Shown: positions 1 through 64,000 of the stretch, piece by piece
Position numbering within the stretch: the stretch's first letter is position 1
Layout: the number at the start of each line of letters is the position of its first letter
NCBI RefSeq assembly: GCF_030433855.1
Contig: NZ_JARUXC010000014.1
Location: 1 to 64,000 of the forward strand
DNA: 64,000 bases
Origin: Agreia sp. PsM10
Lineage (GTDB): Bacteria > Actinomycetota > Actinomycetes > Actinomycetales > Microbacteriaceae
Direction of reading: 5' to 3'
Program-made: the position numbers and the translations under genes
The notes under the pieces: generated by a model
Databases searched by the model: none
Seen by the model: the letters and a program-made list of their open reading frames with translations, nothing else
What the model was told of the DNA's origin: nothing

Positions 1-153
1 AAGGATCGGACGCACCCGACATCAACCACACCAACCGGCACAGCATCACATCGAGGCAACTTCTCAAACCTAGACCCGATCGAAGTTCTTGTCAAATCGA
101 GCGATTCGAGCGACAAGACCGAAATCAGGCGCTTCAAATCGAACCAAACGACG

Positions 154-182
154 TTCGACTGGGAAGGTTTACATCCTAGAAC
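154..182 (+). promoter_or_regulatory. candidate promoter (TTCGAC-N17-TAGAAC)
   Basis: A -35-like TTCGAC at 154-159 and a -10-like TAGAAC at 177-182 are separated by exactly 17 bases. Transcription would start near 189 and read rightward into a segment with several small hairpins but no gene. The match to the housekeeping consensus is partial, so this is weak. Confidence 0.25.
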
Positions 183-374
183 AAGATGCGGAGTCGTTTA
201 TAGACTCTGATCTGGAACTATGGGATGGTCCCGCTTGAGGCCGGAAGCTCTTCGGCTTTCCGCACCTGTGGGGTGACAAGAGGAAACATTACGGAAACAC
301 TGGGCGCTCGTCAAAATTGCCGTGCAGCCCGGGCGTGTCGCGGCTGACGGCCCCGGATTTCCGCGGAAGTGGCG

Positions 375-429
375 CCCTTCGACAGGCTCAGGGAACGACA
401 AGCCCAAGGAACGACAGGCTCAGGGAACG
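375..429. repeat. three tandem copies of a 16-nt repeat
   Basis: Units of CGACAGGCTCAGGGAA occur at 380-395, 396-411 (variant with AAGCCCAAG) and 412-427, preceded by CCCTT. The same unit is found four times at 57821-57889 and, inverted and in frame, inside the FbiC gene at 32509-32559. It behaves as a short dispersed intergenic repeat. Confidence 0.85.
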
Positions 430-440
430 GGCGCCGCTGC

Positions 441-3035
441 TCAGGAAGCGCGCGGGCTGTTGTCGACGGCGGTGATGCGCACGACGGCGACGCCCTGCTC
501 GTTGGACTCGGCCAGGTCGACGACGGCCGAGATTCCGTAGTCGTGGTCGCCCTCCGGATCGTCGAAGATCTGGCGCACCGACCACTCCCCCGGCCGCTCG
601 TCGATGATGAGCATCGCGGCGCTGCGCGCATCCGCACCGGTGAGCAGCTCGTCGTGCTCGTCGAAGTAGTTGTCCATGGCGCTCGCCCAGGCCTCGGAGT
701 CGAAGCCTGCTGCAGCATCGAGTTCGCCGAGCGCCTCGTAGTTCTCGAGGGCGGCGAGCTGCACCCGGCGGAAGAGCTCGTTGCGTACGAGGATGCGGAA
801 GGCCCGTGTGTTCGAGGTGAGCAGTCGCGGCGCGGGCGGCACGATGCCGGGATTCTCGACACTGCCGCCGTCGTCGCTCGGGTTGATCAGCTCTTCCCAC
901 TCGTCGAGCAGGCTCGAGTCGACCTGGCGCACGAGTTCTCCGAGCCATTCGATGAGATCCTGCAACTCGTCGGTCTTCGCCTCGTCGGGAATCGTCTGCC
1001 GGGCCGCGCGGAACGCATCCGAAAGATACCGCAGCACAAGCCCTTCGGAGCGGGAGAGCTTGTAGAAGTTCACGAAGTCGCCGAACGTCATCGCCCGCTC
1101 GTAGAGGTCACGGACCACCGACTTGGGCTTCAGCTCGAAGTCGCCGATCCACGGCTGCGATGCGCTGTAGGTCTCGAACGCCTCGCCGAGCAGACCCTCC
1201 AGGGGCATGGGCCACGTCACCTGTTCGAGCAGTTCCATGCGCTGCTCGTACTCGATTCCCTCCGCCTTCATCGACGCCACGGCCTCACCGCGGGCGAGGA
1301 ACTGCTGCGCCGACAGCACCGGCCGGGGGTTCTCGAGGGTGGACTCGACCACCGAGATCATGTCGAGCACGTAGGTCTCGCTGTCTCGATCGAGCAGGTC
1401 GAAGACCGCGAGCGCGAACGGCGAGAGCGGCTGGTTGAGTGCGAAATTCGGCTGCAGGTCGACGGTGAGCCGGATGCGATCGGGCGCGCCCCCGGGTTGC
1501 GGCACCTGGGTGACCACCTCGGCCGTGCGCAGCGTGCGGTAGATCGCGAGCGCCTGGCGCAGATGCGCGAGCTGCTTCGACCGAGGTTCATGACTCGTCT
1601 CGATGAGCTCCCGGAACTCGCGGAAGGCATCCCCCTCACGGGCGATGACGTTGAGCACCATCGAATGGCTCACCTGCATGCTCGATGACAGCGTCTCGGG
1701 TTCGGCGTCGACGAGCCGCAGGAAGCTGGGCTCGCCCCAGGAGACGAAGCCTTCCGGCGCGCGCTTCTTGACGATCTTGCGCTTCTTCTTCGGATCGTCG
1801 CCGGCCTTGGCGATCGCCTTGAGGTTCTCGGTCTCGTGCTCCGGGGCCTGCACCACGACGGTGCCGGCGGTGTCGTAGCCCGCCCGCCCGGCGCGACCCG
1901 CTATCTGGTGGAACTCCCGTGCGTTGAGCTGGCGCATCCGGGTGCCGTCGAACTTGGTGAGTGCCGTGAGGAGCACGGTTCTGATGGGCACGTTGATGCC
2001 GACGCCGAGCGTGTCCGTTCCGCAGATGACGCGGAGCAGCCCGCGCTGCGCGAGCTGCTCGACGAGGCGGCGGTACTTCGGGAGCATGCCCGCATGATGC
2101 ACGCCGATGCCCGAGCGGATGAGTCGATTGAGGGTGCGCCCGAAGGCCGTCGTGAACCTGAATCCGCCGATCACCTCGGCGATCTCGTCGCGCTGCTCCC
2201 TGGTCGCAACCCGGATGCTCGTGAGGGCCTGGGCGCGTTCGAGGGCTGCGAGCTGGGAGAAGTGCACGATGTAGACGGGCGCCTGATGCGTCTCGAGCAG
2301 CTCTTCGACGGTCTCCTGCACGGGCGTCGTGGCGTAGTAGTAGTGCAGCGGAACCGGCCGCTCCACCCCTGTGACCACCGCCGTCTCCCGGCCCGTTCGC
2401 GCCGTCAGGTCCTTGGCCAGCCAGGTCACGTCGCCGAGCGTGGCCGACATGAGCACGAACTGCACATTCGGCAGTGTGAGCAGCGGAACCTGCCAGGCCC
2501 ACCCGCGTTCCGGGTCGGAGTAGAAGTGGAACTCGTCCATCACGACCTGGCCGACGTCGGTGTCGGCCCCGTGGCGCAGGGAGAGATTCGCCAGGATCTC
2601 GGCGGTGCAGCAGATGATGGGCGCATCCGGATTCACCGACGAATCGCCGGTGACCATGCCCACGTTGGCCGCCCCGAACACGTCGACGAGCGCGAAGAAC
2701 TTCTCACTCACGAGCGCCTTGATCGGTGCCGTGTAGTAGCTGCGCTGCCCCCGCACGATGGCCGCGGCGTGCGCGCCGATGGCCACGAGCGATTTGCCCG
2801 TGCCGGTGGGGGTCGACAGGATGACGTTGGCGCCGGAGACGATCTCGATGACCGCCTCCTCCTGGGCGGGGTACAACGAGATGCCCCGGGAACTCGCCCA
2901 GGTCTCGAAGGCTCCGAACACCGTGTCCTCGTCGAAGGCCTCGGGCAGCAGCGACAACAGCGAGGCGGTTTCGGCCTCGCCGATCTGCTCGGTGTCGTCG
3001 TCGCTGTCGGCGGCCTCGGGCAGAGTCACGGTCAT
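441..3035 (-). CDS. DEAD/DEAH box helicase, DUF3516 family
   Basis: This is an 864-aa superfamily 2 helicase of the actinobacterial type with a C-terminal DUF3516 region. Walker A (TGTGKS) lies at residues 77-82, the DExH motif (DEFH) at 168-171 and the motif VI arginine finger segment (AGRAGRAG) near residue 380; the last ~400 residues match the DUF3516 C-terminal part by composition and position. It is expected to be an ATP-dependent nucleic acid translocase in the cytoplasm; whether it acts on DNA or RNA is not shown. It is divergent from the SOS-controlled mutagenesis cassette, with about 90 bp between the two starts. The ATG at 3035 is the first Met and fits the family. Intact, no anomalies. 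Confidence 0.9.
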   Translation of the reverse strand: MTVTLPEAADSDDDTEQIGEAETASLLSLLPEAFDEDTVFGAFETWASSRGISLYPAQEEAVIEIVSGANVILSTPTGTGKSLVAIGAHAAAIVRGQRSYYTAPIKALVSEKFFALVDVFGAANVGMVTGDSSVNPDAPIICCTAEILANLSLRHGADTDVGQVVMDEFHFYSDPERGWAWQVPLLTLPNVQFVLMSATLGDVTWLAKDLTARTGRETAVVTGVERPVPLHYYYATTPVQETVEELLETHQAPVYIVHFSQLAALERAQALTSIRVATREQRDEIAEVIGGFRFTTAFGRTLNRLIRSGIGVHHAGMLPKYRRLVEQLAQRGLLRVICGTDTLGVGINVPIRTVLLTALTKFDGTRMRQLNAREFHQIAGRAGRAGYDTAGTVVVQAPEHETENLKAIAKAGDDPKKKRKIVKKRAPEGFVSWGEPSFLRLVDAEPETLSSSMQVSHSMVLNVIAREGDAFREFRELIETSHEPRSKQLAHLRQALAIYRTLRTAEVVTQVPQPGGAPDRIRLTVDLQPNFALNQPLSPFALAVFDLLDRDSETYVLDMISVVESTLENPRPVLSAQQFLARGEAVASMKAEGIEYEQRMELLEQVTWPMPLEGLLGEAFETYSASQPWIGDFELKPKSVVRDLYERAMTFGDFVNFYKLSRSEGLVLRYLSDAFRAARQTIPDEAKTDELQDLIEWLGELVRQVDSSLLDEWEELINPSDDGGSVENPGIVPPAPRLLTSNTRAFRILVRNELFRRVQLAALENYEALGELDAAAGFDSEAWASAMDNYFDEHDELLTGADARSAAMLIIDERPGEWSVRQIFDDPEGDHDYGISAVVDLAESNEQGVAVVRITAVDNSPRAS

Positions 3036-3091
3036 GATGTATCGATCCTGCCCTCTGCAGGGCCGAGCGCCTAACCGGCACCGTCACCCCG

Positions 3092-3120
3092 TTGACAAGT
3101 TCGAACATATGTTCGAATAT
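3092..3120 (+). promoter_or_regulatory. promoter of imuA-imuB-dnaE2, probably leaderless
   Basis: A perfect -35 TTGACA (3092-3097) is followed after 17 bases by GAATAT (3115-3120). The predicted transcription start falls at about 3127, exactly the A of the imuA ATG, and no Shine-Dalgarno sequence precedes that ATG, so the mRNA is probably leaderless. The LexA site occupies the spacer. Confidence 0.75.
3101..3116. promoter_or_regulatory. SOS box (LexA operator)
   Basis: TCGAACATATGTTCGA is a perfect 16-bp palindrome containing the GAAC-N4-GTTC core of the actinobacterial/Gram-positive LexA site. It sits between the -35 and -10 of the mutagenesis cassette, so LexA bound here would block RNA polymerase directly. 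Confidence 0.92.
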
Positions 3121-3126
3121 TGCTGA

Positions 3127-3765
3127 ATGAATTCGGTCGCAGCTGTGGAGTCACCGGCCTCGGTGAGGCAGGCTCTGCAGGCGCGCATCTCGTCGATGCA
3201 GTCGACCAGACTCGACGACGACGCATTCCCCCTGCTCCCGATGATGCGCGGGGTTCTGGGCCGCGGCCTGCGTCGCGGAACGGTCTACTCGCTCACGGGT
3301 GCTACCTCTCTGGCACTCGCTCTCGTCGCCGCCGCGTCGCAGCAGGGCGAGTGGTGCGGGGTGCTCGACGTTCCCGACCTGGGCCTCGAAGCCGCCGCCG
3401 GCTGGGGCATCGATCTCGATCGGCTCGTCTGGGTCTCCGACCCGGGCGAGCGATGGATGTCGACGGTCGGCGCGATGGCCGATGTGCTCGGCCTCGTGAT
3501 CGCGCGGCCCCCGACTCGCATCTCGGCGTCAGAATCGTCGCGGCTCTCCGCCCGACTGCGACAGGCGCGATCCACCATGCTCGTTCTGGGCGACTGGCCC
3601 CAGCCGGAGTCCGAGATCCGAGTCGTCTCGTCGTCGTGGACGGGCCTGGGCGACGGCCATGGGCACCTCGCCGATCGTCGCCTCGACGTCGAAGTCCGCC
3701 AAGGCCAGAGAGCGGGCGCACCCCGCCGATCAGAGCTCCGCATTCCGGCGGGCACGATCCGATGA
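3127..3765 (+). CDS. imuA: ImuA-like protein of the SOS mutagenesis cassette
   Basis: A 212-aa RecA-fold-like protein that begins the imuA-imuB-dnaE2 cassette. The region where RecA has its P-loop reads TGATSLALAL, so the glycine-lysine-threonine motif is missing, as in actinobacterial ImuA-type proteins that accompany ImuB. Family knowledge: these proteins help ImuB and DnaE2 carry out error-prone translesion synthesis. The last part (residues ~170-212) is basic and low-complexity. The gene overlaps imuB by ATGA (3762-3765), so translation is coupled. The start coincides with the predicted transcription start downstream of an SOS box. The role is inferred mostly from position and length; sequence similarity in this family is low. 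Confidence 0.8.
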   Translation: MNSVAAVESPASVRQALQARISSMQSTRLDDDAFPLLPMMRGVLGRGLRRGTVYSLTGATSLALALVAAASQQGEWCGVLDVPDLGLEAAAGWGIDLDRLVWVSDPGERWMSTVGAMADVLGLVIARPPTRISASESSRLSARLRQARSTMLVLGDWPQPESEIRVVSSSWTGLGDGHGHLADRRLDVEVRQGQRAGAPRRSELRIPAGTIR

Positions 3766-5306
3766 ACGTCTCGAGTTCGCGAGTCATCGTGGTCTGGGTG
3801 CCCGACTGGCCGATCGTCGCCGCGCGCCGAAACCTCGAGCTGACCGACGAGCTGCCGATAGCCCTGATCGACCGCGGAACGGTCTTCGCCTGCTCGTCAC
3901 TCGCTCGAGCCGCCGGAGTGCGCCGGGGCCTCGCTGTTCGAGAGGCCCAGCTCCGTTGCCCCGAGCTGCTCGTCGCGCCCTACGACGCGCAGGCAGACGC
4001 CCGGGCATTCGAGCATGTCGTCACCGTGATCGAAGAACTCGTTCCCGGCGTTCGCATCCTGCGCCCGGGGCTGTGCGCCATTCGAGCACGCGGTCCTGCC
4101 CGCTTCTACGGGGGCGAGCAGCAGGCGGCGTCCACCATTCGACAGGCACTGACCGAGAGCGTCGCCTCGGCGCGCGTCGGCATCGCCGACAGCCCGTTCG
4201 GGGCCGAACAGGCGGCCCTGCGCACGCAGGAGTCGGCTCCCGTTCGCATCATCGACCCCGGTACCACGCAGAGCTTCCTTGCCCCTCTCCCCATCTCCAC
4301 GCTCGACGACGCCGCACTCGTACCGGTGCTACGTCGACTGGGTCTGCACGTCCTGGGCGATTTCGCCGCCCTCGACCGAACGGCCGTCGGGGTGCGATTC
4401 GCCGAGGCCGGCCTGCGTGCGCACGCCCGGGCATCCGCCACCGATCGGCTCTCGGGAGCCGAACACGCCCCCGAGGCCGACTTCGGAGCCGACGTCGCGT
4501 TCGAGCCGGCTCTCGACCGCGTCGACCAGATCGCCTTCGGAGTTCGAGCGGAGGCCGAATCGATGATCGCACGGCTCGCGCACGCCGGCCTGGTCTGCAC
4601 CGCCCTGCGCATCACGGTCACCAGCGAGTCCGGCGACCACAGCGAACGCTCTTGGTCGCATCCCCACCATTTCTCGGCGGCCGATGTGGTCGATCGCGTG
4701 CGCTGGCAGCTGCAGGGTTCGGGCGGAGCCGCCGCGGGGCCGTCGGCTCCCGTCGAACGCATAGAGATCGCTCCTTCTCGAGTCGATGCGAGCACGAACC
4801 ACGAGGCCGGGCTCTGGGGAACGTCTCTCGACGAGCGCGTGCATCACGCCCTGGCGCGATTGAGCAGCCTGCTCGGCCACGGGGCGGTATCGACTCCCTC
4901 TCTGGGCGGCGGCCGGTTCCTGGCAGAGAGACGCGTGCTCGTTCCCTGGGGCGACGAGTCGCCCAAGACGCAGCGCGCTCTTCCCTGGCCGGGCAGCATC
5001 CCCCCGCCCGCACCTGCGACGGTGTTCAGCCAGCCTCGTCCCGCCGAGGTGCGCGGCGCCCTCGGCGAACCGGTCGACGTCGACGCGCGGGGAACGACGA
5101 ACACCGCCCCTGTCTGGATGGCATTCGATCAGGCCCCTCCGCTCACGATCTCCGCCTGGGCCGGCCCCTGGCCCGTGCATCAGCGCTGGTGGGACGCCGA
5201 CACGCGCCGGAGCGCCGCACGCTTCCAGATGATCGATTCCACGGGCATGGCCTGGCTGCTGATTCTCGAAGACCACGCCTGGGCCGCTGAGGCCCGGTAC
5301 GACTAG
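3762..5306 (+). CDS. imuB: ImuB, Y-family polymerase-like accessory protein
   Basis: A 514-aa Y-family DNA polymerase homologue starting at the ATG that overlaps the imuA stop. The N terminus reads VIVVWVPDWP where active Y-family polymerases have the first catalytic aspartate, so this is the catalytically inactive ImuB type, which acts as an adaptor linking DnaE2 to the sliding clamp. The palm/little-finger region runs to about residue 330, followed by a longer C-terminal extension typical of ImuB. It lies between imuA and dnaE2 in an SOS-controlled operon; the gap to dnaE2 is 12 bp. An upstream in-frame extension exists but lies within imuA and is not needed. Confidence 0.9.
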   Translation: MNVSSSRVIVVWVPDWPIVAARRNLELTDELPIALIDRGTVFACSSLARAAGVRRGLAVREAQLRCPELLVAPYDAQADARAFEHVVTVIEELVPGVRILRPGLCAIRARGPARFYGGEQQAASTIRQALTESVASARVGIADSPFGAEQAALRTQESAPVRIIDPGTTQSFLAPLPISTLDDAALVPVLRRLGLHVLGDFAALDRTAVGVRFAEAGLRAHARASATDRLSGAEHAPEADFGADVAFEPALDRVDQIAFGVRAEAESMIARLAHAGLVCTALRITVTSESGDHSERSWSHPHHFSAADVVDRVRWQLQGSGGAAAGPSAPVERIEIAPSRVDASTNHEAGLWGTSLDERVHHALARLSSLLGHGAVSTPSLGGGRFLAERRVLVPWGDESPKTQRALPWPGSIPPPAPATVFSQPRPAEVRGALGEPVDVDARGTTNTAPVWMAFDQAPPLTISAWAGPWPVHQRWWDADTRRSAARFQMIDSTGMAWLLILEDHAWAAEARYD

Positions 5307-5318
5307 ACGGAGCACGCT

Positions 5319-8300
5319 GTGAAGTGGACCAATCCGCCCATCCCCTGGTCGGAGTTCGAACGGATCGCGTCGGGAGCGGCGAGGCGCGATGAGCGCCCGC
5401 ACGGCGCCGACGGTGGCGACAGCCCGGCATGGTCGCGCAAGCGCGCGCCATATGAACCGACACCCCTCGCCGATCGACCATCGGGAACAGTCGTGCCCTA
5501 CGCCGAGCTGCATGTGCATTCCAACTACAGCTTTCTCGACGGCGCCTCGTCGCCCGAGCACCTGGTCGAGGAGGCGGTGCGGCTGGGCCTGAGCGGCCTC
5601 GGCCTCACCGACCACGACGGCCTCTATGGAATCGTTCGAATGGCGGAGGCTGCAGAACGGCTCGACCTCGCGACCGTCTTCGGAGCCGAGCTCTCGCTGG
5701 GCCTCGTGGCTCCCCAGAACGGCGTGGCCGATCCCGAGGGAGACCACCTCGTCGTCCTCGCCCGCAAGGAGGCCGGCTACCACCGTCTGGCCGGGGCGAT
5801 CACCCAGGCGCAACTCTCGCCGGGGGCGGAGAAAGGGCACCCCGTCTATTCGCTCGACGAGCTGTCCCAGTCGGCGCAGAACTCCTGGCTGGTGCTGACG
5901 GGATGTCGAAAGGGTGCCGTGAGACGCGCCCTCCAGAGCGAGGGGGTCGCGGGCGCCGGCCGTGAGCTCGGTCGTCTCATCGACCTCTTCGGCCACGACA
6001 ACGTGGCCGTCGAACTCTTCGACCACGGAGATCCTCTGGCCTCGAGCATCAACGACTCGCTCGCAGACCTGGCACGGCGCTCCGGTCTGCCCGTGATCGC
6101 CACCAACAATGTGCACTACGCGGCTCCGGACGCGCATCCCCTGGCCTCCGCCCTCGCCGCGATCCGGGCCCGCCGCAGCCTCGACGAGATGGACGGCTGG
6201 CTGCCCGCCACCGACTACGCGCACCTGCGCAGCGGCGCCGAGATGGCGGCGCGGTTCGCCCGCTTTCCCGGAGCGGTCGAGCGCACTGTCGACGTGGCGG
6301 CCGATCTGTCGTTCTCGCTGCGTTCGGCGCGCCCGAATCTGCCCAAGCTCGACGTGCCGGCCGGGCACACCCCCATCACCTGGCTTCGCGAGCTCGTGCG
6401 CCGTGGAGCGGAGAGGCGCTACCCGAATGCGACCCCGGCAGTGCACGAGAGGCTCGAACGAGAACTCGCCGTCATCGAGGAGAAGGACTTCCCGGGCTAC
6501 TTCCTGATCGTCGAAGACATCGTCGGCTTCGCCCGCGGCCGAGGCATCCTCTGCCAGGGCCGAGGGTCTGCTGCCAACTCGGCGGTCTGCTACGTTCTCG
6601 GCATCACGGCTGTCGACTCGATCGCCCGCGGCCTTCCCTTCGAGCGGTTTCTGTCGGCCCTACGCGAAGAAGAACCCGACATCGACGTCGACTTCGATTC
6701 CGACAGGCGCGAGGAGGTCATCCAGTACGTGTACGAACGCTACGGGCGACGCAACGCCGCCCAGGTCGCCAACGTCATCAGCTACCGACCCAAGAACGCC
6801 GTACGCGACGTCGCGAAGGCGCTCGGCTACAGCCAGGGGCAGCAAGACGCGTGGTCACGGCAGATCGAGCGCTGGGGCACCCTGACCGAGTCCCACGACC
6901 ACGACATCCCGGATGCCGTGACCGAGCTCGCACAGCAGCTTCTCAAGGCGCCGAGGCATCTGGGCATCCATTCCGGAGGAATGGTACTGACCGAGAATCC
7001 CGTGGGCGAGGTCGTGCCCATCGAGCACGCCCGCATGGAGAACCGCACAGTCCTGCAGTGGGACAAGGACGACTGCGCGTGGATGGGCCTGGTCAAGTTC
7101 GATCTGCTCGGCCTCGGAATCCTGGCGGCCCTGCAGTACACCTTCGATCTCGTCGCCGAGCACACCGGAGAGATGTGGGATCTCGACAGCATTCCGAAAG
7201 AGGAGGCGGGGGTCTACGACATGCTGTGCCGCGCCGACGCCGTGGGTGTGTTCCAGGTCGAGAGCCGCGCCCAGATGGGAACCCTGCCGCGCCTTCTCCC
7301 CCGTCGTTACTACGACCTGGTCATCGAGATCGCGCTCATCAGGCCGGGACCGATCCAGGGAGGCGCCGTGCATCCGTATCTGCGGCGCAAGACGGGAGAA
7401 GAGGCGGTCAGCTATCCGCATCCCCTGCTCGAGCCCGTGCTGGAGCGCACGCTCGGGGTGCCGCTCTTCCAGGAGCAGTTGATGCAGATGGCCATGGCCG
7501 TCGGAGGCTGCTCGCCCGCCGACGCCGATCTGCTGCGGCGGGCGATGGGGTCCAAGCGCGGCGTCGAGAAGATCGAGTCGCTGAAGGCCACCCTGTTCGA
7601 GGGGATGGCGCGCAACGGCCTCGACATCGAGACGAGCGAGGACATCTACGCGCGCATCCAGGCCTTCGCCAATTTCGGCTTCGCCGAGAGCCACGCGCTC
7701 AGCTTCGCCCTGCTGGTCTACGCCAGCGCCTGGCTCAAGCTGCACTACCCGGCAGCCTTCCTCGCGGCGCTCCTGCGGGCTCAGCCCATGGGGTTCTACT
7801 CCCCTCTCACGCTCACGGCAGACGCACGACGGCACGGCGTCGACGTGCGGCGACCGAGCATCCAGTCGTCTCTGCCCGACGCGACGCTCGAGGCCATCGA
7901 TCCGCACCTAGCAGCGCACCGCGACCCGAGGGCGGAGTGCTGCGATCCGAACCAGCCGCCGGTCGGCCCGTTCGATCGTGGCGCTCCCGATCTCTCGGCG
8001 ATGCATCGGCGCGACGGACGCTTCGCCGTGCGCCTCGGACTCGCGGGGGTCACCGGAATCGGCGCCGATCTCGCGCGACGCATCGTCGACGAGCGCACCC
8101 GGTCCGGCGACTACGTCGACCTCGCCGACCTGTCGCGCAGGGTGGGGCTGACCACGGAGCAGCTGGAAGCCCTCGCCGCCGCAGGGGCATTCGACTCGCT
8201 GGGCGTCAGCCGGCGCGAGGCGTTCTGGCAGGCCGGAGAGGCGTCGAAGGAACGCGCAGACCAGCTGGAGGGCTCGTCTGTCAGCGTGCAACCGCCGCTG

Positions 8301-8726
8301 CTTCCCGTTCTCTCGTCGACCGAACGCCTGGCCTACGACATCTGGTCGACGGGAATCTCGCCTGACGACCACCCGATCAGCCAGGCCCGCGCCGCTCTGA
8401 CCGCCCGCGGCGTCTCGCCCATCTCGGCTCTGGCACGCGCCGAGACGGGCCGACGGATCTTCGCCGGCGGAGCCGTCACCCACCGCCAGCGCCCTCAGAC
8501 GGCCGGCGGAATCATCTTCATGAACCTCGAAGACGAGACCGGCATGCTCAACGTCGTCGTCAGCACGGGCGTGTGGAATCGCTATCGACGGCTCGCGCGC
8601 GAGTCCCCCGCCCTCGTCGTGAGAGGCATCCTCGAGCGATCGCCCGAGGGCATCATCAACGTGGTGGCCGATCGGTTCGAGGAGCTTCCGCTGCAGACGC
8701 GCACCCGATCGCGAGACTTCCGGTGA
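5319..8726 (+). CDS. dnaE2: error-prone DNA polymerase III alpha subunit DnaE2
   Basis: A 1135-aa C-family polymerase. The N-terminal PHP domain begins near residue 63 (AELHVHSNYSF, then GLTDHDG). The polymerase catalytic motif PDIDVDFDSDRR is at about residues 453-464, and the C-terminal OB-fold region ends the protein. Length and gene order identify DnaE2 rather than the replicative DnaE1. It performs translesion synthesis under DNA damage together with ImuA/ImuB, and shares their LexA-controlled promoter. Translation starts at GTG 5319, 12 bp after the imuB stop. Residues 1-60 are a poorly conserved leader common to this subgroup. All catalytic aspartates are present. Confidence 0.95.
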   Translation: MKWTNPPIPWSEFERIASGAARRDERPHGADGGDSPAWSRKRAPYEPTPLADRPSGTVVPYAELHVHSNYSFLDGASSPEHLVEEAVRLGLSGLGLTDHDGLYGIVRMAEAAERLDLATVFGAELSLGLVAPQNGVADPEGDHLVVLARKEAGYHRLAGAITQAQLSPGAEKGHPVYSLDELSQSAQNSWLVLTGCRKGAVRRALQSEGVAGAGRELGRLIDLFGHDNVAVELFDHGDPLASSINDSLADLARRSGLPVIATNNVHYAAPDAHPLASALAAIRARRSLDEMDGWLPATDYAHLRSGAEMAARFARFPGAVERTVDVAADLSFSLRSARPNLPKLDVPAGHTPITWLRELVRRGAERRYPNATPAVHERLERELAVIEEKDFPGYFLIVEDIVGFARGRGILCQGRGSAANSAVCYVLGITAVDSIARGLPFERFLSALREEEPDIDVDFDSDRREEVIQYVYERYGRRNAAQVANVISYRPKNAVRDVAKALGYSQGQQDAWSRQIERWGTLTESHDHDIPDAVTELAQQLLKAPRHLGIHSGGMVLTENPVGEVVPIEHARMENRTVLQWDKDDCAWMGLVKFDLLGLGILAALQYTFDLVAEHTGEMWDLDSIPKEEAGVYDMLCRADAVGVFQVESRAQMGTLPRLLPRRYYDLVIEIALIRPGPIQGGAVHPYLRRKTGEEAVSYPHPLLEPVLERTLGVPLFQEQLMQMAMAVGGCSPADADLLRRAMGSKRGVEKIESLKATLFEGMARNGLDIETSEDIYARIQAFANFGFAESHALSFALLVYASAWLKLHYPAAFLAALLRAQPMGFYSPLTLTADARRHGVDVRRPSIQSSLPDATLEAIDPHLAAHRDPRAECCDPNQPPVGPFDRGAPDLSAMHRRDGRFAVRLGLAGVTGIGADLARRIVDERTRSGDYVDLADLSRRVGLTTEQLEALAAAGAFDSLGVSRREAFWQAGEASKERADQLEGSSVSVQPPLLPVLSSTERLAYDIWSTGISPDDHPISQARAALTARGVSPISALARAETGRRIFAGGAVTHRQRPQTAGGIIFMNLEDETGMLNVVVSTGVWNRYRRLARESPALVVRGILERSPEGIINVVADRFEELPLQTRTRSRDFR

Positions 8727-8770
8727 CCGCACCGTAGACGAATGTCGGGGGCTGGAGCGAGACTGGGTGC

Positions 8771-9631
8771 GTGCCAGAACTCCCCGAGGTCCACGCGCTC
8801 GTCGCCGATCTGGGCGCCCGCCTGCTCGGTCGCACCGTGGCCCGTCTCGACATGGTGTCGTTCTCGGCCCTCAAGACCTTCGACCCGCCTGTCTCGAGCC
8901 TCAACGGCCAGGTCGTCGAATCGATCGCCCGACACGGAAAGTTCCTCGACCTCGGCATCGGAGAGGTGCATCTCGTGCTGCACCTGGCCCGTGCCGGCTG
9001 GATCCGCTGGCGCGATTCCGAACCCCCTCCCCGAACGAAGCCGTCGTCGGGCCCGCTCACCGCACGGCTGGTCCTCGACGACGGTTCCGGCTTCGACATC
9101 ACCGAGGCGGGAACGAAGAAGAGCGTCGCCATCTGGATCGTTCGCCACGTCGACGAGATTCCCCAGATCGTGCGGCTCGGCCCCGATCCGCTCGACGCGG
9201 CGTTCACCCGCGAGGCCTTCCGCGGCATCCTGTCGTCGGCGGGGCGCATGCAGATCAAGGGTGTGCTGCGCGATCAGTCGCGCATCGCCGGCATCGGCAA
9301 CGCCTACTCCGATGAGATCCTGCACGTCGCCCGAATGTCGCCCTACAAACCGGCCGCGATGAACGACGACGAGGCGTCCGAGCTCTACGACGCCGTGCGC
9401 GAGACCCTTCAGTCGGCGATCGACCGGTCCGAGGGAGTCGGCGCGTCGAATCTCAAGCGCGAGAAGAAGACGGCGATGCGCGTGCACGGTCGGGCCGGCG
9501 AGGAGTGCCCCGTCTGCGGCGACACCGTGAGGCAGGTCATCTTCGCCGACCGCACACTCGAGTACTGCCCCAGCTGCCAGACCGGCGGAAAGCCGCTGGC
9601 CGACAGGGTGCTCTCCCGTCTGCTGAAGTAG
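8771..9631 (+). CDS. Fpg/Nei family DNA glycosylase/AP lyase
   Basis: A 286-aa base-excision repair enzyme. The processed N terminus would be PELPEV, giving the catalytic proline and glutamate; the conserved lysine lies in HGKFLDL (~residue 57), the H2TH segment in the middle (GIGNAYSDEI) and a C-terminal zinc finger of C-x2-C-x16-C-x2-C (CPVCG...CPSCQ). It should remove oxidised pyrimidines or purines and cleave the strand. The start is GTG 8771, the only one that puts Pro at position 2. It follows dnaE2 by 44 bp and may be co-transcribed with it, although it could have its own promoter. Fpg versus Nei specificity cannot be told by eye. It converges with the VWA gene. Confidence 0.93.
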   Translation: MPELPEVHALVADLGARLLGRTVARLDMVSFSALKTFDPPVSSLNGQVVESIARHGKFLDLGIGEVHLVLHLARAGWIRWRDSEPPPRTKPSSGPLTARLVLDDGSGFDITEAGTKKSVAIWIVRHVDEIPQIVRLGPDPLDAAFTREAFRGILSSAGRMQIKGVLRDQSRIAGIGNAYSDEILHVARMSPYKPAAMNDDEASELYDAVRETLQSAIDRSEGVGASNLKREKKTAMRVHGRAGEECPVCGDTVRQVIFADRTLEYCPSCQTGGKPLADRVLSRLLK

Positions 9632-9656
9632 GCGTTCCGTCTTCAGGGCGCGAGCA

Positions 9657-11660
9657 TCACCAGCCGAACGACGAGTCCGGACGGCGAGATCCGAGGTAGG
9701 AGTCGACCACGGCAGCACCGAGGTCGTCGAGCTCCGGGGAGACGACATGCCCGCCGACACGCTTGGCCATCGAGTCGATGAACCGGGCCAGTCCCGGATC
9801 TTCGCCCAGCCTGAAGAAGGTGGTCGATGCCCCCAGCCGCATGGAGTTCTCGAGCTCGCGCACGGCATACGCCACGGTGAGCGGGTGCGGCGGGTAGTCG
9901 AAGAACACCTCTCCGCTCGACTCCAGGTGAGAGGTGGGTTCACCGTCGGTCACGATGAGCAGCACGGGTTGCGCGTTGGGATGCTTGCGGAAGTGCCGGT
10001 TCGCGAGAAGAAGGGCGTGATGCAGGTTGGTGCCCTTCTCGTACTCCGCCTCGAGGCCGGTGAGCTGCTCGATCTCCATGACCTCCGCCTGCCGACCGAA
10101 TGCGATGAGCTGCAGGTCGTCGCCGCGGAAGCGACTGGTCACGAGGGTGTGCAGGGCCAGCGCGGTGCGCTTCATCGGAACCCACCGACCGTCCATGGCC
10201 ATCGAGAACGACGTGTCGACCAGCAGGGCGACGCAGGCCTGGGTCCGCGCCTCGGTCTCCTGCACCTCCACGTCGCCGATCTCGATGCGCACACCCTGGC
10301 CGACGGCTCCCCCGCCACCCGCGGTGCGTGAGATGGCGTTGGTGATCGTGCGCGTCACATCCCACGGCTCGGTGTCGCCGAACGCCCACTCGCGCGTGGC
10401 GCCGGAGAGCTCGCCGGCGGCACCCGCCTGGCGCACGTCCCGCTCGCCCTGACGCCCCGACAGTCGCGTGGCGACGTCGCGCAGCAGGGACTTGCCGAGC
10501 AGCCTCATGGCCTTCGGCGTCATCCGCAGGGTTCCGTCGGAGGCCCGCTTCATCGTTCCCGAGTCGCGCAACGCGGTCTCGAGCTGCTTCAGGGTGCGCG
10601 CATCCACCGATGCCTCGTCGCCGAGCTGACGGGCGAGGGCATCGAGATCGAGATCATCCAGCCGCGATCCTCCGTAGCCCTGGGCCAGCTGCTCGGTCAG
10701 AGCGTCGAGCTCGGCGATGTCCTGGAAGACGCCTGTTCCGTCGCCGAGGCCCAGGCTCTCGGAGCCGCTCATGCTCTCCGATCCGCGCCAGTCGGCTTCT
10801 GGTCGAAGAGACTGCAGCTGCTCGTCGAGGGTGGCCAACGACGACACGAGCTCGGGCGAGCCGAAGGCCTGGGATGCGAGTGCGTCGAGTTCGTCGCGCT
10901 GCTCCTGGCTCATCGAATTGCGCATTCGTGCGGCCGCCGCCGCGCGCTCGGCGAGGGCGTCGATGAGTTCGTCGACGGTGCGGGGGTTCTCGGGGAAGAA
11001 GTCGCCGTGAGCCTGCATGAACTCGTCGAACTGCTGCTGATCGGCCTCGCCCCGCGCGTGCCTGTCGAGCAGCGCGGTGAGGTCGGCGAGCATGGCGGCG
11101 ATGGCCGCCCTGTCTTCGTCGTCGGCGTTCTCGAGGGCTTGCTTCATGCCGGCGAAACGCTGGTCGAGCATCTCGCGGCCGAGCAGGTCTTTGATGCGCT
11201 CGAAGTCCTGCCGTGCCTCCGTGCTGCGCCATGCGTAGTCGTTCAGCTCCGTCACGGCCGCCGCCGCGGAGGGCGGCAGGGCACCGAGCTGCATCTCGGC
11301 GAGGGCTCGGGCGTCGTCGTCCATGTCGACGTCGCGGGCCAGCTGCTTGCGCTCTTCGAGCACGGCCTTGTCGAGCAGCCTCTTCACTTCCTGAAGAGTG
11401 CCGTCGAGGTTGTGCTTCGAGGCGAGTTCTCGTCGTCTCTCCGCGACCCGGCGCGCGAGGTCGTCGAGCCCGGGCTTGTCGTCGGTGCCCCGGCGGAGGA
11501 ACTCGCGGAGCGATGCCTCGGGAGAGTATCCCGCCATCACGTCCTCCCCGATGGCGTCGAGCGCCTGCCTCACGTCGACGGGCGGCGCGAGCGGATCGGG
11601 CCCTCCGGCGTACTTGCCGTAGCGCGACGCCCGGGTGAGCCGTCGATTGGCTCTAGCCAT
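9657..11660 (-). CDS. VWA domain-containing protein
   Basis: A 667-aa cytoplasmic protein with no signal peptide. The N-terminal ~400 residues are charged and helical; the C-terminal ~200 residues form a von Willebrand A domain with a MIDAS motif (VDTSFSMA, D-x-S-x-S) and the later VTDGEPT segment. Its partner, encoded just upstream with an 8-bp overlap, is an AAA+ ATPase of the magnesium-chelatase/MoxR kind. Such ATPase/VWA pairs are known to work as chaperone- or chelatase-like machines, for example metal insertion or protein-complex remodelling, but the substrate of this pair is unknown. Start ATG 11660 overlaps the end of the ATPase gene. Confidence 0.85.
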   Translation of the reverse strand: MARANRRLTRASRYGKYAGGPDPLAPPVDVRQALDAIGEDVMAGYSPEASLREFLRRGTDDKPGLDDLARRVAERRRELASKHNLDGTLQEVKRLLDKAVLEERKQLARDVDMDDDARALAEMQLGALPPSAAAAVTELNDYAWRSTEARQDFERIKDLLGREMLDQRFAGMKQALENADDEDRAAIAAMLADLTALLDRHARGEADQQQFDEFMQAHGDFFPENPRTVDELIDALAERAAAAARMRNSMSQEQRDELDALASQAFGSPELVSSLATLDEQLQSLRPEADWRGSESMSGSESLGLGDGTGVFQDIAELDALTEQLAQGYGGSRLDDLDLDALARQLGDEASVDARTLKQLETALRDSGTMKRASDGTLRMTPKAMRLLGKSLLRDVATRLSGRQGERDVRQAGAAGELSGATREWAFGDTEPWDVTRTITNAISRTAGGGGAVGQGVRIEIGDVEVQETEARTQACVALLVDTSFSMAMDGRWVPMKRTALALHTLVTSRFRGDDLQLIAFGRQAEVMEIEQLTGLEAEYEKGTNLHHALLLANRHFRKHPNAQPVLLIVTDGEPTSHLESSGEVFFDYPPHPLTVAYAVRELENSMRLGASTTFFRLGEDPGLARFIDSMAKRVGGHVVSPELDDLGAAVVDSYLGSRRPDSSFGW

Positions 11661-13038
11661 AGATCGTCTCGCCTCCGCCGCTCGCCTTGCTTATCCGGCG
11701 ATCGAGGAAGAGGCCTTCGAGCGCGAGTTCGATCGCGCCCGCACGCTGCCCATCCGTGCGCGCATCGAGCCGGTCGGTGATCTGGTCGTACAGGTCGGAT
11801 TCGCCGAGCACGGGCAGGCCGCCGAGGAACTCTCGTGCCGAGACCTGTTCGCCGGTCGTGACCACGGCGCCGTCTTCGACCGCGGAGACGAGGGCCCTGA
11901 AGTCGATGCCCCGCAGATACGAGTGCACCGTCTCGGCCGTGGCTCGTCGCAGAAGGTGGTCGAGGATCTCGTCCTCCCGGCCCTCCTCCCCCGACTCGAA
12001 TTCGATCTTGCCGCCGAGCACGTCGACAGCCGTCTCCAGATCGACGGGCCGGGCCACGGCATCCGGTTCGCCCTGCCGCGTGGCGCGATGGATGGCCGCC
12101 GCAGCGATCGTCTCCGCTCCGGCGATGGCGAACCGGGCGCTCACGCCGCTGCGCTGGTCGACGGATGCCGACTCGCGGAGCGCCCGCGTGAAACGGGCGA
12201 GGATCTCGACGAGGTAGTCGGGAACCTCGGCGACGAGGTCGGACTCCTGCCGGATGATCGACACCTCGTCGGCCAGCTCGAGCGGGTAGTGCGTGCGGAT
12301 CTCGGCGCCGAAGCGGTCTTTCAGCGGAGTGATGATGCGGCCGCGGTTGGTGTAGTCCTCGGGGTTCGCGCTGGCGACCACGAGAACGTCGAGCGGCAGC
12401 CGCAGCACGTAGCCGCGGATCTGGATGTCGCGCTCCTCCATGACGTTGAGCATGGCCACCTGGATGCGCTCCGCCAGGTCGGGCAGCTCGTTGATCGCGA
12501 CGATGCCGCGGTGGCTTCGAGGGATGAGGCCGAAGTGGATGGTCTCGGGGTCTCCGAGGCTCCGGCCCTCGGCCACCTTCATCGGATCGACATCACCGAT
12601 GAGGTCGGCGACGGACGTGTCCGGAGTCGCGAGCTTCTCTGCGTAGCGTTCGTCGCGGGATCTCCAGGCGACGGGCAATTCGTCGCCGAGCTCGTCGGCG
12701 CGACGGATGCTCTGGCTGGTGATGGGCTCGAAGGGATGCTCTCCGAGCTCGGATCCGTCGATGACGGGCGACCACTCGTCGAGCAGGCCGACCATCGTGC
12801 GGAGGAGCCTGGTCTTGCCCTGCCCGCGCTCGCCCAGCAGCACGATGTCGTGCCCGGCGATGAGCGCCCGCTCGAGCTGCGGGATGACCGTGGCCTCGAA
12901 GCCGTGGAGGCCCGGCCAGGGATCGCGGCCCTCGCGGAGACCCGACAGGAGGTTGTCGCGGATCTCGACTCGAAGGGACTTCTGCACGTGGCCCGAAGCC
13001 TTGAGCTGACCGACTGTGGAGATGAGGGGACGCGTCAT
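11653..13038 (-). CDS. AAA+ ATPase, magnesium chelatase ChlI-like
   Basis: A 461-aa AAA+ ATPase. Walker A is GERGQGKT near residue 70, and the segment corresponding to Walker B reads IVAINELPDLAERIQ, typical of this subfamily; a sensor/arginine region follows. It resembles the ChlI/BchI subunit of magnesium chelatase and sits upstream of, and overlaps, the VWA-domain gene, the usual ATPase/VWA arrangement. It probably forms a hexamer that acts with the VWA protein; there are no chlorophyll or cobalamin genes nearby, so chelatase activity should not be assumed. The start ATG at 13038 gives a complete N-terminal domain. Confidence 0.88.
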   Translation of the reverse strand: MTRPLISTVGQLKASGHVQKSLRVEIRDNLLSGLREGRDPWPGLHGFEATVIPQLERALIAGHDIVLLGERGQGKTRLLRTMVGLLDEWSPVIDGSELGEHPFEPITSQSIRRADELGDELPVAWRSRDERYAEKLATPDTSVADLIGDVDPMKVAEGRSLGDPETIHFGLIPRSHRGIVAINELPDLAERIQVAMLNVMEERDIQIRGYVLRLPLDVLVVASANPEDYTNRGRIITPLKDRFGAEIRTHYPLELADEVSIIRQESDLVAEVPDYLVEILARFTRALRESASVDQRSGVSARFAIAGAETIAAAAIHRATRQGEPDAVARPVDLETAVDVLGGKIEFESGEEGREDEILDHLLRRATAETVHSYLRGIDFRALVSAVEDGAVVTTGEQVSAREFLGGLPVLGESDLYDQITDRLDARTDGQRAGAIELALEGLFLDRRISKASGGGETIYG

Positions 13039-13124
13039 CTCTGCAACGCTACTCCCGCGTCAGACGGTGCTGTCCCTGCTGCGACTGTGAATTGTCGAGG
13101 TTGAGAGAAGACGGCCGAAACGAG

Positions 13125-13154
13125 AAGAAGCCCCGACCGTGGTCGGGGCTTCTT
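13125..13154 (-). terminator. terminator downstream of tRNA-Ala
   Basis: AAGAAGCCCCGACC (13125-13138) and GGTCGGGGCTTCTT (13141-13154) form a perfect 14-bp stem with a two-base centre. It lies 11 bp after the CCA end of tRNA-Ala on the minus strand. The flank is not uridine-rich on the minus side, so efficiency is uncertain. Confidence 0.75.
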
Positions 13155-13165
13155 TCGTGCTGTTC

Positions 13166-13241
13166 TGGTGGAGCATAGGAGATTCGAACTCCTGACCTCT
13201 TCGATGCGAACGAAGCGCGCTACCAACTGCGCCAATGCCCC
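13166..13241 (-). tRNA. tRNA-Ala (anticodon CGC)
   Basis: The 76-nt minus-strand sequence folds as a cloverleaf: acceptor GGGGCAT pairs with ATGCTCC, discriminator A and an encoded CCA at the 3' end (13166-13168); anticodon stem CTTCG/CGAAG with loop TTCGCAT, giving CGC, which reads GCG alanine codons; T loop TTCGAAT. It is followed by a strong hairpin. Confidence 0.95.
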
Positions 13242-13298
13242 GGAACTGCCTTGGAAGACTATCACGACCGCGGCAGCGACTTCGAACCGGGCGGGGTG

Positions 13299-14192
13299 TC
13301 AGCCTGCCCTGCGGCGTGCGAGAACCTCGTCGAGGTCGAGCCCCGAGCGGTCGTCGGTGTCGACGATGCCCATGGATGCGAAACGGCTGGGCGGGCGGGG
13401 CGCCACCGGCTCGGCGACGGGTGCGAGCGGCAGCTCGATGGGAGCGACCGCGGGCCCGGCGGACGCTGCTGCGCGCAGGGCGTTCTCGGCATCCGATGCG
13501 GCCCGACGAAGATCGGCCTCGATCTCGAGCGAGACCTCTCGCGCGACGGACGGCAGGGCCGTGGCGAGCCCGGGAGTGGACACGCGCGCGGCGTACAGGG
13601 GCTTCGGGAGAGGAATCGGAGTCCACTCGCTGGGGGCGACCGGCGCGGCGACCTGCACAGGCTCGGCCTCGAGGAACGAGCCGCCGTGGTCGACGAGCGT
13701 CTGATCGTGCACGGTGAGCTTCGGCGCAGGGAGGCGCAGGCTACGACCGGCCCGGGCGAGCTTGCCGAGCATCACCACGCAGAGCGAGGCCACCGAGGCG
13801 CCGATGGCGACGACGACCCAGGCTCCCGCGAGGGAGATCTGGAAGCCGGCCAGCACGGCGACGGAGATCGAGAGCAGCAGGATGCCCGTGGTGACAGCGC
13901 GCGAACGCTTGATGCGGGCCGCGATGAGGATGGCGACAGGCGTGGCGTCTTGCGAGACCTGGCGCAGGTAGCGCTGCTGCTCTGCGACGCTGCGCGCCGT
14001 GGTAGCGACCCGGATCTCGTCGGGCACCTCGCTCGTCTCTGCGAGGATGCGCAGCGTCTGCTGCAGGCGCACCGCGTTGCGTTCGGTCGCGAAGTATTCG
14101 CGGCGCCGAGACCAGGTCGGCATGAAATAGATCAGCCACAGCCCGGCTGCGACAGCGATGATGAGGCCCCCGCCCAGCCAGTCCGTTGTCAT
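13299..14192 (-). CDS. membrane protein of unknown function
   Basis: A 297-aa protein when started at ATG 14192 (MTTDWLGGG). Membrane segments are seen at residues ~8-26 and two closely spaced ones around 125-170; the rest is cytoplasmic, with a proline/alanine-rich tail of ~120 residues containing charged patches. Longer in-frame starts exist up to 14264, but 14192 places the first membrane segment right at the N terminus. No enzyme motif is visible. Homologues appear to be common in Microbacteriaceae next to the GNAT and galU genes, which are the next two genes in the same direction; an operon of the three is possible. Function not known. Confidence 0.75.
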   Translation of the reverse strand: MTTDWLGGGLIIAVAAGLWLIYFMPTWSRRREYFATERNAVRLQQTLRILAETSEVPDEIRVATTARSVAEQQRYLRQVSQDATPVAILIAARIKRSRAVTTGILLLSISVAVLAGFQISLAGAWVVVAIGASVASLCVVMLGKLARAGRSLRLPAPKLTVHDQTLVDHGGSFLEAEPVQVAAPVAPSEWTPIPLPKPLYAARVSTPGLATALPSVAREVSLEIEADLRRAASDAENALRAAASAGPAVAPIELPLAPVAEPVAPRPPSRFASMGIVDTDDRSGLDLDEVLARRRAG

Positions 14193-14279
14193 GCCTCTAC
14201 GGTATGAGAGAGCGGAGCGGTTGAGGCCGTCTGCCTGCGTGTGTCGCGAAGAGCCTGCAGCCAATTCGCGCTGAGGCGA

Positions 14280-14933
14280 TCAGCGCGGGAGCGTCTCGAT
14301 CGCCCGCTGCGCGGCCTCCCGGTCGACGAGGGGCACGGTGCCCTCGCCCGCGGGAACGCGTCCGTCCTTCCACCTGCGGAGCACGCCGACCGGCAGCTCC
14401 TCGGAGACGAGCGCGAAGCAGAAGTGGTCGCGCCAGTCGCCGTTGATGTGGATGAACCGTCGCCGCAGGCCTTCGTAGCGGTAGCCGAGCTTCTCGACGA
14501 CGCGAAGGCTGGGGCCGTTCTCGGGCCGGATGCAGATCTCGATGCGATGGAGACCCACCTGGAAGAACGCGTAGTCGGAGGCGAGCGCCACCGCCGTGGG
14601 CGTGATGTTCTTGCCCGCGAACCGCTCGGACACCCAGTAGCCGATGCTGGCCGACGACACCGACCCGTAGCTGATCGAAGACACATTGAGCTGACCCGCC
14701 AGCTCACCGTTGTACTCGATCAGGAAGGGCAGGCCGTAGCCGGCCCGCGCGTTGCTCTGCAGAGACCGGATGCTCGCCCGCGTGTCGAAGGACATCGGGC
14801 CGTGCGGGTTGGTCGCCTCCCACTTGCGCAGCCAGCCGCGGTTGTCCATGAGTTCGCGTTCGAGCGCCCGCGCGTCACGCACCCGGATGGGGCGGATGAC
14901 GATCGGACCGTCGGACAGGGTGGGAACAAACAT
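14280..14933 (-). CDS. GNAT N-acetyltransferase (RimJ/RimL-like)
   Basis: A 217-aa GNAT-fold acetyltransferase. The acetyl-CoA-binding region is represented by SIGYWVSERFAGKNI followed by the helix and the RIEICIRPEN-GPSLRVVEKLGY segment typical of RimJ/RimL-like enzymes, which acetylate protein N termini or small amines with acetyl-CoA. The substrate cannot be inferred. It lies between the membrane-protein gene and galU on the same strand, 48 bp downstream of galU, so it may be transcribed with galU. Confidence 0.88.
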   Translation of the reverse strand: MFVPTLSDGPIVIRPIRVRDARALERELMDNRGWLRKWEATNPHGPMSFDTRASIRSLQSNARAGYGLPFLIEYNGELAGQLNVSSISYGSVSSASIGYWVSERFAGKNITPTAVALASDYAFFQVGLHRIEICIRPENGPSLRVVEKLGYRYEGLRRRFIHINGDWRDHFCFALVSEELPVGVLRRWKDGRVPAGEGTVPLVDREAAQRAIETLPR

Positions 14934-14981
14934 CGGCGGTGACAGTCATTCCTTCTGCGTGGTGGTGGATCTTCGGGGCGA

Positions 14982-15872
14982 CTACAGGCCCTTGGCGTAC
15001 TCCTTGAGCCAGGGTCGGAGGTCGGTGCCCAGGTCGTCGCGGTCGCTCGCCAACTGGATGATGGCCTTGATGTAGTCGAGCTTGTCTCCGGTATCGTACC
15101 GGCGACCACGGAACACCACCCCGTACACGCCACCCGCGATCGACGTGTCCGCCGCGAGGGTCTCCAGAGCATCGGTGAGCTGGATCTCGTTGCCCTTGCC
15201 CGGTGCGGTGTTCTCGAGCACGTCGAAGACCTCGGGCTGCAGCACGTAGCGGCCGATCACGGCGTAGTTCGAAGGGGCGTCTTCTGCGGAGGGCTTCTCG
15301 ACGAGGCCGGTGATGCGCACCACGTCGTCTTCGTCGGTCTCCTCGATCGATGCCACGCCGTACATGTGCACCACCGACGGGTCGACCTCGAGCAGAGCGA
15401 CGACGCTGGCCGTGCGGGTCTCGGCGACCTCGATCATGCGCGACAGCAACTCGTCGCGGGCATCGATCAGGTCATCTCCGAGGAGAACGGCGAAGGGCTG
15501 GTGTCCGACGTGCATGCGTGCGCGCGAGACGGCGTGGCCGAGTCCGCGGGGGTCGCCCTGGCGCACGTAGTGCATCTCGGCGAGTGCTGTGGCCTCGTTG
15601 ACCATGCGCAGCTTGTTGCCGTCACCCTTGGACTCGAGGGTCGCCTCGAGCTCGGTGACGCGGTCGAAGTGGTTCGCCAGGGCGTGCTTGTTGCGGCCCG
15701 TGACGACGAGGATGTCGTCGAGTCCTGCCTTCACGGCCTCCTCCACGACGTACTGGATGGCCGGCTTGTCGACGACGGGCAGCATCTCTTTAGGCAGCGC
15801 CTTGGTCGCGGGCAGGAAACGCGTTCCCAATCCGGCTGCAGGAATGACGGCTTTTGTGATCTTGATCCCCAT
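14982..15872 (-). CDS. galU: UTP--glucose-1-phosphate uridylyltransferase
   Basis: A 296-aa GalU. The nucleotide-binding signature AVIPAAGLGTRFLPATKALP sits at the N terminus, with DKPAIQYVVEEA and the metal/uridine-binding LLGDDL following, and the sugar-binding VEKP later on. It makes UDP-glucose from UTP and glucose 1-phosphate for cell-wall glycans and trehalose/glycolipid synthesis. I chose ATG 15872 (MGIKITKAV), the usual GalU N terminus; ATG 15878 is also possible and a longer frame to 15935 is unlikely. It is divergent from the formyl-THF cyclo-ligase gene with an ~85-bp shared promoter region. Confidence 0.94.
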   Translation of the reverse strand: MGIKITKAVIPAAGLGTRFLPATKALPKEMLPVVDKPAIQYVVEEAVKAGLDDILVVTGRNKHALANHFDRVTELEATLESKGDGNKLRMVNEATALAEMHYVRQGDPRGLGHAVSRARMHVGHQPFAVLLGDDLIDARDELLSRMIEVAETRTASVVALLEVDPSVVHMYGVASIEETDEDDVVRITGLVEKPSAEDAPSNYAVIGRYVLQPEVFDVLENTAPGKGNEIQLTDALETLAADTSIAGGVYGVVFRGRRYDTGDKLDYIKAIIQLASDRDDLGTDLRPWLKEYAKGL

Positions 15873-15944
15873 GGGCATAAGGCTATCCAATGCCGAGCGG
15901 TCGGCGCGCCGGATTGCGAAACACGGCCGATACATCCATGCAAC

Positions 15945-15950
15945 TAAAAT
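15945..15950 (+). promoter_or_regulatory. -10 element of a probably leaderless promoter
   Basis: TAAAAT lies 8 bases before the ATG at 15958, placing the transcription start at or next to the start codon. No Shine-Dalgarno sequence precedes the ATG, which agrees with a leaderless message. No good -35 was found. Confidence 0.45.
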
Positions 15951-15957
15951 CTCTTAG

Positions 15958-16536
15958 ATGGTCACCGACCCGAGCAATATCAAGCGTGCGCTGCGAGCCG
16001 AGCTCCGTGAGCGCCGCCGCACCCGCACCTCCGTCGAGAGAGCGTCTGCCACCGAGGGCTTCACCCGCAACCTGCAGAAGCTGGTGACCGACTCGGGCGC
16101 GACCTTCATCTCGTGCTATCTGTCGGCCACGCACGAGCCCAACACCCGCGAGTTCCTCAACTGGGCCGAGGCGAACGGCGTCCGCGTGCTGTTTCCCGTC
16201 GCCCGCGAAGACGGCCTGCTCGACTGGACCCGTGGCGACGGCGAGTCCGAGGCGGAGGGGCTCTTCGGCATGCCGGAGCCCGTCGGCGAGATTCTCGGGC
16301 CGATGGTGATCAACGACGTCGATCTCATCATCGTTCCGGCGGCCGCGGTCGACGCATCCGGGGTCAGGCTGGGCTGGGGTCGGGGATACTTTGACAAGAC
16401 GCTGGGCAGCATGCAGAAGTGCCCGCCCGTCTACGCCGTGATCTTCGACGACGAACTCCTCGAGTCCGTTCCGCGCGAGATCCACGACCAGCCCGTCGAC
16501 GGCATCGTCACCCCCACGCAGATCCACACGTTCTAG
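15958..16536 (+). CDS. 5-formyltetrahydrofolate cyclo-ligase
   Basis: A 192-aa enzyme of the 5-FTHF cyclo-ligase family. It converts 5-formyl-THF to 5,10-methenyl-THF with ATP in the folate one-carbon pathway. The conserved C-terminal motif LGWGRGYFDKTL (about residues 139-150) and the N-terminal basic segment (ALRAELRERRR) that contacts ATP are present. It starts at ATG 15958 directly behind a TAAAAT box, and is followed 48 bp later by the FmdB-like gene and then mscL; this gene order is common in Microbacteriaceae. Confidence 0.93.
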   Translation: MVTDPSNIKRALRAELRERRRTRTSVERASATEGFTRNLQKLVTDSGATFISCYLSATHEPNTREFLNWAEANGVRVLFPVAREDGLLDWTRGDGESEAEGLFGMPEPVGEILGPMVINDVDLIIVPAAAVDASGVRLGWGRGYFDKTLGSMQKCPPVYAVIFDDELLESVPREIHDQPVDGIVTPTQIHTF

Positions 16537-16584
16537 ACCAGCGCCGCTCGGCACTCTTCCTCACCGTTCCAAGGAGTCTTTCCC

Positions 16585-16935
16585 GTGCCCACCTATTCCT
16601 ACCGCTGCACCGAGTGCACGAACGCCTTCGACATCCACCAGGCGTTCACCGACGACTCGCTCACCGTGTGCCCTGTCTGCGGCGGCAAACTGCGCAAGGT
16701 GTTCAGCGCCGTTGGCGTTACGTTCAACGGCTCGGGCTTCTACCGCACCGACTCGCGCGCGGCCGACAAATCGAGCGGCACGGGCAGCACGGGCAAGGCC
16801 AGTGGATCGGGCGACTCGTCGTCCTCCTCGAAGCCCGCCGCGCCGTCGGCCCCGTCTGCGCCGTCGACCACGGGTGGCTCGAGCTCCTCGTCGTCATCGT
16901 CGGGGTCGAGCTCGTCGTCCGCCGCGGCCAAGTAA
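16585..16935 (+). CDS. FmdB-family zinc ribbon protein
   Basis: A 116-aa protein with an N-terminal zinc ribbon (C-x2-C at residues 8-11, then C-x2-C near 32-35) of the FmdB regulatory protein family, followed by a serine- and proline-rich tail from about residue 52 to the end. GTG 16585 follows an AAGGAG ribosome-binding site. The zinc ribbon suggests nucleic acid or protein binding; the function of the family in actinobacteria is unknown despite the FmdB name. It lies between the formyl-THF cyclo-ligase gene and mscL. Confidence 0.88.
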   Translation: MPTYSYRCTECTNAFDIHQAFTDDSLTVCPVCGGKLRKVFSAVGVTFNGSGFYRTDSRAADKSSGTGSTGKASGSGDSSSSSKPAAPSAPSAPSTTGGSSSSSSSSGSSSSSAAAK

Positions 16936-16979
16936 TACTGGTAGACGAGAACTGTAAGCACAGCTGAGGGGGCACCACC

Positions 16980-17411
16980 ATGTTCAAGGGATTCAAGGAA
17001 TTCGTTCTCCGCGGGAACGTCATCGACCTGGCCGTCGCCGTCGTCATCGGAGCGGCCTTCACCGCGGTCGTGAACTCGATCGTCGATAACGTCATAACTC
17101 CTGTGCTTGGCGCCGTGGGCGGGGCCGAGAGCCTCGTCGGAGCGTTCCCGATCGCCGTCGGCAAGGGCACCATCGAGGTGGGCACCGTGCTCGCCGCGAT
17201 CATCCAGTTCCTGATCGTCGCCGTCGTCGTGTACTTCGTCTTCGTGCTGCCGATCAACCACCTCAAGAAGGTGGCCTTCATCAAGAAGCAGCAGCCGACG
17301 CCGGCCGAGACGGTGAAGACTCCCCCGACCGAGGCCGAGCTGCTCACCGAGATCCGCGACCTGCTCGCCAAGCAGCAGACGTCGTCGTCGGGCACCCCGC
17401 ACGACGCCTGA
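16980..17411 (+). CDS. mscL: large-conductance mechanosensitive channel
   Basis: A 143-aa MscL. The N terminus MFKGFKEFVLRGNVIDLAVA is the family signature; two membrane helices lie at about 14-45 and 68-100, and the C terminus ends in a charged cytoplasmic helix. It forms a pentameric pore that opens under membrane tension to release solutes during osmotic down-shock. GAGGGGG precedes ATG 16980. It converges with the small gene at 17451-17690. Confidence 0.95.
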   Translation: MFKGFKEFVLRGNVIDLAVAVVIGAAFTAVVNSIVDNVITPVLGAVGGAESLVGAFPIAVGKGTIEVGTVLAAIIQFLIVAVVVYFVFVLPINHLKKVAFIKKQQPTPAETVKTPPTEAELLTEIRDLLAKQQTSSSGTPHDA

Positions 17412-17450
17412 ACCGTTCAGAGGAAGGTCCTGCTCAGGGGCACGGCCCGC

Positions 17451-17690
17451 TCACCAGTGAGGCGGCTTCTCCAGCTTCAGTCTGTCGTCGTTCCTGTCGC
17501 TGCCGCGCGGTGACGGAGCGCCCCACGACGCATCCGTGTCCTCGTCGGCCTTCTCGACGGCCGAGCCGTCTGCCCGCTGGGGTGTCGGGTCCGAGCCGGC
17601 CACGGCATCCGTCGTCACCCGTCGTCGCCCCGTGCGCCGGATCGGCGTACCGGGGCGCCCGGAATCGGGTTCGTTCGTCTCTGTCGGCAC
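17451..17690 (-). CDS. small hydrophilic protein of unknown function
   Basis: A 79-aa highly charged protein. It ends in RLKLEKPPHW; short actinobacterial proteins with similar C-terminal LK-x-x-KPPHW tails are common, which supports a real gene. It follows the large helicase-like gene with a 9-bp gap and could be its operon partner. The N-terminal two thirds look disordered, and no function can be assigned. The frame is open on the same strand with a plausible ATG at 17690. Confidence 0.6.
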   Translation of the reverse strand: MPTETNEPDSGRPGTPIRRTGRRRVTTDAVAGSDPTPQRADGSAVEKADEDTDASWGAPSPRGSDRNDDRLKLEKPPHW

Positions 17691-17699
17691 CTCGGGAGC

Positions 17700-20600
17700 C
17701 TACCGGGAGAACGGAAGCGGCGCCGTCTCGTCTGAACTGTGCGAGATGGCCGGTCTGTCGACGGCCTTGAGCTCGCGCACCCCGATGACCTGGGCGATGC
17801 GTGCGGCGACAGCCTCGGGGTCGCTGAACAGCTCGAAGCTGTGCACCCGGAGGTAGTGCCAGCCCAGCCTCCTGAGCATGTCGGGGCGCAGGCGCAGCGA
17901 CTCTCTGAGGCTAGACGCGTGCACGACCGAATCCGTCTCGATGGCGATGGCCCGACCGTCGTGGGAGGCCACAAGCGTCAGCTTGCCGCGGTGTTCGAAC
18001 GCCACGTCGAGGCCACGGGCTCCGAGTCGACGCGCGAGATCGATGAGCAGCGCGTCGCCCGGGCTCGAGAAGGTGTCGGGCGTGGGGCCGGTCTCGACCT
18101 CGGTGAGGATCTGCCGCAGCGCCACGATGCCGTGGGCCATGCGCTCCTCGTCGATGTCGTGCGGGTGGAAGCAGCTGACGATATCCATCGACCGGCGCGC
18201 GCGGGTCATGCCCACGGCCAGCAGTCGCTCGCCGCCCGGGCGGCCGAGCGCACCGAAGTTCGTGAGCACGCGGCCGTGTGTGGTCTTTCCGTAGCCCACC
18301 GAGAAGATCACGCGGTCGCGGCTCTGCGCGACCGACTGGTCGAGGGTGGCGACCATGAACGGTTCGGCACGATCTTTCAGGATGAAGTCGCTGAGGTCAC
18401 TGCGCTTCGCGAAGGCCGACAGCACGGCCTGCTGCACGCGCACGGCGTGACGCGGGCTGGCCGTGATGACCATGAGCGACTCGCCCGGGTAGTGGATGGC
18501 GTGATCGAGCACGAGGGCCACGACGCGATCCACCTCGTCGTCGACGCTTTCGACCGCTCCGGTCTCGGCGTCGGGCATGCCGCCACGACCCTCGACGTAG
18601 TGCAGCGCGAGGCTGCCGTGGCCGAGGAACGTGCCGGCCCAGGGCAGCGAGTCGATCTTGCCGCCGTAGAAGCGGTGGTTCACGAGTTCGGCGAGGTCTT
18701 CGCCGCCCGCACGGTAGCTGCGCGTCAGCTGCAGGGTCGGAACGAGCTCGGCGAGACGGGCGAGGGCCGACTCGGCGTGCAGTTCTTCGACGGACTGCTG
18801 CGGCTGGGCGCGGTTCGACGACTCGGGCGTTGCGGCTATGGCGATGTCGAATCGCGAGGGCGTCTGCGTGACCGGGTCGCCGAAGGCCACGACCTGGCGC
18901 CCGCGACGGATGGCTCCGACGTTCTCGGCCAGGGTCGTCGCTCCGGCATCGACCAGGATCACGGTGTCGAAGTGCAGGGAGTCGGAGATCTCTGCGATCT
19001 CGTACGGCGAGGCGAGCCAGACCGGCGCGAGAACGCGGCCCAGGTGCGGCGCGGCCTCGTGCAGCGCCTGCGAGTCGACGCCGTCGGTGCGCAGGATGTT
19101 CTTGAGCGCGGCCGCCTCTTCGGGGTAGTCGACGAGCCCGACGCTCCAGGTCTCGGCCAGCTGCCAGGCCAGCAGGGCACCGCTCGCCGAGGCGTGCGCC
19201 TCGTCGACCAGCCTGAAGTCGGCCTCGAGCCGGTCGAGCACCGAGGTGTTCGCGCCGAGCAGGGCACGGTCGTTGGCCAGCATCAGCTCGAGCACCGACT
19301 GCCACCAGGCCAGCTCGAGCTCGTCTGCGACGGCACTCTCGGGCACGTGCCTCTGCGACAGGTCGGTGAGCAGGGGGTCGAGCGAGTGCTCGCGAAGCGT
19401 GTCGAGAAGCGCCGTGCGCTCCTGCAGGTTGGCCAGCACCTCGGAGTCGGCGGCCAGACCCTCGACCAGCGACACGAGCTCTTCGATGGGAAGGCTCGAC
19501 AGCTGGCGCGCCGTGCCGACCGATCCCAGCGGCAGGTCGAGCTGAGCGAGGTCTTCGGTGACACGCTGGTAGGCGACCTGCACGTCGGCGATGCCGATCG
19601 GGATCTCCGGCGGGATTCCCGCGGCGGCGAAGCGGTACCACAGCGTGCGCTGCTGCTGAATGTGCTTCAGGGCCTCGTTGAGGTCTCCGATGTGCACGCC
19701 CGGACGCACGTACTCGCGGGCGAGGCTGCGCAGCCGGCGGCGGCTCGTCGACGAGAGCTGAGGCGAGTCTCGACGATTCGAGGTGGCGGCGATGAGCTCG
19801 GTCAGCGACCGGTCGAAGACCACGGGCAGGAACTTGTCGAGCGTCTCGCGCAGGTCGAGCAGCAGGCGCAGGTAGACGCCGAGCTCGGTCAGCGTCGCGA
19901 AGGGCCGCATGCGGGTCTGGCCGATCAGTTCCCAGGCGCCCGACAGCAGGTTCGGCAGGTCGGTCTTGTGCAGCTTCTTGGCCAGCTGGTGAGCGCTGTG
20001 CGCGTCGTCGGACGTGGCGAATGCGGCGCCGTACCAGGGCGAGTCGTCGGGTCCGTAGCGGAACTCTCCGAGGGCCGCGGCCTTACTCAGCGTCTTCGCG
20101 GCCTGCACACGACCGGATGCGAGACCCTCCAGGGCGTGGCGGTCGAGGCGCGCCTTGGTGGAGGGAGGGGTCTGCAGCAGTTCGAGGCGCGCGAGTTCGC
20201 GCAGCGCATCCAGAACCGAGACCTTGAGAACCGGGTCGACCCGGCCGAGCGACGAGCGGTAGTCGAGCAGCACGCTGCGCAGGCGCACGAGGGCCTCGTC
20301 GACGTCGGCGACGTGGGGCTGCCGGGCCTTCTCGTTTCGGCCGATCGACTGGATGAGGTCACGGCGCAGGGTTCGCGGCGACACGGCGACCCCGGGCAGG
20401 CCCACATCGGTGAGGCGCCGGGCAATGCCCCGCAGGCTGAGGCGGCGCGGGCTCACGACGAGCACGCGCTTGTTCTGCGCGATCAGGGCGCCGACGGCGT
20501 TGACGATCGTCTGCGTTCCCCCGGTTCCCGGGAGCGTCTTCACGACGAGCGAGTTGCCGGCGCCGATCTGGGCGATCACATTCTCCTGCTCGGGATCGGC

Positions 20601-21488
20601 GTCGAGGAGCAGCGTGTCGGTGGCGGGCGGTCGCTGGTCTTGAGACGTGGCGTCGACCGGGTGGTAGGCGTCTTGCACACCGCGGCGGGCCGTGACGTTG
20701 CCCGCGAGCGCGTCGAGAACCGGATGCGCGAGGTCGTCGGCATCGTCGACCAGCGCCTGGCTCACATCGGCGAAGGTCGAGACGGCGAGCCGAGGGCTGA
20801 CGCTGAACCACGCGAGCTGCGAGGTGAGGCCCCGAAGCTGGTCGATGACGGGCTGCGGCTTGAAGACGCCGTTGTTGATGGCGAGCGCGACGAGCGCATC
20901 GGCATCGAGCTCGATCTGGAACTGGTCGGACAGGGCGCGCACGAGTTCGGGGTTGACCACGGGGCCGCCGCGCAGCTTCAGCTCGAAGTCTCGGCCGTAG
21001 CGGCGCACCGATACGGGGCGCAGCAGCACGGGGGCGCTGAATGACTCCTGCTCGACGCGCCATTCGGCGAAGCCAATGCCGAGGTTCACGGCGTCGATGC
21101 CGCGCACGCTGCGGAGCTCGACGCCCTTGTCGGTGATCGCCGCCGCCGCGAGGCGGGCCGTGCGCAGGGCGAGTTCGTCGCGGATGAGGCTGCTGAGAAG
21201 GGTGGCGTTGCCCGTGATGAACTGGGCGAGCCCGCCCGGATGCGTCGCGGAGAGGTCGATGCGGTTGCGCGGCGAGTCGTCGAAGTGGATGAGCGGCGAT
21301 GCTCCACCCACCCGGCTGAGCTCGTGTCGCCAGCGTTCTCGATTCGGCTCCACCCGACTCTCGCTGGTGAGATTCGTCAGAGGTCGACCGCCCTTTTCAG
21401 GCGCGGTCTGGCGACCCCACGCCGACGAGTCGTCGTCGGCGACAGTCGGAAGTCCGTCTGCATCTAGTTTCTTATCGGCGCGCCACAC
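17700..21488 (-). CDS. large SF1 helicase-like protein with degenerate catalytic motifs
   Basis: A 1262-aa protein with the architecture of DUF4011-type superfamily 1 helicases: N-terminal region (~1-310), RecA-like core split by a long insertion, and a C-terminal Vsr-like nuclease-fold domain (~1150-1245). The key residues are replaced. The P-loop reads LPGTGGTQT (Gly for the catalytic Lys), the Walker B segment reads LVDAGAT where DEAS is expected (Glu lost), and the nuclease segment reads LTLVAS where an Asp is expected although AIETD is kept. Motif VI (GMTRARRS) remains. The frame is intact with normal codon use, so this is a conserved non-catalytic or altered protein rather than a pseudogene. 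Start uncertain within the first ~40 residues. Confidence 0.8.
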   Translation of the reverse strand: MWRADKKLDADGLPTVADDDSSAWGRQTAPEKGGRPLTNLTSESRVEPNRERWRHELSRVGGASPLIHFDDSPRNRIDLSATHPGGLAQFITGNATLLSSLIRDELALRTARLAAAAITDKGVELRSVRGIDAVNLGIGFAEWRVEQESFSAPVLLRPVSVRRYGRDFELKLRGGPVVNPELVRALSDQFQIELDADALVALAINNGVFKPQPVIDQLRGLTSQLAWFSVSPRLAVSTFADVSQALVDDADDLAHPVLDALAGNVTARRGVQDAYHPVDATSQDQRPPATDTLLLDADPEQENVIAQIGAGNSLVVKTLPGTGGTQTIVNAVGALIAQNKRVLVVSPRRLSLRGIARRLTDVGLPGVAVSPRTLRRDLIQSIGRNEKARQPHVADVDEALVRLRSVLLDYRSSLGRVDPVLKVSVLDALRELARLELLQTPPSTKARLDRHALEGLASGRVQAAKTLSKAAALGEFRYGPDDSPWYGAAFATSDDAHSAHQLAKKLHKTDLPNLLSGAWELIGQTRMRPFATLTELGVYLRLLLDLRETLDKFLPVVFDRSLTELIAATSNRRDSPQLSSTSRRRLRSLAREYVRPGVHIGDLNEALKHIQQQRTLWYRFAAAGIPPEIPIGIADVQVAYQRVTEDLAQLDLPLGSVGTARQLSSLPIEELVSLVEGLAADSEVLANLQERTALLDTLREHSLDPLLTDLSQRHVPESAVADELELAWWQSVLELMLANDRALLGANTSVLDRLEADFRLVDEAHASASGALLAWQLAETWSVGLVDYPEEAAALKNILRTDGVDSQALHEAAPHLGRVLAPVWLASPYEIAEISDSLHFDTVILVDAGATTLAENVGAIRRGRQVVAFGDPVTQTPSRFDIAIAATPESSNRAQPQQSVEELHAESALARLAELVPTLQLTRSYRAGGEDLAELVNHRFYGGKIDSLPWAGTFLGHGSLALHYVEGRGGMPDAETGAVESVDDEVDRVVALVLDHAIHYPGESLMVITASPRHAVRVQQAVLSAFAKRSDLSDFILKDRAEPFMVATLDQSVAQSRDRVIFSVGYGKTTHGRVLTNFGALGRPGGERLLAVGMTRARRSMDIVSCFHPHDIDEERMAHGIVALRQILTEVETGPTPDTFSSPGDALLIDLARRLGARGLDVAFEHRGKLTLVASHDGRAIAIETDSVVHASSLRESLRLRPDMLRRLGWHYLRVHSFELFSDPEAVAARIAQVIGVRELKAVDRPAISHSSDETAPLPFSR

Positions 21489-21618
21489 ACGGTTACCTTA
21501 AGCGCGCCACGCCCGAAAACCTGGCATCTGCAAGGGGTTTCGTCGCATTAGTCGGGTTTGGGCCGCTTCGGTCGTCGCTTCGGAATAGCAGCGGCCACCC
21601 GCGACGTTGACGCAATCG

Positions 21619-22698
21619 ATGCTGAAACTATCCGTTCTCGACCTCCTGCCCGTGCGCACCGACCAGACCACGGCCGACTCCGTCGCGGCCGCCGTGTCGC
21701 TTGCCCGCCGGGCCGACGACCTCGGCTTCACGCGCTTCTGGGTGGCGGAGCACCACAACATGGAGGCCGTCGCGGCGACCTCTCCGGCGGTGCTGATCGC
21801 CCATCTGGCGGCGAATACGCACCGAATCCGGGTCGGCTCGGGCGGCGTCATGCTGCCGAACCACGCACCGCTGACCGTGGCCGAGCAGTTCTCGCTGCTC
21901 GAGGCCATGCACCCGGGTCGCATCGATCTGGGCATTGGGCGGGCCCCGGGCTCCGACCCCGTCACCGCCTACATGCTGCGCGGGCCCCGCGCCGACGAGG
22001 TCGGCGCGGATTCGTTCCCCGGAGACGTCGAGCTGGTGGCGGGCCTCCTCGGTTCGTTCGACACGCCGATCGCCGATCCCTTCGACGCCGTCTCGCAGCC
22101 CTCTGTCGCGATTCCGCTCCGAGGCCAGGACTACACGCTGAGGTCGACGCCGCGCACGTCGTCGTCTCCCTCGGTGTGGCTGCTGGGCTCCAGCACCTAC
22201 AGCGCCCGGCTGGCCGCCCGCGAGGGACTGGCCTTCGTCTACGCCCACCACTTCGGGCAGTCGGGAATCGACGACGCCCTCGCCCTGTATCGCCGCGAGT
22301 TCCAGCCGTCGCCCGCCCTCGCAGAGCCCGCGACGTTCCTCACGGTCAACGCCGTGGTCGCCGAGACACGCGAGGAGGCGTCCGCGCTCGCCCTCCCCCA
22401 GCTCATCACCATGGCCAGACTCCGCTCGGGCGGCACCCTGGGCCCGCGCATGACGGTCGAGCAGGCGCAGGCGGTCACGCTGAGCCCCATGGAGGAGGAC
22501 CTCGTCGCCGACCAGTCCGCCCGCTGGATCATCGACACGCCGGAAGCGGCCTGGTCGCAGGTCACCGCCCTCGCCGCGAAGTATGGAGTCGACGAAGTGA
22601 TGGTGTCACCGGTTGCCAGCGACCACGAGGGTCACGACGTGAAGGTCGGCGTGGCGGCGGAACGCACCCTCGAGCTCCTCGCGCAGCAGCGGGGCTGA
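21619..22698 (+). CDS. luciferase-like (LLM class) flavin-dependent oxidoreductase
   Basis: A 359-aa TIM-barrel protein of the bacterial luciferase superfamily, MsnO8-like group: LSVLDLLPVR at the N terminus, FWVAEHHN near residue 45, SGGVMLPNHAPL and GRIDLGIGRAPG in the middle. It should use FMN (or, in some actinobacterial relatives, F420); the substrate is unknown. I chose ATG 21619; a TTG at 21607 would add four residues. It stands alone, divergent from the helicase-like gene and converging with the GT2 gene. Confidence 0.88.
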   Translation: MLKLSVLDLLPVRTDQTTADSVAAAVSLARRADDLGFTRFWVAEHHNMEAVAATSPAVLIAHLAANTHRIRVGSGGVMLPNHAPLTVAEQFSLLEAMHPGRIDLGIGRAPGSDPVTAYMLRGPRADEVGADSFPGDVELVAGLLGSFDTPIADPFDAVSQPSVAIPLRGQDYTLRSTPRTSSSPSVWLLGSSTYSARLAAREGLAFVYAHHFGQSGIDDALALYRREFQPSPALAEPATFLTVNAVVAETREEASALALPQLITMARLRSGGTLGPRMTVEQAQAVTLSPMEEDLVADQSARWIIDTPEAAWSQVTALAAKYGVDEVMVSPVASDHEGHDVKVGVAAERTLELLAQQRG

Positions 22699-22741
22699 CC
22701 CGGACAGGGCCCGATCCCGGCCCGACTACCCGGCGATGAAA

Positions 22742-23446
22742 CTACCCTGCGATGGCACGCACCACGTCGGAGTACCCCTCGGGCGCACGACCGAGCAGCC
22801 GCGACGACGTGAGCACGGCTGCGCGACCCGTGCTCGCAACCGACAGCCCGAGTCGTTCGAGCGACGCGACCAGTCTCACGTCCTCGCCCGTGGACACCGG
22901 CTCGAACCCTCCGACCGCGAGGTAGTGATCGGCCCGCACCCCGAGGTTGGCTCCGTGCACATTGCGATGGCTCTCGCGCAGCGGATGCCGCAGCAGGTAG
23001 TGCGCGAGCTGTTCCGCGTCGAGGCCCTCCTCATCCGGCCGGACCGCGCCGAGCAGGGCGGCATGCCCGGCCTCGGCCGCCTCCAGCTGAACCGTGAGCC
23101 AGTCCACGGGCACCGCCGAGTCGGCATCGGTGTTCGCGATCCAGATCTCGTGCGGCTCCGCGTCGCCGGCCTCGAGCGCCCGTTCCACTCCGAGCGCCCG
23201 CGCCTCGCCTACCCTGCCGGCCGAGCTGACGACGGATCGGACCGCCGAGCGGCCGGCCACGATCTCGGCCGTGTCATCCAGGCACCTGTCGAGCACCACG
23301 ACCACGCGCACGTCGGGCCCATCGGCCGGGCGGGCCTGCCGGAGCGCGGCGGCGGCGGCGTTCAGCGCGTCTAGGCACCGGCCGATCGACCGCTGCTCGT
23401 CTCGGGCGGGGACCACGACGACGATGGTCCGGATGCGTTTCGTCAC
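22742..23446 (-). CDS. family 2 glycosyltransferase
   Basis: A 234-aa GT-A fold glycosyltransferase: the start VVVVPARDEQRSIGRCLDAL and the NTDADS segment (donor-metal binding, D-x-D) identify GT2. A later GGFEPVSTGEDVRL fits the acceptor-side ED motif. No membrane helix is seen. It is the last gene of a three-gene operon: its start overlaps the PIG-L/methyltransferase stop by ATGA (23443-23446). The sugar and acceptor are unknown; with a deacetylase, a methyltransferase and an acyl-CoA dehydrogenase-like protein, it may build a modified glycolipid or small glycoside. Confidence 0.88.
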   Translation of the reverse strand: MTKRIRTIVVVVPARDEQRSIGRCLDALNAAAAALRQARPADGPDVRVVVVLDRCLDDTAEIVAGRSAVRSVVSSAGRVGEARALGVERALEAGDAEPHEIWIANTDADSAVPVDWLTVQLEAAEAGHAALLGAVRPDEEGLDAEQLAHYLLRHPLRESHRNVHGANLGVRADHYLAVGGFEPVSTGEDVRLVASLERLGLSVASTGRAAVLTSSRLLGRAPEGYSDVVRAIAG

Positions 23447-24825
23447 ACGAGTCCTTCCTCAGCGGCGACCGAGGCCGTTCCCGGAACACCGAAGACGTCG
23501 AGCAGAAAATCATCGTCGTCGTAGCCGCCGACGCGAACGAGATCGTCGCTGTGCCGGAACGCGTCGTGCACCTGGTCTCCGCGCAGCGGGTAGTCGGTCA
23601 CCGGATGCCGCCAGTGGCACACGATCACGGCGCCACCGTCACGCAGACCGGCGGCGACCCGCCCCACGAGCTGTTCGAGGCCGTCGAGCGACAGGTAGTA
23701 GCCGACTTCCGACACGACGATCAGGTCGAATGTCTCGTCGGGCCACTCCTGAGGGAGCGTACGCCGCTCGAATCTCACCCCGGGCTGCCCGGCCAGACGC
23801 TCCCGCGCCACAGCCAGTGGAGCCTCGGCGATGTCGATGGCCAAGAGCCTATCGACCCGGGGGGCGAGCTCGGCCGTCGTCACCCCGATGGAGCAGCCCA
23901 CCTCGAGGGCCGAGGCGTACCGCCGATGAGGAAGCGCGGCGAGGGTGAGCGCGCGCTTGCGGCCCTCGTACCAGCGCGTCTCGAAGCCCCATGGATCGGC
24001 GCGACCCTCGTAGAAGGCGTCGAAGTAGCCCTGGGCCAGCGAGGTGTGCGAACGACTCTGCGGCCGTGCCGCACCCGCGCTCGCGAAGAAGGTCTCGACG
24101 TCGCGCTGGAAGTGCTCGGAGAACGTCGGCGACACGATCGCCTCGTCACCGGGAAGGCTCGACAGGGGCTCGGTCTGGCTCCGGTGCAGTTCGAGCGCCG
24201 CGACCTTGCGCGCGATCTCGTCCTGTCCGAGCGGCAGGGCCCGGACGCGCGCCCACGGCCACTCCGGCGAGTCGGGAGTCAGCCGGTGCCAGCCCCAGAT
24301 CGGGTACTCCAGGTGCTGGGCGCCCTGGGTCTCGGCCGCCGCGGCCGCGGCGTCGCCCGCTGCGGTGTGATCCGGATGCCCGTCGCCGCGCCAGGGCGAG
24401 ACGACCAGCACCCCGGTGCGGCCGTCGATGGCCGCCGCCACGGCGCGTCGAAGAGGTTCTGCGTGCTCGCGGAGGCCTCCGTCACGGAGCCCGAGCAGGT
24501 GCACCGCGGAGCCCGGAGCGAGCTCGTCGATCGCCCGCACGACCTCGATCCGGCGGATCGCCGCCAGCTCGGTCGGCGAGACGGTGGGCGAATCCGGATG
24601 CGAGTGCTCGCCCAGCGTGGCGACGATCACGGTCACGGGAATGCCGGCGGCGGATGCCGTGGCCATCAGGCCGCCCGCTCCGAGAGTCTCGTCGTCGGGA
24701 TGGGCGGCGACGACCACGAGGAGGGTCACGCCGTCGAGACTCACCCGCGAGGTCTCGCCCCACGAGTCGGTGGCGAGCCAGGTCGCGTTGGTCGTTCCCT
24801 CGTCGCGATGGTCGAAGCTCACCAC
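23443..24825 (-). CDS. bifunctional PIG-L deacetylase / class I methyltransferase
   Basis: A 460-aa fusion. Residues ~25-230 are a PIG-L (LmbE) zinc deacetylase with AHPDDE at about 35-40 and the second metal motif HPDHTAAG near 147. Residues ~260-430 are a Rossmann SAM-dependent methyltransferase of the NodS type (LEVGCSIGVTTAELA as motif I, then LLAIDIAEAPL). PIG-L enzymes remove acetyl groups from N-acetylglucosaminyl compounds (for example mycothiol precursors); NodS methylates the freed amine of chitooligosaccharides. The fusion therefore suggests sequential N-deacetylation and N-methylation of an amino sugar, which is inference. It overlaps the acyl-CoA dehydrogenase gene by 7 bp and the GT2 gene by 4 bp. 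Confidence 0.87.
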   Translation of the reverse strand: MVSFDHRDEGTTNATWLATDSWGETSRVSLDGVTLLVVVAAHPDDETLGAGGLMATASAAGIPVTVIVATLGEHSHPDSPTVSPTELAAIRRIEVVRAIDELAPGSAVHLLGLRDGGLREHAEPLRRAVAAAIDGRTGVLVVSPWRGDGHPDHTAAGDAAAAAAETQGAQHLEYPIWGWHRLTPDSPEWPWARVRALPLGQDEIARKVAALELHRSQTEPLSSLPGDEAIVSPTFSEHFQRDVETFFASAGAARPQSRSHTSLAQGYFDAFYEGRADPWGFETRWYEGRKRALTLAALPHRRYASALEVGCSIGVTTAELAPRVDRLLAIDIAEAPLAVARERLAGQPGVRFERRTLPQEWPDETFDLIVVSEVGYYLSLDGLEQLVGRVAAGLRDGGAVIVCHWRHPVTDYPLRGDQVHDAFRHSDDLVRVGGYDDDDFLLDVFGVPGTASVAAEEGLV

Positions 24826-25820
24826 GGTCGCTCGCCCTCGAGGAGGCGACGACCCAGCGCTGCGTCATCGCGTTCCGCGTGGTGCTGCCGAACATAGAGT
24901 TCGAGGTCCGCGACTCGGCGGGCATGATCGGCATCGAGGGCCAGCGGTGCGGGGCCGAGCGAGTGGGCGGCGCGGCGGAGCACGTCTTCGACGACGTTCG
25001 CGACGACGATGCGCGTGCGCGCGGCGAGGAGCTTGCCCTCCACTCCCGCAGCATGGCCATCATCGATGCGCCTGCCAGCATCCGTCAGCACCACTCGCGC
25101 CGCGAACAGCTGCGCGTCGACGGCGCCGAGGTGCATCAGGGCGATCTGGTCGGGCTCACGATTCGCCGAGTGCGCGGCAGACCACAGTCGGAGAGCGAGA
25201 CCCTCCGCTCCGCCCAGCCAGCATGCGGCCACGCCGATGCCGCCCCAGGCGAATCCGGGCCTGTCGAGGTACCAGCCGTCGGCGCCCACCGGAGAGGCGG
25301 CGACCTGGGAGAAGTCGACGGAGCCGCTCGGAACTCCCTGCAGGCCCAACGCGACCCACTCGCCCGACCGCACGTTCACGCCGGGAACCCGCAGATCCAC
25401 CTCGAACAGCCGTCGATGGCCGCCGTCCGTGTGCGCCGTCACGAGCGCCCGATCGAGAACTCCGGCCAGGGAGCACCAGGGCTTGGTCCCCGAGAGCACG
25501 AATCCGCCATCGACCTCGTGGGCATCGAGTCGCACCCCCGGCGCCTCCGCGGCGAAGACGCCCCACGCGCCCGCCTGCGGATCGAGACCCGCCTCGCCGA
25601 GGATCGCGCGGGCATCCAGATGCGCCTCGACCACGCGAGCGGCCGTCAGATCGGAACGACCCAGCGCGGACAGCAGCTCGAACAGAGCGGGAGTGTCACC
25701 GCTGCCCGGCCGAGGCGCGCTTCGGCCTACCTCCACCGCGAGGGCGACGGCCCGATGCGGGTCGCCGTCGACCTCGGCCGCCCCTTCGGCCCAGGAATCG
25801 ACCCGGTCGGCGTCGTCCAT
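24819..25820 (-). CDS. acyl-CoA dehydrogenase-like flavoprotein
   Basis: A 333-aa protein of the acyl-CoA dehydrogenase fold starting at ATG 25820 (MDDADRVDSW), which is preceded by AAGGAG at ideal distance; the upstream in-frame extension is compositionally unlike the protein and lies over the terminator and csbD gene. The middle beta domain is recognisable (GGFVLSGTKPWCSLAGVLDRALV) and the C-terminal helical domain follows. It is shorter than typical 380-aa family members. The usual catalytic glutamate could not be located with certainty. It begins a tightly overlapping operon with a PIG-L/methyltransferase fusion and a GT2, an unusual setting that argues for a biosynthetic rather than fatty-acid degrading role. 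Confidence 0.85.
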   Translation of the reverse strand: MDDADRVDSWAEGAAEVDGDPHRAVALAVEVGRSAPRPGSGDTPALFELLSALGRSDLTAARVVEAHLDARAILGEAGLDPQAGAWGVFAAEAPGVRLDAHEVDGGFVLSGTKPWCSLAGVLDRALVTAHTDGGHRRLFEVDLRVPGVNVRSGEWVALGLQGVPSGSVDFSQVAASPVGADGWYLDRPGFAWGGIGVAACWLGGAEGLALRLWSAAHSANREPDQIALMHLGAVDAQLFAARVVLTDAGRRIDDGHAAGVEGKLLAARTRIVVANVVEDVLRRAAHSLGPAPLALDADHARRVADLELYVRQHHAERDDAALGRRLLEGERPW

Positions 25821-25870
25821 CGAAAAGCTCCTTGCTGGGCGTGAAGGTGGGCGATCGCCCCGTACGACAC

Positions 25871-25903
25871 GAATGCCGGGGCACCTGCGGTACCCCGGCA
25901 TTC
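25871..25903 (-). terminator. strong hairpin terminator after csbD-like gene
   Basis: GAATGCCGGGG (25871-25881) pairs with CCCCGGCATTC (25893-25903); the stem extends inward (ACC/GGT) with one mismatch, leaving a three-base loop. It lies between the CsbD-like stop and the acyl-CoA dehydrogenase start, insulating that operon. Confidence 0.8.
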
Positions 25904-25941
25904 CTGTGATGACGCGTCGACCTCCGGCCGCGCGCGTATCG

Positions 25942-26115
25942 TCAGTGCTTGAAAGCGTCTTTGACGTTCTCTCCGGCCTTGCGGGCGTCAGCGCCCACCT
26001 GGTCGGCCTTGCCTTCGGCTTCGAGTCGCTCGTTGTCCGTGAGCTTGCCGGTGGCTTCTTTCGCCTTACCGGCCACGTCGGCTGCAGCGTTCTTGACCTT
26101 GTCGTCGAGTCCCAT
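25942..26115 (-). CDS. CsbD family stress-response protein
   Basis: A 57-aa CsbD-like protein (MGLDDKVKNAAADVAGKAKEA at the start, then a repeated K/A/D-rich amphipathic pattern and a KAGENVKDAF end). ATG 26115 is preceded by GAAAGGTGG at good spacing; the GTG at 26124 is an alternative. Family members are abundant general-stress proteins of unknown molecular function, predicted to be helical and partly disordered in the cytoplasm. It has its own strong terminator. Confidence 0.9.
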   Translation of the reverse strand: MGLDDKVKNAAADVAGKAKEATGKLTDNERLEAEGKADQVGADARKAGENVKDAFKH

Positions 26116-26237
26116 GGCATCCACCTTTCGTCCGCCGGAATCCTTGTGAGTTCCGGTTCGCCTTCGAACCTACGCCTCGCGCACGCTCCGGGTATGGGGC
26201 TTGTCAGGCCTCGAACGATCGGTTACGGACGAGTGGG

Positions 26238-26462
26238 TCAGTTGGGAATCTCCTCGCCCGGAGCATCGCCGACCAGCTCGTAGGAGATGGGCTCGGGCGT
26301 GACGGGGCGAACGAGCCGCCAGACCCGCTCCTGCGACTCGCCTTCGACATCGAAGACCTCGGTTATGGTCTCGCGGGGCTTTCCGTCGACGAAGTTCTCG
26401 ACGGTCTCCTTGTCTTCGGAGAGTCCGCCCGATTGAAGCAGTGCGCGATACGTGTCAGCCAT
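26238..26462 (-). CDS. small protein of unknown function
   Basis: A 74-aa acidic protein with no recognisable domain and no membrane segment. The start ATG 26462 has AAAGGGG about 9 bases upstream, and codon use matches the neighbouring genes, which supports it as real. It lies between two other small minus-strand genes. Function unknown. Confidence 0.6.
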   Translation of the reverse strand: MADTYRALLQSGGLSEDKETVENFVDGKPRETITEVFDVEGESQERVWRLVRPVTPEPISYELVGDAPGEEIPN

Positions 26463-26577
26463 GGAATCTAACCCCTTTGTCGACTCCGGAAACGGTTCCC
26501 GGTTGACCTCAGTTTCCCGGATCGCTCGGCTCCGCGTCCACCCCTCGGCACGGCCCGGGAAAACGTGCAGGCCGCGC

Positions 26578-27024
26578 TCAGGCCGCGGCGGTGGACGCCG
26601 ACACGAGCATCAGAACGGCGCGGCCGTACGCCTCTGCGGGATCGGCCGCGACGTGGCTCGACGGCTCGCCCCGGAAGACGATGTCGACCCGGTACTCCGG
26701 TGCCGAATCCTCCGACGTCTCGAGGCGCACGAGCGATCGGAACGCACCGCGGAGCATCTCCCGCAGCTGGTCCTCGCGCGGCAGCCACAGGGCCTCGTGC
26801 AGGTCGACGGAGTCGAGGGCCCACTCGGTGGTGCCGTTGAATCCGAGGATCGTGCCCGTGGGATAGTGCTGCGCCTCGATGGTCATGTCGCTCACGGTGA
26901 AGACCTCTGCGTCGAGGGCCTCGGGGTCGAACGCCGGAGTGTCGATCGAGAATCGATCGCCCGAGGCGGGCTTCCAGATCAGTCCGGCAGCGCGCAGCGA
27001 TCGGGCGAGTTCGACGGTGATCAT
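26578..27024 (-). CDS. conserved protein of unknown function
   Basis: A 148-aa soluble protein. It has an ordered N-terminal segment (ELARSLRAAGLIWKPASGDRF), a FTVSDMTIE strand and an FNGTTEWALDSV segment followed by a WLPREDQLREML helix, which look like a conserved fold; I do not recognise a named domain. It is divergent from the DUF817 gene with about 70 bp between starts. No catalytic pattern is apparent. Confidence 0.7.
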   Translation of the reverse strand: MITVELARSLRAAGLIWKPASGDRFSIDTPAFDPEALDAEVFTVSDMTIEAQHYPTGTILGFNGTTEWALDSVDLHEALWLPREDQLREMLRGAFRSLVRLETSEDSAPEYRVDIVFRGEPSSHVAADPAEAYGRAVLMLVSASTAAA

Positions 27025-27096
27025 TCAGACATTATGGCTCCGGATGCTGCGCCGCGGCCCCGAGAGACGACCATCGGTGCACGATATGCTCCGGCG

Positions 27097-27882
27097 ATGA
27101 CCTCGACGACCTCGCGGGCCGGCTCCCTTCTGCTCGACCTGCTCGATTTCGGCTGGAAGCAGGCCCTGTCGTGCCTGTTCGCCTTCTCGATCGTGCTGGG
27201 GCTCGCGATCACCCACTTCGTCGATGTCGGGGTGGCCCGCTACGACGCGATGCTCGTGTACTGCATCATCGTGCAGATCGTGCTCGTCGCGACGAAGATC
27301 GAGACGCGCGACGAGCTGCTCGTGATCTGCCTGTTCCATGTGCTCGGCCTCGGCCTCGAGCTGTTCAAGGTCTCCGTGGGGTCGTGGAGCTATCCCGATG
27401 CGGGCCTGCTGCGCATCGGCGACGTGCCCATCTACAGCGGCTTCATGTACGCGGCTGTGGCGAGCTACATCTGTCAGGCCTGGCGCCGCTTCGATCTGGA
27501 CATCGACCCGGTCCCCATGGTTCCGACCATGATCACGGCCGTGCTCTTCTACGTGAACTTCTTCACGAACCACTGGCTGCCCGACGTGCGCTGGCTGCTG
27601 CTCGTCGTGGCCGCCGTCATCCTGCGGCGCACCTGGGTGCGCTTCCGGGTGCGCCGAACGATCTACCGCATGCCTCTCCTCGTATCGTTCGTTCTCATCG
27701 GCTTCTTCATCTGGTTCGCCGAGAACATCGCGACACGGCTGGGCGCGTGGAGCTATCCCGACCAGGAGGCGGGTTGGACTCTCGTGCACGCGAGCAAGAT
27801 CGGGTCGTGGACCGTGCTGGTGATCTTCAGTTTCATGCTCGTGCTCTGGTTCAAGCAGCGTAAGAGATCACTGAGCGTTTGA
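27097..27882 (+). CDS. DUF817 family integral membrane protein
   Basis: A 261-aa membrane protein with seven or eight hydrophobic helices. Two repeats of SWSYPD / AWSYPD (near residues 105 and 220) and the WFAENIATRLG segment are characteristic of DUF817 proteins, whose function is unknown. ATG 27097 starts just before the first helix; in-frame sequence further upstream does not resemble the protein. Its 3' end overlaps the 3' end of the convergent gene at 27851 by 32 bp. Confidence 0.87.
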   Translation: MTSTTSRAGSLLLDLLDFGWKQALSCLFAFSIVLGLAITHFVDVGVARYDAMLVYCIIVQIVLVATKIETRDELLVICLFHVLGLGLELFKVSVGSWSYPDAGLLRIGDVPIYSGFMYAAVASYICQAWRRFDLDIDPVPMVPTMITAVLFYVNFFTNHWLPDVRWLLLVVAAVILRRTWVRFRVRRTIYRMPLLVSFVLIGFFIWFAENIATRLGAWSYPDQEAGWTLVHASKIGSWTVLVIFSFMLVLWFKQRKRSLSV

Positions 27883-28603
27883 CTCGCCTGACCCGCTGGA
27901 TCCGCTTCGACCAGCTCCAGCCGGCCACCCTGTCGAGGCGCGCCCTGCGCTCCTCGGGATACGGCTTGTCCGCGGTGGCGATGCGTTCGAATCGACGCTG
28001 GTTGGCGCACCACATCGAGAGCATGTGCTCGTGCCGATCGTCGTCGGAGACGTCGGCCGTGCGGGCGGGAGTGCGCCTCGGGAGCCTGTCGTGCGTATCG
28101 ACGAAGTGCTCGAGCAGCTGGACCATCTGCAACCAGGTCTGCTCCCGACGAGACGGCCAGCCCGGGGTCGCCAGCACGGCCTCGTAGCGGCTGCGGCCGA
28201 GCTCGTCGTCTCGACTCGGGAGACGCTCGACCTGGTTCTTGACCCAGCCGGCGAGGCGCCGCTCGTGCGGATCGTCGGCCGTGAGTCGCGGGTACCGTCC
28301 CTGCTCCGCGAAATGGCGCTCGACGGCCGCGCGCTGATTCTCCCAGTGGTCCGACCGCGGACTCGGCCCGCGACGGGGATTCCACTCCCAGCCGTCGATC
28401 GTCTCGAGTTGAACCCTTCGATCCTGTCGCAGCGACTGATCACGCTGTCCGCGGTGAAGTCGACGCTGCTCGTGGGCCCACTCCGAGAGCCTCGCCTCGA
28501 GGGGATCGACGGAGGGCCGTCGAGGATGGCGGCCGTGGACACGCACGAAGGCCCGGTAGTTCTGGAGATGGATGTTCCATCGTTCGTCATGGGGGGACGC
28601 CAT
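27851..28603 (-). CDS. helicase-associated (HA) domain repeat protein
   Basis: A 250-aa protein composed almost entirely of helicase-associated-domain repeats: at least three units with the pattern W-x8-F...HGR-x-P...L..W...QR...L...R...L..I-x-GW-W (starting near residues 9, 85 and 158). These ~65-aa helical repeats normally follow a helicase core, but there is no helicase motif here. Standalone HA-repeat proteins occur in actinobacteria and may bind nucleic acid. The C terminus is very basic (RIQRVRRVKR). It converges with DUF817 and overlaps its last 32 bp. Confidence 0.8.
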   Translation of the reverse strand: MASPHDERWNIHLQNYRAFVRVHGRHPRRPSVDPLEARLSEWAHEQRRLHRGQRDQSLRQDRRVQLETIDGWEWNPRRGPSPRSDHWENQRAAVERHFAEQGRYPRLTADDPHERRLAGWVKNQVERLPSRDDELGRSRYEAVLATPGWPSRREQTWLQMVQLLEHFVDTHDRLPRRTPARTADVSDDDRHEHMLSMWCANQRRFERIATADKPYPEERRARLDRVAGWSWSKRIQRVRRVKRSVISYAA

Positions 28604-28696
28604 GTCAGCTCCTGTACTCCCCCAACGGCGCCCAGTATGTCAGAACTTCCGATCCTTTCGCCAGAGAGCTCGTCGGGAGAGCGACGAGGGTGCCGG

Positions 28697-29497
28697 CTAC
28701 CTGTCGAGAAGGCGGTGCAGGAACTGCTTCGTGCGCGGCTCGCGTGGATTCTGCAGCACCTCGGACGGCGGACCCGATTCCACGACCACGCCGCCGTCCA
28801 TGAAGACGATCGTGTCGGCCACGTGGGAGGCGAACGTCAGCTCGTGTGTCACGAGCACCATGGTCCAGCCCTCGGTCGCGAGTTCGCGGATCACATCGAG
28901 CACGTCGCCGACGAGCTCGGGGTCGAGCGCCGAGGTGGGCTCGTCGAAGAGCAGCAGCTGCGGCTTCAGCGCCAGGGCGCGAACGATGCCCACCCGCTGC
29001 TGCTGCCCGCCCGAGAGCTCGAACGGATACGCGTCGGCCTTCGCGCCGAGACCGACGCGCTCGAGCAGCGCACGCGCATCCGCTGTCGCCTCGGCCTTCG
29101 GTCGTTTCTGCACCTGCACCGGGCCCTCGATGACGTTCTCGAGAACCGTGCGGTGCGGGAACAGGTTGAACTGCTGGAAGACCATGGCGGAGCGGTCGCG
29201 CAGCGACGCGAGCTGCCTCTTCGTCGGGCGCTGGGCGAAGTCGACCACGTCGCCGCCGGCGAACTCGACCGTGCCCGCCTCGGGAACCTCGAGCCCGTTG
29301 AGCGAGCGCAGCACGGTGGTCTTGCCCGAGCCCGACGGCCCGATCAGGGCCACGACGTTGCCACGGGGCACGGTGAGGTCGATCGACTGGAGAACCTCGA
29401 CGTCGCCGAAGCTCTTGCGGATTCCGCGCGCGACGAGCAGCGGCGCCTCGATCGGTGCGTCGAGCGGCGCGGGTGCGAGGGGGTCAGTGGGCGACAT
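28697..29497 (-). CDS. amino acid ABC transporter ATP-binding protein
   Basis: A 266-aa ABC ATPase of the polar amino acid (PAAT) class. Walker A GPSGSGKTT, the signature LSGGQQQRVGI and Walker B LLLFDEPTSAL are all intact. It powers the importer formed with the permease at 29484-30152 and the lipoprotein at 30207-31037. Its first codons overlap the permease stop by 14 bp. The substrate is probably glutamine, cystine or a related polar amino acid; this cannot be resolved from sequence alone. Confidence 0.94.
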   Translation of the reverse strand: MSPTDPLAPAPLDAPIEAPLLVARGIRKSFGDVEVLQSIDLTVPRGNVVALIGPSGSGKTTVLRSLNGLEVPEAGTVEFAGGDVVDFAQRPTKRQLASLRDRSAMVFQQFNLFPHRTVLENVIEGPVQVQKRPKAEATADARALLERVGLGAKADAYPFELSGGQQQRVGIVRALALKPQLLLFDEPTSALDPELVGDVLDVIRELATEGWTMVLVTHELTFASHVADTIVFMDGGVVVESGPPSEVLQNPREPRTKQFLHRLLDR

Positions 29498-30152
29498 AGC
29501 GGTCCAGTCTCTTCTCGAGCACGGACTGGGCGCTCGAGAGCACGAGGCAGATCACCCAGTAGACGACGGCCGCCTCGATGTACAGCGCCATGAACTCCTG
29601 GCTGAACGCCGCGATCTCCTGCGCCTGCCTGAAGAGCTCGGTGACGAGGATGAGCGAGGCGAGCGACGTGTCTTTGACGAGGCTGATGAACGTGTTCGAC
29701 AGCGGCGGAACGGAGACCCGCGCGGCCTGCGGAAGGATCACCCTCACGAGCGTCTGTCCGCGGGACATGCCGATCGTGTAGCCGGCCTCCCATTGGCCCT
29801 TGGGCACCGAGAGGATCGCCGCCCTGATGACCTCGGCCGCGTAGCCGCCCACATTGAGCGAGAACGCGATGATGGCGCTCGGCCAGGGATCGACGAGGAT
29901 GCCGATCGACGGCAGTCCGTAGAAGATCACGAACAGCTGCACCAGAAGCGGCGTGCCCCGGATGATCGAGATGTACACCCGCGCGATGCCCGACACGACG
30001 CTGATGCGCGACAGCCGCATCAGGGCGATGCCGAGGGCGATGACCAGTCCCAGGGCGAACGACAGCAGAGCGAGCGGGATGGTGCCGGTGACAGCCCCGC
30101 CGACGATGGGCAGGAACGAGCGCAGCAGCAGATCCCACAGCGATTCGTTCAT
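29484..30152 (-). CDS. amino acid ABC transporter permease
   Basis: A 222-aa permease of the HisM/GlnP type with about five membrane helices and the cytoplasmic EAA loop (EVIRAAILSVPKGQWEAGY around 108-126), which docks on the ATPase. It is the middle gene of the ABC operon, 54 bp downstream of the binding-protein gene and overlapping the ATPase gene. As only one permease is encoded, it probably works as a homodimer. Confidence 0.93.
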   Translation of the reverse strand: MNESLWDLLLRSFLPIVGGAVTGTIPLALLSFALGLVIALGIALMRLSRISVVSGIARVYISIIRGTPLLVQLFVIFYGLPSIGILVDPWPSAIIAFSLNVGGYAAEVIRAAILSVPKGQWEAGYTIGMSRGQTLVRVILPQAARVSVPPLSNTFISLVKDTSLASLILVTELFRQAQEIAAFSQEFMALYIEAAVVYWVICLVLSSAQSVLEKRLDRYVAH

Positions 30153-30206
30153 ACGTCAATCCTCGCCCACGGGGGTGTCATCGATCGACCCTACTTCGTG
30201 GCCGCG

Positions 30207-31037
30207 CTACTGCGTGACGTCGCTTCCGAAGTACTTGTCGGAGATCTCCGCGAGGGTTCCGTCTGCGCGCAGCTCGTCGAGCGCCTTGTCGACGGCCTCC
30301 TGCAGCTCGGTGTTCCCCTTGGTGAAGACGAAGGCGTTGAGCGACGGGTCGTCGGTCTCGGCCGCGATCTTCAGGCCGGTGTCGCCCTTCTGCTTCTCGT
30401 AGTCGAGGAAGGTGAGGTTGTCGTTGACCGTCGCGTCGACGCGCCCCTGCTCGAGCAGGGCCACGGCCTGCGCCCATCCCTCGACGGCCTCGACGTTGGC
30501 GCCGTTCTCCTGCGCCAGCTCGTACCAGTTGCTCGTGAGCGACTGGGCCGTGGTCTTGCCGGCCAGGTCGGCGAACGAGGTGATGTCGGTGTTGTCGTCC
30601 TTCACGACGATCACGCCCGGGCTCACGGTGTACGGCTCGGAGAAGTCGTACTTGGCGGTGCGCTCGTCGTTGATCGACACCTGGTTCGCGATCACGTCGA
30701 AGCGACCCGCCTCGAGGCCGGCGAAGATCGCGTCCCACTGGGTCTCTTCGAACTTCACGTCGACACCGAGCTTGTCGGCGACGGCGGTGATGATCTCGAC
30801 GTCGTAGCCGGTGAGGTCGCCGGTGCCGTCTTCGTGATAGCTGAACGGCTTGTAGGTTCCCTCGGTGCCGACCGTCAGCACGCCGGCCTCCTGGATGGCC
30901 GCGAGCGAGTTGGTTTTCAGCTTGCTGCCGCTCGTGGAGTCGTCGGAGGTCGACGCCGGGCTCGAGCATGCGCCGAGCGTGAGCGCGGTCACCGCGGCGA
31001 GAGAGAGGAGTCCGACAAGAGAGGTGGCGCGTTTCAC
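30207..31037 (-). CDS. amino acid ABC transporter substrate-binding lipoprotein
   Basis: A 276-aa periplasmic-type binding protein anchored as a lipoprotein: signal peptide followed by the lipobox LGAC (Cys near residue 24). The mature part is an SBP family 3 protein, with FSYHEDGTGDLTGYDVEI, RFDVIANQVSINDERTAKYDFS and SDKYFG segments. It captures a polar amino acid and delivers it to the permease. A rho-independent terminator before the permease gene is not evident, so the three genes form an operon, and the leading gene is usually the most expressed. Confidence 0.93.
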   Translation of the reverse strand: MKRATSLVGLLSLAAVTALTLGACSSPASTSDDSTSGSKLKTNSLAAIQEAGVLTVGTEGTYKPFSYHEDGTGDLTGYDVEIITAVADKLGVDVKFEETQWDAIFAGLEAGRFDVIANQVSINDERTAKYDFSEPYTVSPGVIVVKDDNTDITSFADLAGKTTAQSLTSNWYELAQENGANVEAVEGWAQAVALLEQGRVDATVNDNLTFLDYEKQKGDTGLKIAAETDDPSLNAFVFTKGNTELQEAVDKALDELRADGTLAEISDKYFGSDVTQ

Positions 31038-31154
31038 GGGGGTAGTCCTTTGCTGTGGGCGGAAGTGTCCACAGTAGCCAGCGCCCGAGCCGCCCTATAA
31101 ATTCCGTGACGCCGCATGACGGGCCGCGCGGGGCATCCGAAATCGAGCCGCGCG

Positions 31155-31160
31155 TATAGT
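31155..31160 (+). promoter_or_regulatory. candidate -10 element upstream of fbiC
   Basis: TATAGT in the intergenic region between the binding-protein gene and fbiC, 84 bases before the fbiC ATG, is the best -10 match on the plus strand. No convincing -35 lies 17 bases upstream. Confidence 0.3.
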
Positions 31161-31243
31161 GGTAGGCAATCAGCACGCGGGCCTGGATTTGGGCTCAACG
31201 GTCCTCTGTCGAGTACCAGCCATCACTCCCCCCGCGACGAAAG

Positions 31244-33703
31244 ATGCCGATGATCGACGACTTCTCCGTTCCTGATGTGCACGAGATCCAGGATGCGCTG
31301 GGGCGCGTCGAGCGCGGCGAGACCGTCACGCAGGCCGACGCCGAGCTGCTCTTCTCCGCCCGCGGCGGCGAGCTCGACCGGCTGCTCGCCGTGTCGTCCC
31401 GCCTGCGCGACGAGGGACTCGACGCATCCGGCCGCACGGGCGTCATCACCTACTCGAAGAAGGTGTTCATTCCGGTCACGCACCTCTGCCAGGACCGCTG
31501 CCACTACTGCATCTTCGTCGAGACGCCGAACAAGCTCGCCACCAAGGGCAAGCCCATCTACATGTCGCCCGACGAGATCCTCGAGGTGGCACGGGCGGGC
31601 GCGGCACTCGGCTGCAAGGAGGCGCTGTTCACCCTCGGCGACCGCCCCGAGAACCGGTGGCCGGTCGCGCGCGAATGGCTGGATGCCGACGGCTATTCGT
31701 CGACGATCGACTACATCAGGGCGATGGCGATTCTCGTGCTCGAGGAGACGGGGCTGCTCCCCCACCTGAATCCCGGGGTGATGTCGTGGAGCGAGCTGCA
31801 GGCGCTTCGGCCTGTCGCCCCCTCGATGGGCATGATGCTCGAGACCACCGCGACGCGGCTCTGGTCGGAGAAGGGCGGCGTGCACTACGGCTCCCCCGAC
31901 AAGGATCCGGCACTGCGGCTGCGTGTCCTCGACGATGCGGGCCGGTCGAAGGTCCCGTTCACCACGGGCGTGCTGCTGGGCATCGGCGAGAACAACGCCG
32001 AACGCGCCGAGGCGCTCTTCGAGATCCGCGCCTCGCACGAGCGGCACGGGCACATCCAGGAGACGATCGTTCAGAACTTCCGGGCGAAGCCGCGCACGGC
32101 GATGCAGAACGAGGTCGACCTCGCGCTGCAGGAGTACGTCGCCGCAGTGGCCGTCGCCCGCGTCGTGATGGGCCCGGATGCCACCATCCAGGCGCCGCCG
32201 AACCTCACCGATGCGCACGAGCTCGGACTGCTTCTGCGGGCCGGCATCGACGACTGGGGCGGAGTGAGCCCGCTCACCGCCGACCACGTGAACCCCGAGC
32301 GCCCCTGGCCGGAGCTCGACACCCTCGCGGCGCTCACGCGAGACGCCGGATTCGAGCTGCGCGAGCGGCTCACCGCGCATCCGCAGTTCGTGGGCGACCC
32401 CGAGCAATGGATCGACGCCCGCATCCGGCCGCACGTCGAGGCACTCGCCGCGCCGAACGGACTCGCCCAGGAGGACGCCCCCGTCGTGGGCCGCCCGTGG
32501 CCCCGACGTTCCCCGAGCGGTCGTTCCATGAGCGGTCGTTCCATGAGCCTGTCGAAGGGAGAAGCCCTGCTCGCCGCCTCGACCACCCCGGCCGGCCTCA
32601 GCGACGGGCACTACCTCGACCTGCTCCAGGCGACGGGCGCAGAGCTCGACGTGCTCGCCTCGCTGGCCGACGACATCCGGCGCGACACCGTCGGAGACGA
32701 CGTGACCTTCGTGATCAACCGCAACATCGACTCCTCTCTGTACGGACTCGACGCGGCGAACGGCCTGACCCTCGAACACATCGGCGACCTTGCCGACGAG
32801 GCCGCGGCGCTCGGAGCCACCGAGCTCTGCATCCAGGGCGCGGTCCCTCTCCACATGCCGGCCACGGCCTACCTCGACATCGTGCGCGCCATCCGTGCGC
32901 GCCAACCGGGCCTGCATCTCCATGCATTCCGTCCGACGGAGATCTCGGACGGAGCCCGGCGCCTCGGCCTGCCGCTCGACGAGTATCTGTCGGCGCTGCG
33001 CGACGCGGGAGTCGACAGCGTGCCGGGCACGGGCGCGCGCATCCTCGACGACGGCGTGCGGAGCATCCTCAGCGAGGGCGGCGACCCGCCCGCGTCGGAG
33101 TGGATCGCCTCGATGACGGCCGCGCATCGCGCGGGCCTGCGTTCCACCGCGACCATGATCTACGGACACGTCGAGACGCCCGAGCAGCAGCTCGCCCACC
33201 TGCGATCGCTCGCGCGTCTGCACGACGAGACCGGCGGCTTCACCGAGTTCATTCCGATGCCCTACGTGCGACTGGATGCCCCGGCGCGGGTCGCGCGGGT
33301 CGCCGGCCCCGGTCCGGATGCGCGCCAGTCCCGCGCGGTGCACGCCGTTGCGCGCCTGCTGCTGCACGGCCGTATGGACCATGTGCAGGCGGCGTGGACG
33401 AAGCTCGGACTCGCCGAGAGTCAGGCGGTGCTGCGCGGCGGCGCCGACGACCTCGGCGGACTGCTGCTCGACGGAACGGCGAGGCCCGAGGCCGGAGCCG
33501 AGGCGCACCGCTCGCTCACGATCGCCGACCTCGAACGCACGGCTGCCGAGATCGGGCGGGGTGTTCGCCAGCGCACAACGGACTACGGGTCCCCGACGAG
33601 CGAGCAGCTGGCGTACGCGCGCCGCGCCGATGCGCCGCCCGCCTCGAGGCTGCAGCTGCCGATCTCCGAGCGACGCAGTCTGCTCGAGCCCGCCCAGCGA
33701 TGA
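31244..33703 (+). CDS. fbiC: FbiC-like FO synthase (CofG-CofH fusion) with a degenerate CofH half
   Basis: An 819-aa homologue of FbiC, which makes 7,8-didemethyl-8-hydroxy-5-deazariboflavin (FO), the F420 chromophore, using two radical-SAM halves. The CofG half (~50-400) is intact, with its cluster cysteines at 82, 86 and 89 (C-x3-C-x2-C). In the CofH half (~455-800) the family sequence is clear, but after VTFVINRNID (ends ~495) the segment that should hold the second C-x3-C-x2-C is replaced by a short SSLYGLDAANG; about 15 residues are missing and no cluster cysteine remains. The linker carries an in-frame repeat insertion at 32509-32559. Full FO synthesis by this protein alone is therefore doubtful. 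It overlaps the next gene by ATGA. Confidence 0.85.
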   Translation: MPMIDDFSVPDVHEIQDALGRVERGETVTQADAELLFSARGGELDRLLAVSSRLRDEGLDASGRTGVITYSKKVFIPVTHLCQDRCHYCIFVETPNKLATKGKPIYMSPDEILEVARAGAALGCKEALFTLGDRPENRWPVAREWLDADGYSSTIDYIRAMAILVLEETGLLPHLNPGVMSWSELQALRPVAPSMGMMLETTATRLWSEKGGVHYGSPDKDPALRLRVLDDAGRSKVPFTTGVLLGIGENNAERAEALFEIRASHERHGHIQETIVQNFRAKPRTAMQNEVDLALQEYVAAVAVARVVMGPDATIQAPPNLTDAHELGLLLRAGIDDWGGVSPLTADHVNPERPWPELDTLAALTRDAGFELRERLTAHPQFVGDPEQWIDARIRPHVEALAAPNGLAQEDAPVVGRPWPRRSPSGRSMSGRSMSLSKGEALLAASTTPAGLSDGHYLDLLQATGAELDVLASLADDIRRDTVGDDVTFVINRNIDSSLYGLDAANGLTLEHIGDLADEAAALGATELCIQGAVPLHMPATAYLDIVRAIRARQPGLHLHAFRPTEISDGARRLGLPLDEYLSALRDAGVDSVPGTGARILDDGVRSILSEGGDPPASEWIASMTAAHRAGLRSTATMIYGHVETPEQQLAHLRSLARLHDETGGFTEFIPMPYVRLDAPARVARVAGPGPDARQSRAVHAVARLLLHGRMDHVQAAWTKLGLAESQAVLRGGADDLGGLLLDGTARPEAGAEAHRSLTIADLERTAAEIGRGVRQRTTDYGSPTSEQLAYARRADAPPASRLQLPISERRSLLEPAQR
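32509..32559 (-). repeat. copy of the 16-nt repeat inside fbiC
   Basis: Three units in reverse orientation (TTCCCCGAGCGGTCG at 32509, TTCCATGAGCGGTCG at 32524, TTCCATGAGCCTGTCG at 32539, then AAGGG) total 51 bp, a multiple of three. They encode roughly residues 423-439, between the CofG and CofH halves of FbiC. The intergenic copies are at 375-429 and 57821-57889. Confidence 0.85.
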
Positions 33704-35736
33704 CTCTGCACGACGAGGCGCGCACGGCGGGGGCTGCGGGGGCTGCGAGCGCTGCGCGTGTCGGCGCGAGCCCGTCGGCCGTGTCGCGCTCCGTCGTCGT
33801 GCTGCTGCATGGCCCGGGCGGCGGCACGGCCGCGGACATCGACTTCCTCCGGCCGATGCTGGCGCGCACCCGCGACGTGCTCGCGATCCGTGTGCCCGAC
33901 CCCGCCGGCCGCCGCGTCATCGACTGGAACGAGTGCCTGGCCGACACCGTCGGAGACGCCACCGTCGTGGCGATCGGCGGCCACTCGTCCGAGGCGGCCC
34001 GAGCGGCACGCCACGGCGGCTCGCTCATCGGGCGGATCGTGCTCATCGATCCGGACCCCGCCGATGCGGACGTGGTTGCGGGCGGCATCGACGCGTCGCG
34101 CGTTCTCGTGCTGTCCACCGGCGACGCCCGTCGCACGCTGCTCGACCGGCCGGCCCGAATCCTGAGCCTGATCGAGGAGTTCATCGACGGCGCAGAGGCC
34201 GACCGCGCGCCCGGGGCGACCCGGTCGACCGACGCCGCCGCAGGCATCCGGAACGCCGCCTCGCGCACCACGCTCGACGGCGCGACCGAGGTCGACACCG
34301 TGATCGTCGGCGCCGGTTTCGCGGGACTCGGCGCGGGCATCCGGTTGGCCCGGCGGGGTGAGGAGTCCTTCGTGATCCTCGAGCGCGCGAACGATGTGGG
34401 CGGCACCTGGCGCGACAACGTGTACCCCGGCGTCGCGTGCGACATCCCCTCGCACCTGTACTCGTTCTCGTTCCTGCCCAAGCCCGACTGGTCGGGCTTC
34501 TTCGCGAGCGGCCCCGAGATCCACGGCTACCTGCGCGATGCCGCGCGCACCGAGGGCCTCGAACGGCACCTGCGACTCGGCTCCGAGGTGCTCGAGATGC
34601 GCTGGATCGCAGACGACCGGCGCTGGCGGGTGCGCACCGGTGCGGGCGACTACGTGTGCCGCACGCTCATCGTCGCCGCGGGGCGCCTGTCGGATGCGCG
34701 CATGCCCGACGTGCCCGGACTCGACGCGTTTCCCGGACCGGTGATGCACTCCTCCGCCTGGGACGACTCGGTAACCCTCGAGGGTCGGCGCGTCGGAGTG
34801 GTCGGCACCGGAGCGTCGGCGGCGCAGCTCATTCCGCAGCTCGCGCAGACCGCGGCGAGCGTCGTGGTGTTCCAGCGCAGCGCGCCCTATGTGGTTCCGC
34901 GGCCCGACCGGCGGTACACGCCCGACGAGCAGGCCGGCTTCGCCGCTGATCCGGCGTCGCGCGCGGCGATGCGCGACGACCTCTTCTGGGGCGCCGAGAC
35001 GGCATTCGCCGAGCGGATGCGCGTGCCCGGCTACATCGATCGGCTGCGCGACCGCGCGCTCGGGCACCTCGAGGCGCAGCTCGCCGATCCGGGGCTGCGC
35101 GCCGCCGCGACGCCGGACTACGAGATCGGCTGCAAACGCGTCATCATCTCGAACGACTACTACCCGGCCCTCGCCTCCCCCGCCGTGACGCTCGAGCCGT
35201 CGGCGCTCCGCTCCATCTCGGGCAACGTCGCGACGTCGGCCGACGGCCGCAGCGCCGAACTCGACGTGCTGGTCTTCGCCACAGGCTTCGAGTCGACGCG
35301 CCCGCCGTTCGCGGCGCGCACCTTCGGGGCCGACGGCATCCGTCTCGCCGACGCGTGGAGCACCGGCATGCGCGCTCACGCCTCGACCACCGTGCACGGC
35401 TTCCCCAACATGTTCGTGCTCGACGGACCGAATGCGAGTCTCGGCCACAACTCGGCCGTCGTGATGATCGAGGCGCAGCTCGACTACGTGCTCGCCGCTC
35501 TCGATCATCGCGACGAGGAGAGCATCGACGCCCTCGACGTGTCTCTCGACGCTCAAGACGCCTACATCCGCGAGATCGACGCGAAGGCCGCGTCGTCGGT
35601 GTGGCTCACCGGCGGATGCGAGAGCTGGTACGTCGACGAGCGCAGCGGGCGGCTCACACTGCTGTGGCCCGACTTCGCCTACGCCTTCCAGCGACGCCTC
35701 TCGCGTTTCGACCCCGAGAACTACTCGGCGGTCTGA
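33700..35736 (+). CDS. Baeyer-Villiger-type flavin monooxygenase with N-terminal hydrolase-like domain
   Basis: A 678-aa fusion. Residues ~205-678 are an FAD/NADPH monooxygenase: FAD motif GAGFAGLGAG, a Baeyer-Villiger fingerprint of the form F-x-G-x3-H-x3-W-D (FPGPVMHSSAWDD), and the NADPH motif GVVGTGASAAQL. It should insert oxygen next to a carbonyl or oxidise N/S centres. Residues ~25-170 resemble an alpha/beta hydrolase (VVLLHGPGG, IDWNECL, GGHSSEA), but the nucleophile elbow lacks the second glycine of G-x-S-x-G, so hydrolase activity is doubtful. The ATG at 33700 overlaps the fbiC stop (ATGA), so the two are translated together. The substrate is unknown. Confidence 0.85.
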   Translation: MTLHDEARTAGAAGAASAARVGASPSAVSRSVVVLLHGPGGGTAADIDFLRPMLARTRDVLAIRVPDPAGRRVIDWNECLADTVGDATVVAIGGHSSEAARAARHGGSLIGRIVLIDPDPADADVVAGGIDASRVLVLSTGDARRTLLDRPARILSLIEEFIDGAEADRAPGATRSTDAAAGIRNAASRTTLDGATEVDTVIVGAGFAGLGAGIRLARRGEESFVILERANDVGGTWRDNVYPGVACDIPSHLYSFSFLPKPDWSGFFASGPEIHGYLRDAARTEGLERHLRLGSEVLEMRWIADDRRWRVRTGAGDYVCRTLIVAAGRLSDARMPDVPGLDAFPGPVMHSSAWDDSVTLEGRRVGVVGTGASAAQLIPQLAQTAASVVVFQRSAPYVVPRPDRRYTPDEQAGFAADPASRAAMRDDLFWGAETAFAERMRVPGYIDRLRDRALGHLEAQLADPGLRAAATPDYEIGCKRVIISNDYYPALASPAVTLEPSALRSISGNVATSADGRSAELDVLVFATGFESTRPPFAARTFGADGIRLADAWSTGMRAHASTTVHGFPNMFVLDGPNASLGHNSAVVMIEAQLDYVLAALDHRDEESIDALDVSLDAQDAYIREIDAKAASSVWLTGGCESWYVDERSGRLTLLWPDFAYAFQRRLSRFDPENYSAV

Positions 35737-35739
35737 GCC

Positions 35740-36369
35740 TCAGAGCTCGATCTCGCCCGTGTAGTCGCGTCCGCCCTCGTGCCGGGCACGCTCGATCGTC
35801 ATCACGTCGACGCGATGCCCCAGCTCCGACGCGAGCGCCACGATGCGATCGTGCGTCGCCGTCTCGACGAGCACGACGGGAAACGAGTCGGAGTCGATGT
35901 CGAAGACCACGAGCTCGAGCCCTGCCGGCGCGAGGATCTCATTGGCGCGCAGCATGCCGAAGGTGAGGTGCGCGTCGGGGTCGTCGACCGACTGCAGGTC
36001 GACGCCGCTCGAGAGCACGGCGCTCATGCGACTGAGTCCCCAGGCGAGTTCGGCCGCGTTCTCCTTCCAGTCGAGTTCGTGCGCGAGCTCGTTCTCGACC
36101 AGCCAGTCGATCAGGGCGAACCACGGGTCGACGTCGTCGTCTTCGAGGCCGCGGTTCTCGGCCTCTGCGACGTGCAGTCGCAGGTAGTCGGCCGGCGAGC
36201 CGTGGGCGAGCAGCACGACCTCGGCGAGCCCGGCATCCGGTGTCAGCAGGGCGGCGAGCTCACGCCAGCGCGCGGCGACGGCATCATCGGATGCCTGCGG
36301 CCGATTCTCGGAGACCGGCCGCGGCGCGGCTTCAGGATCGGACCTGCGGCGGAACGGGTTCCACGCCAT
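35740..36369 (-). CDS. conserved cytoplasmic protein (possibly DUF6630-like)
   Basis: A 209-aa acidic soluble protein. The segments ENELAHELDWKENAAELAWGL and ILAPAGLELVVFDIDSDSFPVVLV resemble proteins labelled DUF6630, but I give this only tentatively. The first 30 residues are proline-rich and basic. It converges with the monooxygenase gene with 3 bp between stops. No catalytic motif was identified. Confidence 0.6.
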   Translation of the reverse strand: MAWNPFRRRSDPEAAPRPVSENRPQASDDAVAARWRELAALLTPDAGLAEVVLLAHGSPADYLRLHVAEAENRGLEDDDVDPWFALIDWLVENELAHELDWKENAAELAWGLSRMSAVLSSGVDLQSVDDPDAHLTFGMLRANEILAPAGLELVVFDIDSDSFPVVLVETATHDRIVALASELGHRVDVMTIERARHEGGRDYTGEIEL

Positions 36370-36458
36370 GGCCGTCTCCTCCCAGTGAGAGCGGGCCGCC
36401 CTCGCGTATCACCAGCCTGACACCCTCGGCCTGCCGGCGCATCCCCCTTATCAACCGC

Positions 36459-36504
36459 GAACGGGCCGCGCCCCGCCGATTATCCGGCGGGGTGCAGCCC
36501 GTTC
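36459..36504 (-). terminator. two-tier hairpin terminator after the DUF4190 gene
   Basis: CCCCGCCG (36471-36478) pairs with CGGCGGGG (36485-36492), enclosed by GAACGGGC (36459-36466) and GCCCGTTC (36497-36504). It lies 16 bp after the stop of the minus-strand DUF4190 gene. Confidence 0.75.
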
Positions 36505-36519
36505 ACACGAGGCAGAGTG

Positions 36520-36810
36520 TCAGCTCTGCATCATCGAGACCGCGAGCGCGGCGCCGATGATCATCGACACGATGTTCGCGGCGATGCCCACGAAGCTCAG
36601 GATGATGCCGGCGAGCGACAGGCTGCGGGCCTGCGGCTCGCGCTTGCGCGACATGAAGCCGAGGATGACGCCGGCGATGGCCAGGAGAATCCAGATGATG
36701 GGCAGGAACAGGCAGAAGACGATGCTCACGATGCCGAAGACGAGCGACAGGATCGCGAGGGTCTTCTTGTTCGAGGCGGTCGGCGCTGGGGTGTACGAGG
36801 GGGTGGTCAT
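36520..36810 (-). CDS. DUF4190-domain small membrane protein
   Basis: A 96-aa protein (from ATG 36810, which has GGAGAA eight bases upstream; ATG 36825 would add five residues). A proline-rich N terminus is followed by two hydrophobic helices separated by a short basic loop (LGFMSRKREPQA), the DUF4190 pattern. Function unknown; monocistronic with its own terminator. Confidence 0.82.
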   Translation of the reverse strand: MTTPSYTPAPTASNKKTLAILSLVFGIVSIVFCLFLPIIWILLAIAGVILGFMSRKREPQARSLSLAGIILSFVGIAANIVSMIIGAALAVSMMQS

Positions 36811-36904
36811 CGGTGAGTTCTCCATCGGTGAAAGGAAGCGTGATCATCACGCGGAACGCCCACACCGTACCGCAGGTTCGCGACCTATGAGGGTCGGGCC
36901 CGCC

Positions 36905-37957
36905 CTATGTCTCGGATGCGACCCTCTGCAGAATTCGGCGGCGCCACCCCTGCGGCAGCCCGAAGAGCACGCGCCCTGATCCGCGCATCACGAGCGAGTG
37001 GATGCCGAGGCTCGCCGCGACGATCAGCGCCGTGCAGAGGAGCGGCGCCAGATGGCGGATCCACGCGACATCGAGCGACCACTCCACCGGAGGCAGGAGG
37101 TAGAGCACCCAGATCAGCGGCAGCTGCAGCACGAAGACGGGCAGCGTGCGCCTGCCGATCGCCGAGGCCGTCGCCGCGAACGGCTGCCAGCGCACGAGGA
37201 GGGCGATCACCACGATCGACAGCACGACGGCCGAGCTGTCTCGCAGCAGTCGAAGCGCGCTCTCGAGCACGGTGCCCTCGACGCTCTGCTGCCACAGAAG
37301 CTGGCAGGCGATGAACGCGCCGACGGCCAGGGGCACGCGCCAGCGCACTCGGCTCGTGGCGAGCGCGCGCAGTGCGGGCGCGAGGTAGACGCCGACCGCG
37401 AAGAACACCGCGTAGTAGACGACGTGCAGCCAGAGCGCCTCATCTCTCGTCAGGGGAACGGCCCCCGTCGCGACCGAGGCGATCGCGAGCACGGCCAGCA
37501 TCACGGCCGGCCGCACCCTTTTCAGGCTGGCGAGCAGCACGACAGAGGCCGCGAGCGCGAAGATGAACCACAGCATCGAGTCGGGCACGAACACCTGCTC
37601 GAGGTAGTGCAGGGGCGTCATCACCCGAAAGGGAATCCCCGGCGAGATGAACACGATCGACAGCACCGCATACACCGTCAGCCACACCAGATAGAGCCAG
37701 TACAGCGACACCGCCCGCAGAACCGTGCGCCGGTCGCTCCACCCCGCGCGCACCCGCTTCGAGGCGACGAGGCCCGACACCACGAACAGCAGGGGAAGAC
37801 GGAACGCCCCGAAGAACTCGGTGAGCTGCGTCCAGATCTCGACGCCGTTCGTCGGCGGCGCCAGGGGCGCGTACACGAAGATCCGCACGTGCAGGAGGAC
37901 GACCAGCAGCACGCAGATGCCGCGCGCGGCATCCACCCAGGCGAGCCGGGCGCCCAC
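36905..37957 (-). CDS. membrane acyltransferase, family 3
   Basis: A 350-aa integral membrane protein with about ten helices. The N terminus (RLAWVDAARGICVLLVVLLHV) is the acyltransferase-3 signature: an R/D/R-type motif in the first helix and a conserved His in the following segment. Such enzymes acylate exopolysaccharides, lipids or glycans at the membrane. It is the last gene of the GH92-GT4-acyltransferase operon, 3 bp after the GT4 stop, so the acceptor may be the glycan handled by those enzymes. Confidence 0.85.
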   Translation of the reverse strand: MGARLAWVDAARGICVLLVVLLHVRIFVYAPLAPPTNGVEIWTQLTEFFGAFRLPLLFVVSGLVASKRVRAGWSDRRTVLRAVSLYWLYLVWLTVYAVLSIVFISPGIPFRVMTPLHYLEQVFVPDSMLWFIFALAASVVLLASLKRVRPAVMLAVLAIASVATGAVPLTRDEALWLHVVYYAVFFAVGVYLAPALRALATSRVRWRVPLAVGAFIACQLLWQQSVEGTVLESALRLLRDSSAVVLSIVVIALLVRWQPFAATASAIGRRTLPVFVLQLPLIWVLYLLPPVEWSLDVAWIRHLAPLLCTALIVAASLGIHSLVMRGSGRVLFGLPQGWRRRILQRVASET

Positions 37958-37960
37958 CCG

Positions 37961-39247
37961 CTAGCTCACCGGAACGGCCCGACGCACGACCGGCTCGAAC
38001 ATGCGGTCGAAGACCACCCGGCGGTCGAACTGCAGGGCGTACTCGCGGGCGCGGGCAGCCCACTCCTCGCGTTCGTCGGCCGTGGTCTCGACGAGAGCCC
38101 GCACGAGGGCCCGGGCGATCGCATCCGGGTCTTCGACGGGAACCACGATCGCGTGGTCGCCGATCGCCTCGCCGATACCGCCGGTGAGGGTCGTGATGAT
38201 CGGGCCGCCGCCGGCGAGCATCTTCTCGGCGAGCGCGATGCCGAACGTCTCGACGAATTCCGGCCGCGGCTTGCTGGGCAGAACGAACGCCGCGCATCCC
38301 TTCATCAGGTACGGCTTCTCGGCGTCTCCCACGTCATCGAGAAAGCGGATGCGCGACGAGACCCCGGATGCCGCGGCGGCCGCGCGGAATGCGTCGGCCT
38401 GCGGGCCCCGGCCGGCGATCACCAGGGTCTTGTCGCGGTGCACGCCGCTGCGCTCGAAGCCCTCGATGAGCTCTTCGACGCCCTTGGCGTGGGTGAGTCT
38501 CGAGAGGAACAGCACGTAGCCGTCGCGCTCGAGTCCGCGGGCGGCGAGCACCTCGTTCAGCAGTCCGTCGTCGAGATCGACGTAGGCGTCGGCGTCGATG
38601 GCGGGGTACGAGACGCGGATCTTGGCGCGGCACTGCTCGGCGAAGCGGGTTCCGTGCTGCTCGTCGACGCGCTCGGCCTCGCTGATGATGAGCTGGCGGG
38701 TGTAGTCCGAGACGGCGACGCAGTAGTCCTGGCTCAGGTAGCTGGTGAGGATGTGGGCCGCGGCGCCGAGCCTGCCCTCCTCGACGGCGGTGCGCACCAC
38801 GTTGGTCACGTCGGAGCCCACGGCCTCGGCGATGGTGGTGACGTTCACCGGCAGGCCGGTTCCGAGCGCCGCGCGAACGGCATCGGCGGCGGCGATGGTG
38901 TGCGGGCTCAGGTACAGCGAGAGGCACACGGTGGGAACGCCGTCGGTGAAGAGCTCGACGAGGCGGCCGGTGATGCCGGCGAGGTGGCGACCGTCGGGCA
39001 CCTTGTAGTCGCCGACAGGGGCCGGGCGCTCGACGATGATGCCGTCGCTGTAGGGCAGAACCGAGTCGAGCGGCTTGAGCGGGAGCCCGGCGCGCTCGAG
39101 CACGTCGATGGGCCAGGTGATGATGCGCACCTCGTCGAAGCCGCGCTCGAGGGCGGTCTCGGCCAGGTTGCGGGCCTCCACGGAGTGGCCGCAGATGACC
39201 GGATCGGCTCGCACGATGATCACGAGACGGTTGTCGATGGTGGTCAT
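37961..39247 (-). CDS. family 4 glycosyltransferase
   Basis: A 428-aa GT-B glycosyltransferase. The donor-binding C-terminal half contains LFLSRLTHAKGVEELIEGF (around 245-265) and the E-x7-E motif in PEFVETFGIALAEKMLAGG. The ATG at 39247 overlaps the stop of the GH92 gene by 4 bp (ATGA); in-frame sequence upstream lies within that gene and is not part of the protein. The N-terminal half, with long variable loops and LSLYLSPHTIAAADAVRA, is unlike the mannosyltransferase PimB-type enzymes, so the sugar is not assigned. Confidence 0.88.
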   Translation of the reverse strand: MTTIDNRLVIIVRADPVICGHSVEARNLAETALERGFDEVRIITWPIDVLERAGLPLKPLDSVLPYSDGIIVERPAPVGDYKVPDGRHLAGITGRLVELFTDGVPTVCLSLYLSPHTIAAADAVRAALGTGLPVNVTTIAEAVGSDVTNVVRTAVEEGRLGAAAHILTSYLSQDYCVAVSDYTRQLIISEAERVDEQHGTRFAEQCRAKIRVSYPAIDADAYVDLDDGLLNEVLAARGLERDGYVLFLSRLTHAKGVEELIEGFERSGVHRDKTLVIAGRGPQADAFRAAAAASGVSSRIRFLDDVGDAEKPYLMKGCAAFVLPSKPRPEFVETFGIALAEKMLAGGGPIITTLTGGIGEAIGDHAIVVPVEDPDAIARALVRALVETTADEREEWAARAREYALQFDRRVVFDRMFEPVVRRAVPVS

Positions 39248-41481
39248 GGCTGTACTCCCTGGATTGGTGGAACGGCGGGTTCGCGTACCGGGCCTGGACG
39301 CGATGGAGGAAGGTTCGTCGTGGCCCAGTCGCTGGGCTCGGGGCCGAGGTCTACGAGAAGCTCGCCCCCGCGGTGCAGCTCGGATCCGCTGATCCAGCTG
39401 CGGTCGAGCGGTGCGCCATTCAGCTGCATCGACTGCACGTACTGCACAGGGCCGCCGTGCACGGGTTCCACGAAGTTGCGGGTGCGGATGCGGAAGCTCT
39501 CGTCGCCCACCGCGATGGTCGCGCTCGCGAAGAGCGGCGCGTTCACGAGGATGACGTTCTGGCCGGCGACGGGAAAGAGGCCGAGCGAGGCCCACACGTT
39601 CCACGAGCTGAGCCCGCCCGAGTCGTCGTTGCCTGGCAGGCCGCCGCGGCCGGTTCCGAACTGCTGCAGCAGCACGTTGTGCACGATCTCGGCGGTGCGG
39701 TCCGGGCGCCCGGCGTAGTGGTACGCCCAGGGAGCCTCCATGTCGGGCTCGTTATTGAGGCCCTCGAAGCGTCCGAGCTCGTAGCCGGCGAGCATCTCGA
39801 CGACGCCGGGCCTGTTGCCCGGCTGCGTCACGGCGGCAGCGCCGTAGCCGAAGAACTCGTCGAGCTGTCTGACGAATGCGTCGGCGCCGCCGCTGAGCTC
39901 GATGCGCGACGCCATGTCGTGCAGCAAGCGGAACGAATAGTTGTAGCGGGTGCCCTCGTAGTAGGTGGAGTCCTTCAGCAGCCCGCTCGACGGGTCGAAT
40001 GCGTTGACCCAGCGTTCGGCGAGCGCCTCGAACTGCTCCGCGAGCGCCGTGTCTCCCACGCGGCGCGCGACCTTGGCCGTGGCCCAGTACCCGAAGGCCA
40101 GGTCGAGGGTGTGGCTGATCGGATGCGCCTCGCCGTGCAGCAGGAATTCCTCGCCGTAGGTGCGGCGCAGGTCGTCGGACATGTGCACGAGCGCCCACTC
40201 CCAGTCGATGCCGGGCAGGCCGAGCTGGCAGAGGTCGGCGAGGAAGGTGTGCGCGAGCGCGCTGCCCTGCCGCGAGAAGCGGTCGCTCCCCCGCGCCATC
40301 CGGTACCCGATCGGAAAGTTGCCCTCCTCCTCGCAGATGGTGAGCAGCGCGTTGGCCAGCTCGACGGCGCGCTCGGGCATCAGTGCCGTGAGCAGTGGAA
40401 GCTGCGTGCGGTAGATGTCCCACATGGTGCTGATGTCGAAGGCGAAGGGCCCGTCGCTCGGCCAGAAGGGGCTCTCCGACGGGGCAAGGCAGGGCTTGAT
40501 CAGCGAGTGGTACAGCGCGGTCGAGAACACCGTCTGCCGCTCGCTCGAGCTCGTCTTGACGGCGATCGACTTGAGCTGCTTGCGCCACGTGCGCTTCGTC
40601 TTCTCGCGCCGCGGATCGAAGCGCGCCGGGCCGTCACCGCAGTCGTCTCGCAGATTGCGCCGGGCCTGCTCGACGCCCCGCAGAGAGAATCCGATGCGCA
40701 GCTCGATGGTCTCGCCCGCCCTCGACGGCCCCGCCCACATGAGCCCGAACGGCCTCAGGGTCGTGGGCCTGATGTGGTCGAAATCGAGCCGCTTGCCGCC
40801 CGGCATCAGACGGCGGTCGTAGAACAGCATCTGCCGCCACTGCGGGGTGTCGCACTCGATGTACACGGCGATCGGCGTGCCCTCGACCACGATCTCGCCC
40901 TGCGCGACGCCCGGCTCGAGGGTCTCGAGGTGGGCGCGCAGCGGGATCGTCGCGCCGTAGGGAATCGACAGGCCGCCGAGCGAGAAGTCGATCACGACGC
41001 GCGCCCTCGGGTCTTCCGGGAACGTGTACCGGTGCACGGCGCTCTTCGGTCCGACGGTCAGCTCTGCTCGCACGCCGGAGTCGAGCGTGGCGCTGTAGAA
41101 GCCGGGCTCTGCGGTCTCGTCCGTGAGATTCCAGAGCCTGCCCAACGCATCCAGTGGCTCGACCATGGGCGTGACGCGGAAGTAGTTGTAGTACTTGCGA
41201 ATCGCGCCGGTGCCCGACTGCTGAAAGTGCGTGAATCCGGATGCCGTGGGCCGGTCGTGCAGGGTCGAGGGCACGCCCTCGAGACTCAGGTCGTAGCGCC
41301 CGTAGCCGGTCGGATAGGCGCCGGAATAGGCGCAGGCCGACACCATGCCGAGCGGGTAGGTGGCGCCCGGATGCGTGTTGCCGATCTGGGGCTTCGGCCA
41401 CCACCACGTGGCGGCGAGCCCGGTCTGCGGGGTCAGGGCGGTGGGCTCGGACCCGATGAAGGGGTCGACGTGTCCGATCAT
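39244..41481 (-). CDS. GH92 family alpha-mannosidase-like glycoside hydrolase
   Basis: A 745-aa protein of glycoside hydrolase family 92: MIGHVDPFIGS at the start, GNTHPGATYPLGMV, and the conserved C-terminal motifs GLNNEPDMEAPWAYHY and GLPGNDDSGGLSSWNVW (around 570-620), which contain catalytic and calcium-binding residues in this family. GH92 enzymes are exo-acting, calcium-dependent alpha-mannosidases. No signal peptide is present (the N terminus is hydrophilic), so the enzyme is probably cytoplasmic, unusual for a family that is often secreted. It heads an operon with GT4 and acyltransferase genes, suggesting turnover or remodelling of a mannose-containing glycan. Confidence 0.9.
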   Translation of the reverse strand: MIGHVDPFIGSEPTALTPQTGLAATWWWPKPQIGNTHPGATYPLGMVSACAYSGAYPTGYGRYDLSLEGVPSTLHDRPTASGFTHFQQSGTGAIRKYYNYFRVTPMVEPLDALGRLWNLTDETAEPGFYSATLDSGVRAELTVGPKSAVHRYTFPEDPRARVVIDFSLGGLSIPYGATIPLRAHLETLEPGVAQGEIVVEGTPIAVYIECDTPQWRQMLFYDRRLMPGGKRLDFDHIRPTTLRPFGLMWAGPSRAGETIELRIGFSLRGVEQARRNLRDDCGDGPARFDPRREKTKRTWRKQLKSIAVKTSSSERQTVFSTALYHSLIKPCLAPSESPFWPSDGPFAFDISTMWDIYRTQLPLLTALMPERAVELANALLTICEEEGNFPIGYRMARGSDRFSRQGSALAHTFLADLCQLGLPGIDWEWALVHMSDDLRRTYGEEFLLHGEAHPISHTLDLAFGYWATAKVARRVGDTALAEQFEALAERWVNAFDPSSGLLKDSTYYEGTRYNYSFRLLHDMASRIELSGGADAFVRQLDEFFGYGAAAVTQPGNRPGVVEMLAGYELGRFEGLNNEPDMEAPWAYHYAGRPDRTAEIVHNVLLQQFGTGRGGLPGNDDSGGLSSWNVWASLGLFPVAGQNVILVNAPLFASATIAVGDESFRIRTRNFVEPVHGGPVQYVQSMQLNGAPLDRSWISGSELHRGGELLVDLGPEPSDWATTNLPPSRPGPVREPAVPPIQGVQP

Positions 41482-41726
41482 GCGAGCGCCGGCCGTCGAT
41501 TCATGATGTGACGCTAAGAGCCGACGGCATCCGAAGGGTGAACCAGCCGGAGCGGGCAGATGAACGCAGGGCCAACGGTCGTGTATCCGGCTCGTATTGT
41601 GTGATATGTCTGGAGCGTTTCACAAGCATTAAATGCCGATTACGAGATCGACGCACCCCATTAGGGGGCCACCGAAGTGGCTATGGTCGTGTGCGGACGG
41701 GGGACTCCACAAACGAAAGCCACAGT
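41482..41726. other. intergenic region upstream of the pterin operon
   Basis: The stretch marks a drop in GC relative to the left flank. It contains a GCCAC-CGAA-GTGGC hairpin near 41669-41682 and several AT-rich segments (TTCACAAGCATTAAATG near 41618) but no promoter or riboswitch I can name. The promoter of the five-gene operon must be here. Confidence 0.4.
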
Positions 41727-42161
41727 ATGAATTCTCTGATCACATGCACCCGCCGACTGCATTTCAGTGCCGGGCATCGAGTGATGAATCATGAATCGAA
41801 ATGTTCGACGGCTCACGGCCATAACTACTATGTGCGCATCACCGCGACAGCTAGCTCCCTAGACGAGATCGGTCGTGTGATCGACTTCGGCGTTCTCAAA
41901 GAGAAAGTTGGAGGTTGGATCGATACAAACTGGGATCACACGTTTCTCGTGAACAGGCACGACACCGACGTTCTCGCAGCCCTGTTGTCGATGCCTCGCG
42001 CGAAAGACCCTTTCGTCTGTGATTTCAATCCGACCGCCGAAGAGATGGCGCATTTTCTTCTCGATGAGGTCTGCCCAGATGCGCTGCAGGGCACGGGCGT
42101 CACAGTGACGAAAGTGAGCGTAGAAGAGACCAGCAACTGCATCGCGGAGGCTTCACGCTGA
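41727..42161 (+). CDS. queD: 6-carboxytetrahydropterin / 6-pyruvoyltetrahydropterin synthase-like
   Basis: A 144-aa tunnelling-fold enzyme. All hallmark residues are present: first zinc His in LHFSAGH (residues 11-17), catalytic C-x-x-x-H-G-H (CSTAHGH near 29-35), a catalytic NWDHTF segment (~72-77) and the C-terminal substrate Glu in SVEET. It converts 7,8-dihydroneopterin triphosphate to a 6-substituted tetrahydropterin; the C-x3-HGH form fits QueD. ATG 41727 starts a protein of normal length. It heads a five-gene overlapping operon with FolE immediately downstream (TGATG overlap). No QueE or QueC follows, so classical queuosine synthesis is not encoded here. Confidence 0.88.
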   Translation: MNSLITCTRRLHFSAGHRVMNHESKCSTAHGHNYYVRITATASSLDEIGRVIDFGVLKEKVGGWIDTNWDHTFLVNRHDTDVLAALLSMPRAKDPFVCDFNPTAEEMAHFLLDEVCPDALQGTGVTVTKVSVEETSNCIAEASR

Positions 42162-42859
42162 TGACCGATCTACGCAAGTCAGCAGTCGACACGCTGGATG
42201 AATCGATTGAAACCATGCTGAGCCCATCCCCCACATCGCTGCGCATTCCGTACCCCTGGAACGAGAATGGCCTCACCGATGCCGAGAAAGTTCACCGGAT
42301 CGAATCGAACTTCAGGGAGATCCTCGCCACTCTCGGACTCGATCTGAATGACGATTCGATCCGAAACACGCCGAATCGCTATGCCAAGATGCTGGTCCAT
42401 GAAGTCTTCGAGGGCCTGAGCGAGGCGGCGTATCCGAAGATCACTACACAATCGAACACGTTCGGCTATCGCTCTCCCCTCATCGAGACCGGTATTTCGA
42501 TCGAAAGTATTTGCGAGCATCATTTCGTTCCGATTCTCGGGTACTGCCACATTGCCTATGTTCCGGAAGATCGAGTTATCGGCCTTTCGAAACTCAATCG
42601 AGTAGCGAAGTACTTCGCCCGCCGCCCTCAGGTACAGGAACGCTTGACGCGCCAGATCGCTCAGGAACTGGCAGAGATTCTCGGAACCGAGAGCGTCGCC
42701 GTCGCCGTCGATGCCGTACATCTCTGCGTTCGAATGCGTGGAATTCGAGACCACAACGCGCTGACGAGGACCATCGACCTCGGCGGACAGTTCCTCAGCG
42801 GCCCGATCCGAGATGAATTCTTCGGAGCAATACCCGATACAAGCAGCCAGCTCTCGTGA
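42161..42859 (+). CDS. folE: GTP cyclohydrolase I
   Basis: A 232-aa FolE-family enzyme that converts GTP to 7,8-dihydroneopterin triphosphate. The zinc-binding ICEHHF near residue 112 and the second Cys in VHLCVRMRG near 190 are present, as are the GLSKLNRVAKYFARRPQVQERL substrate segment and the N-terminal DDSIRNTPNRYAKML helix. About 45 extra residues at the N terminus are not conserved. Coupled to the QueD-like gene (start overlaps its stop) and to the next gene (4-bp overlap). Being outside the usual fol operon and low in GC, it is probably a second, dedicated FolE; a housekeeping copy may be elsewhere. Confidence 0.93.
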   Translation: MTDLRKSAVDTLDESIETMLSPSPTSLRIPYPWNENGLTDAEKVHRIESNFREILATLGLDLNDDSIRNTPNRYAKMLVHEVFEGLSEAAYPKITTQSNTFGYRSPLIETGISIESICEHHFVPILGYCHIAYVPEDRVIGLSKLNRVAKYFARRPQVQERLTRQIAQELAEILGTESVAVAVDAVHLCVRMRGIRDHNALTRTIDLGGQFLSGPIRDEFFGAIPDTSSQLS

Positions 42860-44235
42860 GCCGCTTCCTGACCGATCGAATCGCGTGGGATATCGACGTC
42901 GCAGATTTTCGCGACGGTGGAAACTTCGACCACATGGTTCGTCGCCTTCAAACGGAAAATTTCGATCTTCTCGTGGAGCGCGAGTGCAGAGAGGTTGCAC
43001 CCTTCCTTCACGCTTGGGAAGCGGAGATCAGATCGGCTGAGCATTGGCCTGGACTCGGCGGCGGGCGCAACCTCGAGACGCTCTTTCAGGAGGCACCCGT
43101 CGCGAGCGGAGTGCTCTACATCTCGAGAAACCATACGATCTCGGAGTCATTTTTCCAGGACGTAACGAGCGAGAAGACCCACCTCACCGACCGTGTGGTG
43201 CATCCGAGTATTAGAGACGCACTAGCTGTTTCGCACGACCTCACGTTCTCCTTCCCGAGGACATACACGTTCGATGGTTATGTCAATAGTTGGGGCTTCA
43301 TCAGGATTGATCGTGAGTTGAACGACGCGCGAGGCGCCGGAGTATTGCTTAGCGTGACTACGCTCGATCCCGAGGTAATGCGACTTCTGCAAACCAGTGG
43401 GTTTGAGCACGTGGTCGAGCTATATGATCACGCCTGGGATCACGCCATCCACGACTATCTGCATCACATCGCGCTTTACACCAATCCGTCGTTCGGAATC
43501 GGAAAGCTAAGTCCGATGTCTTTGGCTGCCGCAGCCGCAGACGTCGAATCCTGGGGCGCAGACATGATGAGCACCTTCAACTATGAATACTGGGCGCATC
43601 GCACTCATCGTTCATTGACTGCAGGTCTGTTGACCTCCGATGATCACGAAGCGATATTGACTCATGCCATCCGTTACTTCGAGGCAGTCGCATCCTTCGT
43701 GGAAACGATAGGGAAGGGCCACAACAACGACCCCCTCTCCACCCGCCTCTGGAGTTACCTCTCGTCGATCTACCTGTGGCCGCTCCATATTGTCGTTCAT
43801 CCGATGGACAGCCTGTTCGAGAAGATAGGCGACATTGTGAACGGCTTGCAGCACCCAGATACGGAACGCCTCAGGGAAACCCTCGGCGCCCCGCTAAGGC
43901 ATCTGCAAGCGGAATCAGAAGAATCGAGAGACCCCAGAATCATGGGCCTGCGGGGTGTCGTCCGAGACATACTCGGCACTGACGACCTCAACGATGCGAC
44001 GCACCTGATGAAGCTTTCGTGGTTCGACCTACTTCGTATCCGCGTCGAGTTCGAGGCCCAGCGAGGTCTCTATGAAGGCTGGTACCACGACGAACCGATC
44101 ATGTTCGCGGGCCGTCCCGTCTCTGCAACCAAGACGGCGAAGAACATCATCGAACACGTCGATTCCGCTGTTCGTTCTGTAAAAGCACGGTCACACTCCC
44201 TTGGCCCATACAAATTGAAAGGAATCGTTCCGTGA
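42856..44235 (+). CDS. unrecognised 459-aa protein of the pterin operon
   Basis: I do not recognise this protein. It is 459 aa, soluble, with no membrane segment or signal peptide. Notable is a histidine/aspartate-rich stretch around residues 190-205 (ELYDHAWDHAIHDYLHH) that could bind metal, plus further H/E/D residues near 245-260 (FNYEYWAHRTHRSL). The C-terminal third is helical. The GTG start at 42856 overlaps the folE stop by 4 bp and its own stop overlaps the next gene by 4 bp, so it is translated with them. One sample line within it (42901-42960) is 50% G+C against ~70% in the neighbouring core genes. Given its partners, an enzyme that makes or uses a tetrahydropterin is the simplest guess, but that is inference. 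Confidence 0.75.
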   Translation: MSRFLTDRIAWDIDVADFRDGGNFDHMVRRLQTENFDLLVERECREVAPFLHAWEAEIRSAEHWPGLGGGRNLETLFQEAPVASGVLYISRNHTISESFFQDVTSEKTHLTDRVVHPSIRDALAVSHDLTFSFPRTYTFDGYVNSWGFIRIDRELNDARGAGVLLSVTTLDPEVMRLLQTSGFEHVVELYDHAWDHAIHDYLHHIALYTNPSFGIGKLSPMSLAAAAADVESWGADMMSTFNYEYWAHRTHRSLTAGLLTSDDHEAILTHAIRYFEAVASFVETIGKGHNNDPLSTRLWSYLSSIYLWPLHIVVHPMDSLFEKIGDIVNGLQHPDTERLRETLGAPLRHLQAESEESRDPRIMGLRGVVRDILGTDDLNDATHLMKLSWFDLLRIRVEFEAQRGLYEGWYHDEPIMFAGRPVSATKTAKNIIEHVDSAVRSVKARSHSLGPYKLKGIVP

Positions 44236-44537
44236 ACATTCCAGAAATCGCAAATATTGTCGGCATTGTCGGCGTCTCGATTGTCGTAGTGACTTACTTT
44301 CTTCTCCAGATATCTGTTCTCAAAGTCAGCGACCTCAGCTATTCCTCCCTCAACGCCACAGCCTCGGTGCTCGTACTCTTCTCGCTGGCTTTTCATTGGA
44401 ACCTATCGTCAGCCATCATCGAGATCTTCTGGCTGGCGATCAGCATCTACGGGTGCATCGCCTGGCTGCGGCAGAGGATCAAGGCGTCACATACAGATGT
44501 GGCAGATCCGGAAGGAGTCACCGATGCAGCACGATGA
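44232..44537 (+). CDS. small membrane protein (CBU_0592-like)
   Basis: A 101-aa protein with three hydrophobic helices (about 8-27, 38-55, 60-78) ending in SIYGCIAWLRQRIK, a pattern like the small membrane family named after CBU_0592 (Y-F-L-L-Q in helix 1, YSSLN, FWLAISIYG). Function unknown. GTG 44232 overlaps the preceding stop (GTGA); its 3' end overlaps the next gene by 14 bp. It may anchor or supply the operon product at the membrane. Confidence 0.7.
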   Translation: MNIPEIANIVGIVGVSIVVVTYFLLQISVLKVSDLSYSSLNATASVLVLFSLAFHWNLSSAIIEIFWLAISIYGCIAWLRQRIKASHTDVADPEGVTDAAR

Positions 44538-44880
44538 TTCGACGGATCTTCTGGTCTTCTCCTACGGAGCTCTGCAAAGACGAGAGGTTCAAGAAGCCAT
44601 GTTCGGACGCGCATTCGAGTCGCGGCCTGCTCACCTCTCAGGATTCGAAGTCATCGAGGTTCCGGTACCCGCAGATCATCACGACCCGATCTTCGGCACG
44701 AGCGACACCCGACTCGTTCTCCAACCATCCGCTCATCCGGATTCGATCTTGAGAGGGCAGCTTCTCGCACTGACACCAGAAGAATTGCGCATTGCGGACG
44801 GCTTCGAGGCCCCCGAATACGCGCGGCAATTAGTCCGGATCGACAACGAGATCGAGGCTTGGGTTTACTTCCCCGTCTGA
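44524..44880 (+). CDS. gamma-glutamylcyclotransferase-like (AIG2 fold) protein
   Basis: A 118-aa protein with the GGCT/AIG2 barrel fold: VFSYGALQRREV (substrate-loop Y-G-x-L), the mid segment RGQLLALTPEELRIADGFE and APEYARQLVRI, where the acidic residue of the ring-closing catalysis is expected. Family members cyclise gamma-glutamyl amines or peptides; many small AIG2-like proteins have unknown substrates. ATG 44524 follows GGAAGGAG. It closes the five-gene operon, so its substrate is probably an intermediate or product of it. Confidence 0.75.
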   Translation: MQHDDSTDLLVFSYGALQRREVQEAMFGRAFESRPAHLSGFEVIEVPVPADHHDPIFGTSDTRLVLQPSAHPDSILRGQLLALTPEELRIADGFEAPEYARQLVRIDNEIEAWVYFPV

Positions 44881-44926
44881 TTGGAGCGCGTCGGCCGACC
44901 ACTCGTAGCCCGCGCCTGACTCCCGG

Positions 44927-45433
44927 TTAGCCGAGCTTGCTCCACGGTTTGAACGTCGGGGCTGCGGGCGACACGGGCCGCGTGACGCCGCCGCGAGTCT
45001 GCCTGATTGCCGAATTCAGGTAGAAAGCGCAGACGATCACGTTGAACACGAGGCTGGCTATCCACTCGCCGAGCGTGAGGCGGTTCGAAGCGCTTTCCTC
45101 AATAACGCCGGTCACGGTGAGTACAACGAATACGAGCGTAAATGCTGTGCCGACCAACAGGAGGATGCCCAATCGCCGGCTGAGTTTGGGCCACGCGGTC
45201 ATCTGCCACCAGGGGCGCGCGGGAGTGACCGGTTCTCCTGCGCCCCGAAAAATGCGCGTGGCCAGAAAGATCACCGCGAGCAGCACGATCGAATCGATGA
45301 TGTTCACGGCAAGAGGGTGCAGGCCCACAGCCGAGAGAAGCGCGAGAAAGGGGTACCTGATCAGGCAGACGACGACGATGTAGGCCAGTTTGATCGGCCA
45401 GCGAGTGATTCGAAGATCGAGGATTCTGTGCAC
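44927..45433 (-). CDS. small integral membrane protein of unknown function
   Basis: A 168-aa protein with four hydrophobic segments (about 13-30, 37-62, 90-112, 122-142) and a proline-rich C-terminal tail. The GTG start at 45433 (then CACAGAATCCTCGAT) lies inside a 5' segment that is nearly duplicated in front of the lipoprotein gene at 45608-46165. No domain recognised. It converges with the pterin operon. Confidence 0.75.
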   Translation of the reverse strand: MHRILDLRITRWPIKLAYIVVVCLIRYPFLALLSAVGLHPLAVNIIDSIVLLAVIFLATRIFRGAGEPVTPARPWWQMTAWPKLSRRLGILLLVGTAFTLVFVVLTVTGVIEESASNRLTLGEWIASLVFNVIVCAFYLNSAIRQTRGGVTRPVSPAAPTFKPWSKLG

Positions 45434-45548
45434 GCTAAAGACTTCTCTCGTCGGGCCGCCGTGTTCGCGACATGAGCCATGGCGAGTGCGCGGTCCCCGA
45501 ATCGATCACCCTCGACGAATCTATCGAAGTCGGGCGAATGTTTCTTCT
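45415..45548 (-). repeat. duplicated 5' region, copy A
   Basis: The first codons (GTG CAC AGA ATC CTC GAT) of the membrane-protein gene and ~115 bp upstream are closely matched by copy B at 46147-46270, including ATTCTGTGCACGCT, GCGGTCCCCGAATCGATCACC and CTATCGAAGTCGGGCGA. Both copies are on the same strand and in the same position relative to a start codon, implying a duplicated promoter and ribosome-binding site. Confidence 0.8.
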
Positions 45549-45607
45549 TGTTTATTGAGTAGCCGTCGACGCATTGCCGCAAGCAAATCATTGGGCGGCG
45601 GCAGCCT

Positions 45608-46165
45608 CTAATCGGCCGCGCACTCGAGCGCGAACGTGAGGGTCGCGTCGACTCTGACGGCGTCGTCGGTGTCGAGCTCGGCAACACGCAGATCGGTCGA
45701 TGACCTCTCGAGGATGAGCACCTCACCCGGAATCTCGGTGCCAAACATGATGCCGTCGTCCTCGTTCAGCACGGCACCCTTGCCGGTGAACAAGACGGCG
45801 AAGTCGGATACGGCCCATGCGCCGACGAACACATCATCGCCTGCCCTATCTGGGATGCTCGCGCCCGAGTCGTCGGCTGCCGACCACGTACTCCACTGCG
45901 CGGCGCCGTCGGGTTGGCAGAGCGGGCGATCGGGGTGGCCGGTCACCGTAACCTCCCTGCCCTCGTGCTCGAAGGAGATCTCGACGGTAGGCGCCTCGCC
46001 GGCCTGGGCGGGAGGTGAATTCTGTGTCGTCGGCTCTGTGCTCCGGTCGTCGGAGAGCGGACCAGGAGTGCATCCGACGAGCCCGACCGCGACGGCGGCC
46101 GTCACCATGAGCAGGGCCGCCGCCCTCATGCGGCTACCCGCGGTGCGATCGAGGATTCTGTGCAC
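45608..46165 (-). CDS. lipoprotein of unknown function
   Basis: A 185-aa secreted lipoprotein: after the shared MHRILD start, a hydrophobic segment ends in the lipobox VGLVGC (Cys about residue 32), followed by a disordered S/T/P-rich linker and a ~120-residue beta-rich acidic domain with no recognised family. ATG 46129 is a possible later start, but GTG 46165 is preferred because it corresponds to the start of the membrane-protein gene that uses the same duplicated leader. Confidence 0.72.
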   Translation of the reverse strand: MHRILDRTAGSRMRAAALLMVTAAVAVGLVGCTPGPLSDDRSTEPTTQNSPPAQAGEAPTVEISFEHEGREVTVTGHPDRPLCQPDGAAQWSTWSAADDSGASIPDRAGDDVFVGAWAVSDFAVLFTGKGAVLNEDDGIMFGTEIPGEVLILERSSTDLRVAELDTDDAVRVDATLTFALECAAD

Positions 46166-46270
46166 GCTGAAACTTCTTTCGTCGGGCCGCTCATTCGCGA
46201 CATCAGTCGTGGCGAGCAAGCGGTCCCCGAATCGATCACCCTCGGCAAATCTATCGAAGTCGGGCGACAG
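46147..46270 (-). repeat. duplicated 5' region, copy B
   Basis: Near-identical counterpart of copy A at 45415-45548, here in front of the lipoprotein gene. A few small indels distinguish the copies (for example GCTGAAACTTCTTT here against GCTAAAGACTTCTCT there). The coding sequences that follow are unrelated, so only the regulatory leader was duplicated or captured. Confidence 0.8.
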
Positions 46271-46284
46271 ATTCTCGTTGTCTT

Positions 46285-46656
46285 CTAGGCGCTCTCGACT
46301 CGCCGCGCCGCGAGCGCCGCGGCCACCCGCCCGATCAGGTCATACGGGATCGGTTTCGAGTACGGAAAGTTGATCGAGTCTTTGGCTGCGCGATAGGGCG
46401 CGATCTCTTCTTCGAGCGCGTCGTGTTCGCCGTCGTCGAGCCGAGCGACCGGATAGAGGCCGACGAACTTCTTCCAGGCGGCGTAGTGCAGCCCGTAGCG
46501 GCCGTCGAACATGACGGCGGGCATGTCATAGCGGTACTTCTCTTCACCGCCGGGCACCGCCTCGAGCAGAACTCGTCTGATCTCGCGCAGGATCGCCTGC
46601 TGCTCGGCGGGCTGCGACTCGATGTACTCGTCGACCGAGGTGAACCTCTCTGTCAT
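46285..46656 (-). CDS. DUF1801/YdhG-type protein
   Basis: A 123-aa soluble protein of the DUF1801 (YdhG, iron-chaperone-labelled) family: SVDEYIESQPAEQQAILREIRRVL at the start, a central EEKYRYDMPAVMF segment, a YPVARLDD stretch and a DSINFPYSKPIPYDLIGRV end, the usual family pattern. Function unproven. ATG 46656 is used; the longer frame does not resemble the family. Divergent from a second DUF1801-like gene at 46798. Confidence 0.87.
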   Translation of the reverse strand: MTERFTSVDEYIESQPAEQQAILREIRRVLLEAVPGGEEKYRYDMPAVMFDGRYGLHYAAWKKFVGLYPVARLDDGEHDALEEEIAPYRAAKDSINFPYSKPIPYDLIGRVAAALAARRVESA

Positions 46657-46797
46657 GCGCCCAGAATCCCACGCCTCGTCGCGCTGATCAATATCGGTCA
46701 GGATCGAAGAAGCGCGCAGCATGCGGGCATCCCTATTCTGAAAACACCGCCGCACACATGTGGCGCCTCTGTTGATGAACGACCGAAGGAGACCACC

Positions 46798-47229
46798 ATG
46801 GCCGCTGCCGAAGGACTGAGCAAAGAAGAACGCGACGCCGTCAAGGAGCGCGCGAAGGAGCTGCGCGACGAGGCCAAGGCGGGCAAGAACCGCGAGGCGG
46901 GCGAGAAGGCCGTAGCGAAGGCGATCGCAGAGATGCCCGAATCGGATGCCGCTATCGCGGGCCGCATCCACGAACTCGTCGCGCAACACGCACCCCAGCT
47001 GATGCCGAAGACCTGGTACAGCCAGCCGGCCTATGCGAACACAGAGGGCAAGGTCATCCTGTTCGTGCAGAGCGCGGCCAAGTTCAAGACGCGCTACTGC
47101 ACCCTGGGCTTCAGTGAAGACGCGGCCCTCGACGACGGAGAGATGTGGCCGACGTCATTCGCGGTGATGACGCTGACGCCTGCGGTAGAGAAGGCGATCG
47201 CGGACCTCATTCTGCGCGCGTCGATGTGA
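46798..47229 (+). CDS. DUF1801-like protein
   Basis: A 143-aa protein. The N-terminal ~45 residues are a highly charged K/E/R/A helix (KEERDAVKERAKELRDEAKAG), followed by a DUF1801-like domain with PKTWYSQPAYANTEGKVILF and a GFSEDAALDDGEMWPTSFAV end. GAAGGAG precedes ATG 46798. Two divergent members of the same family side by side suggest a duplication, although they differ greatly in sequence. Function unknown. Confidence 0.85.
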   Translation: MAAAEGLSKEERDAVKERAKELRDEAKAGKNREAGEKAVAKAIAEMPESDAAIAGRIHELVAQHAPQLMPKTWYSQPAYANTEGKVILFVQSAAKFKTRYCTLGFSEDAALDDGEMWPTSFAVMTLTPAVEKAIADLILRASM

Positions 47230-47394
47230 GCCCAAAGGCCGCGGAATAATTCGAACGTCGGTTTTCTGCCTTCAACTTAGCAACTCGCATTGGCCTAAAA
47301 CTTGAGGCACGAACTCTCCTCGGCACCATCACCCGTTGAATCATAACGACAGCAGAACCATCCGCCCATCAGCGTCGCCGCATCGGGCGAATGT

Positions 47395-48756
47395 TTACCC
47401 GGTTCCGGCTTCACGGGCGTCAAACGTGTCGCCGTCATCAATCTTGATGGTCGGTCTCCTCGTCCTCTTCCCCGGTAGTTCGTCGACCAGCGCATCAACT
47501 ATTGGCTGCGCTTTCGTGCGAGACAGCGTCAATAGGGATGCATCTCCGAGCGATATTGCAGCGCGAAGCGCGCTCGGCGCATAGGTCAGTGATCCCAGGA
47601 GCGCGAGAGCTGCCGCTCGCGCGAGTGGCGGCGGGACGCTATTGCCGACCTGTCGATGCCCATGCCAATTGGTGGTGTGGAACCGGAACCAGTCTGGGTA
47701 GCCATGCAGCCGCGCCGCTTCCCGCACAGTTACAACACGATTCTCATGAGGGTGAATCGGCCGCGGAGACGTATGCGACCCTCTCTCAGAGCCAGTGCCC
47801 GCCCTTAGCGTTCGAGAAGGCCCATCGAGTGGGAGCCTGTATAGGCGACTCTTAGGTTCGACCGCTCCGCGCTCGGTTAGCGCGAACCGCTGGACCGTCT
47901 CCGCTGTGTGAACGGTCCGACGCGACCCTGTCAAGCGGGATGGTTCCCACAACCTTGGTCTCGACTTGTCACCAGGCAGTACGTCGACACCAGCTAATGC
48001 GCGCGCGTATGGGCTCTTGATCGATGCTCGCCTCTTAGCATCCTCTGGGTTGAGTTCTACCTCATCCGATTCGAGCAGTCCGTCATAGTCGATAGGCGAC
48101 GGCAGCCCATCAAGGGCTTCTTCCACTGACACCTCGCCCTCGATGGGAACAGGACGCGACGGAGCGGCCCCACCCAGCGCCCCCAGTACGATGACTCTCC
48201 GGCGGGTCTGCGGCACACCGAAATGAAGACTGTTCACGGGCTTGTCGGTCCCAGAGAGCGAATACCCAGCCTTTCGGAGTCGGTCGAACGCTTCCTCGCG
48301 AACGTCATCGAATTTCTTCTCGAGCAGGCCCGCCACGTTCTCCAGACAGAAGGTCTGTGGCTTGAGCTCTTCAACCATTCGAACAAAATGCAGAAGCAGG
48401 TTGTTGCGCTCGTCACCCTGTTCGCGCTTTCCCCCAGTGGAGAAACCTTGACAAGGCGGGCCGCCGATCAGTGCATCGATCCGGCCCGGCCAAGGGACAC
48501 CGGGGTGGAGCCGCCGAAAGCCGCGCTCGGCAGCTGCCATCACATCAACAGGCAGAAGCTTCGAGGCGTCACGACATACGACCTCACCCTGAGGAAAGTT
48601 GAAGGCATGAGTAGCGGCATGAACGGGATCGTATTCCACAGCAGCGACCACATCATAGCCTGCCTGTTCAAACCCGAGACTCATTCCGCCTGCGCCGGCG
48701 AAAAGATCTACTGCGATGGGCCGCGTCGAACGCGCTCGGCTAGTGGATAGAGGCAT
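47395..48756 (-). CDS. DNA (cytosine-5-)-methyltransferase
   Basis: A 453-aa C5-cytosine methyltransferase (466 aa if started at 48795; ATG 48774 is also possible). The motif order is canonical: I (VDLFAGAGGMSLGF), IV with the catalytic Cys (GGPPCQGFS, about residue 102), VI (ENV), VIII (QTRRR), target recognition region between ~220 and 330, IX (RLHGYP) and X (QVGNSVPP). A C-terminal extension of ~75 residues follows motif X. It transfers methyl groups from SAM to DNA cytosine. It is divergent from a GHKL ATPase and a methyltransferase-like gene with ~90 bp between starts; no restriction nuclease is recognised. GC is lower than in core genes. Confidence 0.94.
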   Translation of the reverse strand: MPLSTSRARSTRPIAVDLFAGAGGMSLGFEQAGYDVVAAVEYDPVHAATHAFNFPQGEVVCRDASKLLPVDVMAAAERGFRRLHPGVPWPGRIDALIGGPPCQGFSTGGKREQGDERNNLLLHFVRMVEELKPQTFCLENVAGLLEKKFDDVREEAFDRLRKAGYSLSGTDKPVNSLHFGVPQTRRRVIVLGALGGAAPSRPVPIEGEVSVEEALDGLPSPIDYDGLLESDEVELNPEDAKRRASIKSPYARALAGVDVLPGDKSRPRLWEPSRLTGSRRTVHTAETVQRFALTERGAVEPKSRLYRLPLDGPSRTLRAGTGSERGSHTSPRPIHPHENRVVTVREAARLHGYPDWFRFHTTNWHGHRQVGNSVPPPLARAAALALLGSLTYAPSALRAAISLGDASLLTLSRTKAQPIVDALVDELPGKRTRRPTIKIDDGDTFDAREAGTG

Positions 48757-48847
48757 CCTACGACGATCGCACATCTTGCACTCGAACGCACGCAACTAGA
48801 GACCCCGTGTTCCCTTCGGGCCAGCAGAAGTCGGGCATCATGTGTAA

Positions 48848-50263
48848 ATGGTCACATCTACCCCTGACACGACGATCGATGCTGGCGCCGAGAAACGTTT
48901 CTTCATCGAAATGCTAACGAAGGACATCGAGCTACTCCCCGCCATCGTTGATCTCCTCGACAACAGCGTGGACGGAGCACGCGGCCTCCACCCCGATGGC
49001 GATCTATCGGGACAATGGGTGAAGATTAATTTCGGCAATGGCTCCTTCACAATTGCGGACAACTCAGGTGGCATCTCGGCTGAAATCGCTCGACATTACG
49101 CATTCCGATTCGGGCGCTCCAAAAGTTTCACGGGCGTGAAACGCTCAGTTGGTCAATTCGGTGTCGGAATGAAACGCGCCATATTCAAGATCGGGAACGC
49201 TTTTTCTGTCGAATCTGCCCACCGCGGTGCGACCGGCAAGGATGACGGCTCACGCTTCGATCTGGAAGTAGACGTTGAGGACTGGGCCATCCAGGGCGAC
49301 TGGACATTCCAGTTCAACAGAGTAGAAGAGAACATTTCTCTCTTGCCGATCGAGGCAGCAGGAACGATGATCTCGGTGACGAACCTTCATCCGAGTGTCC
49401 AAGACGATCTGAACGATCCCACCATCGTGCAGGCGCTGCGGACTGAACTGCGGATTCGTCATCAAGAGTCAATCCAGAGCGGATTACAACTGTTTCTCAA
49501 TAGCGACAAGCCACTTTCGGCGTCGAGGCCATCACTCCAAGCATCAGACGTTGTGCGACCGGTCTTCAAAGAATTTCAAGTCTCTGGGGCTGACGGCGGC
49601 GTTGTGGATGTGAAGCTTTATGCCGGAACCGTAGCGCCGCCGAAGCGCGAGAAAGAAATCGATCCCGAGGACGATGGTCAGGCAGAGAACTTCCAAGACC
49701 CTGGTGACGCCGGGTGGTACCTCTTCTGCAACGACAGGCTGTTGCTCGTCGCAGACAGGACACCCATCACTGGGTGGGGCAATCCAGCAGCCGCGTACCA
49801 CCCCCAGTACCGTCTCTTCAGAGGCTTCGTCTACCTTTCGGCAGACGATGCCAGCCTCTTGCCGTGGAACACAACAAAGACCGCCGTCGACCGTGACTCA
49901 CCTGTGTTCCGGGCGGTTCAGTCGGAAATGAAGACAACGCTAGTCGCAGTGCAAGCCGTGATTAACCGCGCAAAACAGGTACGCGCTCGTGTTGAGGACG
50001 AGGATGTGAAGCCCGATTTGCTCGTAGCTCTGGACGAAACACCTGACAAACCAATCAGTTCGCTCGCGACTTCGTCGCAGATGGTCACTCCGGCTGCTCC
50101 GCCACCCAAGCCGAAGGCTCCTCCAACACCCAAGATTCAACGTATCCAGTATGCCGTTGACTTGGACCGATTTGAGGAGGTTGCCCAAGCGATAGGGGCA
50201 AGCAGCGGTTCTGAAGTTGGCCGCCTCACCTTCGACTACTTCTACGACCAAGAGATCGACTGA
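48848..50263 (+). CDS. GHKL (MORC-like) ATPase
   Basis: A 471-aa protein of the GHKL ATPase superfamily (gyrase/Hsp90/MutL/MORC). The N-box LLDNSVDGA (residues 36-44), the G1 box IADNSGGI (~69-76) and the G2 lid GQFGVGMKRA (~102-111) are all intact, so it should bind and hydrolyse ATP. Residues ~250-470 are an unassigned partner domain with a proline-rich linker (PPPKPKAPPTPK near 415). Prokaryotic MORC-like ATPases have been linked to DNA modification and defence operons. Its stop overlaps the start of the next gene (TGATG); it is divergent from the cytosine methyltransferase. Confidence 0.85.
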   Translation: MVTSTPDTTIDAGAEKRFFIEMLTKDIELLPAIVDLLDNSVDGARGLHPDGDLSGQWVKINFGNGSFTIADNSGGISAEIARHYAFRFGRSKSFTGVKRSVGQFGVGMKRAIFKIGNAFSVESAHRGATGKDDGSRFDLEVDVEDWAIQGDWTFQFNRVEENISLLPIEAAGTMISVTNLHPSVQDDLNDPTIVQALRTELRIRHQESIQSGLQLFLNSDKPLSASRPSLQASDVVRPVFKEFQVSGADGGVVDVKLYAGTVAPPKREKEIDPEDDGQAENFQDPGDAGWYLFCNDRLLLVADRTPITGWGNPAAAYHPQYRLFRGFVYLSADDASLLPWNTTKTAVDRDSPVFRAVQSEMKTTLVAVQAVINRAKQVRARVEDEDVKPDLLVALDETPDKPISSLATSSQMVTPAAPPPKPKAPPTPKIQRIQYAVDLDRFEEVAQAIGASSGSEVGRLTFDYFYDQEID

Positions 50264-51156
50264 TGGCACGTCAGTATGAGTTTCGGCCGGCAAAGGCAGC
50301 TCAACGCATGATGATTGTCGATGCCTGTCGAAGGCTGACCGCGATTGCTCCTCTCGTCAAGTATCAATACGTCGGTTTTGGAGGGTTGGAGTTTATAGAC
50401 TTCGTCGAGTTCCACCGGGGACTCGGCGTTCCTCAGATGACGAGTATTGAGCGCGACACGAACATGCAGCACCGGCTCGACTTCAACAAGCCCTATAAGA
50501 GCATTCGTGTTCTAATGGGCGAAGCCCGCGACCAACTCCCTCAAGTTGACTGGACTCAATTGTCCATAACTTGGCTCGACTACACCGACGTGCTCACCAC
50601 CGACATTCTGCGAGACGTTGACTTCGTTGTGCGCTCCAGCCAACCTGGCAGCATCGTCATTGTCACCGTAAATGGCGCTACGACAAAAGTCCCGGTTCCT
50701 GAACGTCTGAGCAACCTCCGCGCTAGCCTAGGCAGCCACGTAGACGACTCCCTCACCGAGAAAGACATGGCAGGCTGGGGACCCACCAAACTCGAACGAA
50801 GCGTTCTCCAAGCAACCGCGCACGCGGCTGGAAGGCAGGCTCACGGTTTGCCTTTTCGTCAACTCTTCAACTTTCACTACGCGGATGACGCGAAGATGCT
50901 GACATGGGGTGGCATCACCACCAGCTCGTCTTTAGATCGGACAATTGATTCGTGCCGCTTCGAGGATCTTCATTTCATTCGCGGCGACGACGACCCATTC
51001 GAGATAAACGTGCCCGTGCTCACCGAGAAAGAAATCGCCTATCTGGAAACGGAGCTTGTTGGAATCCCGACTCCACTACCGCAGATCAGAGGAATTTCGT
51101 CTGCGGAGATAAAAGCTTTTGCTCAGGTCTATCGGTGGCGAGTCGGCTCGCGCTAA
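50263..51156 (+). CDS. methyltransferase-like partner of the GHKL ATPase
   Basis: A 297-aa protein whose first ~180 residues look like a SAM-dependent Rossmann fold: VGFGGLEFIDF (motif I, around 37-47), SIERD (end of strand 2, near 65) and WLDYTDVL (near 105, motif IV position). The rest has no recognised domain. Its role is unclear: it could methylate, or it could only bind a nucleotide. Translation is coupled to the ATPase. I do not recognise a named defence system with this exact pair plus a C5 methyltransferase. A CGAGGG-AA-CCCTCG hairpin follows its stop. Confidence 0.72.
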   Translation: MARQYEFRPAKAAQRMMIVDACRRLTAIAPLVKYQYVGFGGLEFIDFVEFHRGLGVPQMTSIERDTNMQHRLDFNKPYKSIRVLMGEARDQLPQVDWTQLSITWLDYTDVLTTDILRDVDFVVRSSQPGSIVIVTVNGATTKVPVPERLSNLRASLGSHVDDSLTEKDMAGWGPTKLERSVLQATAHAAGRQAHGLPFRQLFNFHYADDAKMLTWGGITTSSSLDRTIDSCRFEDLHFIRGDDDPFEINVPVLTEKEIAYLETELVGIPTPLPQIRGISSAEIKAFAQVYRWRVGSR

Positions 51157-51520
51157 TCAGAACGAATCTTGTGAGCCGAGGGAACCCTCGCGGTTTGTTG
51201 GTTCCTCCCGACTGACCGCTCGTGGGCTCGCCAACTGCCCCACTAGCCCTGAATGGGAAGAATCGATCCTACGTAGCGCGGAGTATTCGATCACAATGAG
51301 CTTCTCCCGCCAACTGCGAAGTAAATTGGCCTCCATGTCTGCCCTATGTAGGAACACATGTGTTGCTAGGAGAATCTGCAAGTGCGAGCCACAGGCCGTC
51401 GGCTACTTCTCAAGTCGTTGATCCCTCAGGCCACGACCAACATGTCAATCTCGCCGAAGTAGCCGATCCGTCGCGGCGTCATAGTTGCCAATACCAAGCC
51501 GAGGATCAACATGATTCGTC
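51157..51520. other. intergenic stretch before tRNA-Arg, no gene seen
   Basis: No convincing coding region is present. A short hairpin CGAGGG-AA-CCCTCG (51177-51190) may terminate the upstream operon. TCGGCTACTTC (51399-51409) and GAAGTAGCCGA (51456-51466) are a perfect 11-bp inverted pair 46 bp apart. CTACGTAG occurs near 51272. No integrase remnant or duplicated tRNA end was found by eye. Confidence 0.45.
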
Positions 51521-51595
51521 TGGTGCCCCTGGAGGGACTCGAACCCCCAACCTGTTCCTTAGGACGGAATTGCTCTTCCATTGAGCTACAGAGGC
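51521..51595 (-). tRNA. tRNA-Arg (anticodon CCU)
   Basis: The 75-nt minus-strand gene has acceptor GCCTCTG pairing with CAGGGGC, discriminator A and encoded CCA (3' end at 51521). The anticodon arm is ATTCC-GTCCTAA-GGAAC (one A-C mismatch at the stem base) with anticodon CCT, reading AGG arginine codons; T loop TTCGAGT. Its 3' end points to the left, toward the lower-GC block, the orientation expected at an integration hot spot. Confidence 0.93.
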
Positions 51596-51630
51596 TGGCC
51601 TTTAGGAGTTTAGCTTAGAGGCGAGGTCGG

Positions 51631-51671
51631 GTGGTCTCGATACGGTCGCTGCGCGACCTACTCGACCAGCG
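51631..51671. repeat. REP-like element, copy 1
   Basis: Begins GTGGTCTCGATACG and ends CTACTCGACCAGCG; in between GGTCGC-TGC-GCGACC is a perfect hairpin and the ends (TCGA...TCGA) can pair further. The whole unit folds as a stem-loop of the type common in Microbacteriaceae intergenic regions. Confidence 0.7.
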
Positions 51672-51685
51672 CATCCGGCGGGATG

Positions 51686-51736
51686 GTGGTCTCGATACGC
51701 GTCGGCCGCGGGCGGCCTTTGGCTACTCGACCAGCG
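51686..51736. repeat. REP-like element, copy 2
   Basis: Same boundaries as copy 1 (GTGGTCTCGATACG at 51686, CTACTCGACCAGCG ending 51736) with a different central hairpin, GGCCG-CGGG-CGGCC. It follows copy 1 after 14 bp, between tRNA-Arg and the HNH gene. Confidence 0.7.
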
Positions 51737-51802
51737 CAAATCAGTCAACACGGCGAAGCCGTCAATAAATAGGGCACGGCGAAGCCGTTCGATAGCCAGC
51801 TG

Positions 51803-52300
51803 CTACGCCGCGCTCTCGATGTAGCCCTCCCAGGCCGGCTCCGCGCGCTCCGCTCCGCGGACCGTCCAGCCCGACTGGTGCGGCATCTTCGGCGTGGCCC
51901 GCAGAGTCCAGCCCATCTCGGCCGGGGTGCGGTCGCTCTTGATGTTGTTGCAGCGCAGGCAGCAGGCCACGAGGTTCTCCCAGGTGTCCTTGCCTCCGCG
52001 CGACTTGGGCTGCACGTGGTCGATGGTGGTCGCTGCGCCCCCGCAGTACAGGCAGCGCATGCCGTCGCGGCGCAGCACTCCCCTGCGCGACACGGGCATG
52101 AGCCTGGTCGAGGGGATGCGCACGTAGCGCGTCAGGATGATCACGCTCGGCCGATCGAACAGGCCAGAGGTGGCCCAGACCGGATGCTCGACGTCGCTCT
52201 CGATGATGGTCGCCTTCTCGTTCATCACGAGAACGATGGCGCGCTTGAACGAGACCACTCCGAGTGGCTCGTATCCCGCGTTCAAAACAAGTGTTCGCAT
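51803..52300 (-). CDS. HNH endonuclease family protein
   Basis: A 165-aa HNH protein: RCLYCGGAATTIDHVQPKSRGG supplies the first zinc Cys pair and the catalytic DH, and CCLRCNN the second Cys pair with the final Asn. ATG 52300 (MRTLVLNAGYEPLG) is the family start and has GAAAGGG upstream. These conserved actinobacterial HNH proteins are core genes of unknown physiological role and are not part of the adjacent island. A 7-bp hairpin and a terminator lie in the 5' region. Confidence 0.88.
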   Translation of the reverse strand: MRTLVLNAGYEPLGVVSFKRAIVLVMNEKATIIESDVEHPVWATSGLFDRPSVIILTRYVRIPSTRLMPVSRRGVLRRDGMRCLYCGGAATTIDHVQPKSRGGKDTWENLVACCLRCNNIKSDRTPAEMGWTLRATPKMPHQSGWTVRGAERAEPAWEGYIESAA

Positions 52301-52318
52301 TGTTGCCCTTTCGAATTG

Positions 52319-52337
52319 CCCTGCACGGCTTGCAGGG
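52319..52337 (-). promoter_or_regulatory. hairpin in the leader of the HNH gene
   Basis: CCCTGCA (52319-52325) and TGCAGGG (52331-52337) form a 7-bp stem with a five-base loop, immediately upstream of the HNH ribosome-binding site. It could influence translation; this is only structural evidence. Confidence 0.35.
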
Positions 52338-52389
52338 ACCCGATGTGTCACCCATCGATTTTCAAGCGATTACAAGAGCAAATGGACAC

Positions 52390-52421
52390 AAAAAAAGGGC
52401 ACCGTCGAAATGACAGCACCC
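52390..52421 (-). terminator. intrinsic terminator with a U7 tract
   Basis: On the minus strand GGGTGC (52421-52416) pairs with GTGCCC (52402-52397) using two wobble pairs, followed directly by seven Ts (plus-strand A7 at 52390-52396). A second hairpin (CTGAGCCG/CGGCTCAG, 52425-52444) precedes it. It would stop transcription coming from the small ORF at 52421-52519 before the HNH gene. Confidence 0.65.
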
Positions 52422-52519
52422 TAACTGAGCCGAACCCGGCTCAGACAACGTCCACTCGTGTGCCTCCTGACACTCAGCAGGCGGCAACCCGTGGTGCGGA
52501 TGCTCCTGCCAGATATCAC
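52421..52519 (-). CDS. candidate 32-aa leader peptide
   Basis: A GTG start at 52519 has AGAGGAGA five bases upstream and opens a 32-codon frame, Arg/Ser-rich with two Cys (GCRLLSVRRH in the middle). That core resembles a class of actinobacterial putative leader peptides with GCRLL..RRH motifs that sit before regulated genes. The end of the frame lies inside hairpin CTGAGCCG/CGGCTCAG and is followed by a U7 terminator, an attenuator-like layout. The only downstream gene is the HNH gene. Whether it is translated is unproven. Confidence 0.35.
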   Translation of the reverse strand: MISGRSIRTTGCRLLSVRRHTSGRCLSRVRLS

Positions 52520-52564
52520 GAGGTCTCCTCTAAAGGCTCGAATAATTGCAGTAAGGCTAACCCA

Positions 52565-52600
52565 CGAACGGCGTACCACAAATTCGTGGCACGCCGTTCG
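52565..52600 (-). terminator. terminator of the NlpC/P60 gene
   Basis: CGAACGGCGT (52565-52574) pairs with ACGCCGTTCG (52591-52600), and after one mismatch CCAC with GTGG, leaving a six-base loop. It lies 48 bp after the stop of the C40 peptidase gene on the minus strand. Confidence 0.7.
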
Positions 52601-52647
52601 GGTGAGCTGTAACCGATTGTTCACAAACCGGCCAGCGACGATTGCAT

Positions 52648-53637
52648 CTAGACGATGCGCACGAAATAGTAGCTGCCCCAGAGCGCGCGGTGCTCGACCA
52701 TGCGGCCCCAATCGGGCGAGTCGATCACTCCGCCGGCTCCGTCGTAGATGCCGATGTGGTACATCGGCCACACCACGAGGTCGCCCGGCTGGGCGTCTTC
52801 GGGCGAGACGCGAATTCCCATGGCCGCCTGGTTTCCGACGATGCGCGGCAGGTAGATGCCGAACTGGCCGAACACGTACTGGGTGAGCCCGTCGCATCCG
52901 AAACCGGCCTCGGGGGTGGCGCCGGCGCTGTATGGAACGACGCCGACGAACTGCTCGGCGTAGTCGACGACGGCCTGGCCGCTGTAGGAGCCGGAGGGCG
53001 GGTTGACGGCGAAGGTTCCGGTGGCGGGGGCCTCGGCGGAGGCGGTCGAGGCTGCGGCCGTGCTGGCTTCAGTGGCGGCGACCGCGGCCGCGGCGGCGTC
53101 GCGCGCTGCCTGCAGCTCTTCGCTCGTGGGAGCGGTGTAGGCGTCGCGGCTCACGGCCAGCGCCGCGGCGGTGTCGTCGACCGTGATGCTCTGCGCAGCT
53201 CCGGCCAAGTCGGTGGAATTGTTCGCATCGAAACCCGCGGTGCCGTTGCCGAATGCGTAGGCGGGCAGCGCCATCGTGGCGATGAGGCCCAGGGCGAAGG
53301 TCATGACGACCCCACCCGCGACGTTGCGGCGGGTCGGTTTCTTGAAGCGGCGCGGCGGGGCGGTCTGCACGGTCGCCTTGGCGACGGGTGCGGATGCGCG
53401 GGGCGCCGCGATGATCGACGTCGCCGAGCGGGTCACCGCCGTGGTGGGTCGCGGCACCGACGGAACGATGTCGGACTCGGACTCGCGACGCTCGCGGCGC
53501 GATCCGGGCACTGCGGCCGTGCGGCTCACACCGGCTGGGGTGTCGATCGAGGTGTTCGGGTTCTGCTGGTCGTTCGGGGCGTCCAGCGGCTCACGAAGTT
53601 CGGTCAAGATCTGTACCTCCGGCACCTCTCGCAGCAT
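52648..53637 (-). CDS. C40 (NlpC/P60) cell-wall peptidase, membrane-anchored
   Basis: A 329-aa protein: a ~105-residue cytoplasmic N-terminal part rich in Arg/Pro/Thr, one membrane helix (about 107-128, NVAGGVVMTFALGLIATM), an Ala-rich linker, and a C-terminal NlpC/P60 domain (~215-329). The catalytic Cys is at 248 (GCDGLTQ) and the His at 294 (MYHIGIYDG). It should cleave peptide bonds in peptidoglycan stems outside the cell. Starting at 53637 gives the full cytoplasmic region; later starts are possible. MtrA-like sites lie upstream at 53766-53813, consistent with control by the MtrAB cell-wall system. Confidence 0.9.
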   Translation of the reverse strand: MLREVPEVQILTELREPLDAPNDQQNPNTSIDTPAGVSRTAAVPGSRRERRESESDIVPSVPRPTTAVTRSATSIIAAPRASAPVAKATVQTAPPRRFKKPTRRNVAGGVVMTFALGLIATMALPAYAFGNGTAGFDANNSTDLAGAAQSITVDDTAAALAVSRDAYTAPTSEELQAARDAAAAAVAATEASTAAASTASAEAPATGTFAVNPPSGSYSGQAVVDYAEQFVGVVPYSAGATPEAGFGCDGLTQYVFGQFGIYLPRIVGNQAAMGIRVSPEDAQPGDLVVWPMYHIGIYDGAGGVIDSPDWGRMVEHRALWGSYYFVRIV

Positions 53638-53765
53638 CTAGGGTGCCGCCCCGTCCCACTGAATTGTCTGCGGGTCACGCTCGCCGAGAGACGGGGGAAA
53701 GAGGTGTCTCGACGCCGTCCAAGGCCGGGATGTGGCCGTCTGGACTCGTCCGATGGTACGGGAGC

Positions 53766-53781
53766 GTTACCGTTTTGTCAC
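53766..53781 (-). promoter_or_regulatory. MtrA-like direct repeat (GTGAC-N6-GTAAC)
   Basis: On the minus strand GTGAC (53781-53777) and GTAAC (53770-53766) are separated by six bases, an 11-bp period. MtrA, the response regulator controlling cell-wall hydrolases in actinobacteria, is reported to bind similar direct repeats. It is about 130 bp upstream of the NlpC/P60 gene. Confidence 0.4.
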
Positions 53782-53797
53782 CTTCGAAGGGACATTT

Positions 53798-53813
53798 TTA
53801 ACGAATCGGTAAC
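53798..53813 (+). promoter_or_regulatory. second MtrA-like direct repeat (TTAAC-N6-GTAAC)
   Basis: TTAAC (53798-53802) and GTAAC (53809-53813) on the plus strand have the same 11-bp spacing as the site at 53766-53781. Both are in the same 205-bp gap, before the 3' end of the neighbouring gene. Confidence 0.35.
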
Positions 53814-53844
53814 GGAGAAGATGAATGGATCTCAGCAAAAACCG

Positions 53845-55560
53845 CTACTTGAAGTCGGTGTCGAGGTTCACGTTGAGACCCTCGGTCGCGCTTCCCACGT
53901 CGATGTGCATGTGGGTGCACGAGTCGCTGAACTCCTTGAAGTTCTGCAGGTTCAACGAGATTCCGGCCGATGCGCGGCACTCGCTCTGGCCCAGGTTCGA
54001 GCCGGGAGGCATGATCGGGTCGAGGGTCTCGGCGAACTTCACCGTGTTCGCATCGGCGCCTGGAACGGAGGCCCCGTTGATCAGGTAGAAGTCCACAGCG
54101 TGGCCGCCACCGTTGATGTAGTGCGACGAACTCGTTCCGCCACCCTCGATCTGGCCGGTGCATTTGCGGTTGATGTCGCTCACCGCCACGGTGTTGAACG
54201 TGCGCACGGCGATCACCATCACCTGCAGGATGCGCAGGTCGATTCCGCAGTCGGGCTTCACGACGCCGTCGGCCAGTGCCTGGATCTCCGGGATGTGATC
54301 GGGTACAGAGCCCTTGAGCCTGCCGGCCGCGACGGCCGCCATCAGCTCCTGGGCGAGCTTCTGCGATTCCTTCGATACGTAGCTGTTCGTCGTCGAGTAG
54401 AGGGAGCCGGGGGCGCCCTCGGCGTAGAAGTCGTCGCGAACCGCGTTCAGCGCCGGCCCCTCGCCCACGGAGAGGTTCTGGCTGTCGGTCACGTCGCCGA
54501 CGCTCTGCACCGCAGCGAAGTCCGACGGAGTCGCGAAGCCCAGCGACGGAATCGACAGCGACACCACGAACAGGGCGGCGATCATCATCACGAAGCCGGC
54601 CAGAACGCGGCGCTTGATCGGCTGCGAGCGGGCGTGCGACACGAAGGTGCCGCTCGACGACGACATGAGCTCGGCGACGGGCACGGAGCGTCGCACCCGC
54701 GGCGAGGCGATGGGCACAGACGGAGGCGCCTCGTCGGCTCCCGACGTGGCGAGCGCGGAGATCGGTTCGGGTGCCACGTGGGGTTCGGCGAAGTCGACCT
54801 CGGCGCTCAGAACCGTCTCGGCCGCGATGTGCTCGGCGGTCTCGCCCTCGACCACCGGATGCTGCGCCACCAGTTCGATCTCGAGAGGCACGGTCTCGAG
54901 ATTGGCGACGGCGAGCATCCGCTCGTCGACGGCAGGCTCGATCGCCGTCTCTCCGCTGGCTTCGATCACCGTCTCGACGGGAGTCTCAGCCACCGTCTCG
55001 ACGGCGGGCTCGGGTGCCGGTTCCGGCGTCGGCTCGGGGGCCGGCTCGTGCGTCACCGCGGTGTCGACGTCGATGGGGGCCGCGGCGCGTGCGCGGCGCG
55101 CACGCCGAGAGGTCGGGGCGTCGGCGGCGGGAGGAGCCTCCGGCTGCGGCGTCTCCACGAGCTCGGCGACGACGACGGGCTCCGGCGCTGGCGCGAGCTC
55201 CGGCTCGGCCGCGGGATCCGGCTCCGGCACAGCCTCCGGCTCGACGAGGCGAACCGTCTCGACCACGGGCTGCGGCGCAACGGGCGCGACGGGCCCGGCC
55301 ACGGCATCCGGAACCCGATCGACGACGGCGGGCCGTTCGGAGTAGCGCTCGTCGAGCTCGCGCTCGCGCCGCTCGCGGCGGCTCAGCCCGGCGGCGGCCT
55401 GGGCTGCGGCGGCGCGGTGCTGCGCCTCGGCCTCGGCTTCGGCCTGCTCGCGATCGCGCAGCTGCCGGCGGCTCAGCGGAGCGGCGGGCGGAGCCGTGCG
55501 TGAATCGCGGCGTCGTCGAGGATGCTCGACGTTCTTCTGCGATTCAGCGGGTTCGACCAC
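53845..55560 (-). CDS. membrane-anchored protein with a LAS-peptidase-like extracellular domain
   Basis: A 571-aa protein. Residues 1-320 are cytoplasmic, Pro/Glu/Ala-rich and likely disordered; a membrane helix follows (~328-350, LAGFVMMIAALFVVSL); the remaining ~220 residues are outside. That part has SSSHYINGGGHAVDF (near 468-482) and CTHMHIDVG (near 547-555), which match the S-x-H...G-x-A-x-D and H-x-H metal motifs of LAS/M15 peptidases, but with three extra residues between the first His and the Gly-x-Ala-x-Asp. It may be a divergent carboxypeptidase/endopeptidase or an inactive relative. It has the same overall layout as the NlpC/P60 gene next to it. The GTG start at 55560 is uncertain. 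Confidence 0.7.
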   Translation of the reverse strand: MVEPAESQKNVEHPRRRRDSRTAPPAAPLSRRQLRDREQAEAEAEAQHRAAAAQAAAGLSRRERRERELDERYSERPAVVDRVPDAVAGPVAPVAPQPVVETVRLVEPEAVPEPDPAAEPELAPAPEPVVVAELVETPQPEAPPAADAPTSRRARRARAAAPIDVDTAVTHEPAPEPTPEPAPEPAVETVAETPVETVIEASGETAIEPAVDERMLAVANLETVPLEIELVAQHPVVEGETAEHIAAETVLSAEVDFAEPHVAPEPISALATSGADEAPPSVPIASPRVRRSVPVAELMSSSSGTFVSHARSQPIKRRVLAGFVMMIAALFVVSLSIPSLGFATPSDFAAVQSVGDVTDSQNLSVGEGPALNAVRDDFYAEGAPGSLYSTTNSYVSKESQKLAQELMAAVAAGRLKGSVPDHIPEIQALADGVVKPDCGIDLRILQVMVIAVRTFNTVAVSDINRKCTGQIEGGGTSSSHYINGGGHAVDFYLINGASVPGADANTVKFAETLDPIMPPGSNLGQSECRASAGISLNLQNFKEFSDSCTHMHIDVGSATEGLNVNLDTDFK

Positions 55561-55770
55561 GGGGCTTGAGATCCTTCGACGCCATCAATGGCAGACATGT
55601 CCGACCGTCTGGGCGCAGAACGGGTCCGGGTAGTGCAGGAGACAGTCGGAGGGCGCATCCTGATCCGGCGCTCCGCCGCCCGAACGAGCGGGGGAACTGT
55701 TCGAGGGTATGCGAATCTCCCTCATCTGTCACTCTGGCCCGGCCAGCTGTCAGGCCGCGACCAGCGCGCA

Positions 55771-55789
55771 GACAGGATGCGCTCCTGTC
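55771..55789 (-). terminator. hairpin after the DtxR-family gene
   Basis: GACAGGA (55771-55777) and TCCTGTC (55783-55789) form a 7-bp stem with a five-base loop, immediately after the stop of the DtxR gene at 55792. No U tract follows, so termination may be partial. Confidence 0.5.
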
Positions 55790-55791
55790 GG

Positions 55792-56484
55792 TCAGATGCC
55801 GACGAAGATGTGACCCGCGACCTCGTTGGGCAGTTCGAGGCCCTCGGGGAAGCCCTCGACCTCGACCAGAATGTACGAGCCGACCTGCGAGAACGCGGCC
55901 TTGTTGCCGGGAACCACGCCGAACTGCTTGAGCTGCAGCAGAAGCTCGGGGTCGACTTGCGCCGGCTCGCCGAGGCGGCGGATGGTCTTGGTCTGCGGAC
56001 CGACGGCACCGTGGACGAGGCTGAGAAGGTTGACCACGCCGCGGGTGAACGGCACCGCTGCCGCGTCGCCGAATTCGTCGAGGCCGGGGATCGGGTTGCC
56101 GTAGGGCGACTCGGTGGGGTGATCGAGCATCTCGATGATGCGACGTTCGACCTGCTCGCTCATGACATGCTCCCAGCGGCATGCCTCTTCGTGCACGTAC
56201 TCCCAGTCGAGCCCGATGACGTCGCTGAGCAGTCGCTCGGCGAGGCGGTGCTTGCGCATCACATGGACGGCCTTCGTGCGGCCGATGCCGGTGAGCTCGA
56301 GGTGGCGGTCTCCGGAGACCACGACGAGCCCGTCGCGCTCCATGCGGCCGACCGTCTGAGAGACCGTGGGGCCTGAGTGGCCGAGGCGCTCCGAGATCCG
56401 AGCGCGCAGCGGAATGATGTTCTCCTCCTCCAGTTCGAGGATCGTGCGGAGATACATCTCCGTGGTGTCAATGAGATCGGCCAA
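55792..56484 (-). CDS. DtxR/IdeR-family metal-dependent repressor
   Basis: A 230-aa regulator: an N-terminal winged helix (ISERLGHSGPTVSQTVGRMERDGL, residues ~28-51), a dimerisation region with metal ligands HEEACRWEHVMS (near 98-109; Cys, Glu, His as in DtxR/IdeR rather than the manganese-type MntR) and a C-terminal SH3-like domain. With iron(II) bound it would repress iron-uptake genes and control storage. Divergent from serC with ~90 bp between starts. The ATG at 56484 has CTAAGGAG upstream. Confidence 0.92.
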   Translation of the reverse strand: MADLIDTTEMYLRTILELEEENIIPLRARISERLGHSGPTVSQTVGRMERDGLVVVSGDRHLELTGIGRTKAVHVMRKHRLAERLLSDVIGLDWEYVHEEACRWEHVMSEQVERRIIEMLDHPTESPYGNPIPGLDEFGDAAAVPFTRGVVNLLSLVHGAVGPQTKTIRRLGEPAQVDPELLLQLKQFGVVPGNKAAFSQVGSYILVEVEGFPEGLELPNEVAGHIFVGI

Positions 56485-56527
56485 CGATCACTCCTTAGGA
56501 AGTTGCGCACGTACGCCTCCACCATAA

Positions 56528-57685
<1,158 letters not shown>

Positions 57686-57733
57686 CGCTCGCGCCCCTGC
57701 CCTGCTCGAGCAGGCGCAGCTCTGAACGCAGAG

Positions 57734-57797
57734 AACGGGAGGAGATCCGCACATCCGACGCGAATAGCGCGTCGGATTGTCAGATCTCCTCCCGTTT
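57734..57797. terminator. large bidirectional terminator
   Basis: Outer stem AACGGGAGGAGATC (57734-57747) with GATCTCCTCCCGTT (57783-57796), and a perfect inner stem ATCCGACGCG (57753-57762) with CGCGTCGGAT (57768-57777) around an AATAG loop. It separates serC from the convergent DUF3027 gene and can act in both directions. Confidence 0.85.
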
Positions 57798-57820
57798 CAG
57801 TTCTGGATCGCCGGAAGTTG

Positions 57821-57889
57821 CCCTTCGACAGGCTCAGGGAACGACAGGCTCAGGGAACGACAGGATCAGGGAACGACAGGCTCAAGGAA
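57821..57889. repeat. four tandem copies of the 16-nt repeat
   Basis: Units CGACAGGCTCAGGGAA at 57826, 57842, 57858 (GGATC variant) and 57874 (CAAGG variant), preceded by CCCTT. Same element as at 375-429 and inside fbiC. Confidence 0.9.
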
Positions 57890-57903
57890 GAGACGGCTGC
57901 TGC

Positions 57904-58629
57904 TCAACGCAGGTCTTCGGGCGCGTCCTCGTCGTAGTAGACGCTCGAGCGGGGCTCGGAGTCGTCGAGGTCGACGACCGTGAGGCCCTCTTCGTCGACG
58001 TCGACGGCCTGCTCGGGCGCAGCCTCGCGAGGCGCGTCGTCGCCGCGGACGAGAACCGACGCGTCGAGAACGGCGGCCTCGGCATGCTCGTGCACGGCGT
58101 CGTCGAGAACATCGTCGTCGAGGATGTGGTCATCGAGGTCGAGTTCGTCGTCGATGTCCTCATCGTCGGAGTCGACATCTGCCTCGTCGTCGAAGTCCTC
58201 ATCGTCGTCGTCTTCCGCGAGCGCGGCAGCGTGCTCCTGGGCGAGCTTGTAGTCCTCGAGCCGCTCGGACCACGGAGTCCACTCCGGAGCGAGCACAGCG
58301 CCCTCGCCGGGAAGCAGTTCGGTCTCGAGCACATTGGGCTCGCTCTCGCCGTCGATGCGGGAGAGCGTCGCCGTCCAGTGCCAGTCGGGGTACCCGGGCA
58401 TCAGCGAGGCGAAGTGCAGGCTGAGCACGTGCTCATCGTGGGTGGTGTGCCCCACGACCGCGCCGATGGTCGTCGCCGGCGTGATCTCGAGCAGCGCAGC
58501 GCGCGCCTGATCGATGGCGGCGAGCAGAACGGGGTCTGCCTCGAACTGCACGGGCGCCTCGACGGCCTCGGTCTCGGGCTCGACCTCTGCGTCGGACGAG
58601 CCGTCAGGGGTCGGATCGGAGTGCTGCAC
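57904..58629 (-). CDS. DUF3027 family protein
   Basis: A 241-aa acidic protein with the actinobacterial DUF3027 pattern in its middle (DWHWTATLSRIDGE, PEWTPWSERLEDY) followed by a very acidic Asp/Glu-rich tail (~145-190) that looks disordered. Function unknown. It follows the cold-shock protein gene by 6 bp and is co-transcribed with it, an arrangement seen in other actinobacteria. Confidence 0.85.
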   Translation of the reverse strand: MQHSDPTPDGSSDAEVEPETEAVEAPVQFEADPVLLAAIDQARAALLEITPATTIGAVVGHTTHDEHVLSLHFASLMPGYPDWHWTATLSRIDGESEPNVLETELLPGEGAVLAPEWTPWSERLEDYKLAQEHAAALAEDDDDEDFDDEADVDSDDEDIDDELDLDDHILDDDVLDDAVHEHAEAAVLDASVLVRGDDAPREAAPEQAVDVDEEGLTVVDLDDSEPRSSVYYDEDAPEDLR

Positions 58630-58635
58630 CGGTGT

Positions 58636-59016
58636 CTACGCGTCCAATTCGTCGGCGACCTTGCGCAGCAGCGCAGCGATCTTGCGGCTGTGCGCCGTGT
58701 CGGGGTAACGACCCCGCTTGAGGTTCGTTCCGATTCCGTCGAGCACCTTCACGAGGTCTTCGACGATGATCGACATGTCGTCGGCCGGCTTGCGGCTGAG
58801 CTTCACGAGGCTGGGCGGTGCTTCGAGCACGCGCACCGAAAGGGCCTGGGCGCCGCGCTTGCCGTCGGCGATGCCGAACTCGAGCTTCGTGCCGGCCTTG
58901 ACCGTCGTACCTGCGGGCAGGGCTGACGCGTGCAGAAAGACCTCTGAGCCGTCATCGGAACTGATGAAGCCGAAGCCCTTCTCGTCGTCGTAGAACTTGA
59001 CCTTGCCGGTAGGCAT
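58636..59016 (-). CDS. cold-shock domain protein with C-terminal extension
   Basis: A 126-aa protein. Residues 1-62 are a cold-shock domain with RNP1 (KGFGFI) and RNP2 (VFLHASAL), which bind single-stranded RNA or DNA; residues 65-126 are an unrelated helical extension. ATG 59016 has AAGGAG in front. Operon with DUF3027. Confidence 0.9.
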   Translation of the reverse strand: MPTGKVKFYDDEKGFGFISSDDGSEVFLHASALPAGTTVKAGTKLEFGIADGKRGAQALSVRVLEAPPSLVKLSRKPADDMSIIVEDLVKVLDGIGTNLKRGRYPDTAHSRKIAALLRKVADELDA

Positions 59017-59109
59017 TCGCGGATCTCCTTGTGTGAATTCGGCTCGCTGAGTGGCGAGCGGGCACACGATAGCCTAACGGCCCCGCGCTGAGACCGTATC
59101 CTTGGAGCT

Positions 59110-59379
59110 GTGACAGACAAGCAGACACCGCCGGTTCGCTCCAGCGAGCGCATCCTCGCGTACATGATCGCCGGCATCATCGGGGCGTCGCTGCTCTGCT
59201 TCGCGGCATTCCTCATCGCCTCTCTGGTGGGAGTGCGCGGCGAGGCACTGTCGCAGGGCATCTGGCCGGCTGTGGTGATCTTCCCTCTCATCGGCCTTCC
59301 CATCGGCCTCGTGCTGATCCTCGTGCTGCTCTTCATGAATCTCCGCCGCCGCGCCAAGGAGGCACCGAAGCCTCGATGA
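59110..59379 (+). CDS. small membrane protein of unknown function
   Basis: An 89-aa protein with two hydrophobic helices (about 15-40 and 52-75) and a basic C-terminal end (MNLRRRAKEAPKPR). It starts at GTG 59110 and its stop overlaps the ATG of the next gene (ATGA at 59376). Function unknown; it precedes the bacterial XPB pair. Confidence 0.78.
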   Translation: MTDKQTPPVRSSERILAYMIAGIIGASLLCFAAFLIASLVGVRGEALSQGIWPAVVIFPLIGLPIGLVLILVLLFMNLRRRAKEAPKPR

Positions 59380-61160
59380 GCGACACTCTCGCTCTCGCAG
59401 GTCGGCTCCAGCTCCTGGACGACGACCACCTGGTCGCGCTCGCCTCACTGAGGCTGCACGACGCCCGTGGCATCAAGGACTTCTTCGACCTCGCCGACAG
59501 GCTCCTCGATCCGGCGTCGATCGACGCGGCGCTCGCCGCCCTGCCCCGCCGCACCCTCGCGGCCCTCGCGCATCCATCGCCCGACACCGACCCGGCAGAC
59601 CTCGAGCCGGCGGCGCGCCTCTTCCTCACCGACGGCGAGACGCCGGGGCACGCTCTGGATGCCGTCACCCGGGTTCTCGGGTCGTGGCCCGACCGCGGTC
59701 TTCCGTCGCCCGAGCAGCTCGCCACCGAGCCCGCGCCGACAGACACCGATCAGGCCCAGCAGCGCGACACGAGCGACCGGATGGCCGCCGAGCGCGCGTT
59801 CACGGCGACGGCCGGCATCGCGGAGCTCATCCACGAGTTGCGCACGATGCCCGTGCGCGAACTGGCCAAGGGCGGCGTGGCAGCACCCGATGCGAAGCGG
59901 CTTCTGGCCTCGCTCGCCATCGCGCCCAACGATCTCGACGCGCTGCTGCGCATCGCACGTCGCGCCGGCCTCGTGACGCTCGACGATCTCCTCTGGTCGA
60001 CGACGGAGGAGGCGCTCCCCTGGCTTCTGAAGGGGTCTGCCGATCGGTGGGTCGCCCTGGCGACCTCGTGGCTCGACGCCCTCGCCGACGACATCGGAGA
60101 GGTTCTGCGCTCGCGCAGCCGCCGTCCGTGGGGCGCAGACGCGCAGCGCACCATCGCGTACCTCTATCCGGCAGGCGGAGACGCCCTGCGCGGACGGGTG
60201 GCCTTCGTGCTCGACAGCGCCGAATACCTGGGCATCACGGCGAACGGCTACCCCGGCGCCGCCGCACGCGCCCTGCTCGACAACACCACGGAGCCGCTGT
60301 CGAGCGTGGCTGCGGCGCTCCTGCCCGCCGAGGTCTCGAACGTGTATCTGCAGCACGACCTCACGGTCATCGCGCCGGGCCCGCTGACTCCGGATGTCGA
60401 CGTGCGGCTGAGAACGCTGGCCGACATCGAGGGCCGCGGCCTCGCATCCACGTACCGCATCTCGGCCGCCAGCGTGACCCGCGCTCTGGCCGAGGGCGAG
60501 ACCGCCGAGGGCATCCTCTCGTTCTTCCGTTCCGTCTCGCTCACCGGTGTTCCCCAGCCCGTGGAGTACCTCGTCACCGAGGCCAGCTCCCGCTACGGCC
60601 GTTTGCGGGTCGGAGCGGGCAGCCCCGACGACGAGGCACGCGGCATCGCGAGCTATGTGCGCAGCGACGACGACTCGCTGCTCAGCACCCTCGCCGTCGA
60701 CCACGGACTCGCCTCCCTCGGCCTCGAGCACGACGGCGCAGACCGGCTCACCAGCCGGTTCCCCTTCGACACGATGTTCTGGATGATCTCCGACGCGCGA
60801 TACCCCGTCGTCGCGGAGCGGGCATCCGGGGCCACCTTCGCCCCCGTTCGCACGCGCACCGCACCGCGGAAGGCCGCGCCGACCCCTCGCCCGTTCGTCG
60901 ACCTCGTGGCCCGCCTGCGGGAGTCCGCGCACGCCGCCGGCGATGCGCCCGAGGCATGGATCGCGCGCCAGCTCGATGTCGCGATCAAGGCCAAGAGCCC
61001 CCTCGCGGTGAGCGTGGGCATGCCCGACGACAAGACCACGGTGTTCCTCGTGACGCCGCTGTCGCTGGCGGCGGGTCGTCTGCGGGCGATCGACGAGAAG
61101 GCGGGAGTGGAGCGCACCCTTCCCCTACGCAACATCACCGCCGTCGCACCCGCGCCGTAA
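59376..61160 (+). CDS. helicase C-terminal-like partner of the XPB helicase
   Basis: A 594-aa protein of the type annotated helicase-associated (Helicase_C_3) in actinobacteria, regularly encoded just before a bacterial XPB homologue. No Walker motifs are present. The N-terminal half is helical with winged-helix-like segments (RTLAALAHPS; ARRAGLVTLDDLLW) and the C-terminal half contains VEYLVTEASSRYGRLRVG. It probably regulates or loads the downstream helicase; function unproven. Overlaps the preceding gene by ATGA. Confidence 0.8.
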   Translation: MSDTLALAGRLQLLDDDHLVALASLRLHDARGIKDFFDLADRLLDPASIDAALAALPRRTLAALAHPSPDTDPADLEPAARLFLTDGETPGHALDAVTRVLGSWPDRGLPSPEQLATEPAPTDTDQAQQRDTSDRMAAERAFTATAGIAELIHELRTMPVRELAKGGVAAPDAKRLLASLAIAPNDLDALLRIARRAGLVTLDDLLWSTTEEALPWLLKGSADRWVALATSWLDALADDIGEVLRSRSRRPWGADAQRTIAYLYPAGGDALRGRVAFVLDSAEYLGITANGYPGAAARALLDNTTEPLSSVAAALLPAEVSNVYLQHDLTVIAPGPLTPDVDVRLRTLADIEGRGLASTYRISAASVTRALAEGETAEGILSFFRSVSLTGVPQPVEYLVTEASSRYGRLRVGAGSPDDEARGIASYVRSDDDSLLSTLAVDHGLASLGLEHDGADRLTSRFPFDTMFWMISDARYPVVAERASGATFAPVRTRTAPRKAAPTPRPFVDLVARLRESAHAAGDAPEAWIARQLDVAIKAKSPLAVSVGMPDDKTTVFLVTPLSLAAGRLRAIDEKAGVERTLPLRNITAVAPAP

Positions 61161-61167
61161 CGCGCAA

Positions 61168-61185
61168 GCCCCCGCCGTCGCGGGC
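61168..61185 (+). terminator. weak hairpin between the two XPB-pair genes
   Basis: GCCC (61168-61171) with GGGC (61182-61185) and an inner two-base-pair continuation make a short GC-rich stem 8 bp after the stop. Possible weak terminator; the downstream gene has its own -10-like element. Confidence 0.3.
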
Positions 61186-61205
61186 CTGACGCCCCGTTCA
61201 GCGGG

Positions 61206-61211
61206 TAGGAT
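61206..61211 (+). promoter_or_regulatory. -10 element before the XPB gene
   Basis: TAGGAT lies eight bases before ATG 61220, so transcription would start at or near the start codon; no Shine-Dalgarno sequence is present, which agrees with a leaderless message. The -35 is unclear. Confidence 0.4.
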
Positions 61212-61219
61212 CGTACGTT

Positions 61220-62872
61220 ATGCCGTCTGGCCCATTGATCGTCCAAAGCGACCGCACCGTGCTGCTCGAAGTCGCGCACCCCGATGCAGAGAGCGCGCGC
61301 CACGAGCTCGCCGTGTTCGCAGAACTCGAACGCGCCCCCGAGCACATCCACACCTACCGCATCACCCGCCTCGGGCTCTGGAATGCCCGCGCGGCCGGCC
61401 ACGAGGCCGCCGAGATCCTGGGCACGCTCGAGCGCTACTCGAAGTTCGCCATCCCCCAGGCCGTCTCCATCGATATCGAGGAGACGATCGCGCGCTACGG
61501 CCGCCTCGTCATCGAGCGCGACGAGGAGGGCGGGCTCCTGCTTCGTGCCACCGATTCCGCGGTGCTCAGCCAGATCGCATCCGGCAAGAAGATCGCCCCG
61601 CTACTGGTCGAGCGCCGCGCGCCCGACACCTACGCCATCGCACCCTGGGCGCGCGGCCAGCTCAAGCAGGAGTTGACCAAGCTCGGCTGGCCCGCCGACG
61701 ACCGCGCCGGCTACACGCCGGGCACTCCCCACGAGATCGCGCTGCAGGAGGACGGCTGGGCGCTGCGCGACTACCAGAAGCTCGCGGTCAGCAACTTCTT
61801 CGAGCGCGGCTCGGGCGTCGTCGTGCTGCCCTGCGGCGCCGGAAAGACGCTCGTCGGCGCGGGAGCCATGGCCACGGCGAAGACGAACACGCTCATCCTC
61901 GTGACCAACACGGTCTCCGCCAGGCAGTGGCGCAGCGAGCTGCTCAAGCGCACCACCCTCACAGAAGACGAGATCGGCGAATACTCGGGCCAGCTCAAAG
62001 AGGTCAAGCCCGTGACCATCGCGACCTATCAGATCCTCACCGCCAAGCGGAAGGGCGCGTACGCGCACCTCGAGCTGCTCGACGCACTCGACTGGGGACT
62101 CGTGGTCTACGACGAGGTGCACCTGCTTCCGGCGCCGGTCTTCAAGCTCACGGCAGAGCTCCAGGCCCGTCGCCGACTCGGCCTCACGGCAACCCTGGTG
62201 CGCGAAGACGGGCGCGAGGGCGACGTGTTCAGCCTCATCGGCCCCAAGCGCTTCGACGCCCCGTGGAAGGAGATCGAGGCCCAGGGCTTCATCTCCCCCG
62301 CCGAGTGCTTCGAGGTGCGCATCGATCTTCCCCAGAACGAGAGGCTCGAGTACGCGGCTGCGGCCGACGACGAGCGGTATCGCCTCGCCGCCACGGCCCC
62401 CGCGAAACTGGATGTCGTCAAACGGCTCATCGAGAAACACTCCGGCGAGCGCATCCTGGTCATCGGGCAGTACCTCGACCAGCTGCAGCAGTTGGAGACC
62501 GAGCTGGGCGTGCCCTCGCTCACCGGAGCCACTCCCGTCGCCGAGCGCGAGCGGCTCTACGAGGCGTTCCGCGACGGCACCGAGCCCATCCTCGTGGTGA
62601 GCAAGGTCGCGAACTTCTCGGTCGACCTGCCCGAGGCGAGCGTCGCGATCCAGGTGTCGGGGTCGTTCGGATCGCGCCAGGAGGAGGCACAGCGCCTCGG
62701 CCGCCTGCTGCGCCCGAAGGAGTCGGGCCTGTCGGCCAACTTCTACACGCTCGTCGCGCGCGACACCGTCGACCAGGACTTCGCGCAGAACCGCCAGCGC
62801 TTCCTGGCCGAGCAGGGCTACAGCTACACGATTCTCGATGCCGACGAGCTCAGCCCCCAGCCCACCCGCTGA
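61220..62872 (+). CDS. bacterial XPB-type DNA repair helicase
   Basis: A 550-aa superfamily 2 helicase of the XPB (RAD25) type. Walker A CGAGKT (about residues 211-216), DEVH (~299-302) and motif VI (QRLGRLLRP) are intact; the N-terminal ~190 residues form the damage-recognition/wedge region of XPB. It should unwind DNA 3' to 5', probably in repair; actinobacterial homologues are biochemically characterised helicases. Encoded after its Helicase_C_3 partner. Confidence 0.93.
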   Translation: MPSGPLIVQSDRTVLLEVAHPDAESARHELAVFAELERAPEHIHTYRITRLGLWNARAAGHEAAEILGTLERYSKFAIPQAVSIDIEETIARYGRLVIERDEEGGLLLRATDSAVLSQIASGKKIAPLLVERRAPDTYAIAPWARGQLKQELTKLGWPADDRAGYTPGTPHEIALQEDGWALRDYQKLAVSNFFERGSGVVVLPCGAGKTLVGAGAMATAKTNTLILVTNTVSARQWRSELLKRTTLTEDEIGEYSGQLKEVKPVTIATYQILTAKRKGAYAHLELLDALDWGLVVYDEVHLLPAPVFKLTAELQARRRLGLTATLVREDGREGDVFSLIGPKRFDAPWKEIEAQGFISPAECFEVRIDLPQNERLEYAAAADDERYRLAATAPAKLDVVKRLIEKHSGERILVIGQYLDQLQQLETELGVPSLTGATPVAERERLYEAFRDGTEPILVVSKVANFSVDLPEASVAIQVSGSFGSRQEEAQRLGRLLRPKESGLSANFYTLVARDTVDQDFAQNRQRFLAEQGYSYTILDADELSPQPTR

Positions 62873-62932
62873 GCGACGAGCACCCTCACCTCGACCCCTC
62901 TCGCCGCCCGACCACGCACCGACTCGCCACAA

Positions 62933-63010
62933 ATGCACGCAAAACCGGCAACGAAGGTGCATCTGCGCCGACTCGGGGGCGATCGGTGCATCCAACCGAC
63001 GCATATGCAC
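62933..63010. repeat. cluster of GTGCAT/ATGCAC hexamers
   Basis: ATGCAC at 62933, GTGCAT at 62957 and 62986, and ATGCAC at 63005, that is two inverted pairs within 78 bp of the ~200-bp gap between the XPB gene and the GNAT gene. CGACTCG also recurs at 62920 and 62969. Could be a dyad operator array or a repeat relic. Confidence 0.4.
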
Positions 63011-63078
63011 CTCATCCGCGCGGTGTCGGTGCTTGTGAGGAGAGTCGATGATGGCTGGCCCGTCGAGACGGGCATACG

Positions 63079-63618
63079 TCAGAGCAGGATGCGCTGGGTC
63101 AGCAGGTGATCCTGCCACTCGCCGGCGATCTTCAGGTAGGCCGGAGCCACACCGATCGACTCGAACCCCGCTCGATCCAGCACGCGCCGTGATGCCGCGT
63201 TGCGAGGAAGCACGCTTGCTTCGAGCCGATGCAGCCCGAGTTCATCGCGGCTGTGCGCGATGACGGCCTGGAGCGCCGCCGAGGCCAGGCCTCTGCCCGT
63301 GAGCGACCCGTCGACCCAGTAGCCGACGCTCCCGCTCAGAAACGGGCCGCGCACGATGTTGGACACGTTGATGCGGCCGACGACGCTGCTGCCCTGGCAG
63401 AGCACGAGAGGCAGGCAGCCGCCTGTGGCGTGCAGCCCGAGATCGGTGGACACAACAGTCGTCTGGTGAGCGGCGGTGAAGAAAGCGTCCGAGCGCACGG
63501 GCTCCCACTCGGCGAGGTGCTGGCGGTTGCGCACATAGGCATCCGCAATCGCCTCCGCATCTGCTTTCTTCGCAAGCCGGAGAATGATGTCGTCAGCGAG
63601 AGGAGTAGAGAAAGTCAC
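63079..63618 (-). CDS. GNAT N-acetyltransferase (RimJ-like)
   Basis: A 179-aa RimJ/RimL-type acetyltransferase: SVGYWVDGSLTGRGLASAAL (acetyl-CoA-binding region) and LHRLEASVLPRNAASRRVLDRAGF, the standard C-terminal motif. I start at GTG 63618 (VTFSTPLADD), because the extra residues upstream are not typical. The substrate is unknown. Divergent from the response regulator gene. Confidence 0.88.
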   Translation of the reverse strand: MTFSTPLADDIILRLAKKADAEAIADAYVRNRQHLAEWEPVRSDAFFTAAHQTTVVSTDLGLHATGGCLPLVLCQGSSVVGRINVSNIVRGPFLSGSVGYWVDGSLTGRGLASAALQAVIAHSRDELGLHRLEASVLPRNAASRRVLDRAGFESIGVAPAYLKIAGEWQDHLLTQRILL

Positions 63619-63700
63619 CGCACGATCGTAGTGCGCGCCTGAGGTCGCAACCATCGGCATCCGGGCTCACAGGAAAGTTGACTTTTGTTCCCCATTCACT

Positions 63701-63721
63701 CCCAGACAACGCCCAGACAAC
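63701..63721 (+). promoter_or_regulatory. direct repeats before the response-regulator gene
   Basis: CCCAGACAAC at 63701-63710 and 63712-63721 have an 11-bp period, and a degenerate CCGCAGATAA follows in the same phase. OmpR-type regulators bind direct repeats on one helical face with this spacing, so this may be the autoregulatory site of the regulator starting at 63740. Confidence 0.5.
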
Positions 63722-63739
63722 CCGCAGATAATTGACCCC

Positions 63740-64000
63740 ATGACTGGCCCACGCATCCTGATCGTCGACGACGAACCCAACATCCGCGATCTGCTCACCA
63801 CGAGCCTCCGCTTCGCCGGCTTCGCCGTGCGAGCCGTCTCGAACGGCGCACAGACCATCTCGGCCGTTCTCGAAGAAGAACCCGACCTGATCATCCTCGA
63901 CGTCATGCTGCCCGACATGAACGGCTTCGGCGTCACCAAGCGCCTGCGGGCATCCGGCTACACCGCGCCCATCCTGTTCCTCACGGCGAAGGACGACACC
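63740..64000 (+). CDS. response regulator, receiver domain (partial; runs off the window)
   Basis: The first 87 codons of a two-component response regulator. The receiver domain has the acidic pair VDDEP (residues ~9-13), the phosphoacceptor Asp in LIILDVMLPDM (~55) and the start of the TAKDDT segment; the output domain lies beyond base 64000. By type it is most likely an OmpR-family transcription factor, but the DNA-binding part is not seen. ATG 63740 follows tandem CCCAGACAAC repeats. Confidence 0.9.
   Translation, partial: MTGPRILIVDDEPNIRDLLTTSLRFAGFAVRAVSNGAQTISAVLEEEPDLIILDVMLPDMNGFGVTKRLRASGYTAPILFLTAKDDT

What the first reader, a model, noticed from the sequence alone, without database searches (positions are those of the whole stretch)
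41727..44880. Five-gene pterin operon with an unrecognised central protein
QueD-like synthase, FolE, a 459-aa protein with no recognised domain but a DHAWDHAIHDYLHH-type stretch, a small membrane protein and a cyclotransferase-like protein are all overlapping, so they are made together. It is not the queuosine/preQ0 set (no QueE or QueC) and not a normal folate operon. It may make or use a dedicated tetrahydropterin, and the 459-aa protein could be the new enzyme.
Basis: partly seen in the sequence, partly recalled or inferred. Interest (0 to 1): 0.7.

Follow-up and report, generated by a model that had tools for sequence, protein, structure and literature searches.

The report
Pterin operon with candidate new hydroxylase
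A small, apparently mobile gene cluster makes its own pterin cofactor beside a very rare protein of unknown kind that may be a new pterin-using oxidising enzyme; the link rests on conserved neighbours and a short iron-site-like motif, not on experiment.

Summary
The operon is real: QueD-like synthase, FolE, a 459-aa protein (here X), a small membrane protein and a GGACT-like protein, with overlapping ends. X has no credible match in Pfam, NCBIfam, PHROGs, PADLOC or PDB sequences. Three distant relatives were found (38-42% identical), one in Mycolicibacillus, two in Chlamydiota. All three keep the QueD-like gene and the membrane protein with X; two keep FolE there, and the third has that FolE type elsewhere. 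Operon FolEs resemble each other (53-61%) more than housekeeping FolEs (33-44%). QueC is absent from 3 of 4 genomes. Both chlamydial operons add a pterin-4a-carbinolamine dehydratase, the recycling partner of pterin-dependent hydroxylases. X carries an invariant H-x4-H-x39-E set in a stretch that aligns with the iron motif of aromatic amino acid hydroxylases (hhalign P 0.0039; 1 of 414 shuffles as high). That likeness spans only 17-18 residues, Pfam does not see it, and no structure could be predicted. Best reading: FolE and the QueD-like enzyme make a tetrahydropterin, probably 6-carboxytetrahydropterin, as cofactor for X, a candidate hydroxylase. GGACT is outside the conserved core.

The parts
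41727..42161 (+). PTPS/QueD-like tetrahydropterin synthase, 144 aa, motif CxxxHGH (CSTAHGH)
   Evidence: PF01242; motif; below NCBIfam QueD cut-off, 80.5 of 89.25 bits
42161..42859 (+). GTP cyclohydrolase I, FolE, a second copy of a type distinct from the housekeeping one
   Evidence: PF01227; two copies per genome; identities
42856..44235 (+). protein X, 459 aa, new family, candidate tetrahydropterin-dependent hydroxylase
   Evidence: no credible family match; three relatives; alignment
43450..43587 (+). codons of X residues H199 to E244: candidate iron site H199, H204, E244 with acidic D200 beside H199
   Evidence: invariant in 4 of 4; hydroxylase comparison
44232..44537 (+). small CBU_0592-family membrane protein, 101 aa
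   Evidence: NF047864; 44-49% identical in 3 relatives; hydropathy
44497..44880 (+). GGACT/AIG2-like protein, likely start 44524; not part of the conserved core
   Evidence: PF06094; upstream AAGGAG; absent from the 3 related loci
41585..46301 (.). stretch without counterpart in the nearest comparable genome G140, low GC: the inserted piece that holds the operon
51521..51595 (-). tRNA-Arg (cct) at the right edge of the larger variable low-GC region

Best explanation
The operon is a horizontally acquired cassette of cofactor synthesis plus enzyme. Its own FolE turns GTP into dihydroneopterin triphosphate and its QueD-like enzyme turns that into a tetrahydropterin, most likely 6-carboxy-5,6,7,8-tetrahydropterin; without QueE and QueC the product is not passed on to preQ0. 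X binds one iron through H199, H204 and E244 and uses the tetrahydropterin and O2 to hydroxylate an unknown small molecule, in the manner of aromatic amino acid hydroxylases. In the chlamydial versions a carbinolamine dehydratase recycles the spent 4a-hydroxypterin; in the actinobacterial versions this is left to spontaneous dehydration or, in Mycolicibacillus, perhaps to a dehydratase encoded elsewhere. The small membrane protein ties the reaction to the membrane or moves substrate or product. Shown: gene order, conservation, motifs, a second FolE of its own type. Inferred: the pterin, the iron site, the hydroxylase activity, the membrane role. The substrate is unknown.
For: Gene set conserved over two phyla: QueD-like gene, X and membrane protein in 4 of 4 loci, FolE in 3 of 4. 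Operon-type FolE distinct from the housekeeping FolE in each of 4 genomes. PTPS-I/QueD motif CxxxHGH (PMC5041015 passages) but no QueC in 3 of 4 genomes. Carbinolamine dehydratase fused to the membrane protein in L004 and next to it in L010. No aromatic hydroxylase in 3 of 4 genomes that could use the pterin instead. X stretch on the hydroxylase iron motif: hhalign P 0.0039, controls FolE and PTPS alignments 12.4 and 12.9 against 30.2; best of 98,946 gapless 46-column windows puts E244 on the ligand Glu; 0 of 2000, 2 of 2000 and 1 of 414 shuffles as high; spacing 40 against 40-42 in 10 of 11 hydroxylases.
Against: The likeness covers 17-18 residues only and a global comparison gives nothing. 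Pfam Biopterin_H is not detected at E up to 10, and the X core does not find hydroxylases among PDB sequences. Over 46 columns a chance site scores 13.8, above two of the four X proteins. The hydroxylase family was picked after the spacing had been noticed, so the P values are not from a blind test. The dehydratase is in only 2 of 4 loci, the window's genome has none, and that family also serves molybdopterin metabolism (PMC3223725 passages). No structure could be predicted.
Confidence: 0.5

Rival explanations
1. X takes the 6-carboxytetrahydropterin (or another tetrahydropterin) as substrate and makes a new pterin or deazapurine product, in the place of QueE and QueC, with the membrane protein as exporter.
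For: The QueD type is that of preQ0 clusters: five of five tested ORFs between QueD-like gene and FolE in viral contigs are radical SAM proteins. QueE and QueC are missing from the operon. X always stands with the QueD-like gene.
Against: It does not explain the carbinolamine dehydratase in both chlamydial operons nor the hydroxylase-like motif.
Confidence: 0.25
2. X is a metalloprotein of another kind (hydrolase, sensor or structural partner); the hydroxylase-like stretch is chance or convergence.
For: Further invariant His (H203, H248, H251, H311, H315, H411) could form another metal site; the likeness is short and not found by Pfam or PDB sequence searches.
Against: Shuffle controls, the Glu spacing, and the pterin genes around X.
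Confidence: 0.15
3. The pterin genes serve folate, queuosine or molybdopterin supply and X is an unrelated passenger.
For: FolE is shared by folate and queuosine pathways; G495 does have QueC; carbinolamine dehydratases can serve molybdopterin metabolism (PMC3223725 passages).
Against: Each of the 4 genomes has a separate housekeeping-type FolE; no folate-type ExxHGH motif; no QueC in 3 of 4; X stays with the QueD-like gene over two phyla.
Confidence: 0.1

Closest known systems
Phenylalanine hydroxylase systems phhA-phhB (Biopterin_H PF00351 with Pterin_4a PF01329)
   Same: Pterin supply or recycling next to the enzyme; H-x4-H-x39-E spacing and HD/HE motif; dehydratase partner in the chlamydial operons
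   Different: X is not detected by PF00351; likeness limited to 17-18 residues; the pterin is made by a QueD-like enzyme within the operon
preQ0/queuosine cluster FolE-QueD-QueE-QueC
   Same: FolE and a QueD-type enzyme with CxxxHGH, nearest viral relatives lie in such clusters
   Different: No QueE or QueC in the operon, no QueC in 3 of 4 genomes; X and a membrane protein instead
Tetrahydrobiopterin pathway (FolE, PTPS-II, sepiapterin reductase)
   Same: FolE plus a PTPS-family enzyme making a tetrahydropterin cofactor
   Different: Motif CxxxHGH, not CxxxxxHGH; no gene read as sepiapterin reductase beside the operon (not searched genome-wide)
Alkylglycerol monooxygenase (fatty acid hydroxylase motif)
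   Same: Pterin use is proposed; several conserved His
   Different: Integral membrane enzyme with eight-His motif (PMC3617469 passages); X has no membrane-like segment in 4 of 4

Membership tests
Biopterin-dependent aromatic amino acid hydroxylase (PF00351) | Match to the family profile | tested here: not met
   no PF00351 match for 4 of 4 X proteins or their cores at E up to 10
Biopterin-dependent aromatic amino acid hydroxylase (PF00351) | Two His and one Glu iron ligands with typical spacing | tested here: met
   H199, H204, E244 invariant in 4 of 4; spacing 40, in hydroxylases 40-42 in 10 of 11 and 56 in one; iron binding itself untested
Biopterin-dependent aromatic amino acid hydroxylase (PF00351) | Acidic residue beside the first His, pterin contact (Glu286 of phenylalanine hydroxylase) | tested here: met
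   D200 invariant; role of Glu286 from PMC3617469 passages
Biopterin-dependent aromatic amino acid hydroxylase (PF00351) | Similarity over the catalytic domain | tested here: not met
   alignment of 17-18 columns only
Biopterin-dependent aromatic amino acid hydroxylase (PF00351) | Catalytic-domain fold | not testable with these tools
   structure job interrupted, then tool switched off
QueD, 6-carboxytetrahydropterin synthase (PTPS-I) | CxxxHGH motif | tested here: met
   4 of 4 operon proteins; motif from PMC5041015 passages
QueD, 6-carboxytetrahydropterin synthase (PTPS-I) | NCBIfam TIGR03367 equivalog cut-off | tested here: not met
   80.5 bits, cut-off 89.25
preQ0/queuosine cluster | QueE and QueC partners | tested here: not met
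   neither in the operon; QueC absent from the window's genome and from 3 of 4
GTP cyclohydrolase I FolE | Curated profile cut-offs | tested here: met
   PF01227, TIGR00063, NF006824, NF006826
CBU_0592 family membrane protein | NF047864 cut-off | tested here: met
   window protein 85.8 bits, cut-off 25; the three relatives were aligned only
Pterin-4a-carbinolamine dehydratase (chlamydial operons) | PF01329 cut-off | tested here: met
   L004 83.7 and L010 85.9 bits, cut-off 26; activity motif recalled, fits both
Alkylglycerol monooxygenase / fatty acid hydroxylase | Integral membrane protein | tested here: not met
   no 19-residue window above 1.6 in 4 of 4 X proteins

The most novel reading that the evidence does not exclude
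X founds a new class of tetrahydropterin-dependent oxygenase, beside the aromatic amino acid hydroxylases, nitric oxide synthases and alkylglycerol monooxygenase, and runs on 6-carboxytetrahydropterin, a queuosine-pathway intermediate taken over as a redox cofactor, in a cassette that moves between phyla together with its own cofactor synthesis.
Probability: 0.3. Interest if true: 0.85.

Novelty: new variant of a known kind. Interest (0 to 1): 0.62.

Why it matters
Few enzyme classes are known to use tetrahydropterins. A transferable operon that carries both a pterin synthesis of its own and a protein of no recognised family makes a possible new pterin-dependent chemistry directly testable. 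It would also give 6-carboxytetrahydropterin, known as a queuosine intermediate, a second role, and would warn against annotating FolE-QueD pairs without QueE and QueC as queuosine genes.

Tried and rejected
Queuosine/preQ0 reading: rejected for the window (QueE and QueC not in the operon, no QueC in the genome). Folate-type PTPS-III (ExxHGH) and tetrahydrobiopterin-type PTPS-II (CxxxxxHGH): rejected by motif. Defence system: the operon genes have only weak PADLOC matches (FolE 12.2, membrane protein 11.8, GGACT 14.8 bits; X and QueD-like none); the strong match is the separate cytosine methyltransferase. Phage or plasmid home of X: no relative in plasmids or phages (window X only) nor in viral contigs. 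Alkylglycerol monooxygenase: no membrane segments. Membership of PF00351: not filed, profile test failed. PDB sequence searches with the X profile and with its core led nowhere. Paper searches listed 7 of 7, 0, 20 of 31, 20 of 4,673, 10 of 20, 12 of 134, 12 of 288 and 8 of 24 papers; none of the listed titles and abstract starts describes this operon, and none of the 12 listed holds the word CPH4. This is not proof of absence from print. Gamma-glutamyl theme (GGACT in the window, class-I glutamine amidotransferase beside both chlamydial operons, 37% identical to each other): too weak to use. A viral-contig scan for the L012 hydroxylase found no relative.

Full report
Observation. Pfam and NCBIfam name four: PTPS/QueD-like, FolE, CBU_0592 membrane protein and GGACT. 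The 459-aa protein, X, has no match above any cut-off in Pfam, NCBIfam, PADLOC or PHROGs (best E 0.25, 0.031, none, none), and profile searches of PDB sequences give only unrelated matches at E 0.3 or worse.

Setting. The window's 42-52 kb rows have GC 0.56-0.62 against 0.64-0.73 elsewhere. On the right, homology to the 7 other same-genus genomes begins at 51515-51523, the end of a tRNA-Arg gene (in six directly; in G343 through a separate short piece). On the left, of six genomes whose stretch was fetched, three (G140, G192, G278) match the flank up to 41579-41584; the fetched stretches of the other three show no left flank. In G140 the place of the operon holds about 456 bases with a different small gene, and then the DUF1801 genes follow. 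X is in 1 of 398 sampled genomes of the window's family, the window's own, and in 0 of the 7 other same-genus genomes. So the operon looks like a recent arrival in a variable region next to a tRNA gene.

Relatives of X. A scan of one genome for each of 84,980 species with six exact 8-residue patterns, among them FNYEYWAH (later found invariant), gave 9 stretches, 2 of them relatives: Mycolicibacillus koreensis (L003) and a Chlamydiae MAG (L004). Profile searches found 2 of 232 genomes of the MAG's phylum (the MAG and G495), and only the already known genome in 401 of the Mycolicibacillus family, 397 of its order and 396 over the window's phylum; these sets overlap. None in plasmids, phages or viral contigs. 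X is rare and scattered over two phyla.

Co-conservation. L003: QueD-like, FolE, X, membrane protein. L004: QueD-like, FolE, X, then one protein with the membrane part at its N-terminus and a pterin-4a-carbinolamine dehydratase at its C-terminus (E 9.8e-24), then a glutamine amidotransferase. L010, from G495: glutamine amidotransferase, QueD-like, X, membrane protein and a separate dehydratase (E 2.1e-24); no FolE lies between, but an operon-type FolE stands with a second QueD-like gene elsewhere in that genome. Over the four loci: QueD-like gene, X and membrane protein 4 of 4, FolE 3 of 4, dehydratase 2 of 4, amidotransferase 2 of 4, GGACT 1 of 4. The membrane proteins of the relatives are 44-49% identical to the window's.

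A FolE of its own. Each of the 4 genomes has two FolE genes. Operon-type FolEs are 53-61% identical to each other across phyla and 33-44% to the housekeeping-type ones, three of which were compared as partial domains. The QueD-like proteins are 59-67% identical to the window's, X 38-42%.

Which pterin. The QueD-like proteins carry CxxxHGH in 4 of 4, the PTPS-I/QueD signature; CxxxxxHGH marks PTPS-II and ExxHGH PTPS-III (PMC5041015 passages; PMC5445326 passages). In viral contigs 46 of 69 candidate stretches encode relatives, 34-58% identical. A profile found the QueD-like ORF in 44 of these 46 loci (45 ORFs; L104 and L105 missed) and FolE in 36 of the 44, four of them 1.7-4.6 kb away; 8 had none. 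Five ORFs lying between the two genes were tested and five are radical SAM proteins; in L067, L071 and L077 a gene that reads by eye as QueE lies just upstream. So this QueD type belongs to preQ0 clusters and the expected product is 6-carboxytetrahydropterin. The window protein is below the NCBIfam QueD cut-off (80.5 of 89.25 bits), so this remains a prediction. QueC is missing in 3 of 4 genomes; G495 has two.

Why a hydroxylase. Carbinolamine dehydratase recycles tetrahydropterins, and phhB stands with phhA in several bacteria (PMC3458870 passages). The L004 genome has a second dehydratase gene, one gene away from a true aromatic hydroxylase, which suggests that the operon copy serves another enzyme. 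The other three genomes have no aromatic hydroxylase. Both operon dehydratases fit an activity motif that I recall (its source paper was not held). Against: the family also serves molybdopterin metabolism (PMC3223725 passages), the Mycolicibacillus operon has none (one lies elsewhere in its genome), and the window's genome has none at all (G495 was not in that search).

Iron motif. The X stretch IHDYLHHIALYTNPSFG resembles the hydroxylase motif, for example FHEIFGHCAMLTNPAFA in L110. hhalign of 4 X proteins against 11 hydroxylases gives score 30.2, P 0.0039, on exactly this stretch; against the FolE and PTPS alignments 12.4 and 12.9. HMMER with filters off gives single-comparison E 0.0085-0.021 for 4 of 4 X proteins, each with this stretch among its domains. 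The best of 98,946 gapless 46-column windows sets H199 on the first ligand His and so E244 on the ligand Glu, z 6.2. After shuffling X columns, 0 of 2000 reach the 18-column score, 2 of 2000 the 46-column score and 1 of 414 the hhalign score of 30.17. The second His to Glu spacing is 40 in X; in hydroxylases 40 in 6, 41-42 in 4 and 56 in 1 of 11. E244 is the only invariant acidic residue after D200. D200 stands where phenylalanine hydroxylase has Glu286, which is involved in pterin interaction (PMC3617469 passages).

Limits. The likeness is 17-18 residues long; a global comparison gives none. Pfam and PDB sequence searches with the core do not return hydroxylases. Among 72 H[DE]xxxH sites in the fetched DNA (4 of them X) the X sites are the top four over 16 columns (34.7-37.4 against 21.3), but over 46 columns a chance site at 13.8 beats two of the four. 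I turned to the hydroxylases after noticing the spacing, so these are not blind tests. Structure prediction failed and was then switched off.

Verdict. The operon is a mobile-looking pterin cassette built on a preQ0-type front end and ending in a new protein family. That X is a tetrahydropterin-dependent hydroxylase is the best-supported mechanism (about 0.5). Membership of the aromatic hydroxylase family is not claimed.

Noticed in passing
window 47395-51156: Cytosine-5 DNA methyltransferase (minus), a HATPase_c_3 protein and a Methyltransf_35 protein (both plus) form a low-GC group beside the tRNA-Arg; it could be a restriction-modification or defence-like module. Only the methyltransferase matches PADLOC.
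   Followed up: partly
window about 51630-51740: A dispersed repeat with two blocks, matched at many places in the window's genome and in most same-genus genomes.
   Followed up: no
L010 9215-9976 and L004 10245-10931: Class-I glutamine amidotransferases, 37% identical, stand at opposite ends of the two chlamydial operons.
   Followed up: partly
L057 4801-5933 (G495): A second QueD-like and FolE pair of the operon type, without X, in the same chlamydial genome.
   Followed up: partly
L012 5591-7642 (G399): Aromatic hydroxylase with an unusually long His-to-Glu spacing (56), then a 232-aa membrane protein that reads by eye like a preQ0-transporter type, then a carbinolamine dehydratase.
   Followed up: no
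L065, L067 and L077 (viral contigs): The ORF with the FolE match (282-288 aa) has an extra N-terminal stretch that reads by eye like a phosphoribosyltransferase domain; no family search was run.
   Followed up: no
window 44927-46219 (minus): Two ORFs of 168 and 203 aa with no Pfam or PADLOC match lie in the inserted piece beside the operon.
   Followed up: no
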